A DNA stretch of 64,000 bases from Oligoflexia bacterium (lineage in GTDB: Bacteria > Bdellovibrionota_G > JANQFH01): the NCBI GenBank assembly GCA_028277945.1, contig JANQFH010000056.1, positions 248,001 to 312,000 of the forward strand, given 5' to 3'. Position 1 is the first letter of the stretch. The number at the start of each line of letters is the position of its first letter. Below, in pieces: positions 1-64,000 of this stretch. Under the pieces are notes generated by a model. That model saw only the letters and a program-made list of their open reading frames with translations, was not told where the DNA came from and made no database searches. Made by a program: the position numbers and the translations under genes.

Positions 1-1
1 G

Positions 2-202
2 CAAAGCCATGTTGCTAGACGACAGACAATGATGCGGGACTACCCAGAGCTGGCAAAAAAGTTCAAAGAAAAAGTGCTTATCATTGCGGACAAGGACACA
101 CCTGCGTCGCTTTTAGATGAGGTTTTTCTCACGGTCAGCCAACGAGACTTTGGTAAGTTCCATCTCGTTGTGCAGAAAAGGCCAAAAGAAGAAGCTACTT
201 GA
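2..202 (+). CDS. ExbD/TolR-like protein, C-terminal end (partial)
   Basis: The reading frame is open from the window edge and stops at 200-202, giving the last 66 residues of a protein. The stretch VLIIADKDTPASLLDEVF followed by GKFHLVV resembles the periplasmic C-terminal domain of ExbD/TolR/AglS proteins, where a strand ending in ADKD is followed by a helix and a final strand. Such proteins form proton-driven inner-membrane motors with ExbB/TolQ partners. The N-terminal membrane anchor lies outside the window, so the assignment rests on the tail alone. Confidence 0.55.
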   Translation, partial: QSHVARRQTMMRDYPELAKKFKEKVLIIADKDTPASLLDEVFLTVSQRDFGKFHLVVQKRPKEEAT

Positions 203-223
203 TGTTCTGCCTTTGCGCTCTTC

Positions 224-1579
224 GTGCAACAAGAACAGCAAAAAACCAAAAACCAACCCCTATACGACACCATTATTATTGGTGCGGGATTTTCCGGATT
301 ATCGGCTGCCTATCATCTTTGTGAACAGAGGCGCCGTTGTGTCGTCATCGATCCAAACCCTTCTCTGGGTGGTTTGGTCGCAAGCCATAAATTTGACACA
401 TTCAGTATCGAGAAATTCTATCACCACTTGCAAAGGAGAGACGACCACACTGCAGAGATGATGCAGCGTCTCGGCATCGGACATCTGCTCAAGTGGCTAC
501 CTGCCTCGAACGCCTATCTCGCCGACAACAGACTCTATCCGCTTAATAACCCCCTGGATATATTGTGTTTTCAGCTGCTATCGCTCAAGGACAAGTGGCG
601 TCTGGCGCAGTTGGTGCGCAACGTCGACAAAATCGACAACCTCAATGAGATAGATGATCTCAGTGTCGAAGAGTGGATTACCAAGACGAGCAGCGCAGAT
701 GTTTACCGCAACTTCTTCGCACCGCTCATTCACAGCAAGTTTGGCAAAGAGGCGGCAAACATTTCCGCAGCCTGGATGGTTGGCAGGATCCGTTTCCGTT
801 CACACCGCTCTCTAAGAGGTGAAACGCTCGGCTACGTTGTTGGAGGTTTTCAGCAGTTGGTGGACGCCTTGCACAGTCATCTGCAGAATCGTTGTCAGTT
901 CTTCATGCAACAACGTGTGCTTCGTATCAGTCGCAATAAAGCTGGCATTTTTACCGTACAGACAGGAACGCAAGTTTTTCAAGGACGTAGTGTCATCACA
1001 ACGATTTCACCAAAAACGCTGTTGGAAATTATCGACTGGCCCGACGAGGAACGTCAACGACTGCAGCACTTGCCATTTCAAAAAGTAATCTGTGTTACAC
1101 TAGGAATTCGCCATAAAGTCCACCCTTACTACTGGTGCAACATTGCCAATCCCGAGGTAAGTTTTGCAGTATTGCTAGAGCATACGAATTTTTATAGAGA
1201 CCCACATTACCCGCCGGCGCTGTTATACCTTGCCAACTACTGCAGCTCGGAACAGGACTTTATCTGGCAGATGCAAGATGATGAAATTGTTGAGGCTTAT
1301 AAGCTTAGCCTGAATCGTTTCTTTGCCGTCAAAGACGCCGATATTCTCTGGTGGAAGCTGGCAAGAGCTGACGCTGCTGGGCTGATCTATCGACGTGGCA
1401 TTCTTAAGCAGATTCCCGCAGCCACCACCTCGATAGCTGGACTCTACACGATCGGTTTGATGCGTAGCTTTCCAGAACGATCTATCAACGATTCCATAAA
1501 ACAGGGCCACGAGGCGGCAACGCTTGCCAATACTTATCTTGGCCCGGTTGCAGTTGATTCAAACAGAGGTCTGGGTTAA
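224..1579 (+). CDS. FAD-dependent amine-oxidase-type oxidoreductase
   Basis: A 451-residue flavoprotein beginning at a GTG. The N-terminus shows a dinucleotide-binding Rossmann motif, IIIGAGFSGLSAAYHL, followed about 20 residues later by the acidic end of the second strand (VIDP) and a GG motif (SLGGLVASH). This layout is typical of the amine oxidase / protoporphyrinogen oxidase / UDP-galactopyranose mutase superfamily. The C-terminal segment TSIAGLYTIGL fits the second FAD-contact motif of that superfamily. The substrate cannot be told from sequence. The next gene, 11 bp downstream on the same strand, also starts with a Rossmann-like motif, so the two may act in one pathway. Confidence 0.75.
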   Translation: MQQEQQKTKNQPLYDTIIIGAGFSGLSAAYHLCEQRRRCVVIDPNPSLGGLVASHKFDTFSIEKFYHHLQRRDDHTAEMMQRLGIGHLLKWLPASNAYLADNRLYPLNNPLDILCFQLLSLKDKWRLAQLVRNVDKIDNLNEIDDLSVEEWITKTSSADVYRNFFAPLIHSKFGKEAANISAAWMVGRIRFRSHRSLRGETLGYVVGGFQQLVDALHSHLQNRCQFFMQQRVLRISRNKAGIFTVQTGTQVFQGRSVITTISPKTLLEIIDWPDEERQRLQHLPFQKVICVTLGIRHKVHPYYWCNIANPEVSFAVLLEHTNFYRDPHYPPALLYLANYCSSEQDFIWQMQDDEIVEAYKLSLNRFFAVKDADILWWKLARADAAGLIYRRGILKQIPAATTSIAGLYTIGLMRSFPERSINDSIKQGHEAATLANTYLGPVAVDSNRGLG

Positions 1580-1590
1580 AGAGGGTTATA

Positions 1591-3018
1591 GTGCGGGTTA
1601 ATGTCTGTTACGATGCGGTTGTTCTCGGCGAGGGGCTGCCACTTTTGGCTGCCGGCTTTACCCTGGCAAACGGTGGCGCACGGACACTGCTGGTGGATTT
1701 AGCAACCCAGGCGGATGGGTCTACGCCACCCTCTGCGTCAGGCGCACCTCCGTATCTAGAAGGCGTTGACCTGCTTAAACCCCTGCGGACCTTGGGGTTA
1801 CCACTTACTGAGCTTAGCAAATTAAAACCCATATCCCCATCCATGCAGATTGTTTTACCCGATGCAAGGGTTGACCTTGCCGCCAGTGAGGACCTCCTGC
1901 GGCAAGAGTTTTTGCGTGAGTTTCCACAGCTACGAAGTAAGAGCGTCCAACAGTGGATCGATTTAAGCAGCCGCGCCCGGATTGCAGCTCAGGCCCACAT
2001 TCGACATTTGCCACGCCTATCGCATCTGCCGGTACAAGGGTTGCGACAGCGTATACAAAACCGCAACACACTCAGCAGGCTAAAAACATTTTATAACAGT
2101 GAACCCTTTACAGATCCTTTTTGGCAGGTAGTCGCACGTGCCATCTGTCTCATGACGACAAACCTCGCGCCACCGGCCACCTTAGCTCATTCTATGGCAC
2201 AACGTATGATAACCTTAGGCCGTTTTGGTAGCTGCCCCAGCCACTCTCTTAAAACTGTATTACAACAGCAAGTGCATCATAAGGGCGGGGAGGTGCTTAA
2301 TCGTGGTCGCCTACGCGCGGTTGTTGGTCAAAGGCGTCTCTTCGAAGAACTTATACTGAGTGACGGTGAATTTGGACGTATACGTTTCCGCTCACTGCTG
2401 CTAACTACTTATCCCCATCGTCTGCAACCCTACCTGGAAGCCAGCAACATGCGTCTCAATCAACGGTGGCTGCGGCGCTGTAACATCCTGTTTGATCGCT
2501 ACCTTTTGCCGATCACGCTGATGCGGCAAGGCCTCCCCCCTGGTATGGCGAAGCGACTGCTGTTTATCCGCCATCCAGAGGCGCCTCTAGTAGCGGATAA
2601 CCTACTGCAGGTGGACTGCGACAACACGAATACGGATCAACCGCTACTCTGGGTTCGGTTTATCGTGCCCCATGGCCAACGGGTTGATAGCGAACTGACC
2701 AAACGCCTGTTAGCAAGCCTTGGCGAGGTCATTCCATTCTTGAATGAAAATCAGACACCACCCTTTCTACCTCTGCGGCTGCACGGGTTTCTCTATGAAA
2801 CCCGTGGCCAGGGTGTTGAGGCGATGTGGGGACTCTCACCCCTGACCCCCTGGAAAAACCTACAGCTTGCCGGTCCTGCTAACCTTCCTGCACTTGGATT
2901 GGAAGGGGAGTTGCTCAGCAGCGTGAAAACCGCTCAGCTGATGTTGTCCGGTGGTTTGGGTAGAGAACCACGTGGGCTAGGGCTCGAGAGAAACTCAATA
3001 AGCAGTTTTACGTCATAA
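1591..3018 (+). CDS. Putative FAD/NAD-binding (phytoene-dehydrogenase-like) protein
   Basis: A 475-residue protein with a GTG start. Its N-terminus, YDAVVLGEGLPLLAAGFTLA followed by LLVD, looks like a degenerate Rossmann fold: GEGLPLLAAG in place of GxGxxGxxxA. The C-terminus, NLQLAGPANLPALGLEGEL, resembles the FAD-contact motif of carotenoid/phytoene desaturase-like enzymes. No catalytic residue can be named. It follows the preceding flavoprotein by 11 bp and is probably co-transcribed with it. Its 3' end overlaps the convergent gshA gene by 85 bp. Confidence 0.5.
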   Translation: MRVNVCYDAVVLGEGLPLLAAGFTLANGGARTLLVDLATQADGSTPPSASGAPPYLEGVDLLKPLRTLGLPLTELSKLKPISPSMQIVLPDARVDLAASEDLLRQEFLREFPQLRSKSVQQWIDLSSRARIAAQAHIRHLPRLSHLPVQGLRQRIQNRNTLSRLKTFYNSEPFTDPFWQVVARAICLMTTNLAPPATLAHSMAQRMITLGRFGSCPSHSLKTVLQQQVHHKGGEVLNRGRLRAVVGQRRLFEELILSDGEFGRIRFRSLLLTTYPHRLQPYLEASNMRLNQRWLRRCNILFDRYLLPITLMRQGLPPGMAKRLLFIRHPEAPLVADNLLQVDCDNTNTDQPLLWVRFIVPHGQRVDSELTKRLLASLGEVIPFLNENQTPPFLPLRLHGFLYETRGQGVEAMWGLSPLTPWKNLQLAGPANLPALGLEGELLSSVKTAQLMLSGGLGREPRGLGLERNSISSFTS

Positions 3019-4328
3019 CGCCAACGTCCCTCCCAAAGTCGTAGCAGCTCTTCTGCGGGAGAGACACCTTTGCTGAAAACCTGATCTGCCAACGGCTCGA
3101 GGTACGGGCTATCGGCACTACCCTGTTGTCGATCGATCTCGGCGAGCGAATGGCGGGCGATTTCAACAAGCTCTTTGCTGAGTTCGAGCAGGGAATAGCG
3201 GTGTGCCTTTCCCGCAGCCAAGCCTCCAGCCGCAGCAGACCGCATGGCATCAAGACGCTGTTCGTAATTCAGATTGGCCACTAACTTCCACGCCTCGTCA
3301 AGGGCGTCATCGTTGTAAAAGATAGCCTTACAGAGCGCTGGGAAAGAGAGGGCTATGTCCAGACGATTGGTATCAACGCTGCGGATCTCAATGAAGTTTT
3401 TCAAACGCACTTCAGTAAAAATCGTCGACAAATGTAACAACCAATCATCAAGCTCCCAGGTGGCAACAGAATCTCTCTGCCACTGACGATAGGTCCGTTC
3501 TTCTGGCACCAAGACCTCTTCGGCTGTTGCATGTTTACGTCGGAATAGCATCGGTACATCCAGCGCATAATCAATATAGGCGTCAAAAAATGGCTCTGCC
3601 GCAAAGACAAAGGCTGGCACACCACAACGACCTGGATCCGTCTGTGTCCAGACGTGAGAGCGATAGCTCTGGTAGCCAGTTTTCTTTTGCGAATATAAGG
3701 GACTGTTAGCGTAGAGCGCAACAAAGAGTGGAACTAGCCCACAAGCTGTACGAAACTTTCGCTGGCAGTCCTGCTCATCTTTATAATCTAAAGAAACCTG
3801 AGTGGCTGACGTTAAACCCATCATGTAGAGACCGAGTTTGCTCCGCTTTGGCAGAATCGTCCGCATGATATTGTAACGTTCTTTGGGGACCCAGTGGAGT
3901 TGATCTGGAGTGTGCAGTGGGTTCATGCCACCAGATATGGGCATGATCTCTTGATAGATGTCCAACTGTGAGAGCTCCTGTTGCAAAGCAGAGATCTCAC
4001 GATGGAGAGCGGCAATCGTCTGGTGCGGCTCGCTACTGAGCTCAACCTGACCTGCGGGTTCCAGGGTGATACGCGAGGCGCCACGTTGCAGGGCCACAAG
4101 CTGGCTCGCCTCATAAACCGGCTGCCAGCCAAAGAGCTGGTGCAACTGCTGTAGGATAGTGGTAATGCTGATAGCACCGCTATACGGTAGGGGCTTAAGT
4201 CCATCGCGCATAAGAAAGATGCATTCCCACTCCACTCCGACGTGCAAAGCAGATTTTCCCTTCGCACCACTGGCAAAGTATGCACGCATCTGCCGATACG
4301 TCTTCTCATCTGGTACCCAAGATTTCAT
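2934..4328 (-). CDS. gshA: Glutamate--cysteine ligase (GCS2/plant type)
   Basis: A 464-residue enzyme of the GCS2 family, which joins glutamate and cysteine in the first step of glutathione synthesis. Supporting motifs are GVEWECIFL near residue 30, RITLEPAGQVELSSEP near 95 (substrate and metal binding), MMGLTSATQVSLDY near 170, and the segment around TDPGRCG near 235. Length and motif order fit the plant/alphaproteobacterial type rather than the E. coli type. The ATG overlaps the stop of the upstream amidase-like gene as TAATG, implying translational coupling. The 3' end overlaps the convergent flavoprotein gene. No glutathione synthetase gene is seen in the window. Confidence 0.88.
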   Translation of the reverse strand: MKSWVPDEKTYRQMRAYFASGAKGKSALHVGVEWECIFLMRDGLKPLPYSGAISITTILQQLHQLFGWQPVYEASQLVALQRGASRITLEPAGQVELSSEPHQTIAALHREISALQQELSQLDIYQEIMPISGGMNPLHTPDQLHWVPKERYNIMRTILPKRSKLGLYMMGLTSATQVSLDYKDEQDCQRKFRTACGLVPLFVALYANSPLYSQKKTGYQSYRSHVWTQTDPGRCGVPAFVFAAEPFFDAYIDYALDVPMLFRRKHATAEEVLVPEERTYRQWQRDSVATWELDDWLLHLSTIFTEVRLKNFIEIRSVDTNRLDIALSFPALCKAIFYNDDALDEAWKLVANLNYEQRLDAMRSAAAGGLAAGKAHRYSLLELSKELVEIARHSLAEIDRQQGSADSPYLEPLADQVFSKGVSPAEELLRLWEGRWRYDVKLLIEFLSSPSPRGSLPKPPDNIS

Positions 4329-5059
4329 TAGCGATAAGTGAGCGGTTTTGAAAACTGCACAATACCTTGAAAAATAGCCTTAGCCAACTTCTGGCGTTGT
4401 TTTTTGTTTAGGAGTCGTCGACAATCTATGGGACTGGACAAAAATCCAACGCCAATCATTAGGGAAGGTGACCGCACTCCTAACAGTGGCGCATACATAT
4501 TTCTCATGGTACCGACTGGAACCTCAGGAAAGTCCTGAGTAAATCTTAGAGTCATCTCAGTAAGCAGTCGATCGCTAGCAGCAAAGTTCTCAAGAGCAAC
4601 TGTTTCTAATGGCAAGAGAGAGGTGGCATGGTTACCGCTAGCAAAAGAGAGTGGCGCAAACGCCATATCCACGTCAGGTAGGAGGGCGTACAGGCGAATA
4701 CCGTGAGTTAGTGGCGAGGGGGATAATTCTGCGTGGATGGAGACAAAAGCATGGCCAGGATGCTCGTTGGCCAGTGCAACACGATCTTTCCACGACACTT
4801 CAATATCACCGCTGCGGGTCAAATACACCTTTTGGCGCCAGTTGTCTTGTAGGCTGATATTACGAATTCGTTTTGCAATATCGAACGTCAGTTCCTTTTC
4901 TATGAGTCCCCCGCAGCCGATGATACCATTCTTCTCTCCTCCTGCAGCTGGATCAATCACCAGAGCAAATACTGTGGCAGATTGGAACAAGCAATCCCAA
5001 GTGATTGTCAGGCAGAAAATCCATGTGACAATCTTTCGTCTAACCGGCTGGGTTGTCAT
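4328..5059 (-). CDS. Degenerate N-acetylmuramoyl-L-alanine amidase-like exported protein
   Basis: About 243 residues with an N-terminal basic and hydrophobic signal-like segment (RRKIVTWIFCLTITWDCLF), followed by an Amidase_3 fold signature: VIDPAAGG, EKELTFDIAKRI, VYLTRSGDIEVSWKDRVALAN, FVSIHAE and IGVGFLSSP. Active amidases have DPGHGG and a catalytic Glu in the VEVGFLSNP motif. Here the zinc-binding His is Ala and the catalytic Glu position is Gly, so hydrolysis is unlikely; the EK Glu and SIHA His remain. The start at 5059 is preferred because it begins the signal segment; an upstream ATG at 5095 would overlap the ftsY start codon. It is coupled to gshA by TAATG. Confidence 0.75.
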   Translation of the reverse strand: MTTQPVRRKIVTWIFCLTITWDCLFQSATVFALVIDPAAGGEKNGIIGCGGLIEKELTFDIAKRIRNISLQDNWRQKVYLTRSGDIEVSWKDRVALANEHPGHAFVSIHAELSPSPLTHGIRLYALLPDVDMAFAPLSFASGNHATSLLPLETVALENFAASDRLLTEMTLRFTQDFPEVPVGTMRNMYAPLLGVRSPSLMIGVGFLSSPIDCRRLLNKKQRQKLAKAIFQGIVQFSKPLTYR

Positions 5060-5093
5060 CGACTTAGTTCCCTGGTAGAAAAATCGACACGCC

Positions 5094-6056
5094 ATGGTTT
5101 GGGCTACTATAAAACGACGTCTCGGCTACCGTAAAGGAAAAGCAGAGGTAGATCATAAAAAAGGCAAGACCTCCTCCAGTTACCTTACACAGGGATTGCG
5201 GAAGATCTTCGCGGTAAACGGCAAACAACAGCAGCTGCTGGAGAAAGAACTAGAAGAGTTATTGTACACTGCTGATCTGGGCCCCAAGGTATCCGAAAGG
5301 CTGCTGCGACGTCTTGATGAAATGCCACAGCCATGGCTACGCGACGGGATTGTCAAAGCTTGGATGGAAGAGGTTTGTTCGCTACTCAAAGAGACGCAGG
5401 CAACAAAAGCGCATTTGACGCCAAGCGTTTGTAGTGAGGCGTTGCAAATCGTTCTTCTCGTTGGAGTGAATGGTGTTGGCAAAACCACCACAGCTGCTAA
5501 ACTCGCAAACTACTACAGCAAGACAAGGCACAGGAGGGTTATGCTGGCGGCAGCTGACACCTTTCGCGCTGCAGCTGGAGAACAGCTTAGGCAGTGGGCA
5601 GACAGAATCGGCGTGCCCTGTGTAAGTTCACAAGAGGGCGCTGATCCTGCAGCAGTGGCCTTTGATGCTGTTACAGCCGCGCGTTCAAGGAATTGCAATG
5701 TGCTTCTTATCGATACGGGCGGTCGTCTACACTCGAATCAGAATCTGATGGCCATGTTACAAAAAATGCAACGCACCATTAAGAAAGCCCTTGCTCAAGA
5801 CATTGATGAAGTACTGCTAGTACTCGACGCAACGACGGGTCAAAACGCTCTCGAGCAAGCCAAACAGTTTAACGAAACGATTGGTCTCACAGGCATTGTT
5901 CTTACAAAGGTTGACAGCAGTGCGAAGGGAGGGGCTCTGGTGGGCATCAGCGTTGAGCTCGGTTTACCAGTTACCTTCGTTGGCAGCGGAGAAAAGCTTA
6001 CTGATCTGCACTCATTTGACGCCGAACGCTTTGCCGCAGCCCTCTTTCAGGAATAG
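5094..6056 (+). CDS. ftsY: Signal recognition particle receptor FtsY
   Basis: A 320-residue SRP-family GTPase that docks ribosome-nascent-chain-SRP complexes at the inner membrane. The NG domain is complete: a helical N domain at about residues 25-110, the P-loop GVNGVGKTTTAAKLA, AADTFRAAAGEQL (the SRP-family insertion), DTGGRLHSN (G3), the G4 motif TKVDSSAKGG, and the closing GSGEKLTDLHSFD. The acidic A domain is short and basic-rich. It is divergent from the amidase-like gene. The Na/Pi transporter gene starts 3 bp after its stop, so the two are probably co-transcribed. Confidence 0.95.
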   Translation: MVWATIKRRLGYRKGKAEVDHKKGKTSSSYLTQGLRKIFAVNGKQQQLLEKELEELLYTADLGPKVSERLLRRLDEMPQPWLRDGIVKAWMEEVCSLLKETQATKAHLTPSVCSEALQIVLLVGVNGVGKTTTAAKLANYYSKTRHRRVMLAAADTFRAAAGEQLRQWADRIGVPCVSSQEGADPAAVAFDAVTAARSRNCNVLLIDTGGRLHSNQNLMAMLQKMQRTIKKALAQDIDEVLLVLDATTGQNALEQAKQFNETIGLTGIVLTKVDSSAKGGALVGISVELGLPVTFVGSGEKLTDLHSFDAERFAAALFQE

Positions 6057-6059
6057 TGT

Positions 6060-7688
6060 ATGGAAACGCTTATGCTCATGCTCGGCGGTGTCTGCTTTTT
6101 CCTCTACGGGCTGCAGCTCACCAAAGACGGGTTGCAACACGGTGGTGGCGACAGGCTACGCGACTATTTGAAAAAATCGACACAGAGCCGGTGGCTAGCC
6201 CTCTCTTTCGGTACCATTGGCACCTTTATATTACAAAGCTCTAGTGTGGCAACCGCCATGCTCGTTGGCCTAGCAAATGTGGGAATGATCGGTGTCAGCA
6301 ACGGCCTTGCGTTATCTCTGGGCGCTGGGATTGGCACAAGCCTATTTGTTCTTCTGTTGGCGAAGGTCATCGTCTTCCCTATCAAGGGTTATGCTATCTT
6401 TATGTTGCTCATCGGTTTCATTTTTTTACAGCTAGATAAGAAGGGCGGATCTAACCTCGGCAAAATCATCATGGGATTTGGCCTTATCTTATACGGTATC
6501 AAACTGATTGCTGAAACCGGCTCGTTTCTGCAGACAAGCCCGCTGTTATTGCAAAAACTGACAGAAATGGGAGAAACGCCGCTTGCAACCATAGTGATTG
6601 CCGCTCTGCTCACCACCCTACTACAGAGCTCTACGGCTACTATCGGTATTTTACTGTCACTATCGCTTTCGGGCCATCTGTCGTTGACACTTGCCGTTCC
6701 AGTGGTTCTAGGTGCCAACATAGGCACAACATCAACCGCTCTCTTAGCGAGTCTGCAGTCAAACGAACTTGGCAAACGTATTGCCGTAGGACAGCTCATA
6801 CTTAAGGTCGCCGGCGTCCTCGTGCTCCTGCCCTTTCTCAACCACTTCCTCCATCTTCTGCAGCTGGGGTTTTCGCAGCCTGCCAACCAAATCGCCCAAG
6901 CACACTTGATCTTCAATGTTGGCTGTGCGCTGTTGTTCACGCCCTTCGTGAGCTTAGTTTCAGGTTTGCTGAATAAACTGATTCCGCAAGATCTCGCCAC
7001 TGAAGAAGGGTTCCAGGTAAAATACCTTGACCGCCAAGTATTGGATACACCGATCCTCGCCTTTGGCAATGTTGTCAGAGAAATCCTCAGAATGGCAGAC
7101 ATTGTCCAAGACATGTTTGCACGCATCCTTGAGACCTTTGCAACCAATAATTTGAAGCTGCTGCAGAAACTGGAAGAGATGGACGACCGTGTCGATCTGC
7201 TTAACCGGGAGATCAAATTCTATTTGGCGCGTATCTCTCAGGGAGGACTCAGCCAAATACAGGCACAGCAACAACACCAGCTACTGCATCTTACTGCCGC
7301 TCTGGAAGAAGCAGGCGATGTCATCAATCGTAATCTGGGAAAACTGGTACGTAAAAAGACACGTCATCACCTGCAGTTTTCGACCGAGGGCTGGCATGAC
7401 ATTCAGTCACTGCACAGCCGGGTTTTGGAGAATATCAACCTGTCCATCTCCGCCTTTGCCACACAGCACCAAGAAATCGCTCGCAAAGTCGTGCGCCATA
7501 AGAAACACCTCTCTAACATCTTTGAAGAAATGCAACAGGGACACCTTAGTCGATTGCAGGAAGGTTTACAGGAGAGTTTTGCTACCAGTGCACTACATAT
7601 GGAGCTGCTTGCCAATATCGTCCGCATCAATCTGCTGGTCTCCAAGCTTGCCTATGCCGTTCTAGACCGCGACGACGAAGACGATTGA
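6060..7688 (+). CDS. Na+/phosphate cotransporter family protein with PhoU-like tail
   Basis: A 542-residue membrane protein. The N-terminal half (about residues 1-310) holds hydrophobic segments with the duplicated QSS motifs of the NaPi-II family: LQSSSVATAMLVG near residue 60 and LLQSSTATIGIL near 190, each followed by GANIGT- or GAGIGT-type sequences. The C-terminal 220 residues are helical and resemble PhoU. Such proteins import phosphate with sodium, or regulate phosphate; the exact role is uncertain. It follows ftsY by 3 bp. Confidence 0.87.
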   Translation: METLMLMLGGVCFFLYGLQLTKDGLQHGGGDRLRDYLKKSTQSRWLALSFGTIGTFILQSSSVATAMLVGLANVGMIGVSNGLALSLGAGIGTSLFVLLLAKVIVFPIKGYAIFMLLIGFIFLQLDKKGGSNLGKIIMGFGLILYGIKLIAETGSFLQTSPLLLQKLTEMGETPLATIVIAALLTTLLQSSTATIGILLSLSLSGHLSLTLAVPVVLGANIGTTSTALLASLQSNELGKRIAVGQLILKVAGVLVLLPFLNHFLHLLQLGFSQPANQIAQAHLIFNVGCALLFTPFVSLVSGLLNKLIPQDLATEEGFQVKYLDRQVLDTPILAFGNVVREILRMADIVQDMFARILETFATNNLKLLQKLEEMDDRVDLLNREIKFYLARISQGGLSQIQAQQQHQLLHLTAALEEAGDVINRNLGKLVRKKTRHHLQFSTEGWHDIQSLHSRVLENINLSISAFATQHQEIARKVVRHKKHLSNIFEEMQQGHLSRLQEGLQESFATSALHMELLANIVRINLLVSKLAYAVLDRDDEDD

Positions 7689-7715
7689 ATTTGTAACTAT
7701 TTAATATCATTGAGC

Positions 7716-7744
7716 TTGACACGCGGGTGGCCATAGGGTAGAAA
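7716..7744 (+). promoter_or_regulatory. Sigma-70 type promoter for zapA and 6S RNA
   Basis: A perfect -35 hexamer TTGACA (7716-7721), a 17-bp spacer and a -10-like TAGAAA (7739-7744) lie 48 bp before the zapA start. This is the clearest housekeeping promoter in the window. Confidence 0.6.
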
Positions 7745-7791
7745 TCCACACCGAGAGACAGTACTATGGAGCTAAGGAGTGTAGGCTAGCC

Positions 7792-8181
7792 ATGGACAAA
7801 GCTCCCATTCAGGAAAAAAAGGGCTCGCGGGAAGTGGTGATTCTTGGTGGACGCTATACCATCAAAAGCAGTTACCAATCCGCCTTTGTCGATCGTACTG
7901 CGGCACTAGTAAATCATGAAATGAATGAGATTATCCGCGACGGTGGGGTCATCCCAACGGACAAGGTAGCCATCCTAGCTTGCATGAACTTAGCCAGTGA
8001 ACTTTTGAAGATACGGGAGGAGTATCAAGGAGTTAGAGATAGAATAACCAAGAGGCTTGAAAAGATCTTGGCTATGCTCGATACCTGTTTAGCCCAGGAA
8101 GAAATGAGTTACGTAGTCGACAAGCCTCAGAGGAGAGAAATTCAGGAAAATGAAAATGAAAAGGCCCTGCCCTGCAGGTGA
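7792..8181 (+). CDS. zapA: Cell division protein ZapA
   Basis: A 129-residue protein. The N-terminal globular region (VVILGGRYTIKSSY, then a helix with AALVNHEMNEI) and the long C-terminal coiled coil (ILACMNLASELLKIREEYQ onwards) are the ZapA pattern. ZapA cross-links FtsZ filaments at the division site. In many Proteobacteria zapA is directly upstream of ssrS (6S RNA), and that order is kept here; this also supports the assignment. The last codons overlap the 5' strand of the 6S RNA closing stem. Confidence 0.88.
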   Translation: MDKAPIQEKKGSREVVILGGRYTIKSSYQSAFVDRTAALVNHEMNEIIRDGGVIPTDKVAILACMNLASELLKIREEYQGVRDRITKRLEKILAMLDTCLAQEEMSYVVDKPQRREIQENENEKALPCR

Positions 8182-8341
8182 TGGTAGGTGTGTTTTTTGA
8201 GCCAACACCAATAAACACGGGAGCTGGCGCTCTGTTACCGTGTGCAAGCCTTTAAATGGGAAGCCTGACGTAATAGCATCCAGCACCCACCTGGTAGCAA
8301 ACCGGGTTCAAAAGCCAAAAGCCACACGGCAGGTTGCGGGG
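8165..8341 (+). ncRNA. ssrS: 6S RNA
   Basis: About 177 nt. The 5' end (8165-8175, CCCTGC then CCTGC) pairs with the 3' end (8329-8341, GCAGG, a TT bulge, then GCGGGG) to form the closing stem. Internal blocks match the 6S pattern in order: a GAGCC box, GGGAGCTGGCGCTC, AAGCCTTTAAA, and an ACCTGGTAGCAAACCGGGT hairpin like the 3' hairpin of E. coli 6S RNA. 6S RNA mimics an open promoter and sequesters housekeeping RNA polymerase. Its position after zapA is the expected one. Exact ends are inferred from the stem. Confidence 0.85.
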
Positions 8342-8535
8342 ACGAGATATTTGGAGATCTTGGTGACCGCTGAGTTTTATAGATACCGAACGTCGTATGT
8401 TCGAACTTTGTCCAATATAGGCCGGCAGCGTACTGCAACTTGACCGGCAGCATTAGGGAGCTCTTCTAACTCCCAAACGCAGACAAGCATCATCCGAGAT
8501 CCCCGCACTATCTCCACGAGCGGAGGGACTTCGTC
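8342..8535 (+). other. 6S RNA-rny intergenic stretch
   Basis: No ORF is supported here. An inverted repeat CGAAC...GTTCG near 8387-8404 and a GGGAG...CTCCC pair near 8455-8477 are visible, but neither carries a T-tract. A GCGGAGGGA sequence before the rny ATG is a good ribosome binding site. No convincing promoter was found, so rny may depend on read-through or on a promoter I cannot recognise. Confidence 0.4.
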
Positions 8536-10104
8536 ATGCGTTCATCTTTGTTTTATATTCTAATTTCAGGAATTTTTGGCCTTGCCCTAGGAACGTTTGT
8601 CACGTTTTTGAGTCGCAAGTTACTCGGCAGAGCAAGATTGGCTGACGCGCGTAAAAGCGCCGCCGCGTTGATAGATGATGCTAAGCGTAAATCAGCCGAC
8701 GTCGTGCGTGATGCCAAAATGCAAGCCAAGGATCAACGCTATCGTATGCAACAAGAATTTGAGCGGGAGACTCGGCAGGGTCGCAAAGAACTGCAAAAAT
8801 TGGAAAAGCGTCTGCGGGACAAACAGGAAAAACTCGATCGAAAAATCGATTTCCTTGAGCGACGACAGAATGAACTCGAAGACAAGGAAAGCCAGATTCA
8901 CAAGTTACAAAATCGTCTGGAAAGTGGAAAAACAGAATACAATCAATTAATACAAGAAGTGCGCAAGGAACTAGAGAAAGTCTCCCACCTCACCGCTGAG
9001 GAGGCTAAGAACCGCCTTATAAAAAATGTCGAAGAGGACGCTCGTATGGAGGCGGCAAAGCGGATGCGGCAAATTGAAGAGGACGCTAAAGACACATCCG
9101 AGCGTAAAGCTAATTGGATTATCGGCAATGCTGTACAACGCCTAGCAAACCACCACGTCCAAGAGAAAACTGTTTCCGTAGTGCAGCTTCCGAGTGATGA
9201 TCTAAAAGGTCGCATTATTGGGCGCGAGGGTAGAAATATCCGCACTTTAGAGCAGCTTGTTGGTATCGATTTGATCGTCGATGACACTCCAGAAGCTGTC
9301 GTGATTAGCAGCTTTAATCCCCTGCGGCGTGAGATCGCCCGACTCAGTTTGGAGGAGCTAATCAGCGATGGCCGCATTCATCCGGCAAGAATTGAAGAAG
9401 TTGTCCACAAAGTTGAAAAGCAGCTGGACAAATATATGCGTGAACTTGGAGAGCAAGCTGTTTTCGATCTTGGCATTCAAAACATGCATCCCGAACTTCT
9501 CAAGCTTGTAGGCAAACTAAACTATCGTACAAGCTATGGGCAAAACCAGTACAAGCATGCCATCGAAGTGGCGTTTATCGCTGGTATGATTGCGGCAGAA
9601 TTTGGTGAAGACATTAAGATTGCTAAGCGAGGTGGACTCTTACATGATATTGGTAAAGTCATGGATCATGATGTTGAAGGCGGCCATGCGGTTATTGGTG
9701 CCGAGTTTGCCAGAAAACACGGTGAGGAAAAAAGAGTATGGCATGCAATAGGCGCACACCATGAAGACTATCCGATTGAAACGCTCATGGACATTATTGT
9801 TCAGGTTGCTGACGCCCTGTCGGGTGCACGGCCAGGGGCGCGACGAGAGGTTATAGAGACATATATAAAACGCCTTGACGACCTAGAAGGCATTTCACAG
9901 TCCTTCAAAGGCGTGGAGAAAGCTTATGCCATTCAGGCTGGTCGAGAAGTCCGTGTAGTTGTCGCCAATGAGTCTCTCTCGGACGAAGAAACCGTATTAC
10001 TCTCTCGAGACATTGCCAAGAAGATTGAACAAGAACTAACCTATCCCGGACAGATCAAAGTGACTGTAATCCGGGAAACTAGGGCTGTGGAATTCGCAAA
10101 ATGA
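8536..10104 (+). CDS. rny: Ribonuclease Y
   Basis: A 522-residue membrane-anchored endoribonuclease. An N-terminal transmembrane helix (ILISGIFGLALGTFVTFLS) is followed by a long charged coiled coil (about residues 30-200), a KH domain with GRIIGREGRNIRTLE, and an HD domain with the metal-binding pair in GGLLHDIGKV and later HHED. Length and order match Bacillus RNase Y. It overlaps the next gene by 4 bp (ATGA), forming a rny-ymdB pair that is common in bacteria. Confidence 0.95.
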   Translation: MRSSLFYILISGIFGLALGTFVTFLSRKLLGRARLADARKSAAALIDDAKRKSADVVRDAKMQAKDQRYRMQQEFERETRQGRKELQKLEKRLRDKQEKLDRKIDFLERRQNELEDKESQIHKLQNRLESGKTEYNQLIQEVRKELEKVSHLTAEEAKNRLIKNVEEDARMEAAKRMRQIEEDAKDTSERKANWIIGNAVQRLANHHVQEKTVSVVQLPSDDLKGRIIGREGRNIRTLEQLVGIDLIVDDTPEAVVISSFNPLRREIARLSLEELISDGRIHPARIEEVVHKVEKQLDKYMRELGEQAVFDLGIQNMHPELLKLVGKLNYRTSYGQNQYKHAIEVAFIAGMIAAEFGEDIKIAKRGGLLHDIGKVMDHDVEGGHAVIGAEFARKHGEEKRVWHAIGAHHEDYPIETLMDIIVQVADALSGARPGARREVIETYIKRLDDLEGISQSFKGVEKAYAIQAGREVRVVVANESLSDEETVLLSRDIAKKIEQELTYPGQIKVTVIRETRAVEFAK

Positions 10105-10898
10105 ACGTTCTCTTCATCGGTGATGTCTTTGGCCAGCCAGGACGAGACATATTATTACAGTATCTGCAATCCATTCAATCCCACTACAGTATAGATGCCA
10201 CGATCGTCAACGGTGAGAACGCGGCTGGTGGTTTTGGCATTACTCCGCAAATTGCTGAAGAGTTTTTTGCTTCTGGAGTAGACTTGATTACTTCTGGTAA
10301 TCATATTTGGAGACAAAAGGAGATCTCCGGGTATCTAGAACAAACCAACCGTCTCTTAAGACCCCATAATATGTATGCTGATTCTCCGGGAAGTGGGTAT
10401 GGTATCATAATTGACAACCTACCCAAACCGTTAGCAGTCATTAACTTGATTGGGCGTGTCTTCATGGATAACTCGGACTGTCCCTTTCGGGTTGCTGAAC
10501 AAATATTAGCGGACATTCGTAAGCAGACCAATCTGATTGTTGTCGATTTCCATGCCGAGGCAACAAGTGAGAAGAAAGCGCTTGGCTGGTTTCTTGACGG
10601 CAAGGTATCGGCGGTACTGGGGACTCATACCCATGTGCAGACCGCAGACGAACAGATACTTCCCCGCGGCACAGCTTTTATCTCGGATGTAGGTATGACC
10701 GGGCCACATGAGTCAGTAATTGGCGTCGATAAAGACGTCATTATAGAGAGATTTGTTACACAAATGCCTCTACGCTTCGTAGTAGCGTCAGGAAGCCCTC
10801 AGATCCATGGAGTTATTCTGGAAATAGATCAACAGAGTGGCCGGGCAAACTCTATAAAACGATTATCCATTCGTGATCTCGAGGACATTGGTGGCTAA
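10101..10898 (+). CDS. ymdB: YmdB-family metallophosphoesterase
   Basis: A 265-residue calcineurin-like phosphoesterase of the TIGR00282/YmdB family. Metal-binding motifs are visible in order: FIGDVFGQPGRD, NGENAAGGFGIT, TSGNHIW, DFHAEATSEK and LGTHTHVQTAD. Family members hydrolyse 2',3'-cyclic nucleotide monophosphates and in Bacillus associate with RNase Y; the overlap with rny here supports a shared RNA-turnover role. The start ATG overlaps the rny stop. Confidence 0.9.
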   Translation: MNVLFIGDVFGQPGRDILLQYLQSIQSHYSIDATIVNGENAAGGFGITPQIAEEFFASGVDLITSGNHIWRQKEISGYLEQTNRLLRPHNMYADSPGSGYGIIIDNLPKPLAVINLIGRVFMDNSDCPFRVAEQILADIRKQTNLIVVDFHAEATSEKKALGWFLDGKVSAVLGTHTHVQTADEQILPRGTAFISDVGMTGPHESVIGVDKDVIIERFVTQMPLRFVVASGSPQIHGVILEIDQQSGRANSIKRLSIRDLEDIGG

Positions 10899-10908
10899 GG
10901 AGAATTTG

Positions 10909-12462
10909 TTGAAGTCAAAGCTGAATCGATCCACTCGTAAAACATCTACAAAAAAATCTAAGGGCAGCCAAATTATTGTCAATGCAGAGCCTTGGGAAAC
11001 AAGAGTGGCTCTCATTGAAAATGGCAGAATCGCCGCGCTATCTGTAGAGCGTAGTGCGGAAAAGAGCTATGTGGGTAACGTCTACAAAGGCCGAGTTGTC
11101 CGTGTGCTCCCGGGTATGCAAGCGGCGTTTGTAGATATAGGTTTAGAACGCACAGCTTTTCTTTATGTCGCCGAGGTGCATGACGATTTCAACAACCTTT
11201 TTGCTGGTGACATCGACGATCTTGAAGATGAGGAAGCTGCCCTGAAATCTTCGAAATTCAAGAGCATGCAGATTCAAGACATGCTTAAGGAAGGACAAGA
11301 AGTTCTCGTACAAGTTGCCAAGGGACCCATAGGCACAAAAGGAGCACGGCTTACCTGTCACATCTCCCTGCCTGGCAGGTCTCTCGTGCTCATGCCAACC
11401 ATGGATCATATCGGTGTATCCCGGCGTATCGCTGATGAACAAGAACGCCGACGTCTCAGAGACATTATTGCCAAAGTCAAAGCAAAGGGCGAAGGCTTGA
11501 TTGTTCGAACAGCTGGTGATGGACAAAGTGCAAAAGCGATTCGAGACGATGTAAGATATTTGCATAAACTCTGGGCGGACATCCAAAAACGTGCGGATAG
11601 TGTTAAAGCTCCAGCACTTATTTATAGCGAACTCAGCCTTGCACTACGTGAAGTACGCGATCTCTCTGGACAAAATACGAAACAAATCTGCATCGATGAT
11701 GATCAGACCTATAAGAACGTCGTGGACTTTATGCGTGTGTTTGTGCCGCGTAAACGACATGTTGTTGAACGCTTCAAAGGCGACCAGCCGATCTTTGACG
11801 CTTTTGATCTTGAGACGCAAATTGCTAAAACTCTAGAAAAAAAGGTATGGCTTAGGTCAGGGGGTTATCTGATTGTCGAGCAGACCGAGGCATTGGCCGC
11901 AATAGATGTGAATACGGGCAGCTACGTTGGCGAAAAGAGTTTAGACGAGACTATTCTAAAAACCAACCTTGAGGCGGTAGAGGAGATTGTCTACCAGATC
12001 CGTTTCCGCAATATTGGTGGTATTATCATTATTGATTTTATCGACATGGACAGAGCCTCGCACCGAGAGAAGGTCTATAAGGCGCTGGAAGAGGCCTTGA
12101 AAGCAGATAAGGCGCGCTCAAGGATTAGCAAGATCACCAGCCTTGGCCTGGTGGAAATGACACGTAAACGAACCGAGGAAAATCTCGGCATGGCTATGAC
12201 CGAACGCTGTGGCTACTGCAATGGCAAGGGTCGAATAAAGAGCAAAACCAGCATATGTTACGAACTCTATCGTGCTATACAACGCGAGACTCTGTCCATT
12301 AAAGAGGACAAAATATTTATCAACACCCACCCTGATATTGCCAGACTGCTTACTAAAGATGAAAAGAACAACTTGAAGACTCTTGAAACACGTATAGAGA
12401 AGAGAATCATCATAAGAAAAAACCAAAATTTACATATCGAGGACTTTGAAATCCACGCTTAA
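10909..12462 (+). CDS. rng: Ribonuclease E/G family protein
   Basis: About 517 residues. An N-terminal S1 domain (YVGNVYKGRVVRVLPGMQAA) precedes the RNase E/G catalytic core: GARLTCHISLPGRSLVLMP, the two metal-binding aspartates in AIDVNTGSYVG and IIIDFIDM, and a Zn-link CGYC near the end. There is no RNase E-type C-terminal scaffold, so RNase G-like is the better label. A TTG at 10909 lies 6 nt after AAGGAG and is the likely start; a GTG at 10873 would overlap ymdB. Together with RNase Y and YmdB it forms an RNA-processing cluster. Having both RNase Y and an E/G enzyme is notable. Confidence 0.9.
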   Translation: MKSKLNRSTRKTSTKKSKGSQIIVNAEPWETRVALIENGRIAALSVERSAEKSYVGNVYKGRVVRVLPGMQAAFVDIGLERTAFLYVAEVHDDFNNLFAGDIDDLEDEEAALKSSKFKSMQIQDMLKEGQEVLVQVAKGPIGTKGARLTCHISLPGRSLVLMPTMDHIGVSRRIADEQERRRLRDIIAKVKAKGEGLIVRTAGDGQSAKAIRDDVRYLHKLWADIQKRADSVKAPALIYSELSLALREVRDLSGQNTKQICIDDDQTYKNVVDFMRVFVPRKRHVVERFKGDQPIFDAFDLETQIAKTLEKKVWLRSGGYLIVEQTEALAAIDVNTGSYVGEKSLDETILKTNLEAVEEIVYQIRFRNIGGIIIIDFIDMDRASHREKVYKALEEALKADKARSRISKITSLGLVEMTRKRTEENLGMAMTERCGYCNGKGRIKSKTSICYELYRAIQRETLSIKEDKIFINTHPDIARLLTKDEKNNLKTLETRIEKRIIIRKNQNLHIEDFEIHA

Positions 12463-12481
12463 GTCATTTACGGAGGGGCTT

Positions 12482-12826
12482 ATGGACAGCTGTCTCTTTT
12501 GCAAAATCATTCAGAGAGCCATTCCTGCAGATATTGTCTATGAGGACAATGCGACACTCGCGTTCAAAGACATTCGGCCACAGGCCCCACATCATTACCT
12601 TATTATTCCCAAGGCGCATCTAAAGAGTCTTAACGACATTTCCGCAGATAATCGAGCGGGTGTGGCACAGCTACTGGAAGTTGCGGCAAGAGTTGCTAGT
12701 GAGCAGGGCATCGCTGAAACCGGCTATCGTTGTGTCGTCAACAATGGTCGCCACGCCGGCCAAGAGGTTGACCACCTTCACCTCCACCTTCTCGCCGGCC
12801 GCCCCCTCACCTGGCCCCCCGGCTAG
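12482..12826 (+). CDS. HIT family nucleotide-binding protein
   Basis: A 114-residue histidine triad protein. It begins CLFCKIIQRAIPADIVYED, continues with AFKDIRPQAPHHYLIIPK, and ends with the triad HLHLHLLAGR and the tail PLTWPPG, which is typical of the HinT branch (purine nucleoside phosphoramidases). The ATG at 12482 follows a GGAGG Shine-Dalgarno. The TAG stop coincides with the first base of a GGGACGGAGGT repeat. A terminator-like hairpin follows at 12878. Confidence 0.92.
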   Translation: MDSCLFCKIIQRAIPADIVYEDNATLAFKDIRPQAPHHYLIIPKAHLKSLNDISADNRAGVAQLLEVAARVASEQGIAETGYRCVVNNGRHAGQEVDHLHLHLLAGRPLTWPPG

Positions 12827-12836
12827 GGACGGAGGT
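12826..12836 (+). repeat. GGGACGGAGGT motif, copy 1 (left flank of transposase gene)
   Basis: One of six copies of this 11-mer in the window. It begins at the last base of the HIT gene stop codon and faces the inverted copy at 13920, with the Y1 transposase gene between them. I infer a REP-like element. Confidence 0.65.
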
Positions 12837-12877
12837 TAAATGCAATAAAAATAACAGGAAAGCTGGCTATTAGAAAA

Positions 12878-12902
12878 ATTCCTGCTTCACAGGAATGCTT
12901 TT
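12878..12902 (+). terminator. Intrinsic terminator after the RNase/HIT operon
   Basis: A perfect 7-bp stem ATTCCTG/CAGGAAT with a CTTCA loop is followed by GCTTTT. It lies 50 bp past the HIT stop and before the convergent transposase gene. Confidence 0.55.
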
Positions 12903-13100
12903 AGACAAAGCGAGTAATCGAAAAATGCACCTGAGCAATACTCACTCGTGAAAAAGATCACACAGTGTGAAAAGTTCGTAAAAAGACAGAAAGTTAACGT
13001 TTTTATCGACGAGCAATCTGTTAACTATGCATGAGAATACTATAGCTGTATCAAAATGATCCCTGAAGTTTATTTTAAATCTTTAAATCATTTACTTCGT

Positions 13101-13793
13101 TCAAGCGAACTTTGGTGGGGAGTGGCACTGAGCTGGTATTTTAATACGGTCATACAAAGGCAACATCCATAGCGTTGGACCAAAAAAAGGTCTTTCGAAA
13201 TCCCTTGATTTCATTAGCCCGCTCTGTCTTAGATAGAAGTCGAACAACTTACGATACTTCCTCTGACGATCCACCATATTCCTACCTAAATTAAGATACC
13301 ATGCGGGAAGTGCAACACAGTTCATCCAGGATTCACGTTTACCAAACGCATAGAGCTTATGGGTTGACCATCGGTAATTATTGGCATTGCGAACAATCTT
13401 TGCTCGAACTGGGTTTGCATGGATGTAAAAAACGACTCGCATCGCATGGCCGTCATCTCCGATAAGACAGGTTTTTGGACGATCCCGAGCTACTTTTCCA
13501 CTACGTTTATGCTTTTTATTGAAGAACTGGCCATATGCACCATGATGTTGACGCATCTGATTGGAAAAGAGTTTGACATCTTCGATGTAAAGCACCTCAT
13601 GAGCATGGTTGGACATGAGCGTAACCGCCTCAACACGATTTCCGGATGGATTGACAAAATTTTCAGCCATTAGATGCATGTACATCTTCTTTTCATCCGG
13701 ACTCTTGATATTCCATTCGCGATTATGGCTACGCCAAATCTTATGAACTGCAAAACCGGGCAAAACGATAAGAGATCTTGGGATTCGAGGCAT
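13101..13793 (-). CDS. REP-associated tyrosine transposase (Y1_Tnp, RAYT)
   Basis: About 230 residues from an ATG at 13793, where the typical MPRIPRSL opening begins; an upstream ATG adds a 25-residue tail unlike the family. The HUH motif appears as SNHAHEV, followed by the conserved block ending FFNKKHKRSGKVARDRPKT, then YIHANPVRAKIV and YRWSTHKLYAFG. These are hallmarks of single-strand DNA transposases linked to REP palindromes. The gene lies between inverted GGGACGGAGGT motifs at 12826 and 13920, which probably mark the mobile unit. The local sequence is more AT-rich than its neighbours. Confidence 0.85.
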   Translation of the reverse strand: MPRIPRSLIVLPGFAVHKIWRSHNREWNIKSPDEKKMYMHLMAENFVNPSGNRVEAVTLMSNHAHEVLYIEDVKLFSNQMRQHHGAYGQFFNKKHKRSGKVARDRPKTCLIGDDGHAMRVVFYIHANPVRAKIVRNANNYRWSTHKLYAFGKRESWMNCVALPAWYLNLGRNMVDRQRKYRKLFDFYLRQSGLMKSRDFERPFFGPTLWMLPLYDRIKIPAQCHSPPKFA

Positions 13794-13919
13794 AGAGACT
13801 TTAATATCAAAAACGATGCCAGTTTCTATCTCACTGTTTTTACTCACATCAACTTCAAAAGTTTGCACGTGAACACATTTTATAGGTCTTATTTCCGCAC
13901 CCTAAAGGTTCATAAAGTG

Positions 13920-13930
13920 ACCTCCGTCCC
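13920..13930 (-). repeat. GGGACGGAGGT motif, copy 2 (right flank of transposase gene)
   Basis: An exact reverse complement of the motif, 127 bp upstream of the transposase start. It pairs with copy 1 as an inverted repeat. Confidence 0.65.
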
Positions 13931-13983
13931 TATATAAACTGTTATGTAAAAGTGCGCTATTTCAGGGGGTTGGGTCGAAAGAC

Positions 13984-14013
13984 TTGACCCCTATGATTTC
14001 AACGTGATACATA
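13984..14013 (+). promoter_or_regulatory. Candidate sigma-70 promoter for the kinase-activator pair
   Basis: TTGACC (13984-13989), an 18-bp spacer and TACATA (14008-14013) lie 61 bp before the kinase start. The -35 overlaps the right arm of a GGGTC...GACCC inverted repeat at 13973-13990, which could be an operator. Confidence 0.4.
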
Positions 14014-14074
14014 TCGTAGGCGCAGTTCTCGGGGGGACTTCAAAAACATCGTCAACAGTCAAGTTGCGGTTGAT

Positions 14075-15559
14075 ATGCAGCAAAACGTTGCCAGAACCGA
14101 CACCATTCAGAGATTTTTCCAGCAGAACTATCTCGCTGCGCTGCCAAAAAATCTACCCACCGCACTCATTACGCTTGATAAGCAGTTAAGAGTGCAGTTC
14201 GTCAACCAACAAGCTGCGGCGCTGTTTCAATACCCTGCAAGCGAGCTACAACGAATAGATCTTCGCCGTCTTTTTCACTCAGATGAGTGGAATTTTTTAG
14301 GTCTTTGTAACCAGCAAGTCTTACGCTATGGCGCGAAAGCAGTACCTCAAGGCATACGTGTTGAGGGAAAAAACAAAAGCAACGATGCCATCATCGTAAG
14401 ACTTTACTTCAATGTATTACCAGAAAGCAGACAGGCTATCTGGAGCATCATCTTAATTCGTAATACTCTGCCTCATTTAGATCACAGCGTAAGGCGAAAA
14501 TATTCCACGCGTCCTGCTCCAGACAGTGCTATCGATGCCACAATCATTCTAACTGCCGATGATAAAATTCAATCCCTAAGTCGAGGAGCCTGTATGCTAT
14601 TTGGCTTCACTCCGGCTGCGATGATTGGACAACCGTTTACTAAATTGCTTCCGCAAGATCTACCGACGCGAAAAACGGTTCTAAAAGAGCTTTTTCTGCA
14701 CGATGTGCAACGACAAGTAAACTCCTGTCTTGCAGACTTGATAGGTAAGGGCGACCGTCGGCTCACTACAGACTGTTATTCTACAGCACTCAAAGATCAA
14801 AGGGGTAATAGGCTAGGCACGGCAGTAACCTTCTACGATAATACTGGATGGAGAAAAATCGAGCATAAGATTATTCATAATGAGCGCATTCTTGCCCTCG
14901 GGCAACTCTCAACAAGTTTGGCACATGAGATTAAAAATCCATTGCACTCGATGGTTATCAATATGGAGATACTACGGAGTCGAATTCACAAAGATGCACC
15001 ACAAGCTTATGACAAGCTTGAAAAGTATTTAAACATCTTGTCTTCTGAGGTTACGCGCTTGGATAGCGTCGTTCGTGGCTTACTTGACTTTGCAAAACCC
15101 ATGCAGGGACATTTTAAGCCAATCCGCATCAATGAAGTGTTTATGAATATCATGGAGCTTATTTATCCACAAGCCAAAAAACAGGGAGTTCAGATTGTTG
15201 CTAAGTTACCATCTGATTTACCAAACGTACGTGCTGAAGAATCACAACTAAAACAAATCTTCCTTAATCTGACGCTAAACGCACTGCAGGCCATGCCTAA
15301 AGGTGGCAAACTCACTGTACGTACTAAAAGGTTGCGTAGTGGTCGAGTTCGTTTTTCAATTACAGACACTGGGCAAGGCATCGCAAGACAGCATATGCCG
15401 CAAATTTTTAACCTATACTTTTCGACACGAGAGCGCGGTACCGGTTTAGGATTGCCCATGGTTTTACGCCTTGTAGAAAACCAGGGTGGGGCGATCCGCG
15501 TACGTAGCACGCTAAAACGTGGCAGTCACTTTTCTATTACCTTCCCGAGCGCAAGCTAA
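14075..15559 (+). CDS. PAS-domain sensor histidine kinase (NtrB-like)
   Basis: A 494-residue cytoplasmic kinase with no membrane segment. Two PAS domains lie at about residues 15-130 (LITLDKQLRVQFVNQQAAAL) and 155-270 (IILTADDKIQSLSRGACMLF). They are followed by the phosphoacceptor helix ALGQLSTSLAHEIKNPLHSM near 275 and an ATPase domain with an N box (LNLTLNALQAMP), DTGQGIA and GTGLGLPM. It would phosphorylate the NtrC-type regulator encoded next, whose start overlaps this stop as TAATG. The signal is unknown. Confidence 0.92.
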   Translation: MQQNVARTDTIQRFFQQNYLAALPKNLPTALITLDKQLRVQFVNQQAAALFQYPASELQRIDLRRLFHSDEWNFLGLCNQQVLRYGAKAVPQGIRVEGKNKSNDAIIVRLYFNVLPESRQAIWSIILIRNTLPHLDHSVRRKYSTRPAPDSAIDATIILTADDKIQSLSRGACMLFGFTPAAMIGQPFTKLLPQDLPTRKTVLKELFLHDVQRQVNSCLADLIGKGDRRLTTDCYSTALKDQRGNRLGTAVTFYDNTGWRKIEHKIIHNERILALGQLSTSLAHEIKNPLHSMVINMEILRSRIHKDAPQAYDKLEKYLNILSSEVTRLDSVVRGLLDFAKPMQGHFKPIRINEVFMNIMELIYPQAKKQGVQIVAKLPSDLPNVRAEESQLKQIFLNLTLNALQAMPKGGKLTVRTKRLRSGRVRFSITDTGQGIARQHMPQIFNLYFSTRERGTGLGLPMVLRLVENQGGAIRVRSTLKRGSHFSITFPSAS

Positions 15560-16950
15560 TGATTAACACGGAAGTCATAACCACGGCAGCATCGAAAACC
15601 AAAAGGGTGCTTATTATCGATGATGAACGGAGTGCCCGAGAGGGATTAAGTGAACTCGTCCAGTCCTGGGGCTACACCACAACAACGGCCAAAGATGGGC
15701 AGGAAGCAATTGAAATTATTAACTCTTTTCATCCGGATCTCATCATCTGCGATCTCGTTATGCCAAAGATGGACGGCATAACTATGCTAAAGAAGATACG
15801 GCAACACAGCGACGCCATGGCCATCATTCTCACCGCTCAGGGAAGCATTGATAGTGCTGTCGAAGCGATCAAGGAAGGAGCCTGCGATTATCTCACCAAA
15901 CCTATTGACATTATTCGATTACAAAATCTCCTCGGACAGCTCAGCGAGAAGTCTGACATTGTCGATGAAATCAAGCGACTGCGTCGCGAATTGCGAGAAT
16001 TTGGCAAATTCGGCTCTCTAATAGGAAAGAGTGAGCTTATGAAGGAGCTCTTTAGACAGATTGAAATTGCCGCGCCGACCGGTGCGTCCGTACTCATCAA
16101 TGGCGAGAGCGGTACGGGAAAAGAACTCGTGGCACGGGCCATTCACGATATGAGCCCACGTCGGGCAGGCTCCTTTATTGCTATTAATTGTTCAGCTATT
16201 CCTCCTTTTCTACTCGAAAGCGAAATCTTCGGATATGACAAGGGCGCCTTTACTGGAGCAAACCGTACTAAAGAGGGCTGCTACGAACTAGCGCATAACG
16301 GCACCCTTTTTCTCGATGAAATCTCTGAGATGGCTACAGAATTACAAAGCAAGCTATTACGTGTGCTTGAGGATGGTACGTTTCGCCGTATCGGTGGCAA
16401 ACAAGAACTAAGAGCCGATGTACGCCTAGTCGCTGCTTCAAATACGCCGTTTAAAAAAGCGCTCGCCAAGGGTAAGTTGCGAGAAGATCTCTATTATCGA
16501 CTCAATGTCTTTTGTCTCGAATTACCGTCGCTACAAGATAGACCTGAAGACATCCCGCTGCTTGTGCAGTACTTTATCAACGAATTTAACCGAGAAAACA
16601 GTAAAAGTGTCCGTGGTGCGGACGCCCAGACTCTACAGTGTCTACAAAGTCATATCTGGCCGGGAAACGTACGAGAGCTGCGTAACATCATTGAACGTGC
16701 CGTGATTGTCGCAAAGCAGGACCTGCTAACCATGGATGACATGCCAACTCCCATCAAAGTCGGCACAACCCATACAACCAAGGCCGCGGCCGGACCACAC
16801 CTGCGCGTTGCCATAGGATCTCCATTAAAGGAAGTCGAGAACCGACTCATTCAAAAGACCCTGGAACTGACCCGCGGCAACAAAACTGCTGCGGCGCGTA
16901 AATTAGGCATCACCGTAAAGACCCTGCACAATAAACTCGCTCGCTTATAA
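15559..16950 (+). CDS. Sigma-54-dependent response regulator (NtrC family)
   Basis: A 463-residue activator with all three domains. The receiver (residues 14-125) has the DDE start and the phosphorylation-site segment IICDLVMPKMDG. The AAA+ domain has GESGTGKE (Walker A), GAFTGA (the loop that contacts sigma-54) and GTLFLDEISEM (Walker B). A C-terminal Fis-type HTH has TAAARKLGITVKTL. It opens sigma-54 promoters using ATP. A near-consensus -24/-12 element lies 195 bp after its stop, making the downstream surface-protein gene its likely target. Confidence 0.95.
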   Translation: MINTEVITTAASKTKRVLIIDDERSAREGLSELVQSWGYTTTTAKDGQEAIEIINSFHPDLIICDLVMPKMDGITMLKKIRQHSDAMAIILTAQGSIDSAVEAIKEGACDYLTKPIDIIRLQNLLGQLSEKSDIVDEIKRLRRELREFGKFGSLIGKSELMKELFRQIEIAAPTGASVLINGESGTGKELVARAIHDMSPRRAGSFIAINCSAIPPFLLESEIFGYDKGAFTGANRTKEGCYELAHNGTLFLDEISEMATELQSKLLRVLEDGTFRRIGGKQELRADVRLVAASNTPFKKALAKGKLREDLYYRLNVFCLELPSLQDRPEDIPLLVQYFINEFNRENSKSVRGADAQTLQCLQSHIWPGNVRELRNIIERAVIVAKQDLLTMDDMPTPIKVGTTHTTKAAAGPHLRVAIGSPLKEVENRLIQKTLELTRGNKTAAARKLGITVKTLHNKLARL

Positions 16951-17145
16951 CAAAGCGGGTAATTTTTACACTGTTCGAAGAGTTCGATTTTCTAAATAAC
17001 CCCTGAAAATAAAAAAATTTTCAACTTTAAGGCACCATGACTCAGAAATGGGCCACACTAAAGCGAGCAAAAATTACGCGATGTCAACTTAGACAAAATA
17101 ACCAGTAAATCTTTAATTGCTTGATTTTAATAATAGACCTCATTC
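16951..17145 (+). other. AT-rich upstream region of the sigma-54 promoter
   Basis: No gene is supported here. The stretch is AT-rich and would be where NtrC-type enhancer sites sit. The imperfect dyad GGCACCAT/ATGGGCC (about 17031-17054) is the best candidate and is weak. No terminator with a T-tract was found for the kinase-activator operon. Confidence 0.3.
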
Positions 17146-17161
17146 TGGCACAACCTATGCA
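17146..17161 (+). promoter_or_regulatory. Sigma-54 (-24/-12) promoter
   Basis: TGGCACAACCTATGCA matches the consensus TGGCAC-N5-TTGCA at every defined position except one T in the -12 element. GG-to-GC spacing is the required 10 bp. It points towards the 1509-residue surface protein, with transcription expected to start near 17173, about 300 nt before the ATG. The NtrC-type gene just upstream strengthens the call. Confidence 0.75.
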
Positions 17162-17172
17162 AGTGGCGCTAC

Positions 17173-17470
17173 TGTTCAGCGAGGTTTAACGAGCGAGGGG
17201 GCTTCAAAACAATTTGATGGTATGGGATCGATGCTTGGCTGTGATCCATGAAACTGGCACTACCTCATTTCCCCCTACGATATTTGCCAGCGATCTAGCC
17301 AACACTTCTGGAAGTCCCCCAAGTCCGGGAGTGCTTTAGGCGCAGGCCGCTTAATGGACAAACATCGATCCCTGCCATTTGCCCATTCCCAAGACACATA
17401 GTCAACATCCTGCAAAACCGTTATAATTTTCTAAGAGCAGATTTTTCTTAGCAAATCCTCAACAGGAACG
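17173..17470 (+). ncRNA. Structured leader or sRNA downstream of the sigma-54 promoter (candidate)
   Basis: About 300 nt with no ORF. GGGGGCTTC (17197-17205) can pair with GAAGTCCCCC (17311-17320). Inside lie two hairpins: ATGGGATC/GATCCAT (17222-17229 with 17243-17249) and CTGGCA/TGCCAG (17254-17259 with 17285-17290), the latter displaying a 25-nt pyrimidine-rich loop. Together these make a three-way junction. GTCC/GGAC (17323-17359) could add a fourth stem. It resembles no riboswitch class that I recognise; I could not fold it computationally. It could be a 5' UTR regulator or a separate sRNA. Confidence 0.4.
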
Positions 17471-20400
17471 TTGGCTATGGCGGTAAAATTCACTCTGCAT
17501 CTACAAATCTTCCTGCTCATCTATTATCTAGCCTGCCCATACGCCCTTGCTGATTCTGCCTGGAACCAAGGCGATATCCACAGTGTGGAGCAGTTTATCG
17601 AACTTCTCCTACCAGTCTCTGGTCGCGAACGACGCACTGCCTTTCTACCCTTGCCCCAATGGGGCAAGAAAAAACCCGCCTACCGCAAATTTCAGTGGAA
17701 GCGCTTCGAAAGCCAACATTTTACCTTTTATTCCTATCCCGAAGGTGAGGCAGTTTTGCAAGAGGTCATTCGACTCCTTGAAGAGCACTTTGATGCCAAC
17801 AACGATCTCTTTGGCGTTACTAGCCGTTTCACTCATAAGGTGCCGGTAATCTTCTATCAGAGCCGGGAGGACTTTGAGCAGACCCACACCATTCGTGGTG
17901 TCATCCCAGAAGGTCTCGGTGGCGTTACCGAGCTCTTTGCCTGGAAACGGGTCATATTCCCCTTCGAAGGCTCCTGGACAAAGCTCGAACACGTGGTCCG
18001 CCACGAAGGCACTCACATCTATCAAATTGCCATGCAGCCTCGCTTACCTCTATGGTTCATAGAAGGTAGTGCAGAGACAAACTCTATCGGTTGGGATGCG
18101 GATGCTGAGACAATTTTACGGGATGCTTACCAAAATGAACTCATACCACCGATAAACCAATTGGTACGGATTCGTGGCACCTGGCTGATGTATAAAGTTG
18201 GCCACTTTATTACCAACTACATTTTACAACGCTATGGTCGAACTGCGTTTCGTGATCTCTATATCAACTCCTCTAAAATGAGCTTCCGGAAAAATGTTTC
18301 TCGATCTCTGAAGATCGATCTTGACCAACTAAATCGAGAAGTGCGCCATGAACTCGACCGTCAATTTGGAGAGGTATTACGGCAAAAAGACTTTACAGAT
18401 CGAGCTGATGAAATCGACAAAGGCTTCTTGCTGGCGGCCTACCAAGATCACTATCTCTCAGGCCTTGTAAAGCGAGGCAGACTGCGCCTACACCTCAATC
18501 ACTTTGAGCCAAGAGTCGGACTGGTTTCCCAAAGAGTCGTGTTTGACCGCCAACTAGGTACGGAATCGCTGCGTCGTTTTGAAGGTGGCGGTGATATGGA
18601 TAAAGAACAGATCATTTATACGGCCAAGAGACAGCGCAACGATGTGCTGCGCATACAGAAATATGAGTACGACAGCAGGAAAAGAACCTTCAAACTCAGC
18701 AAACCCGAAGAGTATGGTTGGCAGCAGATCGATCGCATCACCGATCCTACCCTGATCTCGACAGACCGCTTTGCTTTTATTGGTTATACCGGTGGATTCA
18801 CAAACCTCTACCTCTACAATAAGCAGACACAAAAATTACAACAGCTAACCCACGAAAACCATCATCTTACCGGTCTCGATTATTCGCCACGACGACAACA
18901 ACTTGTCTACGCCAAAGAGGTCGCCAAAAACAAAGCTAAACCTACCTATAACTACGATCTTTTCCTCTTTGACCTTACCACCTCTAAAGAAATCCCTCTG
19001 TTTACAACCTTCGACAATGAGAAAAGACCTCGCTTTTCGCCAAGAGGCGACGCCATCCTCTATGTTACAGATCGAAATAATCGTTTTAATATCGCCCACT
19101 ACGATCTGCAAACGAGACAGCAACACCAGTGGACCGATGCGAAGATTGGTTTTCCAGCAGCGGAATGGGCAGGTAGTACACGGTTACTCGTTGTTTCACC
19201 AAAAAAACTGACGCCGCATATCTTCCGGGGCACCCTACCAGCTCACAAACAGAGAATACAACGCATGCTTACCAAGGTGGAGGACGAGAACGCCACTTGG
19301 GTCTCTACGGTCAACACCGATACTCAATTCTACCCAAGTATAGAGAAACCTGATGACACGACCCCAACCGTCGATATCGTCCTCGGACCGACTCAGATTA
19401 AACAGCGTAAACTCCTGCTCAAGAAACAGCAGCCGTACCGTGTCCTTGCACTCACCGCCATTGACAATGAGATCTACTTTGTTGGCAAAGAAACGAGTGC
19501 ACAGCAGAGACCCGCACGTGAGCGCGACAAGCCAATTTACTTTTCATTGGGTACAACCACTGCCGAGGCAATCTCACGGGAACCCAGTGTAGCAGCACTG
19601 GGACGGCAGCAACTTCCAAAGACGCTTGTAGAGTTCTCTAAGCGCAACACGATTATGGAGCATTTCGTGGCACCCGATGGGAAGCAGGCCATTGTCCGTT
19701 TGAATCGAGTGCTATCCCTGGATAGGCAGGAACACCCAGACAAGGAAGACTTCCCTCTTTTCCTTGTAAACTTGTCCACAAAGCAGATGGCGCCCATTCC
19801 GAGCAACAAATACCTCAGCAATATCGACTATCGTCTTGAGAGGGTGGAATTTTTGAGTAATCAAAAAATTCTCTTTGTTGCTATAAAACCACAACTGCAG
19901 CGGCCAAAGATCCGACTCGCTATATACAACATCGAGGAGCGCTCTCTCAACAGCGCCTTCGGCAGAATCAAGGAACACACCATCTCAACGGACTCCCGTT
20001 ACGTTGCTGCTCGAACCCACAAAGATAAAATCCTGCTTTACGATACTCTGGACGGGAAAATACGCCAGATCTATGGTGGCGGTGAACTGATCCCACCGCC
20101 AAGCATGGGATTTACGACCTCGGCAGCGCTTGCTTACATTACTAAAAGCAACACCAATACTCCGCTAAACTATAAACTAAATTTTATTCACGTGGCCGCT
20201 AAGATCCAGCAAAGCGTGGCGTTCTATCTCGATGACCGCTATCAGGTAATTTCCGGAGTATTTTCAGAGGCATTTAGCCGTAACTTGTTTACCTTCGCCC
20301 TCCGCTGTGTCGACAGGCTCAGTCCTAGCAAAGCCCAAGCGCTATTTGTCTTTGATCCGGGAACCAAGGAACTGGTCGACATTTCAGCGGATGCCCTGAA

Positions 20401-22000
20401 ATTCGATCATCTCCTCTTTCATAAGCGAACTCTCTTCTATGCAGCTGCGCAAGAAGAGGAAGGTAGACGATACTACTGGTATCGAGATGGCAAGAGGGGG
20501 CGCTTCTTCGACACAGAAACAGCGGATTTCCATAAGCAGAGTGAGACGCTTGTTCTCGAAGGAGAATCGGGCCTCCTGCTCTTTCGCCTTAAACCTCGTA
20601 CCATTGAACTGCTGCATCCACAGACCTTTGGATTTGATATCAGTGGATCTACCTTGCTCTTTAGTGGGCTGGAGGCAAAAAATTTTCAACTCTACGCCCT
20701 CGATCTCAAGACCAACAACAGAGTGTTGCTGCCACCTCTTGCAGGAGATCTACTCCAACCGAAAATTCGGGTGCAAGATGGCGTTCCAGAAATCGCCTTT
20801 AGCCGTTACTTCAATGATACTTTCTCCGTTGGCTCTCTAACGCTGCCCCGTGATCGCGCCGCAAAGACTTCCGAATACCGCCTATTTACGCGTAACGATG
20901 GTTGGCTGTTTGCGCCTGGCTTTGCGGAGGGTCAACTCCACGGCAAATTCGCCAAAAAACCAACAGAGTTGATAAAGAGGCCGACTCCCATAAAGGAGCC
21001 GTCAGAAGACTCAGAAATTCCTGTGCTTCTCAGTGACAAATCTGCTGGCGCTTTTCGTCTACGACGTGCCGCTGCCGCCGTTGCCTTCGATGGCAGCCGC
21101 TTTCGCTACTTGGTCTCGGCCTATGCAGAAAACCTCTTTTCCGACCACAACCTCTTTGTCAACAGCATCTTTCTTAGCGACGAACTTATTGCTAGTGTTG
21201 GTTTTTCAAACAAACGGCATAGCTACGATATCCTTGCCAACTATACCGACGTTCCTGAAGTTCGCGTTGGCAGTGTGGTATTCAACCGTCCCTTTCTACT
21301 CGACGAGTTTCGTGAGATTGATCTCTACAGCGAGTTTGAAGTGCAGGTCTATCGCTCCCTCAAACCTGAATCGCCCCCATGGATTACAGCTGACGTTGCT
21401 AGCCGCACCTTTCTCGTCGGTAAAGCAGGTGTTGCCTACGGCTTTGATGAAACCGTGTGGGATCGGCACGGCCCCTTCTCTGGCAAACGGCTCTTCCTCA
21501 AAGCCGAACTAGGAATAGATGTTGAAAGCGGCAACATCGCCAATGCCGATACCAATCTTGATCTGCGGATCTATACCGATCTTACGCAGCGGTTCAGCAT
21601 TGCCAGCCGTGTGGTTGCCGGCATTAGCCGCGGCGACCTGCCGACAGTCTTTTTGCTTGGTGGCAATATCTCCTTTCGCGGTGTTGGTTTTGACGAGCTC
21701 GATGGCAACCAGTACTGGGTCTTTAGCCAAGACGTACGAATACCGATTTTGGATTTTGTTGGAGCTCGAGTGGCTGGCCCAGCCGATGCCTTCCTCGGAC
21801 TGCTCCTGCGCTACTTTGATCTGCGTGGCGGCCCCTATGTGGATGTCGGCGCTGTCTGGCTCGAGGATGAGGACTACGATCAAATCTACAGTGTCGGCTA
21901 TTTCTTTAGTGTGCCAACGATCTTTGGCCTTAACTTTCGCTTCAGTCAGGGACTCTTTGGTGAGGATGGCATCAACATCTGGCTTGGCGCTAGCTGGTAA
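17471..22000 (+). CDS. Giant surface protein: metallopeptidase-like, beta-propeller and Omp85-like barrel
   Basis: A 1509-residue exported protein. A hydrophobic signal segment lies at residues 5-27. At 178-182 there is HEGTH, an HExxH zinc-binding motif, with a second glutamate in FIEGSAE about 20 residues on, as in gluzincin (peptidase MA-like) domains. From about 350 to 1150 come repeated TolB/PD40-type blades, such as RPRFSPRGDAILYVTD. The last 350 residues look like an Omp85/surface-antigen barrel, with FLLGGNISFRGVGF and a C-terminal Trp. It probably sits in the outer membrane. It lies downstream of the sigma-54 promoter and the structured leader. Enzyme activity is not proven. Confidence 0.7.
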   Translation: MAMAVKFTLHLQIFLLIYYLACPYALADSAWNQGDIHSVEQFIELLLPVSGRERRTAFLPLPQWGKKKPAYRKFQWKRFESQHFTFYSYPEGEAVLQEVIRLLEEHFDANNDLFGVTSRFTHKVPVIFYQSREDFEQTHTIRGVIPEGLGGVTELFAWKRVIFPFEGSWTKLEHVVRHEGTHIYQIAMQPRLPLWFIEGSAETNSIGWDADAETILRDAYQNELIPPINQLVRIRGTWLMYKVGHFITNYILQRYGRTAFRDLYINSSKMSFRKNVSRSLKIDLDQLNREVRHELDRQFGEVLRQKDFTDRADEIDKGFLLAAYQDHYLSGLVKRGRLRLHLNHFEPRVGLVSQRVVFDRQLGTESLRRFEGGGDMDKEQIIYTAKRQRNDVLRIQKYEYDSRKRTFKLSKPEEYGWQQIDRITDPTLISTDRFAFIGYTGGFTNLYLYNKQTQKLQQLTHENHHLTGLDYSPRRQQLVYAKEVAKNKAKPTYNYDLFLFDLTTSKEIPLFTTFDNEKRPRFSPRGDAILYVTDRNNRFNIAHYDLQTRQQHQWTDAKIGFPAAEWAGSTRLLVVSPKKLTPHIFRGTLPAHKQRIQRMLTKVEDENATWVSTVNTDTQFYPSIEKPDDTTPTVDIVLGPTQIKQRKLLLKKQQPYRVLALTAIDNEIYFVGKETSAQQRPARERDKPIYFSLGTTTAEAISREPSVAALGRQQLPKTLVEFSKRNTIMEHFVAPDGKQAIVRLNRVLSLDRQEHPDKEDFPLFLVNLSTKQMAPIPSNKYLSNIDYRLERVEFLSNQKILFVAIKPQLQRPKIRLAIYNIEERSLNSAFGRIKEHTISTDSRYVAARTHKDKILLYDTLDGKIRQIYGGGELIPPPSMGFTTSAALAYITKSNTNTPLNYKLNFIHVAAKIQQSVAFYLDDRYQVISGVFSEAFSRNLFTFALRCVDRLSPSKAQALFVFDPGTKELVDISADALKFDHLLFHKRTLFYAAAQEEEGRRYYWYRDGKRGRFFDTETADFHKQSETLVLEGESGLLLFRLKPRTIELLHPQTFGFDISGSTLLFSGLEAKNFQLYALDLKTNNRVLLPPLAGDLLQPKIRVQDGVPEIAFSRYFNDTFSVGSLTLPRDRAAKTSEYRLFTRNDGWLFAPGFAEGQLHGKFAKKPTELIKRPTPIKEPSEDSEIPVLLSDKSAGAFRLRRAAAAVAFDGSRFRYLVSAYAENLFSDHNLFVNSIFLSDELIASVGFSNKRHSYDILANYTDVPEVRVGSVVFNRPFLLDEFREIDLYSEFEVQVYRSLKPESPPWITADVASRTFLVGKAGVAYGFDETVWDRHGPFSGKRLFLKAELGIDVESGNIANADTNLDLRIYTDLTQRFSIASRVVAGISRGDLPTVFLLGGNISFRGVGFDELDGNQYWVFSQDVRIPILDFVGARVAGPADAFLGLLLRYFDLRGGPYVDVGAVWLEDEDYDQIYSVGYFFSVPTIFGLNFRFSQGLFGEDGINIWLGASW

Positions 22001-22164
22001 AATCATTTAATTTCAGTTAGTTATAGTAAAAACCGGCCGCAAACCCTTAAAAATCGACCCCCCTTTTCTTTTCCCTTGAAAAATAGCTCCAATTTGCTTA
22101 GTGTGGGCCACCTTGCTCGGGAGAGTCGGGCAAAAACGACGCAAACAACGTTAGGAGGAAAGTG

Positions 22165-22710
22165 ATGAAAAGAGTCATGCAAACCCTAGTTCTGGCCCTC
22201 TTGGTGTTACCGCTCGCCAGTTACGCCATGGGCCCAGACCACCAGTTTGAGACTGGTGTGCAGTTCCAGCTGCCCTACATTGTCGATGCCGGTGATATCC
22301 CCGGAGGCGCAGCCATTGAAGATGAAACTGGCGACGTCCTGCTCGGTGTCTTTGGCAACTGGTTCTACAATGCCAATTGGAGCTTTGGTGCTCAGTTTGA
22401 CATTGGCTTGGAAAAACCAGCAGGTGGTGACACCCAGTTCCTCATCACACCAGGAACCGCATGGAACTTTTTACCCGATGCCATGTTTGATCCTTACGTC
22501 CGCCTTGATGTGCCGTTCAATATCACCGGTGGCGTGATTGATGACTTTGATGTTGGTGTGAACGGTGGTGTTGGTGTGGTTTGGCACCTAGAAGACCTCA
22601 CGGGCGTCGAGGGTTTTAGTTTCAAAACCGACTTTGATGCCAACTACTTCTTTGACTCTGAGCTCTTCTCGCTCACCCTGTTCCGCGCTGCTTTAGCCTA
22701 TAGTTTCTAA
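22165..22710 (+). CDS. Small outer-membrane beta-barrel protein
   Basis: About 181 residues. A signal peptide (KRVMQTLVLALLVLPLASYA) is followed by alternating amphipathic strands such as LLGVFGNWFYNANWSFGAQF, and a C-terminal aromatic end (AALAYSF) as in BamA-inserted barrels. This fits an 8-stranded OmpA/OmpW-like barrel with no assigned substrate. The ATG at 22165 is preferred over the adjacent GTG because it lies 6 nt from AGGAGG. A strong bidirectional terminator follows. Confidence 0.7.
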   Translation: MKRVMQTLVLALLVLPLASYAMGPDHQFETGVQFQLPYIVDAGDIPGGAAIEDETGDVLLGVFGNWFYNANWSFGAQFDIGLEKPAGGDTQFLITPGTAWNFLPDAMFDPYVRLDVPFNITGGVIDDFDVGVNGGVGVVWHLEDLTGVEGFSFKTDFDANYFFDSELFSLTLFRAALAYSF

Positions 22711-22735
22711 GGCTGAAAAGGCGAATAAGAAAAAG

Positions 22736-22772
22736 AAAAACCCGGTGCCAGTTAACTGGCACCGGGTTTTTT
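22736..22772. terminator. Bidirectional intrinsic terminator
   Basis: A perfect 26-nt palindrome at 22741-22766 (CCCGGTGCCAG arms) is flanked by five A residues on the left and six T residues on the right. It can therefore end both the barrel gene (plus) and the convergent lipoprotein gene (minus). It is the strongest terminator in the window. Confidence 0.92.
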
Positions 22773-22781
22773 GTGTCAACT

Positions 22782-23876
22782 TTATGGGCTTAGCTTTGAA
22801 AGAGCGCTTCCCGGAGGCCCGTAGACACCAAAGAGCGGGGCCAACAGATCAACTGCCCCGGAACGTAATAGATCGGGAGGAAGGTTCACGAAGGAGTCAT
22901 CATCGGGTGATGGGTAGAGTTTAAGCATCTTTGATGTTGGATCATCCCCGCCTGTAGGTGTTTGATAGGCAATTTGAAACTTCTTTGCCTCGCCTTCCTG
23001 GACCGGCAGTGGAAAACCTTGGTTAGAGGTAGCTTCCAAACACATGAAGCTCTCACCATTAATGGCAATCTCTGCTCCTGTGCTGCCTGGAGTTAGCTTG
23101 CCATTGGCGCCACAGCCATTAGCATCCATGATTGTTTCGACCACTGTTGTCAGGGGATAGGTGTCAGAGCCACTGCCTCCGGCAATGAATCCTGTATCAT
23201 TGTACTCACCTGCAGGCAAGCCTGACGGCAATTTATTCTTATATGTGTACTGATACCGAACCTGGGCGACAAAATCTTTGCCCGAAAAAAGTCCCCAGTC
23301 TGCTATCCACTCTTTATTCACATCGGCAAGAATGCCCATGGTCAACATCCCTGACTTTTTTTCACCAAACTTAGTCTTGGCAAACTCCATAGACGCGGTC
23401 TCTTCCCTTAGGTCGACACATTGGACAGTGAGCAGATCTTTTTGGCAGTCGCCATTGATTGCACCAATGCCATTCAAAACAAAACTTCCGCCGACAATAG
23501 TAGCCAAACCAATGCCCATCAAAGCCGGTAGACTCAAGTGATCGCCACTACCCCCACTGCCGGCACCCGTTGGGGTCACATCCAGACCATCAAGAATGCC
23601 ATCGCCGTCACCATCTGGATTGCCTGGAGAGGGATCGACACTATCACAACTGCCATCGCCATCCGCATCCCCAGCCACACAAGCTGGTCCCACGGGCGGG
23701 TTGGCCGTTGGGTTGTCTGGGTTCCAGGTTGGCAGGCCATTGGCATTGCTCAACAACGGTGCAGTCGTCTCATCGTTGTTGCCACATCCAGGCAGTAGCA
23801 CCAGGCTCATGACCGTGAGCAGCAGCAACGGTAGCGTGACCACTCGGCTTTGATAAATTCTATTGACCGTCATCAT
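22782..23876 (-). CDS. Lipoprotein with calcium-binding (thrombospondin type 3-like) repeats
   Basis: About 364 residues. The signal peptide ends in a lipobox (VLLPGC). A linker rich in Asn and Pro leads to Asp-rich repeats (DADGDGSCDSVDPSPGNPDG then DGDGILDGLD) typical of TSP3/OmpA-linker calcium-binding segments. Next is a hydrophobic Gly-rich stretch (LMGIGLATIVGGSFVLNG) and a soluble C-terminal region of unknown fold. The ATG at 23876 follows GGGAGG at 8 nt. It is convergent with the barrel gene and shares its terminator. Function unknown; a surface or periplasmic location is inferred. Confidence 0.6.
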   Translation of the reverse strand: MMTVNRIYQSRVVTLPLLLLTVMSLVLLPGCGNNDETTAPLLSNANGLPTWNPDNPTANPPVGPACVAGDADGDGSCDSVDPSPGNPDGDGDGILDGLDVTPTGAGSGGSGDHLSLPALMGIGLATIVGGSFVLNGIGAINGDCQKDLLTVQCVDLREETASMEFAKTKFGEKKSGMLTMGILADVNKEWIADWGLFSGKDFVAQVRYQYTYKNKLPSGLPAGEYNDTGFIAGGSGSDTYPLTTVVETIMDANGCGANGKLTPGSTGAEIAINGESFMCLEATSNQGFPLPVQEGEAKKFQIAYQTPTGGDDPTSKMLKLYPSPDDDSFVNLPPDLLRSGAVDLLAPLFGVYGPPGSALSKLSP

Positions 23877-23968
23877 GCTCCTAACCTCCCTGGTTATGGT
23901 AAGCCTTGCTTCAGGCTTTGATTTCTGCAGTGACAAATACACAAGAAACGTGCCACCCCAACGTATTA

Positions 23969-23978
23969 AGGTTAACCT
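23969..23978. promoter_or_regulatory. Palindrome upstream of the lipoprotein gene (possible operator)
   Basis: AGGTTAACCT is a perfect palindrome extended by TATTA/TAATA flanks, 93 bp upstream of the lipoprotein start in AT-rich DNA. A regulator site is possible but there is no direct evidence. Confidence 0.3.
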
Positions 23979-24033
23979 ATTAATATTAAAAGAAATATAT
24001 TGAAACCTCAGCCTGTTTAAGCGCTCTTTTTAC

Positions 24034-24045
24034 ACCTCCGTCCCC
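24034..24045 (-). repeat. GGGGACGGAGGT motif, copy 3
   Basis: Reverse complement ACCTCCGTCCCC, followed by TGCAAAAGCTTGC. The same block, slightly altered, recurs 57 bp on at 24091, so the pair forms a short direct repeat of about 22 bp. Confidence 0.6.
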
Positions 24046-24090
24046 TGCAAAAGCTTGCTTGGTCATGCAATCTTTTCATGCATGATTTCG

Positions 24091-24103
24091 ACCTCCGTCC
24101 CCC
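24091..24103 (-). repeat. GGGGGACGGAGGT motif, copy 4
   Basis: Second member of the direct pair with copy 3, followed by TGTAAAGCTTGC. A CATGCA...TGCATG inverted repeat lies between the two copies. No gene lies between them. Confidence 0.6.
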
Positions 24104-24175
24104 TGTAAAGCTTGCGGGCGGGGCATCTGGTGAGAGCACATTGTCACAAGAAAATTAAGCTGTTATCATGGTTCT

Positions 24176-24544
24176 ATGGGGCAAAAAGAGGATAAAAGGC
24201 TCTCTCCACGACGCGATATCAATGTCGCTGTCACCACACAAAGCCACTCCCGCCTGCAGGAGTTTTATGCAAAAAACATCAGTGGTGGCGGTATCTTTCT
24301 CGAAATGGAGGAGTCTCCTGCTATGGGTGAGAGGTTCAAACTCGCGTTTACCATCCCTGGCAAGAACGAACCCCTCCAGGTTGAAGCTGAGGTCGTGCGC
24401 CACCACCCCATTGAAACCATGGATGCCGACTTTAATCCCAAACAGATCCAAGGCGTCGGACTACGCTTTACCGACCTTACGGCCGAGCAACAACAGCTGA
24501 TTGAGCAGTATGTGCGTGGCCGAGGCCTTTCCGTTCAGGGTTGA
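24176..24544 (+). CDS. PilZ domain protein
   Basis: A 122-residue single-domain protein. It carries both c-di-GMP contacts: RxxxR in KRLSPRRD at the start and NxSxxG in NISGGGIFLEM near residue 40. It ends with a GVGLRFTDLT strand-helix. Layout and length resemble the small PilZ proteins of Myxococcus and other deltaproteobacteria. It is 3 bp upstream of an AAA ATPase gene and probably co-transcribed with it, suggesting that c-di-GMP input could modulate that ATPase or the exporter downstream. Confidence 0.8.
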   Translation: MGQKEDKRLSPRRDINVAVTTQSHSRLQEFYAKNISGGGIFLEMEESPAMGERFKLAFTIPGKNEPLQVEAEVVRHHPIETMDADFNPKQIQGVGLRFTDLTAEQQQLIEQYVRGRGLSVQG

Positions 24545-24547
24545 GCC

Positions 24548-26077
24548 ATGCCACCGGCCGAAGCAGCAAAAAAGCAGCAGGTCGCCATCGACCAGTCATC
24601 CTCTCGCAACGTCGTCGAGGAACTCAAACGCATCATCGCCACCAAATATCCACTGGTCTATGTGCTAACCTGGGAAGACCAACGTCTCAACAACATCTTG
24701 AAGCAGGTTGGGGAAAAGGCCTTTTCATCGCCAATCAAACTCTACACCTGGACGCTCACCGACGGGCTGCTCGATCCTGCTGGCAACAAGATCGACAACA
24801 CAGAGGGGCCCATCGCTGCCATCAACGCCATCATCAAGGAAAAGACCACCGCACTCTTTCACCTCAAAGACTTTCACATCCATATGAACGACGCCGCTGT
24901 TGTGCGCAAACTACGCGATGCCTATCAAGCACTCAAGAACAGCTATAAAACGATCTTTGTCTCCGCGCCGTCGATTGACATACCTAATGAACTGGCACGT
25001 GAAATCCACCTCTATGACTTCCCACTGCCAACGATCAGCGAATTAAAGCGGCTTTTAGGGCAAATGCTGCAGGCACAAAAGAATCTCAAAGTCGAGCTCA
25101 GTGATGAGGAACAGCAAGAGTTTGCCAAGGCCGCGCTTGGCATGACCTTGGATGAAGCTCGTGTGGCCTTTACCAAAAGCTTTGTCGGTAAAAGCAAGCT
25201 CACCATTGCCGACCTTAAAATCGTGGTCGAAGAGAAGAGCCTCATGGTACGACGTGAAGGTATTTTAGAGTTTGTCCCCATTGACTTTGGCATTGAAGAG
25301 GTCGGTGGCCTTAACAACTTGAAAAAATGGCTGGAAACTCGAACCCGCTTCTTCACCAAAGAGGCCGAGGGTTTTGGCATCACCGCACCACGGGGCGTGT
25401 TGATGACCGGCGTCTCTGGCTGCGGCAAATCCCTCTGTGTCAAGGCGATCTCCAAGTACTGGAAGCTGCCGCTCATGCGCCTTGACATGACCCGCGTCTT
25501 TGGCGGCATTGGTGGTAATCCCGAACAGGCGATGCAGCGCGCCCTCAACACCGTCGAAGCCCTGGCACCCGTCATCCTCTGGATCGACGAGATCGAAAAT
25601 GCCTTGGCAGGCTCACGCGAGGGAGACGCCGGTGTGACCAATCGCATCTTTAGCTCGTTTCTCACCTGGATGCAGGAACGCCAGGCCATGGTCTTTATTG
25701 CGGCAACGGCCAATCAGATTCACATGCTACCGGCAGAGTTCTTGCGAAAGGGTCGTTTTGATGAGATCTTCTTTGTCGATCTGCCGACAGAACAAGAGCG
25801 CATGGATATCTTTAAAGTTCATCTACAAAAGCGTGGGCATGACCCCAGCAAGTTCAACCTGGTGAACCTTGCCAAGGGTACCAATAGCTTTAACGGTGCT
25901 GAAATCGAGCAGTGTGTGGTCGGGGGTCTGTTTGAGGCGTTTAATGAAAAGCGACCGCTACATGAAAACGATCTCTACAAAATGATTGGTAAGATGGTCC
26001 CTCTGGCAACCACTATGGCTGAAACGATCAAACAGATCAAACGCTGGGCTGACACGCGCGCGGTGAAGGCCAGTTAG
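24548..26077 (+). CDS. Ycf46-like AAA+ ATPase
   Basis: A 509-residue protein. Residues 20-240 form the N-terminal region typical of Ycf46-type proteins (ELKRIIATKYPLVYVLTWED), followed by one AAA+ module. That module has GVSGCGKSLCVKAIS (Walker A), PVILWIDEIENAL (Walker B), a sensor-1 segment FIAATANQIHMLPAEFLRKG, and the arginine-finger region KGRFDEIFFVDLPT. The family is found in cyanobacteria, plastids and several Proteobacteria; its substrate is not known to me. It sits between the PilZ gene and an ABC exporter pair with tiny gaps. Confidence 0.85.
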   Translation: MPPAEAAKKQQVAIDQSSSRNVVEELKRIIATKYPLVYVLTWEDQRLNNILKQVGEKAFSSPIKLYTWTLTDGLLDPAGNKIDNTEGPIAAINAIIKEKTTALFHLKDFHIHMNDAAVVRKLRDAYQALKNSYKTIFVSAPSIDIPNELAREIHLYDFPLPTISELKRLLGQMLQAQKNLKVELSDEEQQEFAKAALGMTLDEARVAFTKSFVGKSKLTIADLKIVVEEKSLMVRREGILEFVPIDFGIEEVGGLNNLKKWLETRTRFFTKEAEGFGITAPRGVLMTGVSGCGKSLCVKAISKYWKLPLMRLDMTRVFGGIGGNPEQAMQRALNTVEALAPVILWIDEIENALAGSREGDAGVTNRIFSSFLTWMQERQAMVFIAATANQIHMLPAEFLRKGRFDEIFFVDLPTEQERMDIFKVHLQKRGHDPSKFNLVNLAKGTNSFNGAEIEQCVVGGLFEAFNEKRPLHENDLYKMIGKMVPLATTMAETIKQIKRWADTRAVKAS

Positions 26078-26088
26078 CCGGCCGCTCA

Positions 26089-27867
26089 ATGCAACGACTG
26101 CTTAAGCTCCGCAGCTATATCCTGCCCTACCGCAAAGCCATCTACATCGGCTTTGGCTGTCTCATTCTGACCAACTTCTGCCTGATGATCATTCCATTGT
26201 TCTTGAAAAACGCCATCGATGTGCTTGGCATAGGCGCTAACGACCCGCTCTATTGGCAAAGCAGCGGCAAAAAGAGTTTGATGTTTTACGTGCTGGCAAT
26301 CGTTGGTGCCGCTATTCTTCAGGCAGTCTTTCGTACCCTGAGCCGTACGACAATCTTCAATTCCGCTCGCGGTGTCGAGTATGAGTTTCGCAACCAGATA
26401 TTTGCTCACATTCAGAGGCTGCCCACTAGTTTTTTTCAAAAGACTGCAAGCGGACAGTTGATGGCAACGCTCACCAATGACATCATCTATATACGGCTTC
26501 TCTATGGCATCGGCATCTTACAAATACTCAACACCTTTATTAGTTATAGCTTTACATTACCAGCGGTCTTGAGCCTTAACCTCAGTCTATCGCTTATGAT
26601 CCTGACGTTGATTCCGCTTATCTTCCTCGCCTGTCGAGGTTTTGTGCACAAAATCTTTGTTGAATCCAGACGCAACCAAGAGCTCTTTGGTGATATGAAC
26701 TCTGTCTTAAATGAGAGCTTTGTTGGCATCCGTGAACTCAAGGCCTATGGCGCTGCTGGTTTTCGTGAGCACCGCTTTAGTGAGGTCTCACAACAATACC
26801 TGCAATCCAGCGTGCTTTTAACCAAACAGCGCCTCTTCTTTTACCAAGGCATGTACTTGATGAGTGGTCTTGGCATGGTGCTGATTCTCGCCTACGGCGG
26901 CAGCCAAGTTGCAAAAGCGCAAATGACTTTGGGTGATCTCGTCGCCTTTATCGCCTACCTCGGCATCTTATCATGGCCGGTTTATATGATGGGCTGGGTG
27001 GTACCCGCGTGCCAACGCGGCCTGAGTGCTTTTGCACGTATTGAAGAGATACTCGCTACTCCTACGGAAACCGCTTACTCGGCGTCCGCAACAGATAAGG
27101 AGCTACAAGATGGCAGTATTAGACTGCAACAGGTTAGCTTTGCCTACCCGCGCGTGGAAGATGACACCAAGGTGGGTAACGGTAAACAAGCGCTTGCTAA
27201 GCTTTCGTTGACGATCAACAGTGGCGACAAAGTGCTCATCACCGGCCCCACTGCCTCAGGTAAGAGCACGCTGTTGAAGTTACTAAGCGGCCTCTACACT
27301 ACAGATCAGGGTAGGCTCGAAGTTGGCAAACTGCAAGCCAATGCCAAGAACAGCGCTGCCATCCGCATCGCCGTAAGCTACTGCCCCCAAGACGCCTTTG
27401 TCTTTTCCCGCAGCCTTAGAGAAAACATTCTCTATGCCACCACCGCAACCATGGATATCAACGACGCCACCAGCATCTCTGCACTAAAACTGGATGAACC
27501 TCAATTTGTCCATAGCTGGGAGACCCTTGTGGGTGAACAGGGTTTTACCCTCTCTGGCGGCCAACGCCAACGCACCGCCCTAGCAAGGGCGTTGGCTAAG
27601 AAAGCAAAAATCCTGCTGCTGGATGACCCCATTGCTCAGCTTGACGGTAAGACAGCTGCCTACGTATGGCGTCAGATCGTCCAACGTTTTGCCGAGACTA
27701 CCGTGTTGCTGGTATCGCAACGGATTGTCCAACCTGAGAGTTTTGATCATATCTTTGTTTTGGACCAAGGCGGCCTTCTGGAGTCTGGCACGCATAAGAC
27801 GCTCTTAGAACGACACGGTCTTTACCAACGCCTCTTCAACCTACAACGTTTGAGAACCTCGGTATGA
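26089..27867 (+). CDS. ABC exporter half-transporter with degenerate ATP site (MdlA-like)
   Basis: 592 residues: an N-terminal six-helix membrane domain and a C-terminal nucleotide-binding domain. Walker A is GPTASGKST and the signature is LSGGQRQR. The Walker B end reads LLLDDPIAQLD, with Asp replacing the catalytic Glu, and the switch His is Gln (LLVSQRI). Such degeneracy is typical of one partner in heterodimeric exporters of the MdlA/TM287 type. The stop overlaps the start of the second half-transporter (ATGA). Confidence 0.88.
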   Translation: MQRLLKLRSYILPYRKAIYIGFGCLILTNFCLMIIPLFLKNAIDVLGIGANDPLYWQSSGKKSLMFYVLAIVGAAILQAVFRTLSRTTIFNSARGVEYEFRNQIFAHIQRLPTSFFQKTASGQLMATLTNDIIYIRLLYGIGILQILNTFISYSFTLPAVLSLNLSLSLMILTLIPLIFLACRGFVHKIFVESRRNQELFGDMNSVLNESFVGIRELKAYGAAGFREHRFSEVSQQYLQSSVLLTKQRLFFYQGMYLMSGLGMVLILAYGGSQVAKAQMTLGDLVAFIAYLGILSWPVYMMGWVVPACQRGLSAFARIEEILATPTETAYSASATDKELQDGSIRLQQVSFAYPRVEDDTKVGNGKQALAKLSLTINSGDKVLITGPTASGKSTLLKLLSGLYTTDQGRLEVGKLQANAKNSAAIRIAVSYCPQDAFVFSRSLRENILYATTATMDINDATSISALKLDEPQFVHSWETLVGEQGFTLSGGQRQRTALARALAKKAKILLLDDPIAQLDGKTAAYVWRQIVQRFAETTVLLVSQRIVQPESFDHIFVLDQGGLLESGTHKTLLERHGLYQRLFNLQRLRTSV

Positions 27868-29681
27868 AGGGCCGGCTAAAAAAAAGCAGCTCCATCCGCA
27901 TCCTTATGGATCTGCTGCAATTTGCCTGGCCGCATCGCCGGCTCTTTCTCTTTGCGGCACTGCTGATTCCCCTGGCAGCTGGTTTCCATCTACTGCAGCC
28001 CTTTATCGTTAAGGTAACCATCGACAACTACATTAGCAGAGCCGACGTCGTGGGTGTGGCGCTCTTCAGCCTATTCTATCTTATAGTCTTCCTTTTCGAA
28101 GATATCGCTGACTTCTTTCAGAACTACTTCATTAACGTTGGCGCGCAGCGGGCGCTCTTTGATATGCGGGGCAAACTCTTCAACCATGCTCTAAAACTTC
28201 CACTGCGCTACTTCGACCGACATCCCACGGGCGTGATTGTGTCTCGTATTAACAACGATGTCTCCACTATCAATGATCTCTTTGTGAACGGTATTGTTTC
28301 GCTTGTGAAAGATCTAGTCATGCTGGTGGCGATTATCGCCATGTTACTGCATCTGCACTTCCGCCTGGCTCTGATGTCCTTGGTGTTGATGCCGCTGTTA
28401 TTCTACATTGGCATTGGCTTTCAAAAGCAACTGCGCACTGCCTACACCGAAATCCGTCGCCTAGTCGGCAAACTCAATGGTTATCTGGCCGAGAGCATTG
28501 CCGGCATCGAGGTGATCAAGTTGTTTCAACGTGAGGAGAAGAACCTTGCTGAGTACAATGATATCAACCGCCAAACCATGCAAGCCGCACTACACTCCAT
28601 CCGCGCCGATGCCATGTTCTTTGCCATCATTGAGCTCTTTGGCAGCATTACCCTAGCAATCATTGTCTGGTACGGCAGCAGTCTTATCACCGGGAACTTT
28701 GCCAACAGTCCCGCCCCACTTAGTAGTGAGGGGGCACTGAGCTTTGGAACTCTGGTGGCGTTCATTGAATACCTCAACCGCTTTTTTGTACCACTGCGCG
28801 AATTCAGCGGTAAGCTTTCCATCATTCAGAGTGCCGTAGCCTCGGGTGAGAGAATTCTCGCCATCCTCAAGGAAAGAGAAGAGATCGACGGCGCCAAGAC
28901 TACTGCAAACTTCAACCCAGAGGCGCCGCTCGCAGTGGCCATACAAGGGGTTTCACTGAGCTATGGCAACGGCAAGCAGGTACTGCACCGGCTTAGCCTC
29001 GATATCCATAGTGGCGAAAACCTTGCCCTGGTCGGAGCTACAGGTAGTGGCAAAACCTCGCTCGCCCGCCTCTTGCTCAGGCTCTATGATTTTCAAGAGG
29101 GTAGGATTGTGCTGCACCAAGCCGACAGGGAAAGAGAAATCCGTGATCTGCCTTTGGCAGAACTGCGGCAGATCGTGGGCATGGTACCGCAAGACGTTGC
29201 CGTCTTTCACGGCAGTGCCGCAGAAAACGTTGCCATGCAACCACAGCCCTTATCGCCAGAGAGACAGCAGCGTATTGAAGCCATCTTTACAAGGTTAAAA
29301 CTACAGCATCACTTTCAGCTAGATGATCTTCTCGGGGAGCGCGGTTACAACCTCTCTGCAGGAGAACGTCAGCTGTTGGCATTGGCACGCATACTCTACT
29401 TCAATCCAAGCCTGCTGATTCTCGATGAAGCAACTTCAAATATCGACGCCAGAACAGAGACAGAGATTCAGCAAGCCATGTCTATTGTCATGCGCGAACG
29501 CACTTCCTTGGTCATTGCCCATCGACTCTCCACCATCCAGAGAGCCGACCGCATCCTCGTTATGAAACAAGGCAAGATTGTTGCTGCCGGCAGCCACCAA
29601 CGGCTGCTGCAACAGTCAACACTCTATCAGACGCTTGTTCGTGAGTACGCCGGTAGTAGCCTGCCGATGGCCAACCCCTGA
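27864..29681 (+). CDS. ABC exporter half-transporter, catalytic partner (MdlB-like)
   Basis: 605 residues with an N-terminal membrane domain and a C-terminal ATPase. Walker A is GATGSGKTS. Walker B is intact (LLILDEATSNID) and the switch is canonical (VIAHRLS), but the signature is LSAGERQ rather than LSGGQ. This is complementary to its partner: the productive ATP site uses this Walker B and the partner signature, and the second site is degenerate. The 4-bp overlap ensures paired translation. The exported substrate is unknown. Confidence 0.88.
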   Translation: MKGRLKKSSSIRILMDLLQFAWPHRRLFLFAALLIPLAAGFHLLQPFIVKVTIDNYISRADVVGVALFSLFYLIVFLFEDIADFFQNYFINVGAQRALFDMRGKLFNHALKLPLRYFDRHPTGVIVSRINNDVSTINDLFVNGIVSLVKDLVMLVAIIAMLLHLHFRLALMSLVLMPLLFYIGIGFQKQLRTAYTEIRRLVGKLNGYLAESIAGIEVIKLFQREEKNLAEYNDINRQTMQAALHSIRADAMFFAIIELFGSITLAIIVWYGSSLITGNFANSPAPLSSEGALSFGTLVAFIEYLNRFFVPLREFSGKLSIIQSAVASGERILAILKEREEIDGAKTTANFNPEAPLAVAIQGVSLSYGNGKQVLHRLSLDIHSGENLALVGATGSGKTSLARLLLRLYDFQEGRIVLHQADREREIRDLPLAELRQIVGMVPQDVAVFHGSAAENVAMQPQPLSPERQQRIEAIFTRLKLQHHFQLDDLLGERGYNLSAGERQLLALARILYFNPSLLILDEATSNIDARTETEIQQAMSIVMRERTSLVIAHRLSTIQRADRILVMKQGKIVAAGSHQRLLQQSTLYQTLVREYAGSSLPMANP

Positions 29682-29746
29682 GCCTTCCTCATATAACTCT
29701 TTGAAATCACTGGAACTGACGACTCCTTCCCGTTTCGCTGTTTGCG

Positions 29747-31987
29747 CTAAGTCGAGTTAGCTGGAACAGCGTCGCGGATGCGGTGGCTGAGGTTACTGAA
29801 ACGTCTTGCCAGAGCATCATTGTTCACTGCCATGCCAATGGCTTTGGTAGAGCCAATGAGCACGACCAACATCTTACCACGGGTAATTGCCGTATAGAGC
29901 AAGTTGCGCTGTAACATGACAAAGTGCTGGGTTGTGAGCGGTACAATGATCACCGGATACTCACTACCCTGTGACTTGTGCACAGTGATCGCATAAGCGA
30001 GCTCAATCTCATCGAGCTCAGCCAAAGTATAACTCGCCTCAACAAAATCAAAACGTACCACCACTTCACCATCCTCTTCATTCATACTCATGATCTGGCC
30101 GACATCACCATTGAAGACCTCTTTGTCATAGTTGTTACGAATCTGCATGACCCGATCCCCAACACGAAAGCTGCGACTACCACGATGCAGTTGTCTGCCG
30201 TGGGGATTGAGTCTCTGCTGCAGTACGCGGTTGAGATTTTGACTGCCCACCGGTCCACGGTGCATGGGTGTAATCACCTGTATATCCTCAGAGCTGTTGA
30301 CGGCAAAGCGCTGCGGGAGTTCACGAGCGCATAGTTGTTCGATACGCGTAATCATCTTCTCAGGCTGCTCCTCGCGGACAAAGAGACAGTCTGCCGCTGC
30401 AACCTCATGGCTATCTTCGTTCTTGTGCAGGGGGATGAGCTTGGGGAAATCGCCGCGGTTGACGGCGTGGGCGTTTAAGGTAATGAGGCTACCCCGTGCT
30501 TGGCGATAGATTTGCGACAGTTGAGAAACTTGGATCGCGCGTGAGTCAATAAGATCGCGCAACACATTGCCACTGCCAACCGATGGCAATTGATCAACAT
30601 CGCCAACGAGCAGTAACGATGCGCCTGTAGGAATTGCTTGTAGCAGCTGATGCATAAGAAAGATGTCTACCATTGAGGTCTCGTCAATCACGATCCAGTC
30701 ACAGACAAGCGGATGTTCACGATTACGCCAGAACTTTCTCTGCCGTTTCTTGCCAGCAGGACGATACTCTAGGAGTCGATGCAGTGTCTTAGCTTCTTTG
30801 CCCGCTGCCTCAGCAAGGCGTTTGGCTGCGCGTCCTGTGGGTGCTGCCAGCAGCACCTCCTGCTGCATGGCACTCAAGATCTGCACCAGCGCCCAGATCA
30901 TGGTTGTCTTACCCGTACCTGGCCCACCGGTGATGATGCTCACCCGAGCCTGCAGGGTCTGCTCTAAAGCCTGGCGTTGCTCGGAACCAAGCTCGACTCC
31001 GGCTTGCGTATGCAGCCTGGCAAGATGGTTTTGCAGCTCTCCGACCGCTACCGGTTTCGGCTTTAGCAGCCTTGCAAGTTCAGCCGCTGCCCCCACCTCT
31101 GCTTGAAACATCGGTGCAAGGTAGAGCGCTTGGCTACGCCAGAATTCCTCACTCTGCGGGTCCTGCCAGGAAAATTCATCGAGAACGAGACGCTGGTTGC
31201 TAACAGCTGCTTGAATTCCAGCACCAACATCCTCCTCACTCACCTCAATGAGTTCAGTGGTGTCGCGGATGACATCATCAAGCGGATAGAAGACATGACC
31301 CTTGTCTGCCATAGAACGGAGTAGATAGATAACGGCCGCCTCACACCGCTGCGGGCTGCGCTCAGTAAAACCGAGTTCAAGAGCAATCTGATCGGCCTTC
31401 TTGAAACCAATGCCATGCACTTCCCACGCCAGACGGTAGGGGTTGCTCTTGAGCACAGAGACGGCTCGATCGCCGTAGAGACGGTAGATGCGCTCAGCAA
31501 AGGCGGCACTAATGCCATAACCTTGCAGAAAAACCATGACCTCATGCAGGGAACGCCGCGCCTGCCACGAGGCAATGATCTTCTCTACCCGGTTACGGCC
31601 AATACCGCTAATGTCACGCAACCTCTCCGGAGTCTTGTCGAGCACGGCAAGCGTTGTCTCACCAAACTGCTTAACGATACGTGCTGCGGTCTTTGGACCC
31701 ACGCCTGGCAAGATTCCACTGGCAAGATAGCGTTCCAATCCAACTGCGGTCTTTGGCGACTGTACCAGATAGGATTGGACCTCAAACTGTCGTCCAAACT
31801 TGGGATTCTCCACCCAACCACCGCACATCTTGACAAACTCGCCAGGCTGCAGACCGGCCAAATTGCCAACCGCGGTAAGCTGTCGGCCCTGCTCATCCAA
31901 AATGCGCGCCACAGTAAAATCGCCACTGTCACTCGCAAAGACGATACGATGAACTTCACCCGTTAGAGTTTGTGAACTCGCCACCAT
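29747..31987 (-). CDS. recD2: ATP-dependent RecD2-like DNA helicase
   Basis: A 746-residue superfamily 1B helicase. The N-terminal region contains an OB-like part and helix-hairpin-helix segments (LASGILPGVGPKTAARIV and ISGIGRNRVEKI), the mark of RecD2 as opposed to RecD of RecBCD. Motif I is ITGGPGTGKTT and motif II is IVIDETSMVD. A C-terminal UvrD-like motif, AYAITVHKSQGSEYP, and TAITRGK follow. It unwinds DNA 5'-3' in repair. It lies 5 bp downstream of the mutase gene on the minus strand. Confidence 0.93.
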   Translation of the reverse strand: MVASSQTLTGEVHRIVFASDSGDFTVARILDEQGRQLTAVGNLAGLQPGEFVKMCGGWVENPKFGRQFEVQSYLVQSPKTAVGLERYLASGILPGVGPKTAARIVKQFGETTLAVLDKTPERLRDISGIGRNRVEKIIASWQARRSLHEVMVFLQGYGISAAFAERIYRLYGDRAVSVLKSNPYRLAWEVHGIGFKKADQIALELGFTERSPQRCEAAVIYLLRSMADKGHVFYPLDDVIRDTTELIEVSEEDVGAGIQAAVSNQRLVLDEFSWQDPQSEEFWRSQALYLAPMFQAEVGAAAELARLLKPKPVAVGELQNHLARLHTQAGVELGSEQRQALEQTLQARVSIITGGPGTGKTTMIWALVQILSAMQQEVLLAAPTGRAAKRLAEAAGKEAKTLHRLLEYRPAGKKRQRKFWRNREHPLVCDWIVIDETSMVDIFLMHQLLQAIPTGASLLLVGDVDQLPSVGSGNVLRDLIDSRAIQVSQLSQIYRQARGSLITLNAHAVNRGDFPKLIPLHKNEDSHEVAAADCLFVREEQPEKMITRIEQLCARELPQRFAVNSSEDIQVITPMHRGPVGSQNLNRVLQQRLNPHGRQLHRGSRSFRVGDRVMQIRNNYDKEVFNGDVGQIMSMNEEDGEVVVRFDFVEASYTLAELDEIELAYAITVHKSQGSEYPVIIVPLTTQHFVMLQRNLLYTAITRGKMLVVLIGSTKAIGMAVNNDALARRFSNLSHRIRDAVPANST

Positions 31988-31992
31988 CGCAC

Positions 31993-33552
31993 TCAGATTA
32001 CGGTATCCCCGGTATAACGCCCAAAGTGCTGTACCAACGCCCGACTGATCTCCCCAAGCGTCACATCTGCCTGTAAAGCTTGGATGATCACCGGTAGAAG
32101 ATTCTGCTGTGGATCTGCCGCAGCACGCTGCAACTCATCTACGTGCTGTTGAACGCGTTTAGCCGAACGCCTCTTCTTAAACGACTTGAGCTTTTGTAGC
32201 TTCTGTTGTTCGAGTTTTGCATCGAGCTGGAGCAAACCATAGTCACCCCGTTCCTTGGCATCGATATAGCGGTTGACGCCAACAACCACAGCATCTCCTG
32301 CTTCAACGGCCCGTTGGTGTTCATAGGCACTCTGGGTGATTGCCTGCTGAAAGAACTGCGTTTCTACTGCTCTGACCGCCCCACCAAGCCCCTCAACCTC
32401 TTCAAGAAGCGTCCAGACATCGTCACTCATCGCCGCGGTCATCCCCTCCACAGCAACCGATCCGCCTAGCGGATCGATGGTCTCGACCACCCCACTCTCC
32501 TCGGCAATGATCTGTTGTGTGCGTAGTGCCAAACGCACGCTCGCCTCGCTCGGCAAAGCCAACGCCTCATCCCAGGCGTTGGTGTGCAGCGACTGTGCGC
32601 CACCGAGCACGGCTGCCAACGCCTGCATGGTGACGCGGGCAATGTTGTTACGTGGCTGTTTTGCTGTCAGCGTCGATCCGGCTGTTTGTGCGTGAAAGCG
32701 TAAAGCCAGCGCCGCGCTCTCACTCTTTGCTACAGAAAACTTTTCCGTAAGAATCTTTGCCCAAATCTTTCTTGCCGCGCGAAACTTAGCAATCTCCTCA
32801 AGAAAATCATTGTCCACACTAAAAAAGAAACTCAGTCGTCTGGCAATCTTGGTAACATCCAAACCCGTGTGCACACACGCACGCACATAGGCGATGGCAT
32901 TCGCAAAGGTAAAGGCAAGTTCTTGACAGGCAGTCGCGCCTGCCTCGCGAATGTGGTAGCCGCTAATACTAATAGGATACCACTGTGGCAGGCTCTGATC
33001 ACAGAAGTGGATGAGGTCGGTAACCAACCGCATACTGGCTGCGGGGGGATAGATGTAGTTGCCGCGAGCAATAAACTCTTTGAGGATATCGTTTTGCACC
33101 GTGCCGCGCAGCTTCTCCCAGCCAATACCACGACGTTGGGCTACAGCAGCGTAGAGCGCTAGTAAGATTGGCGCAGTGGCGTTTATGGTCATCGAGGTGC
33201 TGACAGCCGATAGATCAATGCCGGCGAAGAGCTGCTCCATATCCTCTACATGGTTGATAGCAACGCCGACCCGCCCAACCTCGCCGCGCGCGAGGAAGTC
33301 ATCGCTATCGAGTCCGAGCTGGGTTGGCAGGTCAAACGCCACGCTGAGAGCACGCTGTCCCTGTTTTAGCAGATAGTGAAAACGCTCGTTCGCCTCTTTG
33401 GCCGTGCCAAAGCCCGCATACTGGCGCATGGTCCAGAGGCGGCCACGGTACATGGTCGGATAAATACCACGCGTGAATGGAAACTCACCTGGAAAGCCAA
33501 TATCACCAAGATAGTGCGCGCCTTCTATAAAAGTTTTTGCAGCCTTAGGCAT
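31993..33552 (-). CDS. Methylmalonyl-CoA mutase-type enzyme, catalytic large subunit
   Basis: About 519 residues covering only the TIM-barrel substrate domain. It starts with the family signature FPFTRGIYPTMYRGRLWTMR, then GFGTAKEANERF, FDLPTQLGLDSD, and VSTSMTINATAP. The C-terminal B12-binding domain is absent, so a separate small subunit is needed; none is in the window. Methylmalonyl-, isobutyryl- and ethylmalonyl-CoA mutases share these motifs, so the exact substrate is open. The ATG at 33552 follows GGAGG at 5 nt. It probably forms an operon with recD2. Confidence 0.85.
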   Translation of the reverse strand: MPKAAKTFIEGAHYLGDIGFPGEFPFTRGIYPTMYRGRLWTMRQYAGFGTAKEANERFHYLLKQGQRALSVAFDLPTQLGLDSDDFLARGEVGRVGVAINHVEDMEQLFAGIDLSAVSTSMTINATAPILLALYAAVAQRRGIGWEKLRGTVQNDILKEFIARGNYIYPPAASMRLVTDLIHFCDQSLPQWYPISISGYHIREAGATACQELAFTFANAIAYVRACVHTGLDVTKIARRLSFFFSVDNDFLEEIAKFRAARKIWAKILTEKFSVAKSESAALALRFHAQTAGSTLTAKQPRNNIARVTMQALAAVLGGAQSLHTNAWDEALALPSEASVRLALRTQQIIAEESGVVETIDPLGGSVAVEGMTAAMSDDVWTLLEEVEGLGGAVRAVETQFFQQAITQSAYEHQRAVEAGDAVVVGVNRYIDAKERGDYGLLQLDAKLEQQKLQKLKSFKKRRSAKRVQQHVDELQRAAADPQQNLLPVIIQALQADVTLGEISRALVQHFGRYTGDTVI

Positions 33553-33589
33553 GGCAGCCTCCATTTAAACAACGCTTTATAAGCACAAC

Positions 33590-34612
33590 CTAGACATTAA
33601 ACCGGACGTGAAAAATGTCGCCATCGGCAACCACGTAGTCTTTGCCTTCAAGTCGCAGTTTACCGGCCTTGCGACACGCCTTTTCACTACCACAGGCTAT
33701 GAGATCCTCATAGCGCATCACCTCAGCACGAATAAAACCGCGCTGCAGGTCGGTGTGGATTTTACCGGCTGCTTCCAGGGCCGTGCACCCCTTTTTTAAG
33801 GTCCAAGCGCGCACCTCATCCTTGCCCACGGTAAAAAAGCTAATCAACTGCATGAGCTCGTAGCTTTTACGGATCATCGCCGCCTGCGCAGGCTCATCAA
33901 TGCCGAGCTCCTTGAGAAAGTGGCCGCGTTCATCCGCAGCGAGCGCCATGATCTCCCTCTCCAGAGGGGCACAGAGATGGAAATAGGCAAACTGCTGCTC
34001 CACGCTCAAAGAGCGTAGAGCTCCATTAAGCGGTTCGGCACCCTCTTCGCGTTGGTTCACAACAAGCAGGTAAGGTTTGCGGCTGATGAACGCGTAACCT
34101 GTAAGCGCTTGCTCTTGCTGTTGGGTTAACATGCAGCTACGCAGAGGCCTGTTGGCTTCAAGGTGAGCGCTCAGGGTCTGTAACAGCTTAAGCTCCGCTT
34201 CCCTCTTGCCCTCCTTCTGCAGACGTTGCAGGCGCTTATCGATTACTGCTAGATCAGCAAAAAGAAATTCATCCAACAGCTGTTGAATCGACTTTAGTGT
34301 TGCCTCCTTCGCTGTGGCAAAAAAACCCGCCACGTGAAGGATGAGATCCATCTGACGAATCTGTGCTAAGTGCGCTGCAGTTAACGATGCTTGACCATCG
34401 CCTGAGCCGAAGAGATCGTACAGCGTCATCTCAACCGCGGTGACCTTGGCCGGCTGATAGAGTTGCGCCAAACGATCCAGGCGTGGATCTGGAACCTTGA
34501 TCACTCCCACCGACCCTTTGGCGGCCAACCCTTCTGTTGCGGTCAGACCGGTCAACGCCGCAAACAGCGTACTGCGACCACTACCTGGTATGCCAACAAT
34601 ACCGATTTTCAT
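33590..34612 (-). CDS. YchF/Obg-like P-loop NTPase (divergent)
   Basis: About 340 residues from MKIGIVG. The C-terminal TGS-type domain is canonical: FTVGKDEVRAWTLKKG, HTDLQRGFIRAEVM, and KAGKLRLEGKDYVVADGD. The N-terminal P-loop is GIPGSGRSTLF, where YchF proteins usually have PNVGKSTLF, and the G4 region reads LVVNQREEG. It is therefore either a diverged YchF or a paralogue. YchF binds ATP and ribosomes and modulates stress translation. The upstream frame extension is rejected because homologues start at MKIG. Confidence 0.82.
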   Translation of the reverse strand: MKIGIVGIPGSGRSTLFAALTGLTATEGLAAKGSVGVIKVPDPRLDRLAQLYQPAKVTAVEMTLYDLFGSGDGQASLTAAHLAQIRQMDLILHVAGFFATAKEATLKSIQQLLDEFLFADLAVIDKRLQRLQKEGKREAELKLLQTLSAHLEANRPLRSCMLTQQQEQALTGYAFISRKPYLLVVNQREEGAEPLNGALRSLSVEQQFAYFHLCAPLEREIMALAADERGHFLKELGIDEPAQAAMIRKSYELMQLISFFTVGKDEVRAWTLKKGCTALEAAGKIHTDLQRGFIRAEVMRYEDLIACGSEKACRKAGKLRLEGKDYVVADGDIFHVRFNV

Positions 34613-34745
34613 GCAGGCGAGAATATAATGGATACACCTAGGGGTGACAAACAGCCCCTTTGCACTTGCCAATTGTAGGTCCATAGGCTAGGATGCGCTA
34701 AAGTTTCTTAATTTTATCAATAGGTTGTATTGAACTGGGGACGCA

Positions 34746-36305
34746 GTGGAATTGGTCATCGGGATTGATTTAGGTACCTCCAACTCCTGTGTTGGCGTGA
34801 TGCAGGAGGGACACATCAACGTCCTGCCAGACGAAGAGGGTGAGACCATCCAGCCCTCGGTGGTGCATTTTGCCGAGGATGGCACTGTCCTTGTTGGCCG
34901 CGCCGCCAAAGCGCACATGATTACCAGTGCTGAAAACACCATCTTTTCTGCCAAGCGGCTTATTGGTCGCAAGTCTTTCTCTGCGGAGGTCAAAAAGGCT
35001 AAGGCGGTCTGTCCCTATGAAATCATCGAGGGCCCCAATCGTTCGGTCATGATCAAGGTGCGTGGCAAAGAGTACACCCTTCAGGAGATATCCGCCTTTA
35101 TCCTGAAACGCATGAAACAGATTGCTGAGAAACGCCTAGGAACAACTATCAAAAAAGCCGTAGTAACCGTTCCCGCATACTTCAACGACAATCAGCGTGC
35201 TGCCACAAAAGACTCTGGCAAGATCGCTGGTATGGACGTGCTGCGGATCATCAACGAGCCTACGGCTGCCGCACTTGCCTACGGTTACGGCAAAAAGCTA
35301 AAACAGCGTGTTGCCGTATACGACCTTGGCGGTGGTACCTTTGATATTAGTATTCTTGAGCTTGGTGAAAGTGTCTACGAAGTCATATCAACCGCCGGTG
35401 ATACCTACCTCGGCGGTGATGACTTCGACGACCGTATCATCGACTACGTCTCAGAAAAGTTTGTTCAACAACACGGCGTTGATCCCCGTGGTGATAGGAA
35501 TGCGTTGCAGCAGCTTAAGGACAGTGCTGAACGCGCTAAGGTAGAGCTTACCAACAAACAACAGGTGCAGCTATTCATCCCGGCGTTGACAAAAACGCCC
35601 AAGGGAAGCATTGACTTGGATATGACCTTAGAGCGATCAACCTTCGATCAGATGGTCATGGATCTGATTCAAAAGACCTTCAAAGTCTGTGACGAGGCCT
35701 TGATGATGGCAAGGTTAACGCCGAGCGATCTTGATGGCGTCATTCTCGTGGGTGGCCCCACTCGCATTCCCATTGTCTACAACTCGGTTCGCCACTACTT
35801 CCAGAAAGATCCACAGTCTGGAATCAATCCAGACGAAGTGGTCGCTGTGGGCGCAGCCATTCAAGGCGCTGAACTGCTCCAGGACTCACAAAACCTTGTC
35901 CTGTTAGATCTGACACCACTTTCCATAGGCGTAGAGATTCTCGGTGGCGGCCTGGATCGGCTCATTGAAATCAACACGCCGATCCCAACAGACAGTACGA
36001 AGATCTTCACAACTACCACGGATAACCAAGAGTCGGTGTTGATCAAGGTATACCAAGGAGAGTCTCGGGTTGCCTCGGAAAACGAGCTCTTAGGTCAATT
36101 CACGCTTGCGGGTATTCGCAAAGCACCACGTGGCGAAGTACAGATTTCTGTCAGCTTTGAAATAGACAGCAACGGTATCCTCAACGTCTCTGCACGTGAC
36201 CTGCACACCGGCGCCAGCCAATCTATCAAGTTAGACGCTGCCGGCAGGCTGCCACAAGACAAGCTGGATGAGCTACAGCGCAATACCGCTGAAGCCATGG
36301 AGTAG
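34746..36305 (+). CDS. Short Hsp70 (DnaK-like) lacking the C-terminal lid
   Basis: 519 residues, against about 638 for DnaK. The ATPase domain is complete: [61 protein letters not shown] and VGGPTRIP. The substrate-binding beta domain follows ([14 protein letters not shown] and onwards), but the protein ends at about the start of the helical lid. It probably binds clients with faster exchange. It is followed at once by a J-domain/TPR protein, its probable co-chaperone, so it is unlikely to be the housekeeping DnaK. The start is a GTG. Confidence 0.88.
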
Positions 36306-36312
36306 GCTGCCC

Positions 36313-38283
36313 TTGTCCAAACCAACGCTGACCTCTGCCAATCCAGACAGCAGTCGCTTTGATCTTTCCCAACGCTGTGTCGCCATGCTTCTTTTGCAGC
36401 TCTACAGCAAAGCTTTCTCTGGCTTGGCAACACTGCAGAAGGACAAAATCGTACGTCGCGTAAGTTTTCGTGATGGCAAACCCTTAAACGTGACCTCAAA
36501 CCTTCGTAGCGAAACCCTAGGACCGCTGTTAAACAGCCTGAACAAAATCTCCGCAGCAGAAGCAGATCAACTACAAGAGCTAGCCGCAAAGAATCCACAA
36601 ACTCCTACTGCACTCATCAGCCAGCTTGGTCGTTTTAGCGAAGAAGAGGCCAGGGAACTGGCGTACCTGGTACAAAAGCGGCGTCTTGCCAATCTCTTCA
36701 GCTTGCGCAGTGGTTACTGCGAATTAGGTGCGCTGATTCCCAAACCCACGGGCACACCAGTGCAGAACTTTTTGCGCATCTACTGCAATGCCATTAGCGA
36801 GTATTTTGATAGTCCGCGTATTGCCCAATACCATGCTGACATCTGCCCCAGCAACCTCATTATCTATAACCGTGACGCATGGGAACACCTGACAGAGCTC
36901 AGCCTGCTTCCAGAAGAAAAGGGAGTGCTCACCATTGCTAGCGGGGCGGAAACCGTCAAGCAAGTCTACGAGGAGAGCCTTCTCGATTCCGAAGAGATTG
37001 GACAAAACCTTCTGAAGTTAAAACTACTGGGAATCATCTCTCTGGAAAGCAAGAGTGCACGAGAGGATCGAGAGTTCCTGCAAAAGCTCAGCAACAGACA
37101 AAAACAGCTTAAGCACAAGGTTGAAACCATGTTGACACGGCAAGAACAGCGGACAAATTACTTTGAGCTGATTGGTTTGACAGCAGAGGCAACTGAGGAG
37201 GATATTCTTGCCCGTTGCAAGGAATTCAGTCGCGAGTTTTCCATAGATACGGTACGACCGCTGTTTCCCCCAGCACAGCAACAAAAGGTTGAAAGATTCT
37301 TGCAGCTGCTAAAACGCCTCATGCCAACCCTTAGCAGTAATGCCAAAAGAGAGGAGTACCGCGCTTTTCTGCAAGAAGGCGGTCAAGGCACTTTTGAGCA
37401 GCAGAGTAAGACCATTGCCGCGGACAGCGCACTCAAACAGGGTAAAGCGCTTTTCCAGGCAGGCAAATTTCCCGAAGCCTGCGAGGCGCTGCAGGCAGGG
37501 TTGCAGAGGGGCGGCGAGGATCCACTGCTGCTCGCTTGGAGCGGGCGAGCTCTGCAACGACTAGGAGAAACCGCCAAGGCAGAATCACAGTTGCAGGCTG
37601 CCAGCCAAAAAAACCCTGACTGCCTTGACGCCTATCTGTTTATGGCCGAGGCTAAACACCAGCAACAACAGCAAGAGGCTGCTAGAAAGCACCTTGTTGA
37701 GATACTCAAGCGTGACCCCACCCATGCTGCGGCCACCCAACTGCTACGTGAAGTTGATCCGGCCCATAGTACGGCTATTGAAGTCATTGCCATCCACCGC
37801 ACGCTTGACCAGCTCGACTATTACACGATCTTGGCAGTCGAGCGCCATGCCAACCGCGCCCAAATCCAAAAGGCCTATCACACACGCACCAGGCAATTTC
37901 ATCCAGACAGGTTCTTTACTTCGACGGACGCCTCACTCAAGACAAAGGCTGCTGCCATTCATAAGCGCTGCGTTGAGGCCTACATGGTGTTACGCAATGA
38001 GACAAAAAAACGAGAGTACGATAAGCAACTCAAACAGACGACTAGTAAAGTAGAGTCGTTGCGTCTCAAAGACGCTGGAGACGTTGTGCAAAAGAAAGAA
38101 CGCTCGGATATTCAGATTAAAAATTCGCAGGCTAAGAAATTTTACACCATGGCAATGACGAACCTACAGCAACAAGACTATAATGGCGCAATATTGAACT
38201 TACAGTTAGCACTGCGTGCCGAGCCTAACAATACATTCATTCAAAAAAGACTGCAGCAGGCAGAAAATAAAGCAAAGGGATGA
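36313..38283 (+). CDS. Large J-domain/TPR protein
   Basis: About 656 residues. The N-terminal third (residues 15-230) resembles DUF4388/PATAN-type sensory regions by layout ([17 protein letters not shown]). Near 281 there is a J-like segment ([17 protein letters not shown]) lacking HPD. TPR-like helices follow at about 375-470, then a true J domain near 500 ([20 protein letters not shown]) with HPD near 529, and a final TPR pair. The likely start is TTG at 36313, 10 nt after GGAG at the hsp70 stop; an upstream ATG would lie inside hsp70. It probably recruits clients to the preceding Hsp70. Confidence 0.8.
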
Positions 38284-38771
38284 TGATGGGCTACTTTAAT
38301 TTCATGAAGCGAAACCGTATTGTTAAAAAGATTGATAAACTACACCGTGAGCATAACTTTGCCGAAGCGTGGACACTGCTGGAAAGCCTCATGGAGAAGG
38401 CTCCAAACGACTCGTTACTACTCCTGCACGCTGCCATCCACACTTTCGAAACAGAGGAATACAATCGCTCACAGCAGTTTATAGAAAAGGCGCTCGCACT
38501 GCAGCAAGACAACCCCATCTTGCATCTAGCCATGGGCGAGATTCTCTACGCTAAAAAGGATTATGAAGAGTCTGTACGCTATTTACAAAAGGCGCTAGAA
38601 CTCTCACCAGACAATCCTAAGGCAGAATACCTGCTGGGCATGAACTACATTATGCGTGGTAAGTGGGAGGAAGCGAGCCAGCACTTTGAGATCGTCGCCC
38701 GCGAGGATAGAGACTTTCTGCTCGCACGGCTACTCACTATTGGTGAGGCACTCTTCAAACAACAGGAATAG
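38280..38771 (+). CDS. TPR repeat protein
   Basis: 163 residues, mostly tetratricopeptide repeats: EAWTLLESLMEKAPND, QFIEKALALQQDNP, YLQKALELSPDNPKAEYLLG. The ATG overlaps the stop of the J-domain gene (ATGA), so the Hsp70, J/TPR and TPR genes form one transcriptional unit. There is no signal peptide. Likely a scaffold for the chaperone pair; the partner is unknown. Confidence 0.82.
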   Translation: MMMGYFNFMKRNRIVKKIDKLHREHNFAEAWTLLESLMEKAPNDSLLLLHAAIHTFETEEYNRSQQFIEKALALQQDNPILHLAMGEILYAKKDYEESVRYLQKALELSPDNPKAEYLLGMNYIMRGKWEEASQHFEIVAREDRDFLLARLLTIGEALFKQQE

Positions 38772-38815
38772 GTATGTTTACCTTTATTGTTCTTTATTGT
38801 TTTGTTTTTGTTGAT

Positions 38816-38927
38816 CACACTCACCTTAGTGATGGTACAACAACCTTCGAGAAATGGCTCGCCTCGCTCCGCTCGGCTGCGCTTTATTTTCTCTCGGGTT
38901 GTCGTACCATCACTGACGCGGAGTGTG
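38816..38927. repeat. Large inverted-repeat element A
   Basis: A 112-bp hairpin after the TPR gene. The outermost pair is CACACTC/GAGTGTG. Next come AGTGATGGTAC and ACAACC (38828-38845) with GGTTGT and GTACCATCACT (38897-38914), 17 of 18 positions paired. The inner pair is CGAGAAAT/ATTTTCTCTCG around a GC-rich core. Read on the minus strand, the core reads AAAGCGCAG...GCGAGCCATT, matching element B. There is no T-tract, so it is not a simple terminator. Confidence 0.8.
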
Positions 38928-38971
38928 CGCAGCAGAAAATAGAAATTATTGCATCTAACCTTACCTCTGCC

Positions 38972-39057
38972 GGCGCATCCAACCAGCCTGAGGCGAAATC
39001 AAGCGCAGGAGGCCGGAGGCCGACGAGCCATTCGCCGAGGGACTGGTTGGATGTGCC
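38972..39057. repeat. Large inverted-repeat element B
   Basis: An 86-bp hairpin with arms GGCGCATCCAACCAG / CTGGTTGGATGTGCC and inner arms GAGGCGAAAT / ATTCGCCGAGG. The core AAGCGCAGGAGGCCGGAG...CGACGAGCCATT matches the core of element A on the other strand. The remainder of 38772-39101 between the TPR and ParB-like genes holds no credible ORF. Confidence 0.8.
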
Positions 39058-39101
39058 ATGTAGAGATGATGTTAAACACGAAAAGAAATTATAGGGCATT
39101 G

Positions 39102-40040
39102 ATGAAACCCTACACGAGTAGAGAAGAGCCAGCTATCCACCAGGTGACGCTGAAACAAGTGGATCTGACGGGGTTCGGTTCGGACGACGTTGCCATGAGC
39201 CTGGTGCAGTCTCTACAGCAGGTCGGCTTTCTCATGCCAGCGATACTCTACAGCAGAGAGCCCTCGCACTTTGTCATCGACGGTCGCAAACGACTCCAAG
39301 CGTGGCAGCAACTCTATGGCAACAAGAAGAGTTTCCCAGCGGTTATTCTCGCTGCTGAAGAAATCGACTACGCCACAGCGCTGCTGTTACGCATGCACCT
39401 GCACGCCCAAGAGAACCAATCTCGAGTTACCGGCGAACTGGTTGAGTTGAGCCGACTGCTCTCGCCACAAACAGTGCCGCCCATGGCCGACTACATTCTT
39501 GCCGCTTTAGGGAGTTTAGAAAACCCGACCCTATGGAACGCTATTGTTGCGCTTGCAGAGATAGACTCTGGATTGCAGCAAGAATTTGCCGAGAGACAGG
39601 TGCCATTAGCAACGATGCCCATTGTAGCTGAGCTCAGCCCACGGTGCCAGCAGTACCTCCTAGACTATGCACAGCCCCGAAGGCCCTCGGTAAGTGAGTG
39701 GCGTCGCCTCGCACAACTCCTCTTAGAGATCGAACGTCGGGGTGAGGCTATAGAGCAACTTAAGCAGATCTTTACGCAAACCAACAGCACCAAGCAGTTA
39801 GTTGCAGCATTGGAAGAGCTAAGGCATCCGCAAACCAGCCGATTGGCACACAGTCTAAGAGATGAGTGGGAGTCTTTCCGTATGCCAAAACAGTTTAAAC
39901 TTGATACCGCTGTCGACAGGGAAGAGGCCGCGAAGTTGACGCTGTCCTTTCGATCACCGCAGGAACTTGAACGCCTTTTAGAAGATTTACGCGGCCGCTT
40001 GACCCAAGTATCTTTCCGCGGCTATATCGAACGACTATGA
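39102..40040 (+). CDS. ParB N-terminal-domain-like protein
   Basis: 312 residues. The N-terminal part resembles the ParB/Srx fold: LTGFGSDDVAMSLVQSLQQV, PAILYSREPSHFVIDGRKRL and LLLRMHLHAQENQSRVTGEL. This is the layout of the CTP/DNA-binding ParB domain, including the DGRKRL box. The C-terminal half is helical and unrecognised. It is not next to parA or an origin. Its stop overlaps the start of an SPL-like radical SAM gene (ATGA), a pairing that suggests a shared DNA-related task rather than chromosome segregation. Confidence 0.7.
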   Translation: MKPYTSREEPAIHQVTLKQVDLTGFGSDDVAMSLVQSLQQVGFLMPAILYSREPSHFVIDGRKRLQAWQQLYGNKKSFPAVILAAEEIDYATALLLRMHLHAQENQSRVTGELVELSRLLSPQTVPPMADYILAALGSLENPTLWNAIVALAEIDSGLQQEFAERQVPLATMPIVAELSPRCQQYLLDYAQPRRPSVSEWRRLAQLLLEIERRGEAIEQLKQIFTQTNSTKQLVAALEELRHPQTSRLAHSLRDEWESFRMPKQFKLDTAVDREEAAKLTLSFRSPQELERLLEDLRGRLTQVSFRGYIERL

Positions 40041-41131
40041 AGCCTGTGCTACCGCAGTTTGAACAGGTGTTGATCGCAACTGAAGTTGCCCATTTGCCAG
40101 CCACTGAGAAGATCCTTGCGCGGCTTGGCCCGATTCAGACTGATGTGGTGACATTGGGTGAGCAAAAGCAGATAGTTCGCCAACTGTTGTGGCAGCGTGA
40201 CAGCTTTGCTCATGGCAAGCGCGTGCTGTGGTTAACCAAGGGTAAGGGCAGGTTCATGCACGCCTGTCCAGGAACACAAAAGTCCTACTGCTGTAACTAT
40301 TTTGTCATGGATCTTGTGGAGAACTGTCCCTTTGACTGCACTTACTGCTACTTGCAAAATCATCTCACCTCACCCTTTATGCGGCTGCATGTGAACAGCG
40401 ATGACTTCCTGAGTGAGCTACACACCATCTTTCAGGCATCTCCAAACAAGCAGTTTCGTGTTGGTACGGGTGAGCTCGCTGATAGTCTGGCGTTGGATGC
40501 CATTACTGATCATGGCAGAGAGCTGGTGCGCTTCTTTAGAAAGTATAAGAACGCCACTCTCGAGCTTAAGACAAAGTCAGATTATGTCGACAACCTGCTT
40601 AAGGTCGATCCCCAGGGCAGCACCGTCGTTGGTTGGTCGATCAATCCACGTTCTATTGTCGATGCTGACGAGCACGGCACTGCTAGTTTGGAGGCACGGT
40701 TGCAAGCTGCAGCCAAGGTAGCTGCTGCCGGCTACCAGGTTGCCTTCCACTTTGATCCGATCATCCGCTTTCCCGGTTGGAACTTTCAATACCTGGCGCT
40801 GATCAAAGAGATCACCGCACGTTTTGCCTCAGAAAAAATCGCTTGGATAAGCTTGGGTACGCTACGTTATCCCAAGGGACTCAAAAGAGTCGTACTGCAG
40901 CGACACCCTCAGAGCCAACTACCGTTAGGAGAGTTCATTGCTGGCGTCGATGCCAAGGAGCGCTACCCAGCACAACAGCGCATGGATGTGTATGAGCGGA
41001 TGATGCGCTGGTTGCGACCAAGGTGGCCACAGGTGCCGATCTATCTATGCATGGAAAACCCAACCATCTGGCAACGCCTCTATGGCGGCGCGCCAAAAAA
41101 GGATGCCCGACTACACGAACTGTTTGGCTAG
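40037..41131 (+). CDS. Spore photoproduct lyase-like radical SAM protein
   Basis: 364 residues. The radical SAM motif CPFDCTYC (CxxxCxxC) lies near residue 95, preceded by the family block LTKGKGRFMHACPGTQ and a CC pair. True spore photoproduct lyase has a conserved hydrogen-donating Cys after the barrel strand; the equivalent region here reads QFRVGTGELADSLALD, with no Cys. The protein therefore belongs to the wider SPL family and probably does not repair spore photoproduct as such. It is coupled to the ParB-like gene by ATGA. Confidence 0.82.
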   Translation: MKPVLPQFEQVLIATEVAHLPATEKILARLGPIQTDVVTLGEQKQIVRQLLWQRDSFAHGKRVLWLTKGKGRFMHACPGTQKSYCCNYFVMDLVENCPFDCTYCYLQNHLTSPFMRLHVNSDDFLSELHTIFQASPNKQFRVGTGELADSLALDAITDHGRELVRFFRKYKNATLELKTKSDYVDNLLKVDPQGSTVVGWSINPRSIVDADEHGTASLEARLQAAAKVAAAGYQVAFHFDPIIRFPGWNFQYLALIKEITARFASEKIAWISLGTLRYPKGLKRVVLQRHPQSQLPLGEFIAGVDAKERYPAQQRMDVYERMMRWLRPRWPQVPIYLCMENPTIWQRLYGGAPKKDARLHELFG

Positions 41132-41141
41132 CAGACTTCAA

Positions 41142-41909
41142 ATGACTACTCCAAAAACAAATGCATTATTCCTCGATCACTTTTATGCTGGAATTGACGC
41201 GGATCAGTTTGATAGCCTCAAAATCCTAGGTGAGCTGATACCTGGAACCGCGGTACGCGATACCTCTGCAGGAGACTATTCGTGGTCTGGAGTATATCTG
41301 AAAAGCTCGTCAGGAGTTTATTTGGAGTTTCTCAAGCGTGGTAAGGACTTTGAGCGGGTTGGCTTAGGGCTGGCCTTTAGTGGTCTGGGGTATGAGCAGG
41401 GTGTGCTGGAAAACCTCTCTAGCCAGTACCCTGAACTTGATTGGGGATCCCATGAGATCTTGTTTCATGGAAAAGACCCATGGTTTCACTCAATCTATCC
41501 CTCCTATCAAAAAGATGAGGATCGGGCTTGGACTTGGGCGATGGAGTACCTATCCGAAAAACGCTTAGAGAGGCGTCGTTGGATAGGTCGAGTAGATACC
41601 CCGATTGTTTCCTTTGATTCGATGAATGTTGAAGTGCCAACTGACCTATTTGGTGAGCTACCAAATAAATGGCATAGATGGATACCAGGTACCAAGAAAT
41701 CGGACGCTGGTATCTACAGAGCCTCTATAGACTGTTTTAAGCAAGATTCGTTTGAGCTAATCGTGCATAACAGTGCAGGCTTAGAATTGCCCATGGTAAA
41801 AGAGATCTGCGCGACTTTGAGATCGGGTCATAAAGTGGAAAATTATACTGAAGAGAACTGGAGCGTAGCGGTTAACGGAGAGCAAATGCAATTGGTCTTT
41901 TCAGGTTAG
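41142..41909 (+). CDS. DUF5829-like / glyoxalase-fold protein
   Basis: About 255 residues. The opening NALFLDHFYAGIDADQFDSL followed by YSWSGVYL and GVYLEFLKRG resembles DUF5829 proteins, which look like vicinal-oxygen-chelate (glyoxalase) relatives. No clear metal ligand set can be named. The ATG at 41142 begins 10 bp after the SPL-like stop; a longer frame would overlap it. Function unknown. Downstream begins a repeat-rich intergenic region. Confidence 0.5.
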   Translation: MTTPKTNALFLDHFYAGIDADQFDSLKILGELIPGTAVRDTSAGDYSWSGVYLKSSSGVYLEFLKRGKDFERVGLGLAFSGLGYEQGVLENLSSQYPELDWGSHEILFHGKDPWFHSIYPSYQKDEDRAWTWAMEYLSEKRLERRRWIGRVDTPIVSFDSMNVEVPTDLFGELPNKWHRWIPGTKKSDAGIYRASIDCFKQDSFELIVHNSAGLELPMVKEICATLRSGHKVENYTEENWSVAVNGEQMQLVFSG

Positions 41910-41948
41910 GAACACTGTTGCAGAGAATCTAGAGACACTCAACTGCTG

Positions 41949-42254
41949 CCTTACAGCCGAGGCGGGCCCCCAGCTGAAAAGCGAACGGTCGATTTATTCG
42001 ACCGTGAGCGCGGGGTCTGGGGGCATCGACGAGGCGTTGAATCTATAATAAACGCGAGTAGCATCCTTACAGCCGAGGCGGGCCCCCAGCTATAAATATA
42101 AAGCGACCGAGCGATTTATTCGCGAGTAAGCGTAGAGCTCGAGAGCATCGTAAAGGCGTTAAAAACTATAGTCGATGCGAGTAGCCACCCTAAAGCCTTT
42201 GCGGGCTCTCGAATAAAAATAGACTCTCCACCGGGAGCATCTCTGCTCCCGGTG
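41949..42254. repeat. Tandem imperfect repeats with nested hairpins
   Basis: A 27-bp block starting CCTTACAGCCGAGGCGGGCC is identical at 41949 and 42065 (116 bp apart), and a diverged third copy starts at 42189. Between blocks come GCATCG...AGGCGTT...CTATA...GCGAGTAG segments. GCCCCCAG pairs with CTGGGGGC (near 42017), CGGTCGA with TCGACCG, and TCGAGAGC near 42138 with GCTCTCGA in copy 3. A perfect ACCGGGAGC/GCTCCCGGT hairpin at 42230-42253 closes the array. No ORF is supported in 41910-42421. Confidence 0.75.
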
Positions 42255-42421
42255 TCAGCCCAGTGGATAAGGGGTATGGTGAAGGTGAGGAGTAAGCTAG
42301 TAGAGCAAAGAGCATACCAGAGGCCAGCTATAATGATTTTAATCAGTTACGATCACGAAAGGGGACAAAACGAGTTGTTTTTTACTCGTCTAGAGAATTT
42401 TTTCGTGTCAAAAAGTACTCC

Positions 42422-43462
42422 CTAAGCGACCTTCTCTAATTGCATACTTGGGTAGGACGTAGTGCTGGCCAATTGGGTGCGTTTCCAGACACTCCTTAGC
42501 GCCACGAAGGCTCTGCCCATCATGGCGCTTGGTTGGAGCAAGGCGACACCGACGAGAATCGTCACTCCACCGGCAATCTCCAAAAGACTGGCAACGTGGC
42601 CATAAACTAGATAGTCCAGCAAGATAGCAACAACAGGAATGAGATAACCTACAGCACCGGCACGCACCGAACCCCACTCGCGAACGAGCAAGGAATAGAT
42701 GTAATTGGCCATGGCTGTAGGAAAGATGCCGAGAAAGAGGATGCCAAAGATTGTCGGCAGAGAGTGGGTTGCTGCCTGCCACGACGGTAGTCCATCAACC
42801 GCTAACATGAGCGGCACGATGAAGAGCAAGCTCGCTAGGTTTTGTTGATACAGCAGAGCATGGATGTTGAGTTTCTTGCTAGAGAGAAGCTTGCGACTGA
42901 TCACTGTGCCCGTGGCAAAGGCGATGACATTGACAAGGATGAAGCCAACGCCAAGGACCTCGCTGAAGCTACCCTGAAATTCAATTTTGTCGGCAAAGAC
43001 CAGTAGCAGTCCAATAAAACCGACACTAAGACCGCAGACAGTCTTGGAAGTAAGGGAGGCTTTGCACTTGAGCATGAACGACGAGGCCAAAACGACAAAA
43101 ATAGGCATGGAACCTTCAATAATCCCGCCCAGCCCTGAGGAGATATAACGCATGCCAAAGAACATACAGATGTAAGGAATCGCCATGATCAAAATGCCAT
43201 TGATCCAGGCAGCAGGGAGATCCCTTTTGGGTATACGTGTGGATGCCCGTCTCAGCCTAAAAACGAGGTGAAGAACGATCAGGGAGAGCAGCAAACGATA
43301 GCCGCTGCCGTGCGTGGCAGGAACGACGTTACCAACCACCTTGGTGGCAAGAAAGGTCGCCCCCCAAATAAGGGCCAACAGCAGAAAGAGACAGAGCAGC
43401 CAAGGTTGGCTAAGGGCCTTGCCTTTGTTCATCTTTTGGAATTGCGATTTTTTCTGGAACAT
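42422..43462 (-). CDS. EamA/DMT-family transporter
   Basis: 346 residues with about ten hydrophobic segments in two EamA repeats. Repeat 1 includes LLLALIWGATFLATKVVG, and repeat 2 includes LASLLFIVPLMLAVDG and the helix with LFLGIFPTAMANYIYSLL. These are drug/metabolite transporters that export amino acids or other metabolites. The gene is divergent from an HTH regulator, with a 260-bp AT-rich region between them containing a 12-bp palindrome. This suggests that the regulator controls the transporter. Confidence 0.88.
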   Translation of the reverse strand: MFQKKSQFQKMNKGKALSQPWLLCLFLLLALIWGATFLATKVVGNVVPATHGSGYRLLLSLIVLHLVFRLRRASTRIPKRDLPAAWINGILIMAIPYICMFFGMRYISSGLGGIIEGSMPIFVVLASSFMLKCKASLTSKTVCGLSVGFIGLLLVFADKIEFQGSFSEVLGVGFILVNVIAFATGTVISRKLLSSKKLNIHALLYQQNLASLLFIVPLMLAVDGLPSWQAATHSLPTIFGILFLGIFPTAMANYIYSLLVREWGSVRAGAVGYLIPVVAILLDYLVYGHVASLLEIAGGVTILVGVALLQPSAMMGRAFVALRSVWKRTQLASTTSYPSMQLEKVA

Positions 43463-43535
43463 TCTTGACTCTCCCTTTTGTTAAGCTGACAAGAGCTAAA
43501 TAACATAAAATGACCTTTTGCAAATCTCTTTCTAT

Positions 43536-43547
43536 AAATGGCCATTT
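43536..43547. promoter_or_regulatory. 12-bp palindrome in the eamA-HTH divergent region
   Basis: AAATGGCCATTT is perfectly self-complementary and lies between divergent genes. It is a candidate operator for the adjacent HTH protein; its function is inferred only. Confidence 0.35.
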
Positions 43548-43619
43548 AGTGACCACGTAATCATAAAAAGATTCATTTTAGAGCCTTATTTCCAAAAAAA
43601 TTGAACATAAGGTTATTTA

Positions 43620-43648
43620 TTGACCTCATTATCTTGCTAGAGTACCGT
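43620..43648 (+). promoter_or_regulatory. Weak candidate promoter for the HTH regulator
   Basis: TTGACC (43620-43625), a 17-bp spacer and TACCGT (43643-43648). The -35 is good but the -10 is poor. Confidence 0.3.
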
Positions 43649-43723
43649 TTGATGTAAATATAAGCGTATCGGTCAAAAGACAGGCTGTTTTTTGCTACTA
43701 AACCTTTCAAAAGGGGTCATGTG

Positions 43724-44527
43724 ATGTCGGAAGCTTTGGAAATTCGCCGGATGAAGGATCTTATTAAGACCATCATGAGAAAAAAGGGACGCACCTATGA
43801 AGAGCTCGCCAAGGTGCTCAAGGTCTCACCAACCACGGTGAAGCGCGTGCTCAATAAGGACGATCTCACCCTGCAGCGGCTGCATGAGATTTTAGCTTGG
43901 CTCGGTCTAACCTTTGCCGAGGTGGCGACCTTATCAGAACAAGGTGGCAAAGAGGGAATGAAGCAATACAGTACTGAACAAGAGCAGTTTCTTGCCAAAA
44001 ACCTCGACTACTTATGTATTTGGGAGGGGCTCGTCAATGGCATGAGCCCAGAGCAGCTGGCAAAGAAATACCGTTTAAATGCCAAATCTCTGCAGAAATA
44101 TCTCTTTACCCTAGACAAGCACGATCTCATTGAACTGCTGTCCAATGGGCGGGTGCGGACAAAGCCGATGATGGCTTGGAGAAAAAACGGTCCGGTAAGA
44201 ACACAGTTATCAGACCGTCTTGCCAAGGTGGTAAACGATCTTATCAATCAAGGGATGCGTTTTGGCAGGGATTACCCAAGGTTCGGCTTTAGGGCAGTTG
44301 TGGACGCGCCCATGCGTCGCAAGACCTATGAGCAGCTACAACAGGAACTCGATGAGATCGTAACGAAATACTTAAACATCTCAGCAACGGAAAAGGCTCT
44401 AGAGGCGAGAGAAGACCTCATTAACGTAACCTTCGTCCATGTTGCTGCGAATATTGACGCTGCCGAACTCTATTTAGACCGCCCAAGAAACTTTGAAGAT
44501 ACGCTGCAGGTTGAGGAGAGAGTCTAG
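43724..44527 (+). CDS. XRE-like HTH transcriptional regulator
   Basis: About 267 residues. The N-terminal helix-turn-helix is clear (RTYEELAKVLKVSPTTVKRV followed by LTLQRLHEILAWLGL). The C-terminal 190 residues contain a second possible winged-helix segment (MSPEQLAKKYRLNAKSLQKY) and helical regions. This is a length and layout seen in deltaproteobacterial XRE regulators near EamA transporters. The ATG at 43724 sits 7 nt from AAGGGG; a GTG 3 nt earlier is possible. Confidence 0.8.
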   Translation: MSEALEIRRMKDLIKTIMRKKGRTYEELAKVLKVSPTTVKRVLNKDDLTLQRLHEILAWLGLTFAEVATLSEQGGKEGMKQYSTEQEQFLAKNLDYLCIWEGLVNGMSPEQLAKKYRLNAKSLQKYLFTLDKHDLIELLSNGRVRTKPMMAWRKNGPVRTQLSDRLAKVVNDLINQGMRFGRDYPRFGFRAVVDAPMRRKTYEQLQQELDEIVTKYLNISATEKALEAREDLINVTFVHVAANIDAAELYLDRPRNFEDTLQVEERV

Positions 44528-44535
44528 CAGAGGAA

Positions 44536-44549
44536 GGGGGGACGGAGGT
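44536..44549 (+). repeat. GGGACGGAGGT motif, copy 5 (left of zinc-ribbon gene)
   Basis: GGGGGGACGGAGGT directly after the HTH gene. It forms a direct pair with the copy at 45306, with a single gene between them. Confidence 0.65.
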
Positions 44550-44658
44550 CCTTTCTAGTAAAAAATGCAAGAAGTTATCTCTCCCCTAGACTCCCTGCCA
44601 CTATTCATATAAGGCCATATAATAGTCTGGAATTAGGTTTGAAAAAAGTGGAGTAAAT

Positions 44659-45282
44659 ATGGCTGGAGACCCTAGTACAACGGCACCTCTATTAAGGCAC
44701 GCCAAACCCCTCGGCAATAGCGACCTTAGCTGTCCAAAGTGCACCGAAAGCTTGGCAAGGTTTCAGGTCTATGGCGTGGAAATAGACATTTGTAATAAAT
44801 GTCAAGGGACCTGGTGCGACAAAGGCGAGTTGCGCCAGCTGAAGGACCGCTGCGATAAGGGTTCATGGGGCGACTTGAGATGGATAGACGATGAATTGGA
44901 AGCTATTGAGACACTAAAAGGGTCACTTTCAACATTTTTGTGTCCTAGATGCAAGGAGATAAAACTATACTCTATTGTTTTTCCACACTCCTCGATTTCC
45001 ATCGATGTGTGCAAGAATTGTCATGGAGTGTGGTTAGATAGTGGGGAGTTTGCGCAGATTATTGAAAATCTGAGAGCTAAGCTCAACAAAATTACCTCAA
45101 AGGAGATGAGGGAAAAGGTCGTAGAAGAGGTAAAAGAAATTTGGAGTGGGCCGGAAAACGTCTTCTCTGAATTGCTCGATGCTAAGGTGGCAATATCGGC
45201 ACTACTGAACATTGCAGTTTACGAACATCCGAAGTTCGCAGTTTTTCTAATAAATCTTGAGAAAACACTACCTAAGCTTTAA
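44659..45282 (+). CDS. TFIIB-type zinc-ribbon protein
   Basis: 207 residues with two zinc-ribbon modules of the zf-TFIIB (COG3809) type. The first has SCPKC and then ICNKCQGTWCDKGEL; the second has LCPRCKEIKL and then VCKNCHGVWLDSGE. The CxxC pairs and the CxGxWxDxGE signature are typical. Role unknown; such proteins are thought to bind nucleic acid or metal. A TATAAT at 44618-44623 may be its -10. The gene is bracketed by direct copies of the GGGACGGAGGT motif and is visibly more AT-rich than its neighbours, which suggests acquisition. Confidence 0.82.
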   Translation: MAGDPSTTAPLLRHAKPLGNSDLSCPKCTESLARFQVYGVEIDICNKCQGTWCDKGELRQLKDRCDKGSWGDLRWIDDELEAIETLKGSLSTFLCPRCKEIKLYSIVFPHSSISIDVCKNCHGVWLDSGEFAQIIENLRAKLNKITSKEMREKVVEEVKEIWSGPENVFSELLDAKVAISALLNIAVYEHPKFAVFLINLEKTLPKL

Positions 45283-45305
45283 AGAGGGCGCCTGCCTATC
45301 TAAAC

Positions 45306-45318
45306 GGGGGACGGAGGT
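45306..45318 (+). repeat. GGGACGGAGGT motif, copy 6 (right of zinc-ribbon gene)
   Basis: GGGGGACGGAGGT, 24 bp after the zinc-ribbon stop, in the same orientation as copy 5. Confidence 0.65.
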
Positions 45319-45333
45319 TCGCCTCTTATAAGC

Positions 45334-45840
45334 TTAGCCAACAAACTCTGTGGTCATTAAGAACACCATCCGATTACGGTCGCGCGCCTTTTCCATGGTC
45401 CTCCAGCCCAAGCGCGCGTAAAATCCCTCTCTGTCTGGAGTGATAAGATAAGCCTGTTTGTATCCCAGCTGCCGTACTTTATCCATGGCGCGCAGGACTA
45501 AGGCCGACCCAATGCCTTTGCCGCGATACTCAGGGCGCACAAAGATGGTTGCCACCCAAGGGGATAGGTCTTTTCTAGAATCCATATCATGCTCAACGAT
45601 CCATGCCGTACCTACGGGATGATCACCAGCAAATGCAACAAACATCATAGGTATGCGCTCCTTGTGCATCTGAGCTTGCATTCTCTGCAACCTATCGGCA
45701 ACGCTGTTTTCGCCAGGATTCTGCCAAGCCCACTCATCATGGAGCCACTTGGCAACCTCATCCAAAAACTCAGGGTGGTCGGCAAAGTAGTCAATGTTGT
45801 AATCTACTTCGTGCGAGTCTCGCATGCTATTGCTTCTCAT
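45334..45840 (-). CDS. GNAT family N-acetyltransferase
   Basis: 168 residues. The acetyl-CoA binding motif A is FVRPEYRGKGIGSALVLRAM, followed by AYLITPDREGFYARLGWRTM (motif B). Substrate unknown. The start codon abuts the ispA stop directly, so it is the last gene of the xseB-ispA transcription unit. A second in-frame ATG five codons on is an alternative start. Confidence 0.85.
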   Translation of the reverse strand: MRSNSMRDSHEVDYNIDYFADHPEFLDEVAKWLHDEWAWQNPGENSVADRLQRMQAQMHKERIPMMFVAFAGDHPVGTAWIVEHDMDSRKDLSPWVATIFVRPEYRGKGIGSALVLRAMDKVRQLGYKQAYLITPDREGFYARLGWRTMEKARDRNRMVFLMTTEFVG

Positions 45841-46725
45841 TTACTTTTTGCGGGTGACGATGTAGCGGGCAAGTTCGATAAGCGGTGTGGCGCGCTCGCC
45901 AAAAGCGGCAAGCTCGGCAATGGCCTTTTGCATCTCCTCATGGGCGGCTTGCGTGGCGGCCTCCACACCCATGAGCGCCACAAAAGTAGCCTTGCCCTGC
46001 CTAAGATCACTACGCGGGTCCTTACCAATCTCAGCACCGCCGGTGATGTCCAATACATCATCGTAAATCTGGAAGGCGTAGCCAAGATGAAAACCGTAGT
46101 TGGAAAAGACGGTCAGTTCACTCTCGCTCACACCCGCAGCTAAGGCACCAACTTCGACAGCCACGGTAAGGAGGCGACCGGTTTTGCTGGTGTGTATCTG
46201 CCGCAGCAACTCTTCTGTGGGTGTGTCGTTCTCATGTTGCAAATCAAGTAGCTGACCGCCAACCATGCCACGGCATCCTGCTGCGGCACTCACTCTTTGG
46301 ATGATGGCGAGGTAGGTTTCCGGAGCAAGACCCGCACTAGCTTGCGACATAAGGTAGAACGCTTCGGTGAGTAGACCATCGCCAGCAAGAATGGCCTTGG
46401 CTTCGCCAAAAACCTTGTGGTTGGTCGGTTTGCCACGACGAAGATCGTCATCATCCATGGCGGGTAGATCATCGTGGATGAGGCTATAGGTGTGCACACA
46501 CTCCAGGGCTACGGCAATCGGCAGCACAGCTTCAAGACCGCCGCCGACCACCTCGGCGGTGGCAAGCGTAAGAATGGGACGAATGCGCTTGCCGCCGGCA
46601 TCTAGACTGTAGACCATGGCCTCTCTCAGTTGCGCTGGACAGTCGATGCTATCGAAGTGTTGCTTGAGAAAGCTGTCAACGCGATCACGGTGGGAGTCGA
46701 GAAAAGCCGTAAAATCGAAAGCCAT
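45841..46725 (-). CDS. ispA: Farnesyl/geranyl diphosphate synthase
   Basis: About 294 residues of the short-chain trans-prenyltransferase family. The first aspartate-rich motif is LIHDDLPAMDDDDLRRG and the second is YDDVLDITG, with the GxKRIRP box near residue 50. It condenses isopentenyl diphosphate to farnesyl diphosphate for quinones and lipid carriers. The ATG overlaps the xseB stop (TGATG). The usual neighbour dxs is not in the window. Confidence 0.92.
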   Translation of the reverse strand: MAFDFTAFLDSHRDRVDSFLKQHFDSIDCPAQLREAMVYSLDAGGKRIRPILTLATAEVVGGGLEAVLPIAVALECVHTYSLIHDDLPAMDDDDLRRGKPTNHKVFGEAKAILAGDGLLTEAFYLMSQASAGLAPETYLAIIQRVSAAAGCRGMVGGQLLDLQHENDTPTEELLRQIHTSKTGRLLTVAVEVGALAAGVSESELTVFSNYGFHLGYAFQIYDDVLDITGGAEIGKDPRSDLRQGKATFVALMGVEAATQAAHEEMQKAIAELAAFGERATPLIELARYIVTRKK

Positions 46726-46934
46726 CAAGAACTCTTCTCCAAGCTCTTCTTTAAATGCTCGATTTTGCCGGCAGCCTCTTTGAGCTGCTGCTCGCAGAGT
46801 TGGTTGAGCTTCACCCCCTTTTCGTAGAGTTTGATCGACTCGTCGAGGGAAAGGTTGCCCGCCTCAAGCTTGGCAACCACTTGCTCGAGTTGCTTGAGAG
46901 AGTTTTCAAAGCTCTTGTCGCTCTTTGTCGCCAT
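46725..46934 (-). CDS. xseB: Exodeoxyribonuclease VII small subunit
   Basis: 69 residues with the XseB pattern: FENSLKQLEQVVAKLEAGNL, SLDESIKLYEKGVKL, then a basic C-terminal helix. It pairs with XseA (not in the window) to degrade single-stranded DNA. The ATG at 46934 is only 7 bp from the 3' end of the tRNA-Leu gene; the longer upstream frame would run through the tRNA and is rejected. There is no room for a normal ribosome binding site. It is coupled to ispA. Confidence 0.9.
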   Translation of the reverse strand: MATKSDKSFENSLKQLEQVVAKLEAGNLSLDESIKLYEKGVKLNQLCEQQLKEAAGKIEHLKKSLEKSS

Positions 46935-46941
46935 AAAAACA

Positions 46942-47025
46942 TGCCCAGGACTGGACTCGAACCAGCACGAGATTGCTCTCACTAGCCCCTCAAGCTAGCG
47001 TGTCTACCAATTCCACCACCTGGGC
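46942..47025 (-). tRNA. tRNA-Leu (anticodon GAG)
   Basis: 84 nt on the minus strand. The acceptor stem GCCCAGG/CCTGGGC has discriminator A. The D-loop contains GGTAGACAC. The anticodon stem CTAGC/GCTAG has loop TTGAGGG (anticodon GAG), then a long variable arm as expected for class II tRNA-Leu, and a T-loop GGTTCGAGTCC. CCA is not encoded. It lies between lepB and xseB on the same strand, so it is probably processed from a common transcript. Confidence 0.95.
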
Positions 47026-47045
47026 TCCAGATCCAACAACCAACA

Positions 47046-47762
47046 CTAATGAATAAACCTTCCAAAACGACTCCACCTAACACCCCAGGGATTCTTCTTC
47101 AACGAGAAAAAAATCACCAGGGCACGTCCACGAATCGCTTTAAAGGAGACAAAACCCCACTCACGACTGTCTCGGCTGTTGTGCCGATTATCTCCCATAA
47201 CAAAGTAGTGGTCCTCTTTCACCACCACAGGAGGATGGTCATGCAAGCCTTCGTAAAAGTAGTCGCGATGGTGTAAAACGTAGTGTGCAACATCATCGAG
47301 CGTCTCTAGATAGAGCCGGTAGTGTTCGGAACGACGATAGCGCCCTTCAACCACCCGGTGCTGTTCCTCATCGTTGACATCCTGTCGCGCTACAGGTTTG
47401 CCATTGACATAGAGCTGCCCGGCACGGATCTCAACGCGATCGCCAGGCAACCCTACCACCCGTTTGATGTAGTCTTTACGCGGATCCTTGGGATACTTAA
47501 AGACGATGACATCACCCCGTTTGGGTCTCGACCAGGTAGTGAGGTTGATGTTGGTAAAGGGAAGCTTGAGGCCGTAAGCTAGCTTGGAGACAAAGAGATG
47601 GTCGCCAATCTGTAGGGTGGGACGCATAGAGCCGGTTGGAATCTTGTAAGGCGCCGCAACACTGGAGCGGATGAGCAGCACGACAAAGAGGGCAATACCC
47701 AGGGTCTTGAGGTTCTCAGGCCCTCCCGTGATCTTATGGAATACCTTAATAAAACGCTGCAT
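47046..47762 (-). CDS. lepB: Signal peptidase I
   Basis: 238 residues. An N-terminal membrane segment (LGIALFVVLLIRSSVAAPY) is followed by the catalytic Ser in IPTGSMRPTLQIGD, the Lys box YIKRVVGLPGDRVEI, and VMGDNRHNSRDSREWGFV. It cleaves signal peptides from exported proteins at the periplasmic face of the inner membrane. AAGGGG precedes the ATG. tRNA-Leu and xseB-ispA follow. Confidence 0.95.
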   Translation of the reverse strand: MQRFIKVFHKITGGPENLKTLGIALFVVLLIRSSVAAPYKIPTGSMRPTLQIGDHLFVSKLAYGLKLPFTNINLTTWSRPKRGDVIVFKYPKDPRKDYIKRVVGLPGDRVEIRAGQLYVNGKPVARQDVNDEEQHRVVEGRYRRSEHYRLYLETLDDVAHYVLHHRDYFYEGLHDHPPVVVKEDHYFVMGDNRHNSRDSREWGFVSFKAIRGRALVIFFSLKKNPWGVRWSRFGRFIH

Positions 47763-47835
47763 GCGGCCCCTTTTAGCATAAGCGTTGGGCTTACCGAAAC
47801 ATTCTTTTGGGACTTATACTAACGATGCGGTTAGT

Positions 47836-48207
47836 TTATTGGAGTTGGCGGCTTCGTGGTTGCGCCACAGGCTTATGCGTTCTGGCATCGAGTCGGTTCA
47901 GACGTTTTTCCAGCGCCTTGAGCTCGTCCTCGGTGATGGACTTGAGGCGGTCTACCACACCCTCGGCTATGGCAGCTACCTTGGTCTCAAAAATCTCGCG
48001 ACTCTGCTGCATTCGCTCAACCAGCCTCTTCTCCAGCCTGGTTGCCTGATCTTCGGTAATGCGGCCATAGCGAACCATTTTGTGCATGAGATCACGGCTA
48101 GCCGCGAGGCTCTCGTTCGATAGGCCATGCACTACTTCTCGGCTACTCTCAACGAAACTCTTGAGAATCTCTTCTTTGCCTTCCCGTTTTGTCATGGCGC
48201 GTTTCAT
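47836..48207 (-). CDS. Small helical protein (phasin-like)
   Basis: About 123 residues from an ATG at 48207 with GAGG 5 nt upstream. It is wholly alpha-helical and charged, with an EILKSFVESSREVVHGLSNE helix and a long coiled-coil region ending in a basic tail. It resembles phasin/PhaF-type granule-associated proteins only in composition, so the name is tentative. It sits upstream of lepB on the same strand. A perfect CTCCTAC/GTAGGAG hairpin and a TATAAT lie upstream. Confidence 0.5.
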   Translation of the reverse strand: MKRAMTKREGKEEILKSFVESSREVVHGLSNESLAASRDLMHKMVRYGRITEDQATRLEKRLVERMQQSREIFETKVAAIAEGVVDRLKSITEDELKALEKRLNRLDARTHKPVAQPRSRQLQ

Positions 48208-48250
48208 AGGTACCTCACAACTAATTGATTTCATTAAACAATTAATTATA

Positions 48251-48286
48251 CCCGAGTTTGTCTCCTACCGCAGTAGGAGGTCAACT
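48251..48286 (-). promoter_or_regulatory. Hairpin next to a -10 box upstream of the helical-protein gene
   Basis: On the minus strand TATAAT lies just downstream of a perfect CTCCTAC-TGCG-GTAGGAG inverted repeat that covers the expected -35 area. No good -35 is seen, which would fit activator or repressor control at the repeat. Confidence 0.35.
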
Positions 48287-48345
48287 TAATCAAAATATGT
48301 CTGCTTTGTCCAGAACTTTTGACGCAACGTGATCAAAAAGATCGG

Positions 48346-49446
48346 CTACTCTTCGGCAAAGTAACCAACGGCCTGCTGCAGTTGAAAAACCCCGGTAGCG
48401 CCGGCTTCAGGGGCATCCCAGCGCAGTATCACCTCGCTGCCCTCTACCGGCGGCGCACGGAAGGCCTTGAGATCACCGCCAAAAACCGATGCTGCACGAC
48501 CGTCGGCATCGAGCAGGGTCAGCGGCTGTTCAACAGGAAGTGAAAACTGGGCAAAGTCTACGGTAATGGCAACCGCACCAGGCATTTGAATGCGCCACTC
48601 TCGCTGAGAGGGGTTAGTATTGGCGACCTCTGTCATCAGGGTAATCTTTTCGGTCAACGGCAAGGTCTTAGCATCCTCTCCACCCTGATCCTCCCCAACA
48701 ACAGCATCTTCGCCGCCATCCTGATTGGCGGCGTTTTCCGCACTTAATAAGGGCCTGAGGGCGTCAACCAGTTCGGTGGATATGCCAGAGACCCTAGCTA
48801 GGTCACCGATGGTATCAAAGGCTAGGGCTCCGGCAGCGGTTTGCTCTTTGCGGTAGCTGTCAATGGCTGCTGCCAAAATGGCATCAATCCCCGGTAGTTC
48901 TTTGAGAATCTGCAATGGAGCGTCATTGATATTAACCTCCTGCCAACCCTCCCCCGTGCTGTGCACCTCAATCAAGTAGGCTGTGGCTGCGGGATCAAAC
49001 GCCAACCCGCCGGAGACGGGGTCCTCTGCACCGATGAGCTGCTCTTCGCCCTGTTCGCCAACCCGCAGGCGTAGCGCACCACGACCATGCAGAACCACAA
49101 GCGGTGTCCCTTTGATCTCTTGTTTCTTTTGGATTGCTGGATTGGGCTGTGGTTGGTTTGCGCTTGGTTTCGCCGGTCGCAAAGGTTGCGGCACCCGCTC
49201 TTTAGCCGGCTTGCTCGAAACTTCTTGGGCATGGGTCTTGGCTCCAGTCCTCTCCACAGCTCCGGTGGGAACCAGTTTCTCAAGCAGCTGCGGTGAGACA
49301 CCCAGGCGCAGTAGCAGCGGTTTTTCAAAGGTAATGGAGAAGAGAAAACCGCCGTAGATGAGCATCACTGCGGCAAAAAAACCTGCCAGCAAACCGTAGC
49401 TTCCATTCTTCGGTCGTTGCGGGTGTGGCCACATACCGCTTTTCAA
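48346..49446 (-). CDS. Membrane-anchored helix-hairpin-helix protein
   Basis: 366 residues. An N-terminal transmembrane segment (GLLAGFFAAVMLIYGGFLF) is followed by a Pro/Lys/Gln-rich linker, then a ComEA/GspK-like helix-hairpin-helix region near 165-230 (VNINDAPLQILKELPGIDA and ARVSGISTELVDAL), an acidic linker, and a C-terminal beta-rich domain. Periplasmic exposure is likely. Function is not known. It lies 31 bp downstream of the CheA-REC hybrid gene. Confidence 0.6.
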   Translation of the reverse strand: MKSGMWPHPQRPKNGSYGLLAGFFAAVMLIYGGFLFSITFEKPLLLRLGVSPQLLEKLVPTGAVERTGAKTHAQEVSSKPAKERVPQPLRPAKPSANQPQPNPAIQKKQEIKGTPLVVLHGRGALRLRVGEQGEEQLIGAEDPVSGGLAFDPAATAYLIEVHSTGEGWQEVNINDAPLQILKELPGIDAILAAAIDSYRKEQTAAGALAFDTIGDLARVSGISTELVDALRPLLSAENAANQDGGEDAVVGEDQGGEDAKTLPLTEKITLMTEVANTNPSQREWRIQMPGAVAITVDFAQFSLPVEQPLTLLDADGRAASVFGGDLKAFRAPPVEGSEVILRWDAPEAGATGVFQLQQAVGYFAEE

Positions 49447-49477
49447 AGCAAAATCAATGCCAAACCCAAAGAGAGTA

Positions 49478-51970
49478 CTAGCTCAATAACGTGCGTACTG
49501 AGCGCAAGAGCTGCTTTTCAGAAAAGGGCTTGGTGAGCAACAGTTCAGCGCCTGAATCGAGAGCCTGCTGTTTTTGTGCTGCATCCATACGGGTGGTGAT
49601 AACGATGAGTGGCAATCGGCGCCATGCCTCTAGCTGCTGAATTTTTCGCATGAGCGCATAACCATCCATGCCTGGCATTTCCAAATCAGTAATCACCAGA
49701 GTGTACTGCTGTCGTGCTAAAAACTCTAATGCCTCATCGCCACCACTGGCAACATCAACCTCATAGCCATGCTTTCTAAGCGAGCGCTCAACATACTGAC
49801 GCACGGTAATGGAATCATCGACCACCAGGATAGGTGCGCGTTGATAAGCCTGTTTACGCCTACCAGGCTGGCGTTTCTTGCTCTGACGACGACCTAACTT
49901 GGTCGCTGTATCAAAAAAATCCCGCAGGTTGAGCACAAAAGCCATCTCGCCTTCATGCATGAGCGTCGCTCCCCACACTAGAGGCAATCCCTTAAAGAAA
50001 CGACCCAGTCGCGACAATACGGCTGGCTGTTCACCAATAACCTCATCAACCTCGAGATAGAAACGCTTTTCAACAGCACCAACAAGAAGGGTACGCTCAC
50101 CTGGCCCTCCTCCAAGGACACGGCTAAGGGAGATCCGAGGATAATCGTCGGCACAAAAAAACAGCTGATCACTCTGATGTCGCCCATGTACCAAGGCCGC
50201 CGGCAACGAGAATAGAAAGCTGCCAGCACGCACGACGTATGCTGTTGTATAGAATGGGCTTGCGGGTATTCTGATGTGGAACTGGGCGCCCTCGCCATCC
50301 CGGCTCTTCACCTGGATCATACCATTCAGCTTTTTTAAGCCTGTAGCAACAACGTCCATACCAATACCACGCCCAGCAACTTCACTGATGTCTTCTCTAC
50401 TGGTTAAACCAGAGATAAAGATGACATTTTCGTCACCAACACTTCCACCCTTATCGAGCAAACCCTGTCTCCGCGCCAAGGCTGTCAGTTTTTTGCTGTG
50501 CAAACCTCTACCGTCGTCTGCTACCTGAATGATAAAATCATCTCCATCACTGCTGAAGCCAACATCGATTCTGCCTACAGCTGGCTTGCCCTGAGCACAG
50601 CGCTCTGTTGCCGGTTCCATAGCGTGAGAGATGGCATTGCGAATGAGTTGGAGCAAAGGATCAAAAAGGGTCTCAAACACCTTCTTCTCGACCTGAATAT
50701 CACCGCCACTGAGGCTGAGTTTTGCTTCAACACCTTGTTCTGTAGACAACTCAGTCACAGTCTTCTGTAAGATGCCAAACATGCGACCAATAGGAATACG
50801 ACGACTATGGACAATCTCCCGCCACAGGCCGGTGGACACCTCTTGAATTTTATCCATGCTATCTTGACAACCTTCGAAGCGTTGGTCGAGAAGACGGAAG
50901 TACTCGTCTAAATCACTAAGAACCTCCGCAGTGCGAGCGTCCAAATTGCTTATCTCAGTAGCGACATCGTTGCCTACAGCAAGCGCCTTGAACTCGTTGA
51001 GTAAATCCTCCAGAGCCTGAATGCCACGGGCGATGTTCTTACCAATGCTACGTAATTGAGAAATATCTTCCATCAACAGAGCCTTTGAAGCATCTGCATC
51101 ATCTAACAAGAGAGAGAGTCGTTCAAAAACGATCTGTCCCGAGGAAACTCGCTGGGGTGCTTCAACACCGCCTGTTGATTTTGTCCGCTGCATGATGGAT
51201 TTCTGTGAAATCTGCTGTGGCTCTTGAAACTCACGCAGGGCCTTCAAGATGGCGTCAGATTTGTTTTTTCTCTTTTCCGGCTCACTCTCACCATGAGATA
51301 CGAGCCACAAGAAAGTGCTGCAGGTCTCTGCAAATAACGTCATCGCCGATGGACTAGGTTGCTTGTTGAAATGTAGCGCCTCCTCAAAGCTATGCGCTAC
51401 ACTGCTGATGACCTTATCGCCGATAATAGCCGCAGATCCTTTGAGTGTATGCGCAAGGCCACGTAGTTCCGAGACTGCTGTTCGCCATCGCTTGGGAGAG
51501 CCCAGCTCTTGAACGTAGAAGCGCATCTTGTCGGTAATCTCTTGCACTTCGGTCGCAAAAAATTTATCAATGTCGTCATCGTCAGATAGAAAGTCCGCCG
51601 GTGATAGGGTGTCATCCTGCAATTGGCCTTCATGCGTAGCTAAATCAGGCGGAAACCAGTGTTTGAAAAATTCCTGCTGTACTTTTTCATTCAGATGAGC
51701 CGCGTCGCTCTCAAGGTTGTTTACCATCGTCTGCAGCGTGTGCACCCCATGCAGAATCTTTTCTCGGTCCATGCCTCTTGCAGAGTCGGTCAACAGGCTA
51801 CCGACAACACTCAGTATCGGCACATAATCCGCTTGTGGTGTAGAGCCAACACAGAGGCCAGGAATTTTCAGTAGACTCTCCTTGATCTGGGATGCCTCCG
51901 CCGCCTCATTTTCTGCTAGCCTCTGCGTTAAGCGAATGATTTTCCGGATGCCTTGGAAATCAACCTTCAT
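49478..51970 (-). CDS. CheA-type hybrid histidine kinase with C-terminal receiver
   Basis: 830 residues. An Hpt domain carries the phosphoacceptor in LRGLAHTLKGSAAI (near residue 170). After a helical dimerisation region, the ATPase domain has IRNAISHAM (N box), VADDGRGLH and GRGIGMDVV. A CheW-like domain and a receiver (ILVVDDSITVRQYVERSL, VITDLEMPGMDG) follow. This is the ChpA/FrzE style layout. It is coupled by a 4-bp overlap to a CheW gene. No receptor, CheR or CheB is seen, so this is a partial chemosensory module. Confidence 0.9.
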   Translation of the reverse strand: MKVDFQGIRKIIRLTQRLAENEAAEASQIKESLLKIPGLCVGSTPQADYVPILSVVGSLLTDSARGMDREKILHGVHTLQTMVNNLESDAAHLNEKVQQEFFKHWFPPDLATHEGQLQDDTLSPADFLSDDDDIDKFFATEVQEITDKMRFYVQELGSPKRWRTAVSELRGLAHTLKGSAAIIGDKVISSVAHSFEEALHFNKQPSPSAMTLFAETCSTFLWLVSHGESEPEKRKNKSDAILKALREFQEPQQISQKSIMQRTKSTGGVEAPQRVSSGQIVFERLSLLLDDADASKALLMEDISQLRSIGKNIARGIQALEDLLNEFKALAVGNDVATEISNLDARTAEVLSDLDEYFRLLDQRFEGCQDSMDKIQEVSTGLWREIVHSRRIPIGRMFGILQKTVTELSTEQGVEAKLSLSGGDIQVEKKVFETLFDPLLQLIRNAISHAMEPATERCAQGKPAVGRIDVGFSSDGDDFIIQVADDGRGLHSKKLTALARRQGLLDKGGSVGDENVIFISGLTSREDISEVAGRGIGMDVVATGLKKLNGMIQVKSRDGEGAQFHIRIPASPFYTTAYVVRAGSFLFSLPAALVHGRHQSDQLFFCADDYPRISLSRVLGGGPGERTLLVGAVEKRFYLEVDEVIGEQPAVLSRLGRFFKGLPLVWGATLMHEGEMAFVLNLRDFFDTATKLGRRQSKKRQPGRRKQAYQRAPILVVDDSITVRQYVERSLRKHGYEVDVASGGDEALEFLARQQYTLVITDLEMPGMDGYALMRKIQQLEAWRRLPLIVITTRMDAAQKQQALDSGAELLLTKPFSEKQLLRSVRTLLS

Positions 51971-52398
51971 AAGGACACACTAAAGCGTTCATCCATCAGT
52001 GAATCAGAGGCGAGGGTCACCGTGTGGCGTAAGTTCAGTAGCCGTACCCGCTTACCCTCCACCTCAACCTGGGAAGCGATCTCGGTAGTCACTCGCTTGG
52101 GCATCTGAACCGTTTGTACGCCGATGATCTTTTCACAAGCAATCGCAGCTTCCATCTTTACGGCTTCAACAATGCAGGCGTAGTCGACGCTGCTAGCGTA
52201 CCTACCACGCCCACCTTGGAGAAGGTAGGGAGAGACGACCGGCACCACTGTGCTACGCAGCTTGGCAAGCCCCAAAACAAAGCGTGCTGAAAAAGGCAAT
52301 TGCAACAATCGCCGCAGGTTGATGATTTCCTTGATTTCGCTTAGAGCGATAGCAAATGAAAGAGGACCGTCTTTGAATATGAGAATCTCTGTTTGCAC
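51967..52398 (-). CDS. CheW-like adaptor
   Basis: 143 residues of a CheW SH3-like fold: LSFAIALSEIKEIINLRRLL, FVLGLAKLRSTVVPVVS, and EKIIGVQTVQMPKRV. It would link a chemoreceptor to the CheA-REC kinase encoded next. The stop overlaps the kinase start by 4 bp. Only one adaptor is present and no receptor gene is in the window. Confidence 0.82.
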   Translation of the reverse strand: MQTEILIFKDGPLSFAIALSEIKEIINLRRLLQLPFSARFVLGLAKLRSTVVPVVSPYLLQGGRGRYASSVDYACIVEAVKMEAAIACEKIIGVQTVQMPKRVTTEIASQVEVEGKRVRLLNLRHTVTLASDSLMDERFSVSL

Positions 52399-52419
52399 AG
52401 AAACCGCAGCAAAGGTCTG

Positions 52420-54582
52420 TTATCGGCGTCTGGGGCCACTACCGCGGCGACCACCACTACGACCGCTACGCATAGGGCGTACGAGCTCAGAGATATCCTC
52501 TCCGGTAATGACCGCACGCCGGCTCAAGCGGATTTTATTATCGGCGCCTATTTCAATTACTTTGACCTCAATCTCGTCCCCTTCACTCACAACATCACGA
52601 ACTTGCTCGACGCGTTCGCTGTCTAACTGAGAAATGTGAACAAGGCCTTCAGTACCCGGAAGAATCTCAACAAACGCACCGAAATCAACAACACGCTTTA
52701 CTGTACCCTTGTAGGTTTTTCCCACTTCAGCTTCTTCACAAATGGATTCGACAATGTCTATAGCTTTTTGCATCTGCTGTGCATCTGCAGATGCAATCAA
52801 AACCTTGCCGTCATCAGAAATGTCTATCTTAACACCGGTATCGGCAATAATGCCCCGAATCACCTTGCCTCCAGGACCAATGACGTCTTTGATCTTTTCT
52901 GGGTTAATCTGTAGTGTGTGAATGCGTGGCGCATTTTCGTTAATCTCATCTCTCGGCTTAGCAATGGTCTTCTCCATCTCTGCCAAAATGTGCATGCGGC
53001 CCGCTCTTGCCTGTTCCAACGCCTGTGCCAAAATCTCACGAGAGACACCGCTGATCTTGATATCCATCTGCAGACCGGTAATCCCTTGTGTGGTTCCCGC
53101 CACCTTAAAGTCCATGTCACCGATATGGTCTTCATCACCAAGGATGTCGGAGAGAACATGGAACTGGCCATCTTCCTGCACCAGACCCATGGCTATACCG
53201 GCAACGGCCTGCCTGATGGGCACACCCGCGTCCATGAGCGCCAGAGAGGCGCCGCACACCGTTGCCATCGAGGAAGAACCGTTTGACTCTAAAATGTCGC
53301 TGACAATGCGGATGGTGTAAGGAAACTCCTCACGCGCCGGAATCATGCGTATGAGCGACCGTTCTGCTAAAGCACCGTGACCAATCTCGCGCCTTCCCGG
53401 AGACCGCAGAAAACGCGTCTCACCGACACAGTAGGGCGGAAAGTTGTAGTGCAGCATAAAGCGCTTAAAGTATTCACCCTCTAAGGCATCAATACGCTGT
53501 TCGTCATCACCGGTACCAAGCGTCGCCACAACCATAGCTGAGGTCTCACCGCGAGTAAAAATAGCCGAGCCATGCGTTTTCGGTAGCAAACCAACCACAC
53601 CGGAAATCTCGCGAATGTCATTGAGCCCACGACCATCAACGCGTTTGCCTGTTTTAGCGAGCATGTCGCGAATGGCTCTCTTTTTGAAATTATCAAAAAC
53701 CTCTCCAATCAGTGCCTGCTCGTCCTCGGTTACCGAACCGCCGGAGATAAGTTCGTCTTGTACCTCTGTATGTAACTGTTTCAATGCCCGACTTCGCGCC
53801 TGTTTCTCAGCAATGGCCAGCGCTGCGGCCATGCCTTCTTTTGCACGCGATTCCACCTTACTTACCAAATCGTCACTTATCGCCGTGTCCGTAGGTTCAA
53901 GTTTATGAGGCTTTATGGCTGCCATCATCTGTTGTTGGGCTTTTACGTAAGGTTGCGCACTTTCAAAGCCGAACATCAATGCATCCAGCATATCCTGCTC
54001 AGCTAGCTCATTGGCGCCCCCCTCAACCATGACAATCGCCTCTTCAGTAGAAGCGACAATAAGATCGAGGTCGCTCTTCCTAAGGTCTTCAAACGAAGGG
54101 TTAACCACAAACTGACCGTCGATTCTGCCAACACGCACACAACCAACGGGCTTGCTTAGCGGCACTTCAGAGGCACAGAGTGCGCAAGAAGCACCGGTAA
54201 GTGCTAACGTATCTGGGTCGACATCATTGTCCGCAGAGAACACCGTACAAATGACTTGAATCTCATTAAAGAAACCATCGGCAATCAACGGCCGGATTGG
54301 CCGATCCATAATCCGTGAGGTCAAAATCGCTTTCTCGCTCGGCCTACCCTCGCGTTTGAAAAAGCCTCCAGGTATTTTACCTGCAGCCTGCGTACGTTCG
54401 ACGTATTCCATCGTCAGGGGTAAAAAGTCCACTCCTTCACGCGCAGTATCACTAACGTTAGCCGTCACTAACACGACCGTACCGGCAGAGCGAATGAGCA
54501 CTGAGCCACTACTCTGCTTGGCAAATGAATTCACTTCAAACGTCACTGGCCTGCCAGCGATCTCTAGATCAAATTTGTGCAT
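52420..54582 (-). CDS. pnp: Polynucleotide phosphorylase
   Basis: 720 residues: two RNase PH domains (motifs include PGGFFKREGRPSEKAIL and RSPGRREIGHGALAERSL), a KH domain (IKDVIGPGGKVIRGI), an S1 domain (GTVKRVVDFGAFVEILPG) and an arginine/glycine-rich C-terminal tail. It degrades RNA 3'-5' by phosphorolysis. It is downstream of rpsO in the classical rpsO-pnp order, with a 36-bp gap and no visible terminator. With RNase Y and RNase E/G, the window encodes three major RNA-decay enzymes. Confidence 0.97.
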   Translation of the reverse strand: MHKFDLEIAGRPVTFEVNSFAKQSSGSVLIRSAGTVVLVTANVSDTAREGVDFLPLTMEYVERTQAAGKIPGGFFKREGRPSEKAILTSRIMDRPIRPLIADGFFNEIQVICTVFSADNDVDPDTLALTGASCALCASEVPLSKPVGCVRVGRIDGQFVVNPSFEDLRKSDLDLIVASTEEAIVMVEGGANELAEQDMLDALMFGFESAQPYVKAQQQMMAAIKPHKLEPTDTAISDDLVSKVESRAKEGMAAALAIAEKQARSRALKQLHTEVQDELISGGSVTEDEQALIGEVFDNFKKRAIRDMLAKTGKRVDGRGLNDIREISGVVGLLPKTHGSAIFTRGETSAMVVATLGTGDDEQRIDALEGEYFKRFMLHYNFPPYCVGETRFLRSPGRREIGHGALAERSLIRMIPAREEFPYTIRIVSDILESNGSSSMATVCGASLALMDAGVPIRQAVAGIAMGLVQEDGQFHVLSDILGDEDHIGDMDFKVAGTTQGITGLQMDIKISGVSREILAQALEQARAGRMHILAEMEKTIAKPRDEINENAPRIHTLQINPEKIKDVIGPGGKVIRGIIADTGVKIDISDDGKVLIASADAQQMQKAIDIVESICEEAEVGKTYKGTVKRVVDFGAFVEILPGTEGLVHISQLDSERVEQVRDVVSEGDEIEVKVIEIGADNKIRLSRRAVITGEDISELVRPMRSGRSGGRRGSGPRRR

Positions 54583-54618
54583 TGAAATTTCCTAACAAAA
54601 TTGAAAAATGATTCTAAA

Positions 54619-54888
54619 CTACTTTCTAATATTCAACTCTTTGATGATTTTGGAGTAGCGCTCACTGTCTGTTGTTTTGAGGTATTCCAACAGTCGACGG
54701 CGCCGACCTACCATTTTGAGCAACCCCTGTCGGGAACCAAAGTCTTTTTTATGGGATTGGAAGTGGTCGGTTAACTGTTCGATACGCCGGGTAAGCAGCG
54801 CAATCTGTACCTCCGGAGAGCCGGTATCGCCCTCGTGTAACCGGAACTTACCAATAACTGCCTGTTTTTCTTGACCGTCTATCCCCAT
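54619..54888 (-). CDS. rpsO: 30S ribosomal protein S15
   Basis: 89 residues with the S15 sequence pattern: [37 protein letters not shown] and RRRLLEYLK. It binds 16S rRNA in the central domain. The leader upstream holds a candidate hairpin. It precedes pnp as usual. AGGAAA precedes the ATG. Confidence 0.96.
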
Positions 54889-54903
54889 CCAGAGGTTTCC
54901 TTA

Positions 54904-54942
54904 TGGTATGTGCTCCTAGGGCGGAGCCAAATTCGCCGTACC
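54904..54942 (-). promoter_or_regulatory. Hairpin in the rpsO leader (possible S15 autoregulatory site)
   Basis: On the minus strand GGTA and GGCG (54934-54942) can pair with CGCC and TACC (54905-54923) just upstream of the Shine-Dalgarno. S15 represses its own message through leader structures in several bacteria. The relation here is inferred from position alone. Confidence 0.35.
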
Positions 54943-54969
54943 TTACCCGCCTACCCCTAAAAATACAAC

Positions 54970-56493
54970 CTAAAATTCCAGCAGCAGACCGCCGCTGTCG
55001 GTACCAAAGCCGTCATAGAGCGGCATTGCCAGGAGAAGGTCGGCTTCTGAGTCGCCGTTGATGTCGCCACCATAACGCAAGGAACCTCCTAGCTGCCGCA
55101 GCGTGATCGGTGCGTGGCTAAGACCGCGAAAAATCGCCGCTGCCGTTGCGGCCGCGCTCAAAGAGCTACTGAGCAAAAAGTCAGCAAAGAAGTCTTCTAA
55201 GGAGTCCTTGCTAAAAAAGTAGGCGGCACCGCTGTCCGTACCCGCAAGCGAGTTGCCGGGAGCGCCTACAAAAAGTGCGGCACTGGCACTGCTCAAAAAA
55301 CCGCTGCCACCTGCAACAGCACGGCCAAAAAGCTCACTGTCACTATCGGCACCGATCTCGATCTGAAAACCAGGCAACACACCGATTTCAGCAAAACCCT
55401 GGAACAAGACCAGTCCACCATCGTAGGCAATCACCACTTCGTCAAAGCCATCATCATCAAGATCGCCTGCTGTAGTCACTGCCTGGCCAAAGGCAGGACG
55501 CTCGGGCTGCTCTAACTTCACTAGGGTCGGAAAGCTCTCAATCGCAAAGCTACCACTAATGCCATCGAGACCGAGGAGTAGATAGGCAATACCGCTTTCA
55601 CCACCGGACGGCGCACCAATCAATAGATCATCGCCAAAGATCCCACTCTCCAACTGCTCGGCGATAAAGTCGCCATTGCTGTCGCCAGCGTGGGATAGGG
55701 CACTGCCCAAACCACTACCGCTGCTTCCGACAAGCTTAAGCTCTGCACTCGCAGCCGAGAGCGTTGCTGCTGTCTCATTCTGCAGCAGAAAGAGCGACCG
55801 CGTGCCAAAGAAGACAAACACAGCGCCATCCGCAGAGACACCGCTGTTCGCTAAGGGGTCTCCAATTGCAAGATCCAGTTGGCCATCACGATTGAAGTCG
55901 CCCGCACTCGAGAGCACGGCACCAAAGCGGTTCAGACTCAAACCGGCAACGCCGGAACTGAGAGCCGTAATGGTAAGGTCGGCATCAATCGCCGAAAATG
56001 GCTGGTCGGCATCGGCATCTGTCAAGGTTCCACCACCAAAAAGATAGACCTTTCCTGGACCGTTGCCGGGAGCGCCGATGACAACTTCGCCAACACCATC
56101 GCCATCCAGATCTCCAGCGCCAAGTACAGCTTGCCCAAACTGCTCTCCTGCTAGACCGAGTATTTTGATTCCGGCACTGTCGGCAGCAATGGGACTAAGA
56201 TAGAGATAGGCCGCACCGCTATCGATACCACCCTCACTATTACCTGGCGCCCCGACAATAAGATCATCCGCACCGTCACCGTTCAGATCACCGACAAAGT
56301 CAACGCTGGTACCAAATCGTTCACCAGCAAGATGGCCGTTGAGCAACACCTCGGTAGCTGTTGCAAGTCCAACGTCGCTACCCTGCTGGCCATTACAACC
56401 ACACAGGTGACTCATTACTAAGATGAGCAGAGAGACTCTGAAACAATAGTCTTCCAAGATATTGATATTTGGACTGCTAGCCTGCGAGCTCAA
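54970..56493 (-). CDS. FG-GAP repeat lipoprotein
   Basis: 507 residues. A hydrophobic N-terminal segment ends in a lipobox-like Cys (SHLCGC). The rest is a series of FG-GAP/integrin alpha beta-propeller blades: FGTSVDFVGDLNGDGADDLI, FGQAVLGAGDLDGDGVGEVV, and more at about 65-residue spacing, each with a DxNxDGxxD-like calcium-binding loop. A surface-exposed adhesive or scaffold role is typical of the fold. It lies upstream of rpsO on the same strand. Confidence 0.8.
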   Translation of the reverse strand: MSSQASSPNINILEDYCFRVSLLILVMSHLCGCNGQQGSDVGLATATEVLLNGHLAGERFGTSVDFVGDLNGDGADDLIVGAPGNSEGGIDSGAAYLYLSPIAADSAGIKILGLAGEQFGQAVLGAGDLDGDGVGEVVIGAPGNGPGKVYLFGGGTLTDADADQPFSAIDADLTITALSSGVAGLSLNRFGAVLSSAGDFNRDGQLDLAIGDPLANSGVSADGAVFVFFGTRSLFLLQNETAATLSAASAELKLVGSSGSGLGSALSHAGDSNGDFIAEQLESGIFGDDLLIGAPSGGESGIAYLLLGLDGISGSFAIESFPTLVKLEQPERPAFGQAVTTAGDLDDDGFDEVVIAYDGGLVLFQGFAEIGVLPGFQIEIGADSDSELFGRAVAGGSGFLSSASAALFVGAPGNSLAGTDSGAAYFFSKDSLEDFFADFLLSSSLSAAATAAAIFRGLSHAPITLRQLGGSLRYGGDINGDSEADLLLAMPLYDGFGTDSGGLLLEF

Positions 56494-56542
56494 TTAATTC
56501 TCGCTGGTGTCAACAGCAATCGTGAGGTCGAATTGCAACTCT

Positions 56543-57076
56543 TTACCTTTGATCCTCGTCCGCAGGATCCTCTTCTACAACGCCAAGTTTAAGATCGAAA
56601 GCATTCAACAATTCAGTTTTGTAACAATCGTAGGCGAGAGCAACAGTCGGCTTTAGACCACATACTGCGACCATTTCGACCAAATCAAGGACTCCTGAAG
56701 CTACTACAGTTGTGTTTAGACAATCCACGGAAAAATCTTTGTCCGTGGAATTGCACATGGCAAAGTAGAGATCCGCGCCGCTTTTCTCCTCAAGAAACCC
56801 CTCAATGCCTTGCTCATAACAGCGCGGCCTATGTTCAGGTTTCACCAGCTCACTACAGCTCTTTACCGACGCGCTAACGCGGTCAAGTAGTTCAATGGTC
56901 GCCTGTTTTTTGCCGGCTTCTTGACCTTGCTCGCGCGCCGTTCGCACATCACTCCAACCAATAGCACCAGGGTCATCCAAATCTGCACCGACGTCCCAAT
57001 CTGCGAAGACGCCCGCTGTTGAGAAAACAATCAAGAACAGGCTGATCAAACCAACGCTTGTCAATAACTTAGCCAT
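56543..57076 (-). CDS. Small secreted cysteine-containing protein, unknown
   Basis: 177 residues from an ATG at 57076, with GGAGG 5 nt upstream. A signal peptide (LLTSVGLISLFLIVFSTAGV then FADWD) is followed by a helical domain with six Cys residues, suggesting three disulfides in the periplasm. I do not recognise the family. The gap to truB (57077-57332) contains the large hairpin element D. Confidence 0.6.
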   Translation of the reverse strand: MAKLLTSVGLISLFLIVFSTAGVFADWDVGADLDDPGAIGWSDVRTAREQGQEAGKKQATIELLDRVSASVKSCSELVKPEHRPRCYEQGIEGFLEEKSGADLYFAMCNSTDKDFSVDCLNTTVVASGVLDLVEMVAVCGLKPTVALAYDCYKTELLNAFDLKLGVVEEDPADEDQR

Positions 57077-57193
57077 GTCGGCCTCCGATTCGCGGTTATT
57101 CTGTAAAAGCAAGGAGACATCTTAAGCTTGTCGTATCGACGCAGTACATTAAAACCGACCTGCTGTCAAGCAAGGCAATGCTGTGCTTTAGCA

Positions 57194-57315
57194 GCAACGT
57201 GCAGCTTTTTGCAGATCAAGGCGGGGACGCTCAGACGGACCGCAGCGTACTGCAAACGTACGTGAGGACCCGGATGAGCGGGCCCAACGCAGAGATGCGA
57301 AAATCTGCACGTTGC
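57194..57315. repeat. Large inverted-repeat element D
   Basis: A 122-bp hairpin between truB and the secreted-protein gene. The outer arms are GCAACGTGCAG/CTGCACGTTGC, continuing through a TTTT/AAAA and GCA/TGC region. The inner part contains GCAGCGTACTGCAAACGTACG and TGAGG, with its own CGTAC/GTACG pair. I recall similar intergenic palindromes from other Proteobacteria but cannot verify this. No T-tract follows. Confidence 0.7.
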
Positions 57316-57332
57316 CGTCATGATAATCTAGG

Positions 57333-58316
57333 CTATGAGTCAAAGATGCGTAGGGTGCGTACAACACGGTTACTCCGCTGCTCCATACCAGTCTGGCGGA
57401 CAAAGGGAGACTGTGCCAGTGAAGCGACTGCCAGCAGTGAGCCGGCTGCATCGGTTAGCTTGAACATCATGTCATCTTTGCTTTCGCCTACCAACTGCTT
57501 TGCAGAGTCACCCCCAGAGGTCTGTAGATCAGACCACATGATCATCCGCCCTGCTCTTATGCGTCTGGCCAATAAGGCGTCGACACAGACGCTTGGTAAC
57601 TCTGGCAGGGCTTCGCTCATGGTCAACAGACGATCTAGCGCTGCCTCCCGAGAACACTGCAGCAACTCCGTAAGCGGAATGGCATCGTTCTCGTGGAACT
57701 TGCCACATGCCGTACGACGTAGCTGGTCCACAGAAGCACAGCTGTCCAGAGTGTGACCAAGGTCGTGCACGAGCGTACGTACATAGGTACCATGCGAAGC
57801 AAGGATGCGCAGCCTTATAATCGGAGGACGCCACTCAAGCAGTTCAAACTTGTGCACCGTACAACCTCTCTGTTTACGGTTAGCAAAAACAATACCTTTG
57901 TGAGCATACCAATAGAGGGGTCTACCCCGGTACTTGATGGCTGAAAACATCGGCGGTACCTGCTGAATCTCACCAACAAACTGTTGAATCGCGGACTCAA
58001 CCTGCGACGCAGTAATGTGGTCCCAAGGTCTCTCGCCCGTGACGTTGCCAGTCCGATCGTGCGAGTCGGTCTCAACACCAAGACGTGCCCAAACATCATA
58101 CTCTTTAGTATAGGCCATGATAATGGATGCAAGCTTGGTTGCACGACCAATACAGATCGGCAGTACTCCGGTGGCGATGGGATCTAGAGTTCCTGTATGC
58201 CCAACCTTCTTTACCCCCAGAAAGCTACGCACCTGTTTGACAACCTGAAATGATGTCGTACCTGCCTCCTTATCAATGAGTAGAAGTCCTTCGACATCTC
58301 TATTCATGACGTTCAT
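57333..58316 (-). CDS. truB: tRNA pseudouridine-55 synthase
   Basis: 327 residues. The catalytic Asp lies in GHTGTLDPIATGVLP; motifs GLLLIDKEAGTTSF and TYVRTLVHDLGH are also typical. It modifies U55 in the T-loop of tRNAs. The start overlaps the rbfA stop (ATGA), as in the nusA-infB-rbfA-truB cluster. A C-terminal PUA-like region is present. Confidence 0.95.
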   Translation of the reverse strand: MNVMNRDVEGLLLIDKEAGTTSFQVVKQVRSFLGVKKVGHTGTLDPIATGVLPICIGRATKLASIIMAYTKEYDVWARLGVETDSHDRTGNVTGERPWDHITASQVESAIQQFVGEIQQVPPMFSAIKYRGRPLYWYAHKGIVFANRKQRGCTVHKFELLEWRPPIIRLRILASHGTYVRTLVHDLGHTLDSCASVDQLRRTACGKFHENDAIPLTELLQCSREAALDRLLTMSEALPELPSVCVDALLARRIRAGRMIMWSDLQTSGGDSAKQLVGESKDDMMFKLTDAAGSLLAVASLAQSPFVRQTGMEQRSNRVVRTLRIFDS

Positions 58317-58705
58317 GCGGCATCTCCTTCACTACCACGCTCCTCAGCAATTTTGCGCAATGCATTTTCAACCTGCTGTTGTTGCTCTATACTGGCATCA
58401 TAGAGAAACCGCAGCTGTGGTATTTTTTTCAAATAGAGCATCTTGCCGAGAGCCCGGCGCAGATAACCAGACGCCTTTTCAAGCCCGGTGTGCACCTCAT
58501 TCATAAACCGAGAGTCTGGCTGATCTGCATGCTGCAGAAAACGAAAGTATACTCGTGCCAACTGCAGATCATCAGTAATCTCGACGCGGGTAATCGTCAG
58601 CCCCTGAAGTCGCGGATCCTTAATCTCCTGCAGCATCATCGTCGCCAGCGTTTTACGCAAGAGATCGTTGAGCCTTTCGCTACGCTTATATGGATAAGTT
58701 GACAT
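58313..58705 (-). CDS. rbfA: Ribosome-binding factor A
   Basis: 130 residues from MSTYPYKR at 58705. The KH-type RbfA pattern is clear: RLNDLLRKTLATMMLQEIKD, PRLQGLTITRVEITDDL, and a C-terminal VENALRKI helix. It is needed for 30S maturation. It lies 16 bp after the infB stop and overlaps truB by 4 bp. Confidence 0.93.
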   Translation of the reverse strand: MSTYPYKRSERLNDLLRKTLATMMLQEIKDPRLQGLTITRVEITDDLQLARVYFRFLQHADQPDSRFMNEVHTGLEKASGYLRRALGKMLYLKKIPQLRFLYDASIEQQQQVENALRKIAEERGSEGDAA

Positions 58706-58721
58706 GTTTGGCAGTAAGATT

Positions 58722-61184
58722 CTATAGCTCTTGCTGCACGTGATCGACGACATACGCCTCGATCACGTCGTCTACTTTAATATCGTTATAATTTTCAATG
58801 CTCAAGCCACACTCAAGGCCACTTTTGACCTCTTTGGCATCGTCCTTAAACCGTTTTAGACTGGCAAGCTGGCCTTCGTAAATGACGACGTTATCACGTA
58901 GCAACCGCACCTTACTATCACGTGTGATCTTGCCGTCCGTCACCTCGCCACCGCCTATAGTGCCCACCTTACTAATGTTAAACACCTGTTTGATAGCCAC
59001 ATGGCCGGTCACGGTCTCTACCGCCTTGGTACCAAGCAAGCCAACGAGTGCCTTTTTGACATCCTCAACAACATCGTAGATCACCGAATAGAAACGGATC
59101 TCGACGTTTTCCTTCTCTGCAAGCTGCTGCACTGTTGCGTCTGGACGAATGTTAAAACCGATGACCAAGGCCTGCGACGCTGTGGCAAGCATGATATCGC
59201 CCTCTGAAATACCGCCAACGCCACTGTGAACAATGCTAATGTTAACCCGCTCATCACGAATCTTGTTGAGCGCTTCGGCAATGGCCTCGACCGAACCCAT
59301 GACATCTCCTTTGATAATCACGTTCAGGCCTTTTACTTCGCCCTTTTCAATCTGGCCGTAGAGATCATCCAGACTTACCTTGCCACTGCCCTCCGTGGCT
59401 ACCTGACGCTGCCGCTGCTGTCTGGCCTCGACAATCTGCTTTGCCTTCTTCTCATCGGTCAGTACGTGCAGTATGTCACCTACATCGACAACACCGGAAA
59501 GCCCTACGACCTCCACAGGTGTTGATGGCGTAGCTTCTCGTATTCTCTCACCACGATCGTTGATAAGCGAACGGATCTTACCGCTCTGGGAACCACAGAC
59601 AACAACATCGCCGACCCGTAGGGTCCCCTCTTGTACCAACACCGTTGCTACGGCACCACGACCGCGATCGAGTTTAGACTCTATGATAGCTCCTTTGGCG
59701 GCACACTTGCGATTGGCGCGCAACTCCATGACTTCGCTCTGCAGAATAAGCATATCAAGCAACTCATCAATACCCTGTCCAGTTTTCGCTGATACTTCGA
59801 CATAAATGGTATCGCCACCCCACGCCTCAGAAACCAACTCAAATTCCGTTAATTCTTGCTTGATACGCTCGGAATTCGCTTCTGGTTTATCGATTTTATT
59901 GATTGCGACAATAATCGGCACTTTTGCCGCCCGACTGTGATTGATCGACTCTTTGGTCTGTGGCATGACCCCATCATCTGCAGCCACCACCAAAACTACG
60001 ATATCCGTGACGCTTGTGCCTCGGGCACGCATCGCCGTGAAGGCTTCATGACCCGGCGTATCGAGAAAAACAATATGGCCTTTTTTGTGGCGTACATCGT
60101 AAGCACCAATGTGTTGGGTAATACCACCGGATTCGGCATCACTGACGTTGGTCTTACGAATGCTGTCGAGTAGCGAGGTCTTACCATGATCAACATGCCC
60201 CATAACCGTCACTACCGGTGGCCTGGCTTCGAGTTCACCAGCCTCTTGCGAGCGTTCCTCAACCAACATCTCTTCGGCATCAACAGCAACGTTGTCTATC
60301 TCATAGTTGAAGTCGCTAGCGAGAATGGCTGCGGTATCAGCATCGATACTCTGATTAATCGTAACCATCAGCCCCATACCCATTGCCTTGCTGATGATTT
60401 CATTGACTTTGACTCCCATGCGCTTGGCAAGATCGCCGATGGAAATGGAATCGCTAATCTTGATAACCCGCTTGCTCGCTTTGGGGGTGGTGATTTCGGT
60501 TTTCTTACCCTTCTTGGTGGCAACCTTTTTTCTGCCAAACTGCTTTGGTCGGCCTGTCTGACGAATTTCAATGACTTCTCGACGACCAACAGGCTTGGCC
60601 GCCGTGCCTGTCTCTTGTACGGGCCCCTGTACCTTTTCCTGCTCTAATGCCGCCTTAGCAATTTCCTCTGGAGAACGCAGCTCCCGTTGTTCTCGTGGAG
60701 TTTCAAAAACAGGTGCTTCGCGCACCTCGGGAGCAGCCACGGGATCCTGCTCCACCACGGTCAACGCCTGAAAAGCCTTTTTACGTTTCTTGTCATCCGT
60801 TGTCGCCTGTTTGGCAGCCGCCTCCATCTCCGCAGCCGTTACCTTCGCTGGCTCTGGCTGCTTCACTTCAGACAAACTGGCTGCTGCAGCCGCCTCGGCT
60901 GGACTGTCTCCACTTGCCTGCGTGGTCGTTGGCTCAACGGTTGTTTCTTGAGGTACATGGATACGCCGCCGGCGAATGACTTTGGAGGCGACACGGCTCT
61001 CCTCAATCTTGAACTGAGTTCCTTTGGCATACATCCAGTCACGGATACGACTAGCCTGCTCCTCATCAATGAGACTCATAGGTCCTTTGATGTCAAAATC
61101 GAACTCTTCTTTGGCCTGAGATACTAGGTCGGCGTAGATCACACCAAGCTCTGTAGCCAAATCTTTTATGCGAACCTTCGTCAT
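58722..61184 (-). CDS. infB: Translation initiation factor IF-2
   Basis: 820 residues. An N-terminal IF2 domain ([13 protein letters not shown]) is followed by a long charged linker, a second N-domain ([20 protein letters not shown]), the G domain ([29 protein letters not shown]), domain II, and the fMet-tRNA-binding C-terminal region. It positions initiator tRNA on the ribosome. It lies 18 bp downstream of nusA. Confidence 0.97.
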
Positions 61185-61202
61185 CTGTTTTAATACTCTT
61201 GT

Positions 61203-62708
61203 TTATTTTTCAGAGGCTTCCTCGGTTTGTGGTTGCACCTCAGCTGCACTCTCCACCTTTGCTGTGGGTGTTGCTGTGTCGTCGGCCTGAGCTACAACAT
61301 CGTCACCCGCGTTAGCGGCAACGGATACCTCTTCTTGTGGACTGTCTGCTTGTGGAGTAGCCTCTTGTAGAGCGGCCTCCTCCGCTTGTGCCGCAGCCTC
61401 GGCTTCAGCCGCTGCAGCGGCCGCCGCTGCCTCTTGCGCATCCTGTTCCAGATCCTCAGCTTCCTTACCGCTATCGACATACTCCTTTGCCGCAGCAACA
61501 AGCTCTGTCACCCTTGCCAGATCCAGGCCGGCAACCATCGCCAAATTCTCCGGCTCTGCCGCCACCAGATCGGAAGCTGTAGCGATGTTCTGGCGGTAGA
61601 GGAGATCGGAGTAGTGATCGCTCATGCCCGGAATACGCATGAGTCGCTTCTTCGCCAGCTGTGCCGCCTCTTTCATCTTGGTTTCGCTGATGATGTCGAT
61701 TTTCCAACCGGTCAATTTAGCCGCAAGACGAACATTCTGCCCTTTCTTACCGATGGCTAATGAGAGTTGATCGTCCGCAACAATGAGTTCCATCGAACGG
61801 TTGGCCTCATCCAAAATGACTCGAGACACTTCGGCTGGGGAGATCGCCGCACAGATAAACTTGGCCGGGTCGGAGTAGTAAGGCACGATGTCAATCTTTT
61901 CACCGCGCAGCTCTTGCACAACGGCCTGCACTCTCGCTCCCTTCATACCCACACAAGCCCCCACGGGATCGACGTCCATGTCTTTTGAGCTTACGGCAAT
62001 CTTTGAGCGTCCGCCCGGTTCTCTAGCAGCACTCTGAATCGAGACGATACCCTCGTAGATCTCTGGGACCTCCATCTGAAAGAGCTTGATCAACAGCCCG
62101 GTATCTGTTCGTGACAGGACAATCTGCGGCCTGCGAGAGGTCCGCTGGACATCGATAACGTAAGCCTGAATGCGGTCACCGGGACGGAAGTGCTCTTTAG
62201 CAACCTGTTCGGAGACAGGCAGAATGGCGTCGGTCTTACCTAAGTCAACAATAATGTCTTTGCGTTCAAAGCGACGAACCAGGCCTGCGACCAACTCTCC
62301 CTTACGGTTTATATACTCGTTGTATACAATGTCCTTCTCGGCATCACGCACCTTCTGAATAATCACCTGCTTGGCCGCTTGCGCAGCAATCCTGCCCAGT
62401 TCGGTGGCGTCAAGTTTCAGACCAATGCTATCGCCGATCTCTACCTCCGGATCGTTTTTACGCGCTTCCTTGAGTAGGACCTCAAGAATTGGGTCTTTTA
62501 CCGCGTCAACAACTGTCTTGAACTCAAAGAGCTCAATTTCGCCGTTGTCGACATTAAAGTGTGCTTCAATATCGCGATCGCTGCCGTAAATTCTCCTTGC
62601 TGCCGTAAGCAGAGCAGACTCAAGAGCCTCAACAAGGATTTCCTTCTTGATACCCTTGTCACGACCAACGAGTTCGATCTCCCGTGCTAAGTTCTTGAAC
62701 ATGGCCAC
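61203..62708 (-). CDS. nusA: Transcription elongation/termination factor NusA
   Basis: About 501 residues: an N-terminal RNA polymerase-binding domain, S1 (ELVAGLVRRFERKDIIVDLG), KH1 and KH2 (VGMKGARVQAVVQEL, LAIGKKGQNVRLAAKL), one HhH-like region (RIPGMSDHYSDLLYRQNIAT), and an Ala/Glu-rich acidic tail. GTG at 62708 is 7 nt from AGGAG and is preferred; GTG at 62714 and ATG at 62702 are alternatives. No rimP lies upstream in this window. A terminator-like hairpin sits in the leader. Confidence 0.95.
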   Translation of the reverse strand: MAMFKNLAREIELVGRDKGIKKEILVEALESALLTAARRIYGSDRDIEAHFNVDNGEIELFEFKTVVDAVKDPILEVLLKEARKNDPEVEIGDSIGLKLDATELGRIAAQAAKQVIIQKVRDAEKDIVYNEYINRKGELVAGLVRRFERKDIIVDLGKTDAILPVSEQVAKEHFRPGDRIQAYVIDVQRTSRRPQIVLSRTDTGLLIKLFQMEVPEIYEGIVSIQSAAREPGGRSKIAVSSKDMDVDPVGACVGMKGARVQAVVQELRGEKIDIVPYYSDPAKFICAAISPAEVSRVILDEANRSMELIVADDQLSLAIGKKGQNVRLAAKLTGWKIDIISETKMKEAAQLAKKRLMRIPGMSDHYSDLLYRQNIATASDLVAAEPENLAMVAGLDLARVTELVAAAKEYVDSGKEAEDLEQDAQEAAAAAAAAEAEAAAQAEEAALQEATPQADSPQEEVSVAANAGDDVVAQADDTATPTAKVESAAEVQPQTEEASEK

Positions 62709-62743
62709 GGTCACTCTCCTCTTTGACGCTCAGCGCTAGCCAA

Positions 62744-62767
62744 CAAAAAAGCGGGCAAGAGCCCACT
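62744..62767 (-). terminator. Intrinsic terminator in the nusA leader (attenuator candidate)
   Basis: Read on the minus strand: AGTGGGC, loop TCTT, GCCCGCT, then a run of T. A 7-bp stem (one G-U) is followed by about six U residues, 36 bp upstream of the nusA start. No minus-strand gene precedes it, as miaB is divergent. It would therefore act on the nusA transcript itself. Confidence 0.6.
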
Positions 62768-62860
62768 TCGGAGCGTACCCTAGCATAAACCGCGCTTCTA
62801 AGACAACCCCCTTGCCAGCCGCTTGACGATCCCCATACGAATGCATAGGTTCAAAGGAGC

Positions 62861-64000
62861 ATGGATGCCCTAACCACGAGAAAAAAGGTTTGGATTCAAA
62901 CCTTTGGCTGCCAACTCAACGAAAACGACAGCGACAAGATCTACCGTGTACTTGGTAGGTTGGACTATAGCGCAACTCGAGATCCTGCTGAGGCAGACCT
63001 CATTGTCCTCAACACCTGTTCGATTCGAGAAAAGGCGGAGCAAAAGGTTTTCAGTCTTCTCGGTCGGTTGAAAGTTCACAAGCAGCAACGACCTCAGACG
63101 TTGATCGCTGTAGCAGGCTGTATGGCGCAGTTGCTGGGGGAGTCAATCCGCAGACGCGCCCCTTATGTGGATCTGGTCTTTGGCACCTACACCATCCACA
63201 AACTCCCGGAGATGCTGCGTGAGATAGAGAACAGTCGAGACTCTGCAGGGTCCGGTGTGGTTGCCGCTGCAGAGCTTAACCAAGCAGACTTTGACTTTTT
63301 ACCGCTGCAACCCGAAGATCTACTCCATCCAGGACGGTCGCGGAACCTGGTAGTAGAGAATGTCACCGTACAAAACGGCTGCAACAAAAACTGTTCCTAC
63401 TGTATTGTGCCGAAAGTACGCGGACGGGAAATAAGTCGCGATCGCCAGGAGATTCTTGCAGAGATCCGCCTTCTAGTGAGCCGTGGCGTCAGGGAGGTAA
63501 CACTGCTAGGACAGACGGTTAACTCCTACGGACGAAAAACTGAATACGATTTTGCCGACCTACTAGAGGATGTAAATGCAATCAAAGGATTGCAGAGAAT
63601 TCGTTTTACAACTTCGCATCCCAGAGACCTCAACGAAAAACTGATGCTGGCAATGGCCAACTGTGATAAAGTCTGTGAGCACCTTCATTTACCATTACAA
63701 TCTGGTTCTGATACAGTCCTTAAGAAGATGTACCGCGGTCATACTTTTAACGACTACTTGCAAAAAATCCGCCGCCTGCGCGAGCTCGTACCGGGAATCA
63801 GCGTTTCAACTGATATTATTGTTGCTTTTCCCAATGAGAGCGATCAAGACTTCGCGGAAACGCTCGAAGCATTGCGCAGAGTGCGCTTTGACAGTATCTT
63901 CTCTTTTATCTACTCACCAAGACCGTACACTCGCGCTGCTACCTGGAGTGGACAGATCGCCAACACCGTTGCCAAACAGCGCCTGTATCAGCTACAGGAG
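62861..64000 (+). CDS. miaB: tRNA-2-methylthio-N6-dimethylallyladenosine synthase MiaB (partial)
   Basis: Open at the window end; about 380 residues are visible. The N-terminal UPF0004 domain has FGCQLNENDSDKI, LNTCSIREKAEQKV and VAGCMAQ (three cluster-ligand Cys). The radical SAM domain has CNKNCSYCIVPKVRGRE, and LLGQTVNSYG follows. It methylthiolates A37 of tRNAs. The ATG follows AGGAG by only 1 nt, which is unusually close. The gene is divergent from nusA, sharing a 150-bp intergenic region. Confidence 0.95.
   Translation, partial: MDALTTRKKVWIQTFGCQLNENDSDKIYRVLGRLDYSATRDPAEADLIVLNTCSIREKAEQKVFSLLGRLKVHKQQRPQTLIAVAGCMAQLLGESIRRRAPYVDLVFGTYTIHKLPEMLREIENSRDSAGSGVVAAAELNQADFDFLPLQPEDLLHPGRSRNLVVENVTVQNGCNKNCSYCIVPKVRGREISRDRQEILAEIRLLVSRGVREVTLLGQTVNSYGRKTEYDFADLLEDVNAIKGLQRIRFTTSHPRDLNEKLMLAMANCDKVCEHLHLPLQSGSDTVLKKMYRGHTFNDYLQKIRRLRELVPGISVSTDIIVAFPNESDQDFAETLEALRRVRFDSIFSFIYSPRPYTRAATWSGQIANTVAKQRLYQLQE

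Follow-up and report, generated by a model that had tools for sequence, protein, structure and literature searches.

The window analysed here, a stretch of 64,000 nucleotides from an Oligoflexia bacterium, carries a histidine kinase gene, the gene of a sigma-54-dependent response regulator, a sigma-54 promoter element, a proposed small RNA and the gene of a large exported protein, in this order. The features of the locus are as follows.

14075-15559, forward strand: P0003, a PAS-domain histidine kinase and presumably the regulator's partner (Pfam HisKA, HATPase_c, PAS)
15559-16950, forward strand: NtrC-type sigma-54-dependent response regulator, P0001 (Response_reg, Sigma54_activat, HTH_8)
16957-16971, forward strand: candidate binding site of P0001, GGGTAATTTTTACAC; a similar site, GTGTAGTTTTTACAC, is present in genome G002
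17065-17079, reverse strand: weaker second candidate site with 3 mismatches, in opposite orientation, which may be due to chance
17146-17161, forward strand: sigma-54 -24/-12 promoter element TGGCACAACCTATGCA, by pattern match; its counterpart in G002 is TGGCACATTAACTGCT
17172-17385, forward strand: proposed small RNA, its start placed by promoter spacing, its 3' end uncertain
17217-17233, forward strand: 5' arm of the closing helix, pairing with 17363-17378 (P 0.89-1.0)
17235-17302, forward strand: hairpin bearing the conserved loop (stems P 0.93-1.0)
17262-17278, forward strand: conserved loop ACCTCATTTCCCCCTAC, the proposed pairing region, exact in G002 and with one base different in genome G004 (ATCTCATTTCCCCCTAC)
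17303-17333, forward strand: second hairpin, its loop with a C5 run (AGUCCCCCAAG; stem P 0.99)
17336-17354, forward strand: third junction hairpin (stem P 0.89)
17363-17378, forward strand: 3' arm of the closing helix, pairing with 17217-17233
17399-17427, forward strand: sigma-70-like promoter TAGTCA-17-TATAAT, probably of the downstream gene (consensus match 10/12)
17477-22000, forward strand: large exported protein P0002, judged to lie outside the module, its orthologues being unlinked to the RNA

The regulator P0001 contains a receiver domain, a GAFTGA-bearing AAA+ domain and a Fis-type domain. The -24/-12 element of the original prediction, TGGCACAACCTATGCA, is indeed present and is the sole match to TGGCACN6TGCW in the window; taken alone the match is not significant, with 0.38 matches expected and at least one found in 33 of 100 shuffled sequences. 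It gains weight because it is sited behind a GAFTGA-type sigma-54 response regulator and because a matching element occurs at the homologous place in G002. As judged from the sequence elements, a -24/-12 promoter lies immediately 5' of the RNA in both the window and G002, and in both a pair of kinase and sigma-54 regulator genes adjoins the RNA gene. The G002 regulator is orthologous to P0001, with 60% identity (the next best protein in G002 reaches about 41%), and the kinases at the two places share 32% identity. The presence of RpoN itself is assumed from that of the sigma-54 activators.

The candidate regulator sites lie between regulator and promoter in both genomes, 191 nt (GGGTAATTTTTACAC, window) and 119 nt (GTGTAGTTTTTACAC, G002) 5' of the -24 element. 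The pattern GKGTARTTTTTACAC, which was derived from these two sites themselves, matches once in the window genome and once in G002 when at most one mismatch is allowed, each time just 5' of the RNA. Such a unique candidate site, to which we infer that P0001 binds, fits a regulator that would be devoted to a single promoter.

An Rfam search with curated and permissive thresholds yields no relevant match for the region downstream of the promoter (the gathering threshold of 6C RNA is not reached either), and a plausible coding sequence is absent, in line with the earlier view that the region resembles no known riboswitch and holds no open reading frame. No recognisable intrinsic terminator was found for the RNA, including the stretch between the RNA and position 17477. 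Of the fold proposed for the leader, the hairpin with a 25-nt C/U-rich loop is found, with a pair probability of 0.98 for CUGGCA (17254-17259) and UGCCAG (17285-17290), but the three-way junction is wrong. The ensemble of 17172-17385 gives the long-range stem (17197-17205 with 17311-17320) a probability of 0, and the predicted topology is four-way instead. In this ensemble a closing helix of 16 bp, with P of about 0.89 for the outer 6 bp and about 1.0 for the inner 10 bp, encloses a four-way junction with three hairpins (17235-17302, 17303-17333 and 17336-17354). In shorter transcripts a G-run close to the 5' end (17197-17202) is able to base-pair with the C-run of the conserved loop. A switch between G-run and C-run would be speculative, and G002 has no such G-run.

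The stretch 17172-17470 folds moderately better than its shuffles (z -2.2). For the domain 17216-17380, the ends of which were picked after the fold had been seen, z is -4.8, and the longer stretch 17172-17380 gives a weaker z of -2.3, matched by 1.5% of the shuffles. Compared with shuffles that keep the core, the full-length RNAs have z values of -4.8 (window, 17216-17380), -5.4 (G002) and -3.8 (G004), values that are favoured by the analyst's choice of the RNA ends. In the three RNAs the exposed C-rich loop is predicted to be 0.89-0.91 unpaired and is enclosed by 34-41 pairs, both of which are matched by 0 of 200 core-keeping shuffles for each RNA; in the window the mean is 0.89 across the final 15 bases of 17262-17278. 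The hairpin forms in the full-length RNA, and is absent in G002 and G004 when the loop is folded with flanks of 28 nt only. An automatic consensus fold of the core from the three members is empty. A second C-rich loop is also present in G002, within an intrinsic terminator hairpin with a T6 tail, and is missing in G004.

When 58 genomes are searched with this region, a single match is notable, 20 identical nucleotides (17259-17278) in G002, which is weak by itself (E 0.006 in one genome, roughly 0.3 for all 58). It is convincing because of its context, with the orthologous regulator upstream on the same strand, the kinase and the TGGCACATTAACTGCT promoter. A pattern search of five genomes of the phylum reveals a third copy of the loop in G004 (two mismatches in 18; 17 of 19 bases agree), and the reversed control has 0 matches. 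The motif AYCUCAUUUCCCCCUAC caps a long hairpin domain in all three genomes, and the C/U difference of the G004 loop would keep pairing with G. Outside AYCTCATTTCCCCCTAC the three RNAs align poorly. By this comparison the putative RNA is a real, conserved element, with a fixed loop and a remainder that hardly aligns. In G004 the kinase/regulator pair is not adjacent to the RNA, which is preceded there by an extended -10 promoter, TGCTATAAT; sigma-54 control is not universal, because G004 lacks the adjoining pair. An assignment of the G004 promoter as TTGACT-17-TATAAT was ruled out, since its spacer measures 14 nt and the extended -10 promoter fits better. An RNA identical to that of G004 is found in JAGRAY010000047.1, deposited as Bdellovibrionales bacterium HKST-UBA30.

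The known members come from three genomes and three families of one phylum. A sequence model (R1) run over 385 genomes makes only these three stand out, the remaining matches being at chance number; the best 17 of the other R1 matches lie within long open frames. Among GTDB species genomes an exact scan with the loop gives 30 matches and no further member; one of them (L058) is the G004 locus again, the others lack the hairpin and mostly lie in long open frames, and none is myxobacterial. In G001 and G003, allowing up to three mismatches, six matches are found, fewer than in the reversed control and with no convincing hairpin, and none of the one-mismatch matches to the 12-nt core forms the hairpin. 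No copy of the loop was found in viral contigs. Exact and pattern searches of this kind would miss diverged loops, and the G004 assembly is 74% complete.

A conserved stretch of this kind might encode a small protein, as the frame that reads TTSFPPT is open across the loop in the window (40 codons from ATG) and in G002 (36 codons from GTG). Peptide coding is nevertheless extremely unlikely, because in G004 this frame lacks a start codon (ATG, GTG or TTG); in addition, no Shine-Dalgarno sequence stands at a normal distance and the third codon positions of the motif are invariant.

The RNA might instead belong to the giant gene downstream, as a cis-acting 5' leader on a sigma-54 transcript that continues into 17477 and controls translation of the protein. 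In this genome RNA and gene share a strand, with the gene on the 3' side, and read-through would be possible with no intrinsic terminator found between them. However, the RNA does not stay upstream of the orthologues of the giant gene. In G002 the orthologue is located on contig C23 and the RNA on C108, behind the kinase and regulator, and in both G002 and G001 the orthologue directly follows another gene, without such a leader. The sigma-70-like promoter between RNA and gene also speaks against a shared transcript, although with 2.4 such consensus matches expected in the 2 kb scanned it is not evidence of function. The cis-regulatory leader of the original prediction is thus disfavoured and now appears very unlikely. 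A search of G003 for P0002 gave no match; G004 was outside that search. The protein itself weakly matches a DPPIV_N-like propeller, and its C-terminus resembles an outer-membrane barrel by eye. In G002 and G001 the gene that precedes the full-length orthologue looks RNase-H-like by eye; this linkage is lost in the window.

The other possibility raised originally, a sigma-54-dependent small RNA, gains support from the second genome, G002, in which promoter, regulator and loop recur together. The RNA is probably a stand-alone small RNA under two-component and sigma-54 control, with a C-rich loop that would act in trans without Hfq. The arguments are the gene order, the promoter and site elements, the conservation and predicted exposure of the loop, the separation from the giant gene and the lack of a recognisable Hfq, all read from the sequence. 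In the proposed mechanism the histidine kinase would phosphorylate the NtrC-type regulator encoded directly upstream of the RNA, and the regulator would bind its GGGTAATTTTTACAC-type site and activate the sigma-54 promoter. This promoter would yield a stand-alone regulatory RNA of about 165-215 nt, of which the folded domain would display the C-rich loop ACCUCAUUUCCCCCUAC, together with a second C-rich loop in the window and G002. The loop could then base-pair with target mRNAs at G-rich or Shine-Dalgarno-like sequences in their start regions and lower their translation. We infer each of these steps, from transcription and phosphorelay to site binding, mRNA pairing and the direction of the effect. 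Hfq was not found in the four genomes searched (G000-G003), and therefore a chaperone-free mode would be needed. A C-rich-loop RNA that acts without Hfq on G-rich start regions is known in sX13 (PMC3771888).

The earlier suggestion of a C/U-rich loop that could bind ribosome binding sites is plausible, since no other part of the RNA is conserved. Pairing to mRNA is the weakest link of the proposal, and a protein-binding loop is the alternative. Long complements of the loop are not clearly more frequent than those of the reversed control, and at the starts of 40 window genes the loop reaches a mean of -8.5 kcal/mol versus -10.2 kcal/mol for the reversed loop, and is thus no better. The loop might instead be a binding site for a protein, and the RNA a protein sponge rather than an antisense RNA. 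A known example of this kind is CrcZ, which works by binding Hfq/Crc. A loop that is nearly invariant over three families is what a fixed partner would require, the searches for mRNA targets found none, and CrcZ shares the gene order, being encoded directly downstream of the sigma-54 regulator gene cbrB (PMC10562864). On the other hand, sponges usually carry repeated binding sites, of which a single loop offers few, and no candidate protein is at hand, Hfq not being found in G000-G003. The sponge is considered rather unlikely, and trans-acting antisense pairing is the preferred reading.

Further features of the surroundings were noted. A 6S RNA is encoded at 8161-8346 of the window (forward strand; Rfam, 90 bits), directly before the genes of RNase Y, YmdB and an RNase E/G protein (8536-12462). 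An RNA-turnover cluster is thus found close to the small RNA. In G002 (L105 58-9504) and G004 (L106 45-4001) the small RNA gene is flanked on one side by an AMP-binding ligase gene of the same orientation and on the other by recG, which is convergent. The two AMP-ligases share 30% identity over 185 residues, and the search for recG found none in G000 or G001; the neighbourhood might represent old synteny, for which it is suggestive only. Between the small RNA and recG, G002 also contains genes of an AbiEii-type toxin and an antidote-like HTH protein (L105 2237-4272, reverse strand), perhaps a later insertion.

Most likely the RNA is a previously undescribed small RNA that would constitute a new RNA family of a known kind. 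If this holds true, the family comes from a poorly sampled phylum, and its activator, promoter and putative pairing loop are all legible in the DNA. It would also be a case of a small RNA in which the loop is fixed while the stems change, and in which the promoter class differs in one lineage.

The layout of the locus can be compared with those of known small RNA systems. CrcZ of the CbrA/CbrB system in Pseudomonas is likewise encoded immediately downstream of a sigma-54 regulator, which activates its RpoN-dependent promoter (PMC10562864), but it has repeated A-rich sites where the present RNA has one conserved loop, and Hfq was not found here. GlmY of the QseE/QseF system in Enterobacteriaceae likewise adjoins a two-component operon, the regulator of which drives a sigma-54 promoter by binding upstream activating sequences (TGTN12ACA); a sigma-70 promoter serves as well (PMC6075780). 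Unlike the present RNA, GlmY is sited upstream of the operon and functions as a decoy of the RapZ protein (PMC7073468). C-rich apical loops are shared with sX13 of Xanthomonas, which represses mRNAs with G-rich motifs near their start codons without Hfq (PMC3771888), and with 6C RNA of Actinobacteria, which is reported to use its C-rich loops to bind several mRNAs without chaperones (cited in PMC9569102). A coupling to sigma-54 or a two-component system is not described for either RNA in the sources consulted, and 6C has no Rfam match here.

Pxr of Myxococcus xanthus is encoded directly downstream of a kinase and a sigma-54 regulator (PxrK/PxrR, the same as SpdS/SpdR, the latter Nla19), as is the present RNA, and the two also share a predicted sigma-54 promoter, an upstream enhancer region, the absence of hfq and a C-rich loop, which in Pxr is that of the first hairpin. 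For Pxr the position downstream of nla19/pxrR, the predicted promoter, the need for the first loop and a host without hfq are documented (PMC5568312, PMC10217877, PMC5684412). It differs in its length of about 108 nt and its three simple stem-loops, compared with a long hairpin domain, a four-way junction and a longer fixed loop here. The whole PxrK/PxrR/Pxr module could be shared by descent, which would make the present RNA a true Pxr homologue. Both loci have the order kinase, sigma-54 regulator, upstream site region, sigma-54 promoter and small RNA (PMC5568312, PMC10217877), and hfq, absent from myxobacteria (PMC5684412), was not found here either. In a Pxr sequence mostly rebuilt from published primers and a probe, SL1 forms a stem whose loop carries UUCCCCCC; this loop is essential for function. 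Yet only UUCCCCC is common to the present RNA and the rebuilt Pxr, as compared by eye without a formal alignment, which is little, and CbrB/CrcZ has the same gene order; such homology is unlikely. It is equally doubtful, if conceivable, that the Pxr checkpoint has an ancient relative outside the myxobacteria in this module, with a kinase and regulator that serve a single C-rich-loop small RNA and gate a growth or life-cycle transition; in that case G004 would have lost the two-component control, or never possessed it, and would place the same RNA under a housekeeping-type promoter. Nothing here indicates that the host is a myxobacterium, and a relative from its phylum bears the record name Bdellovibrionales bacterium HKST-UBA30. 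So far Pxr has been described from myxobacteria only (PMC5684412), and the present locus, if correctly read, offers a test of whether Pxr-type control extends further. The likeness to Pxr is one of layout and loop type, and among the layouts compared it is the closest.
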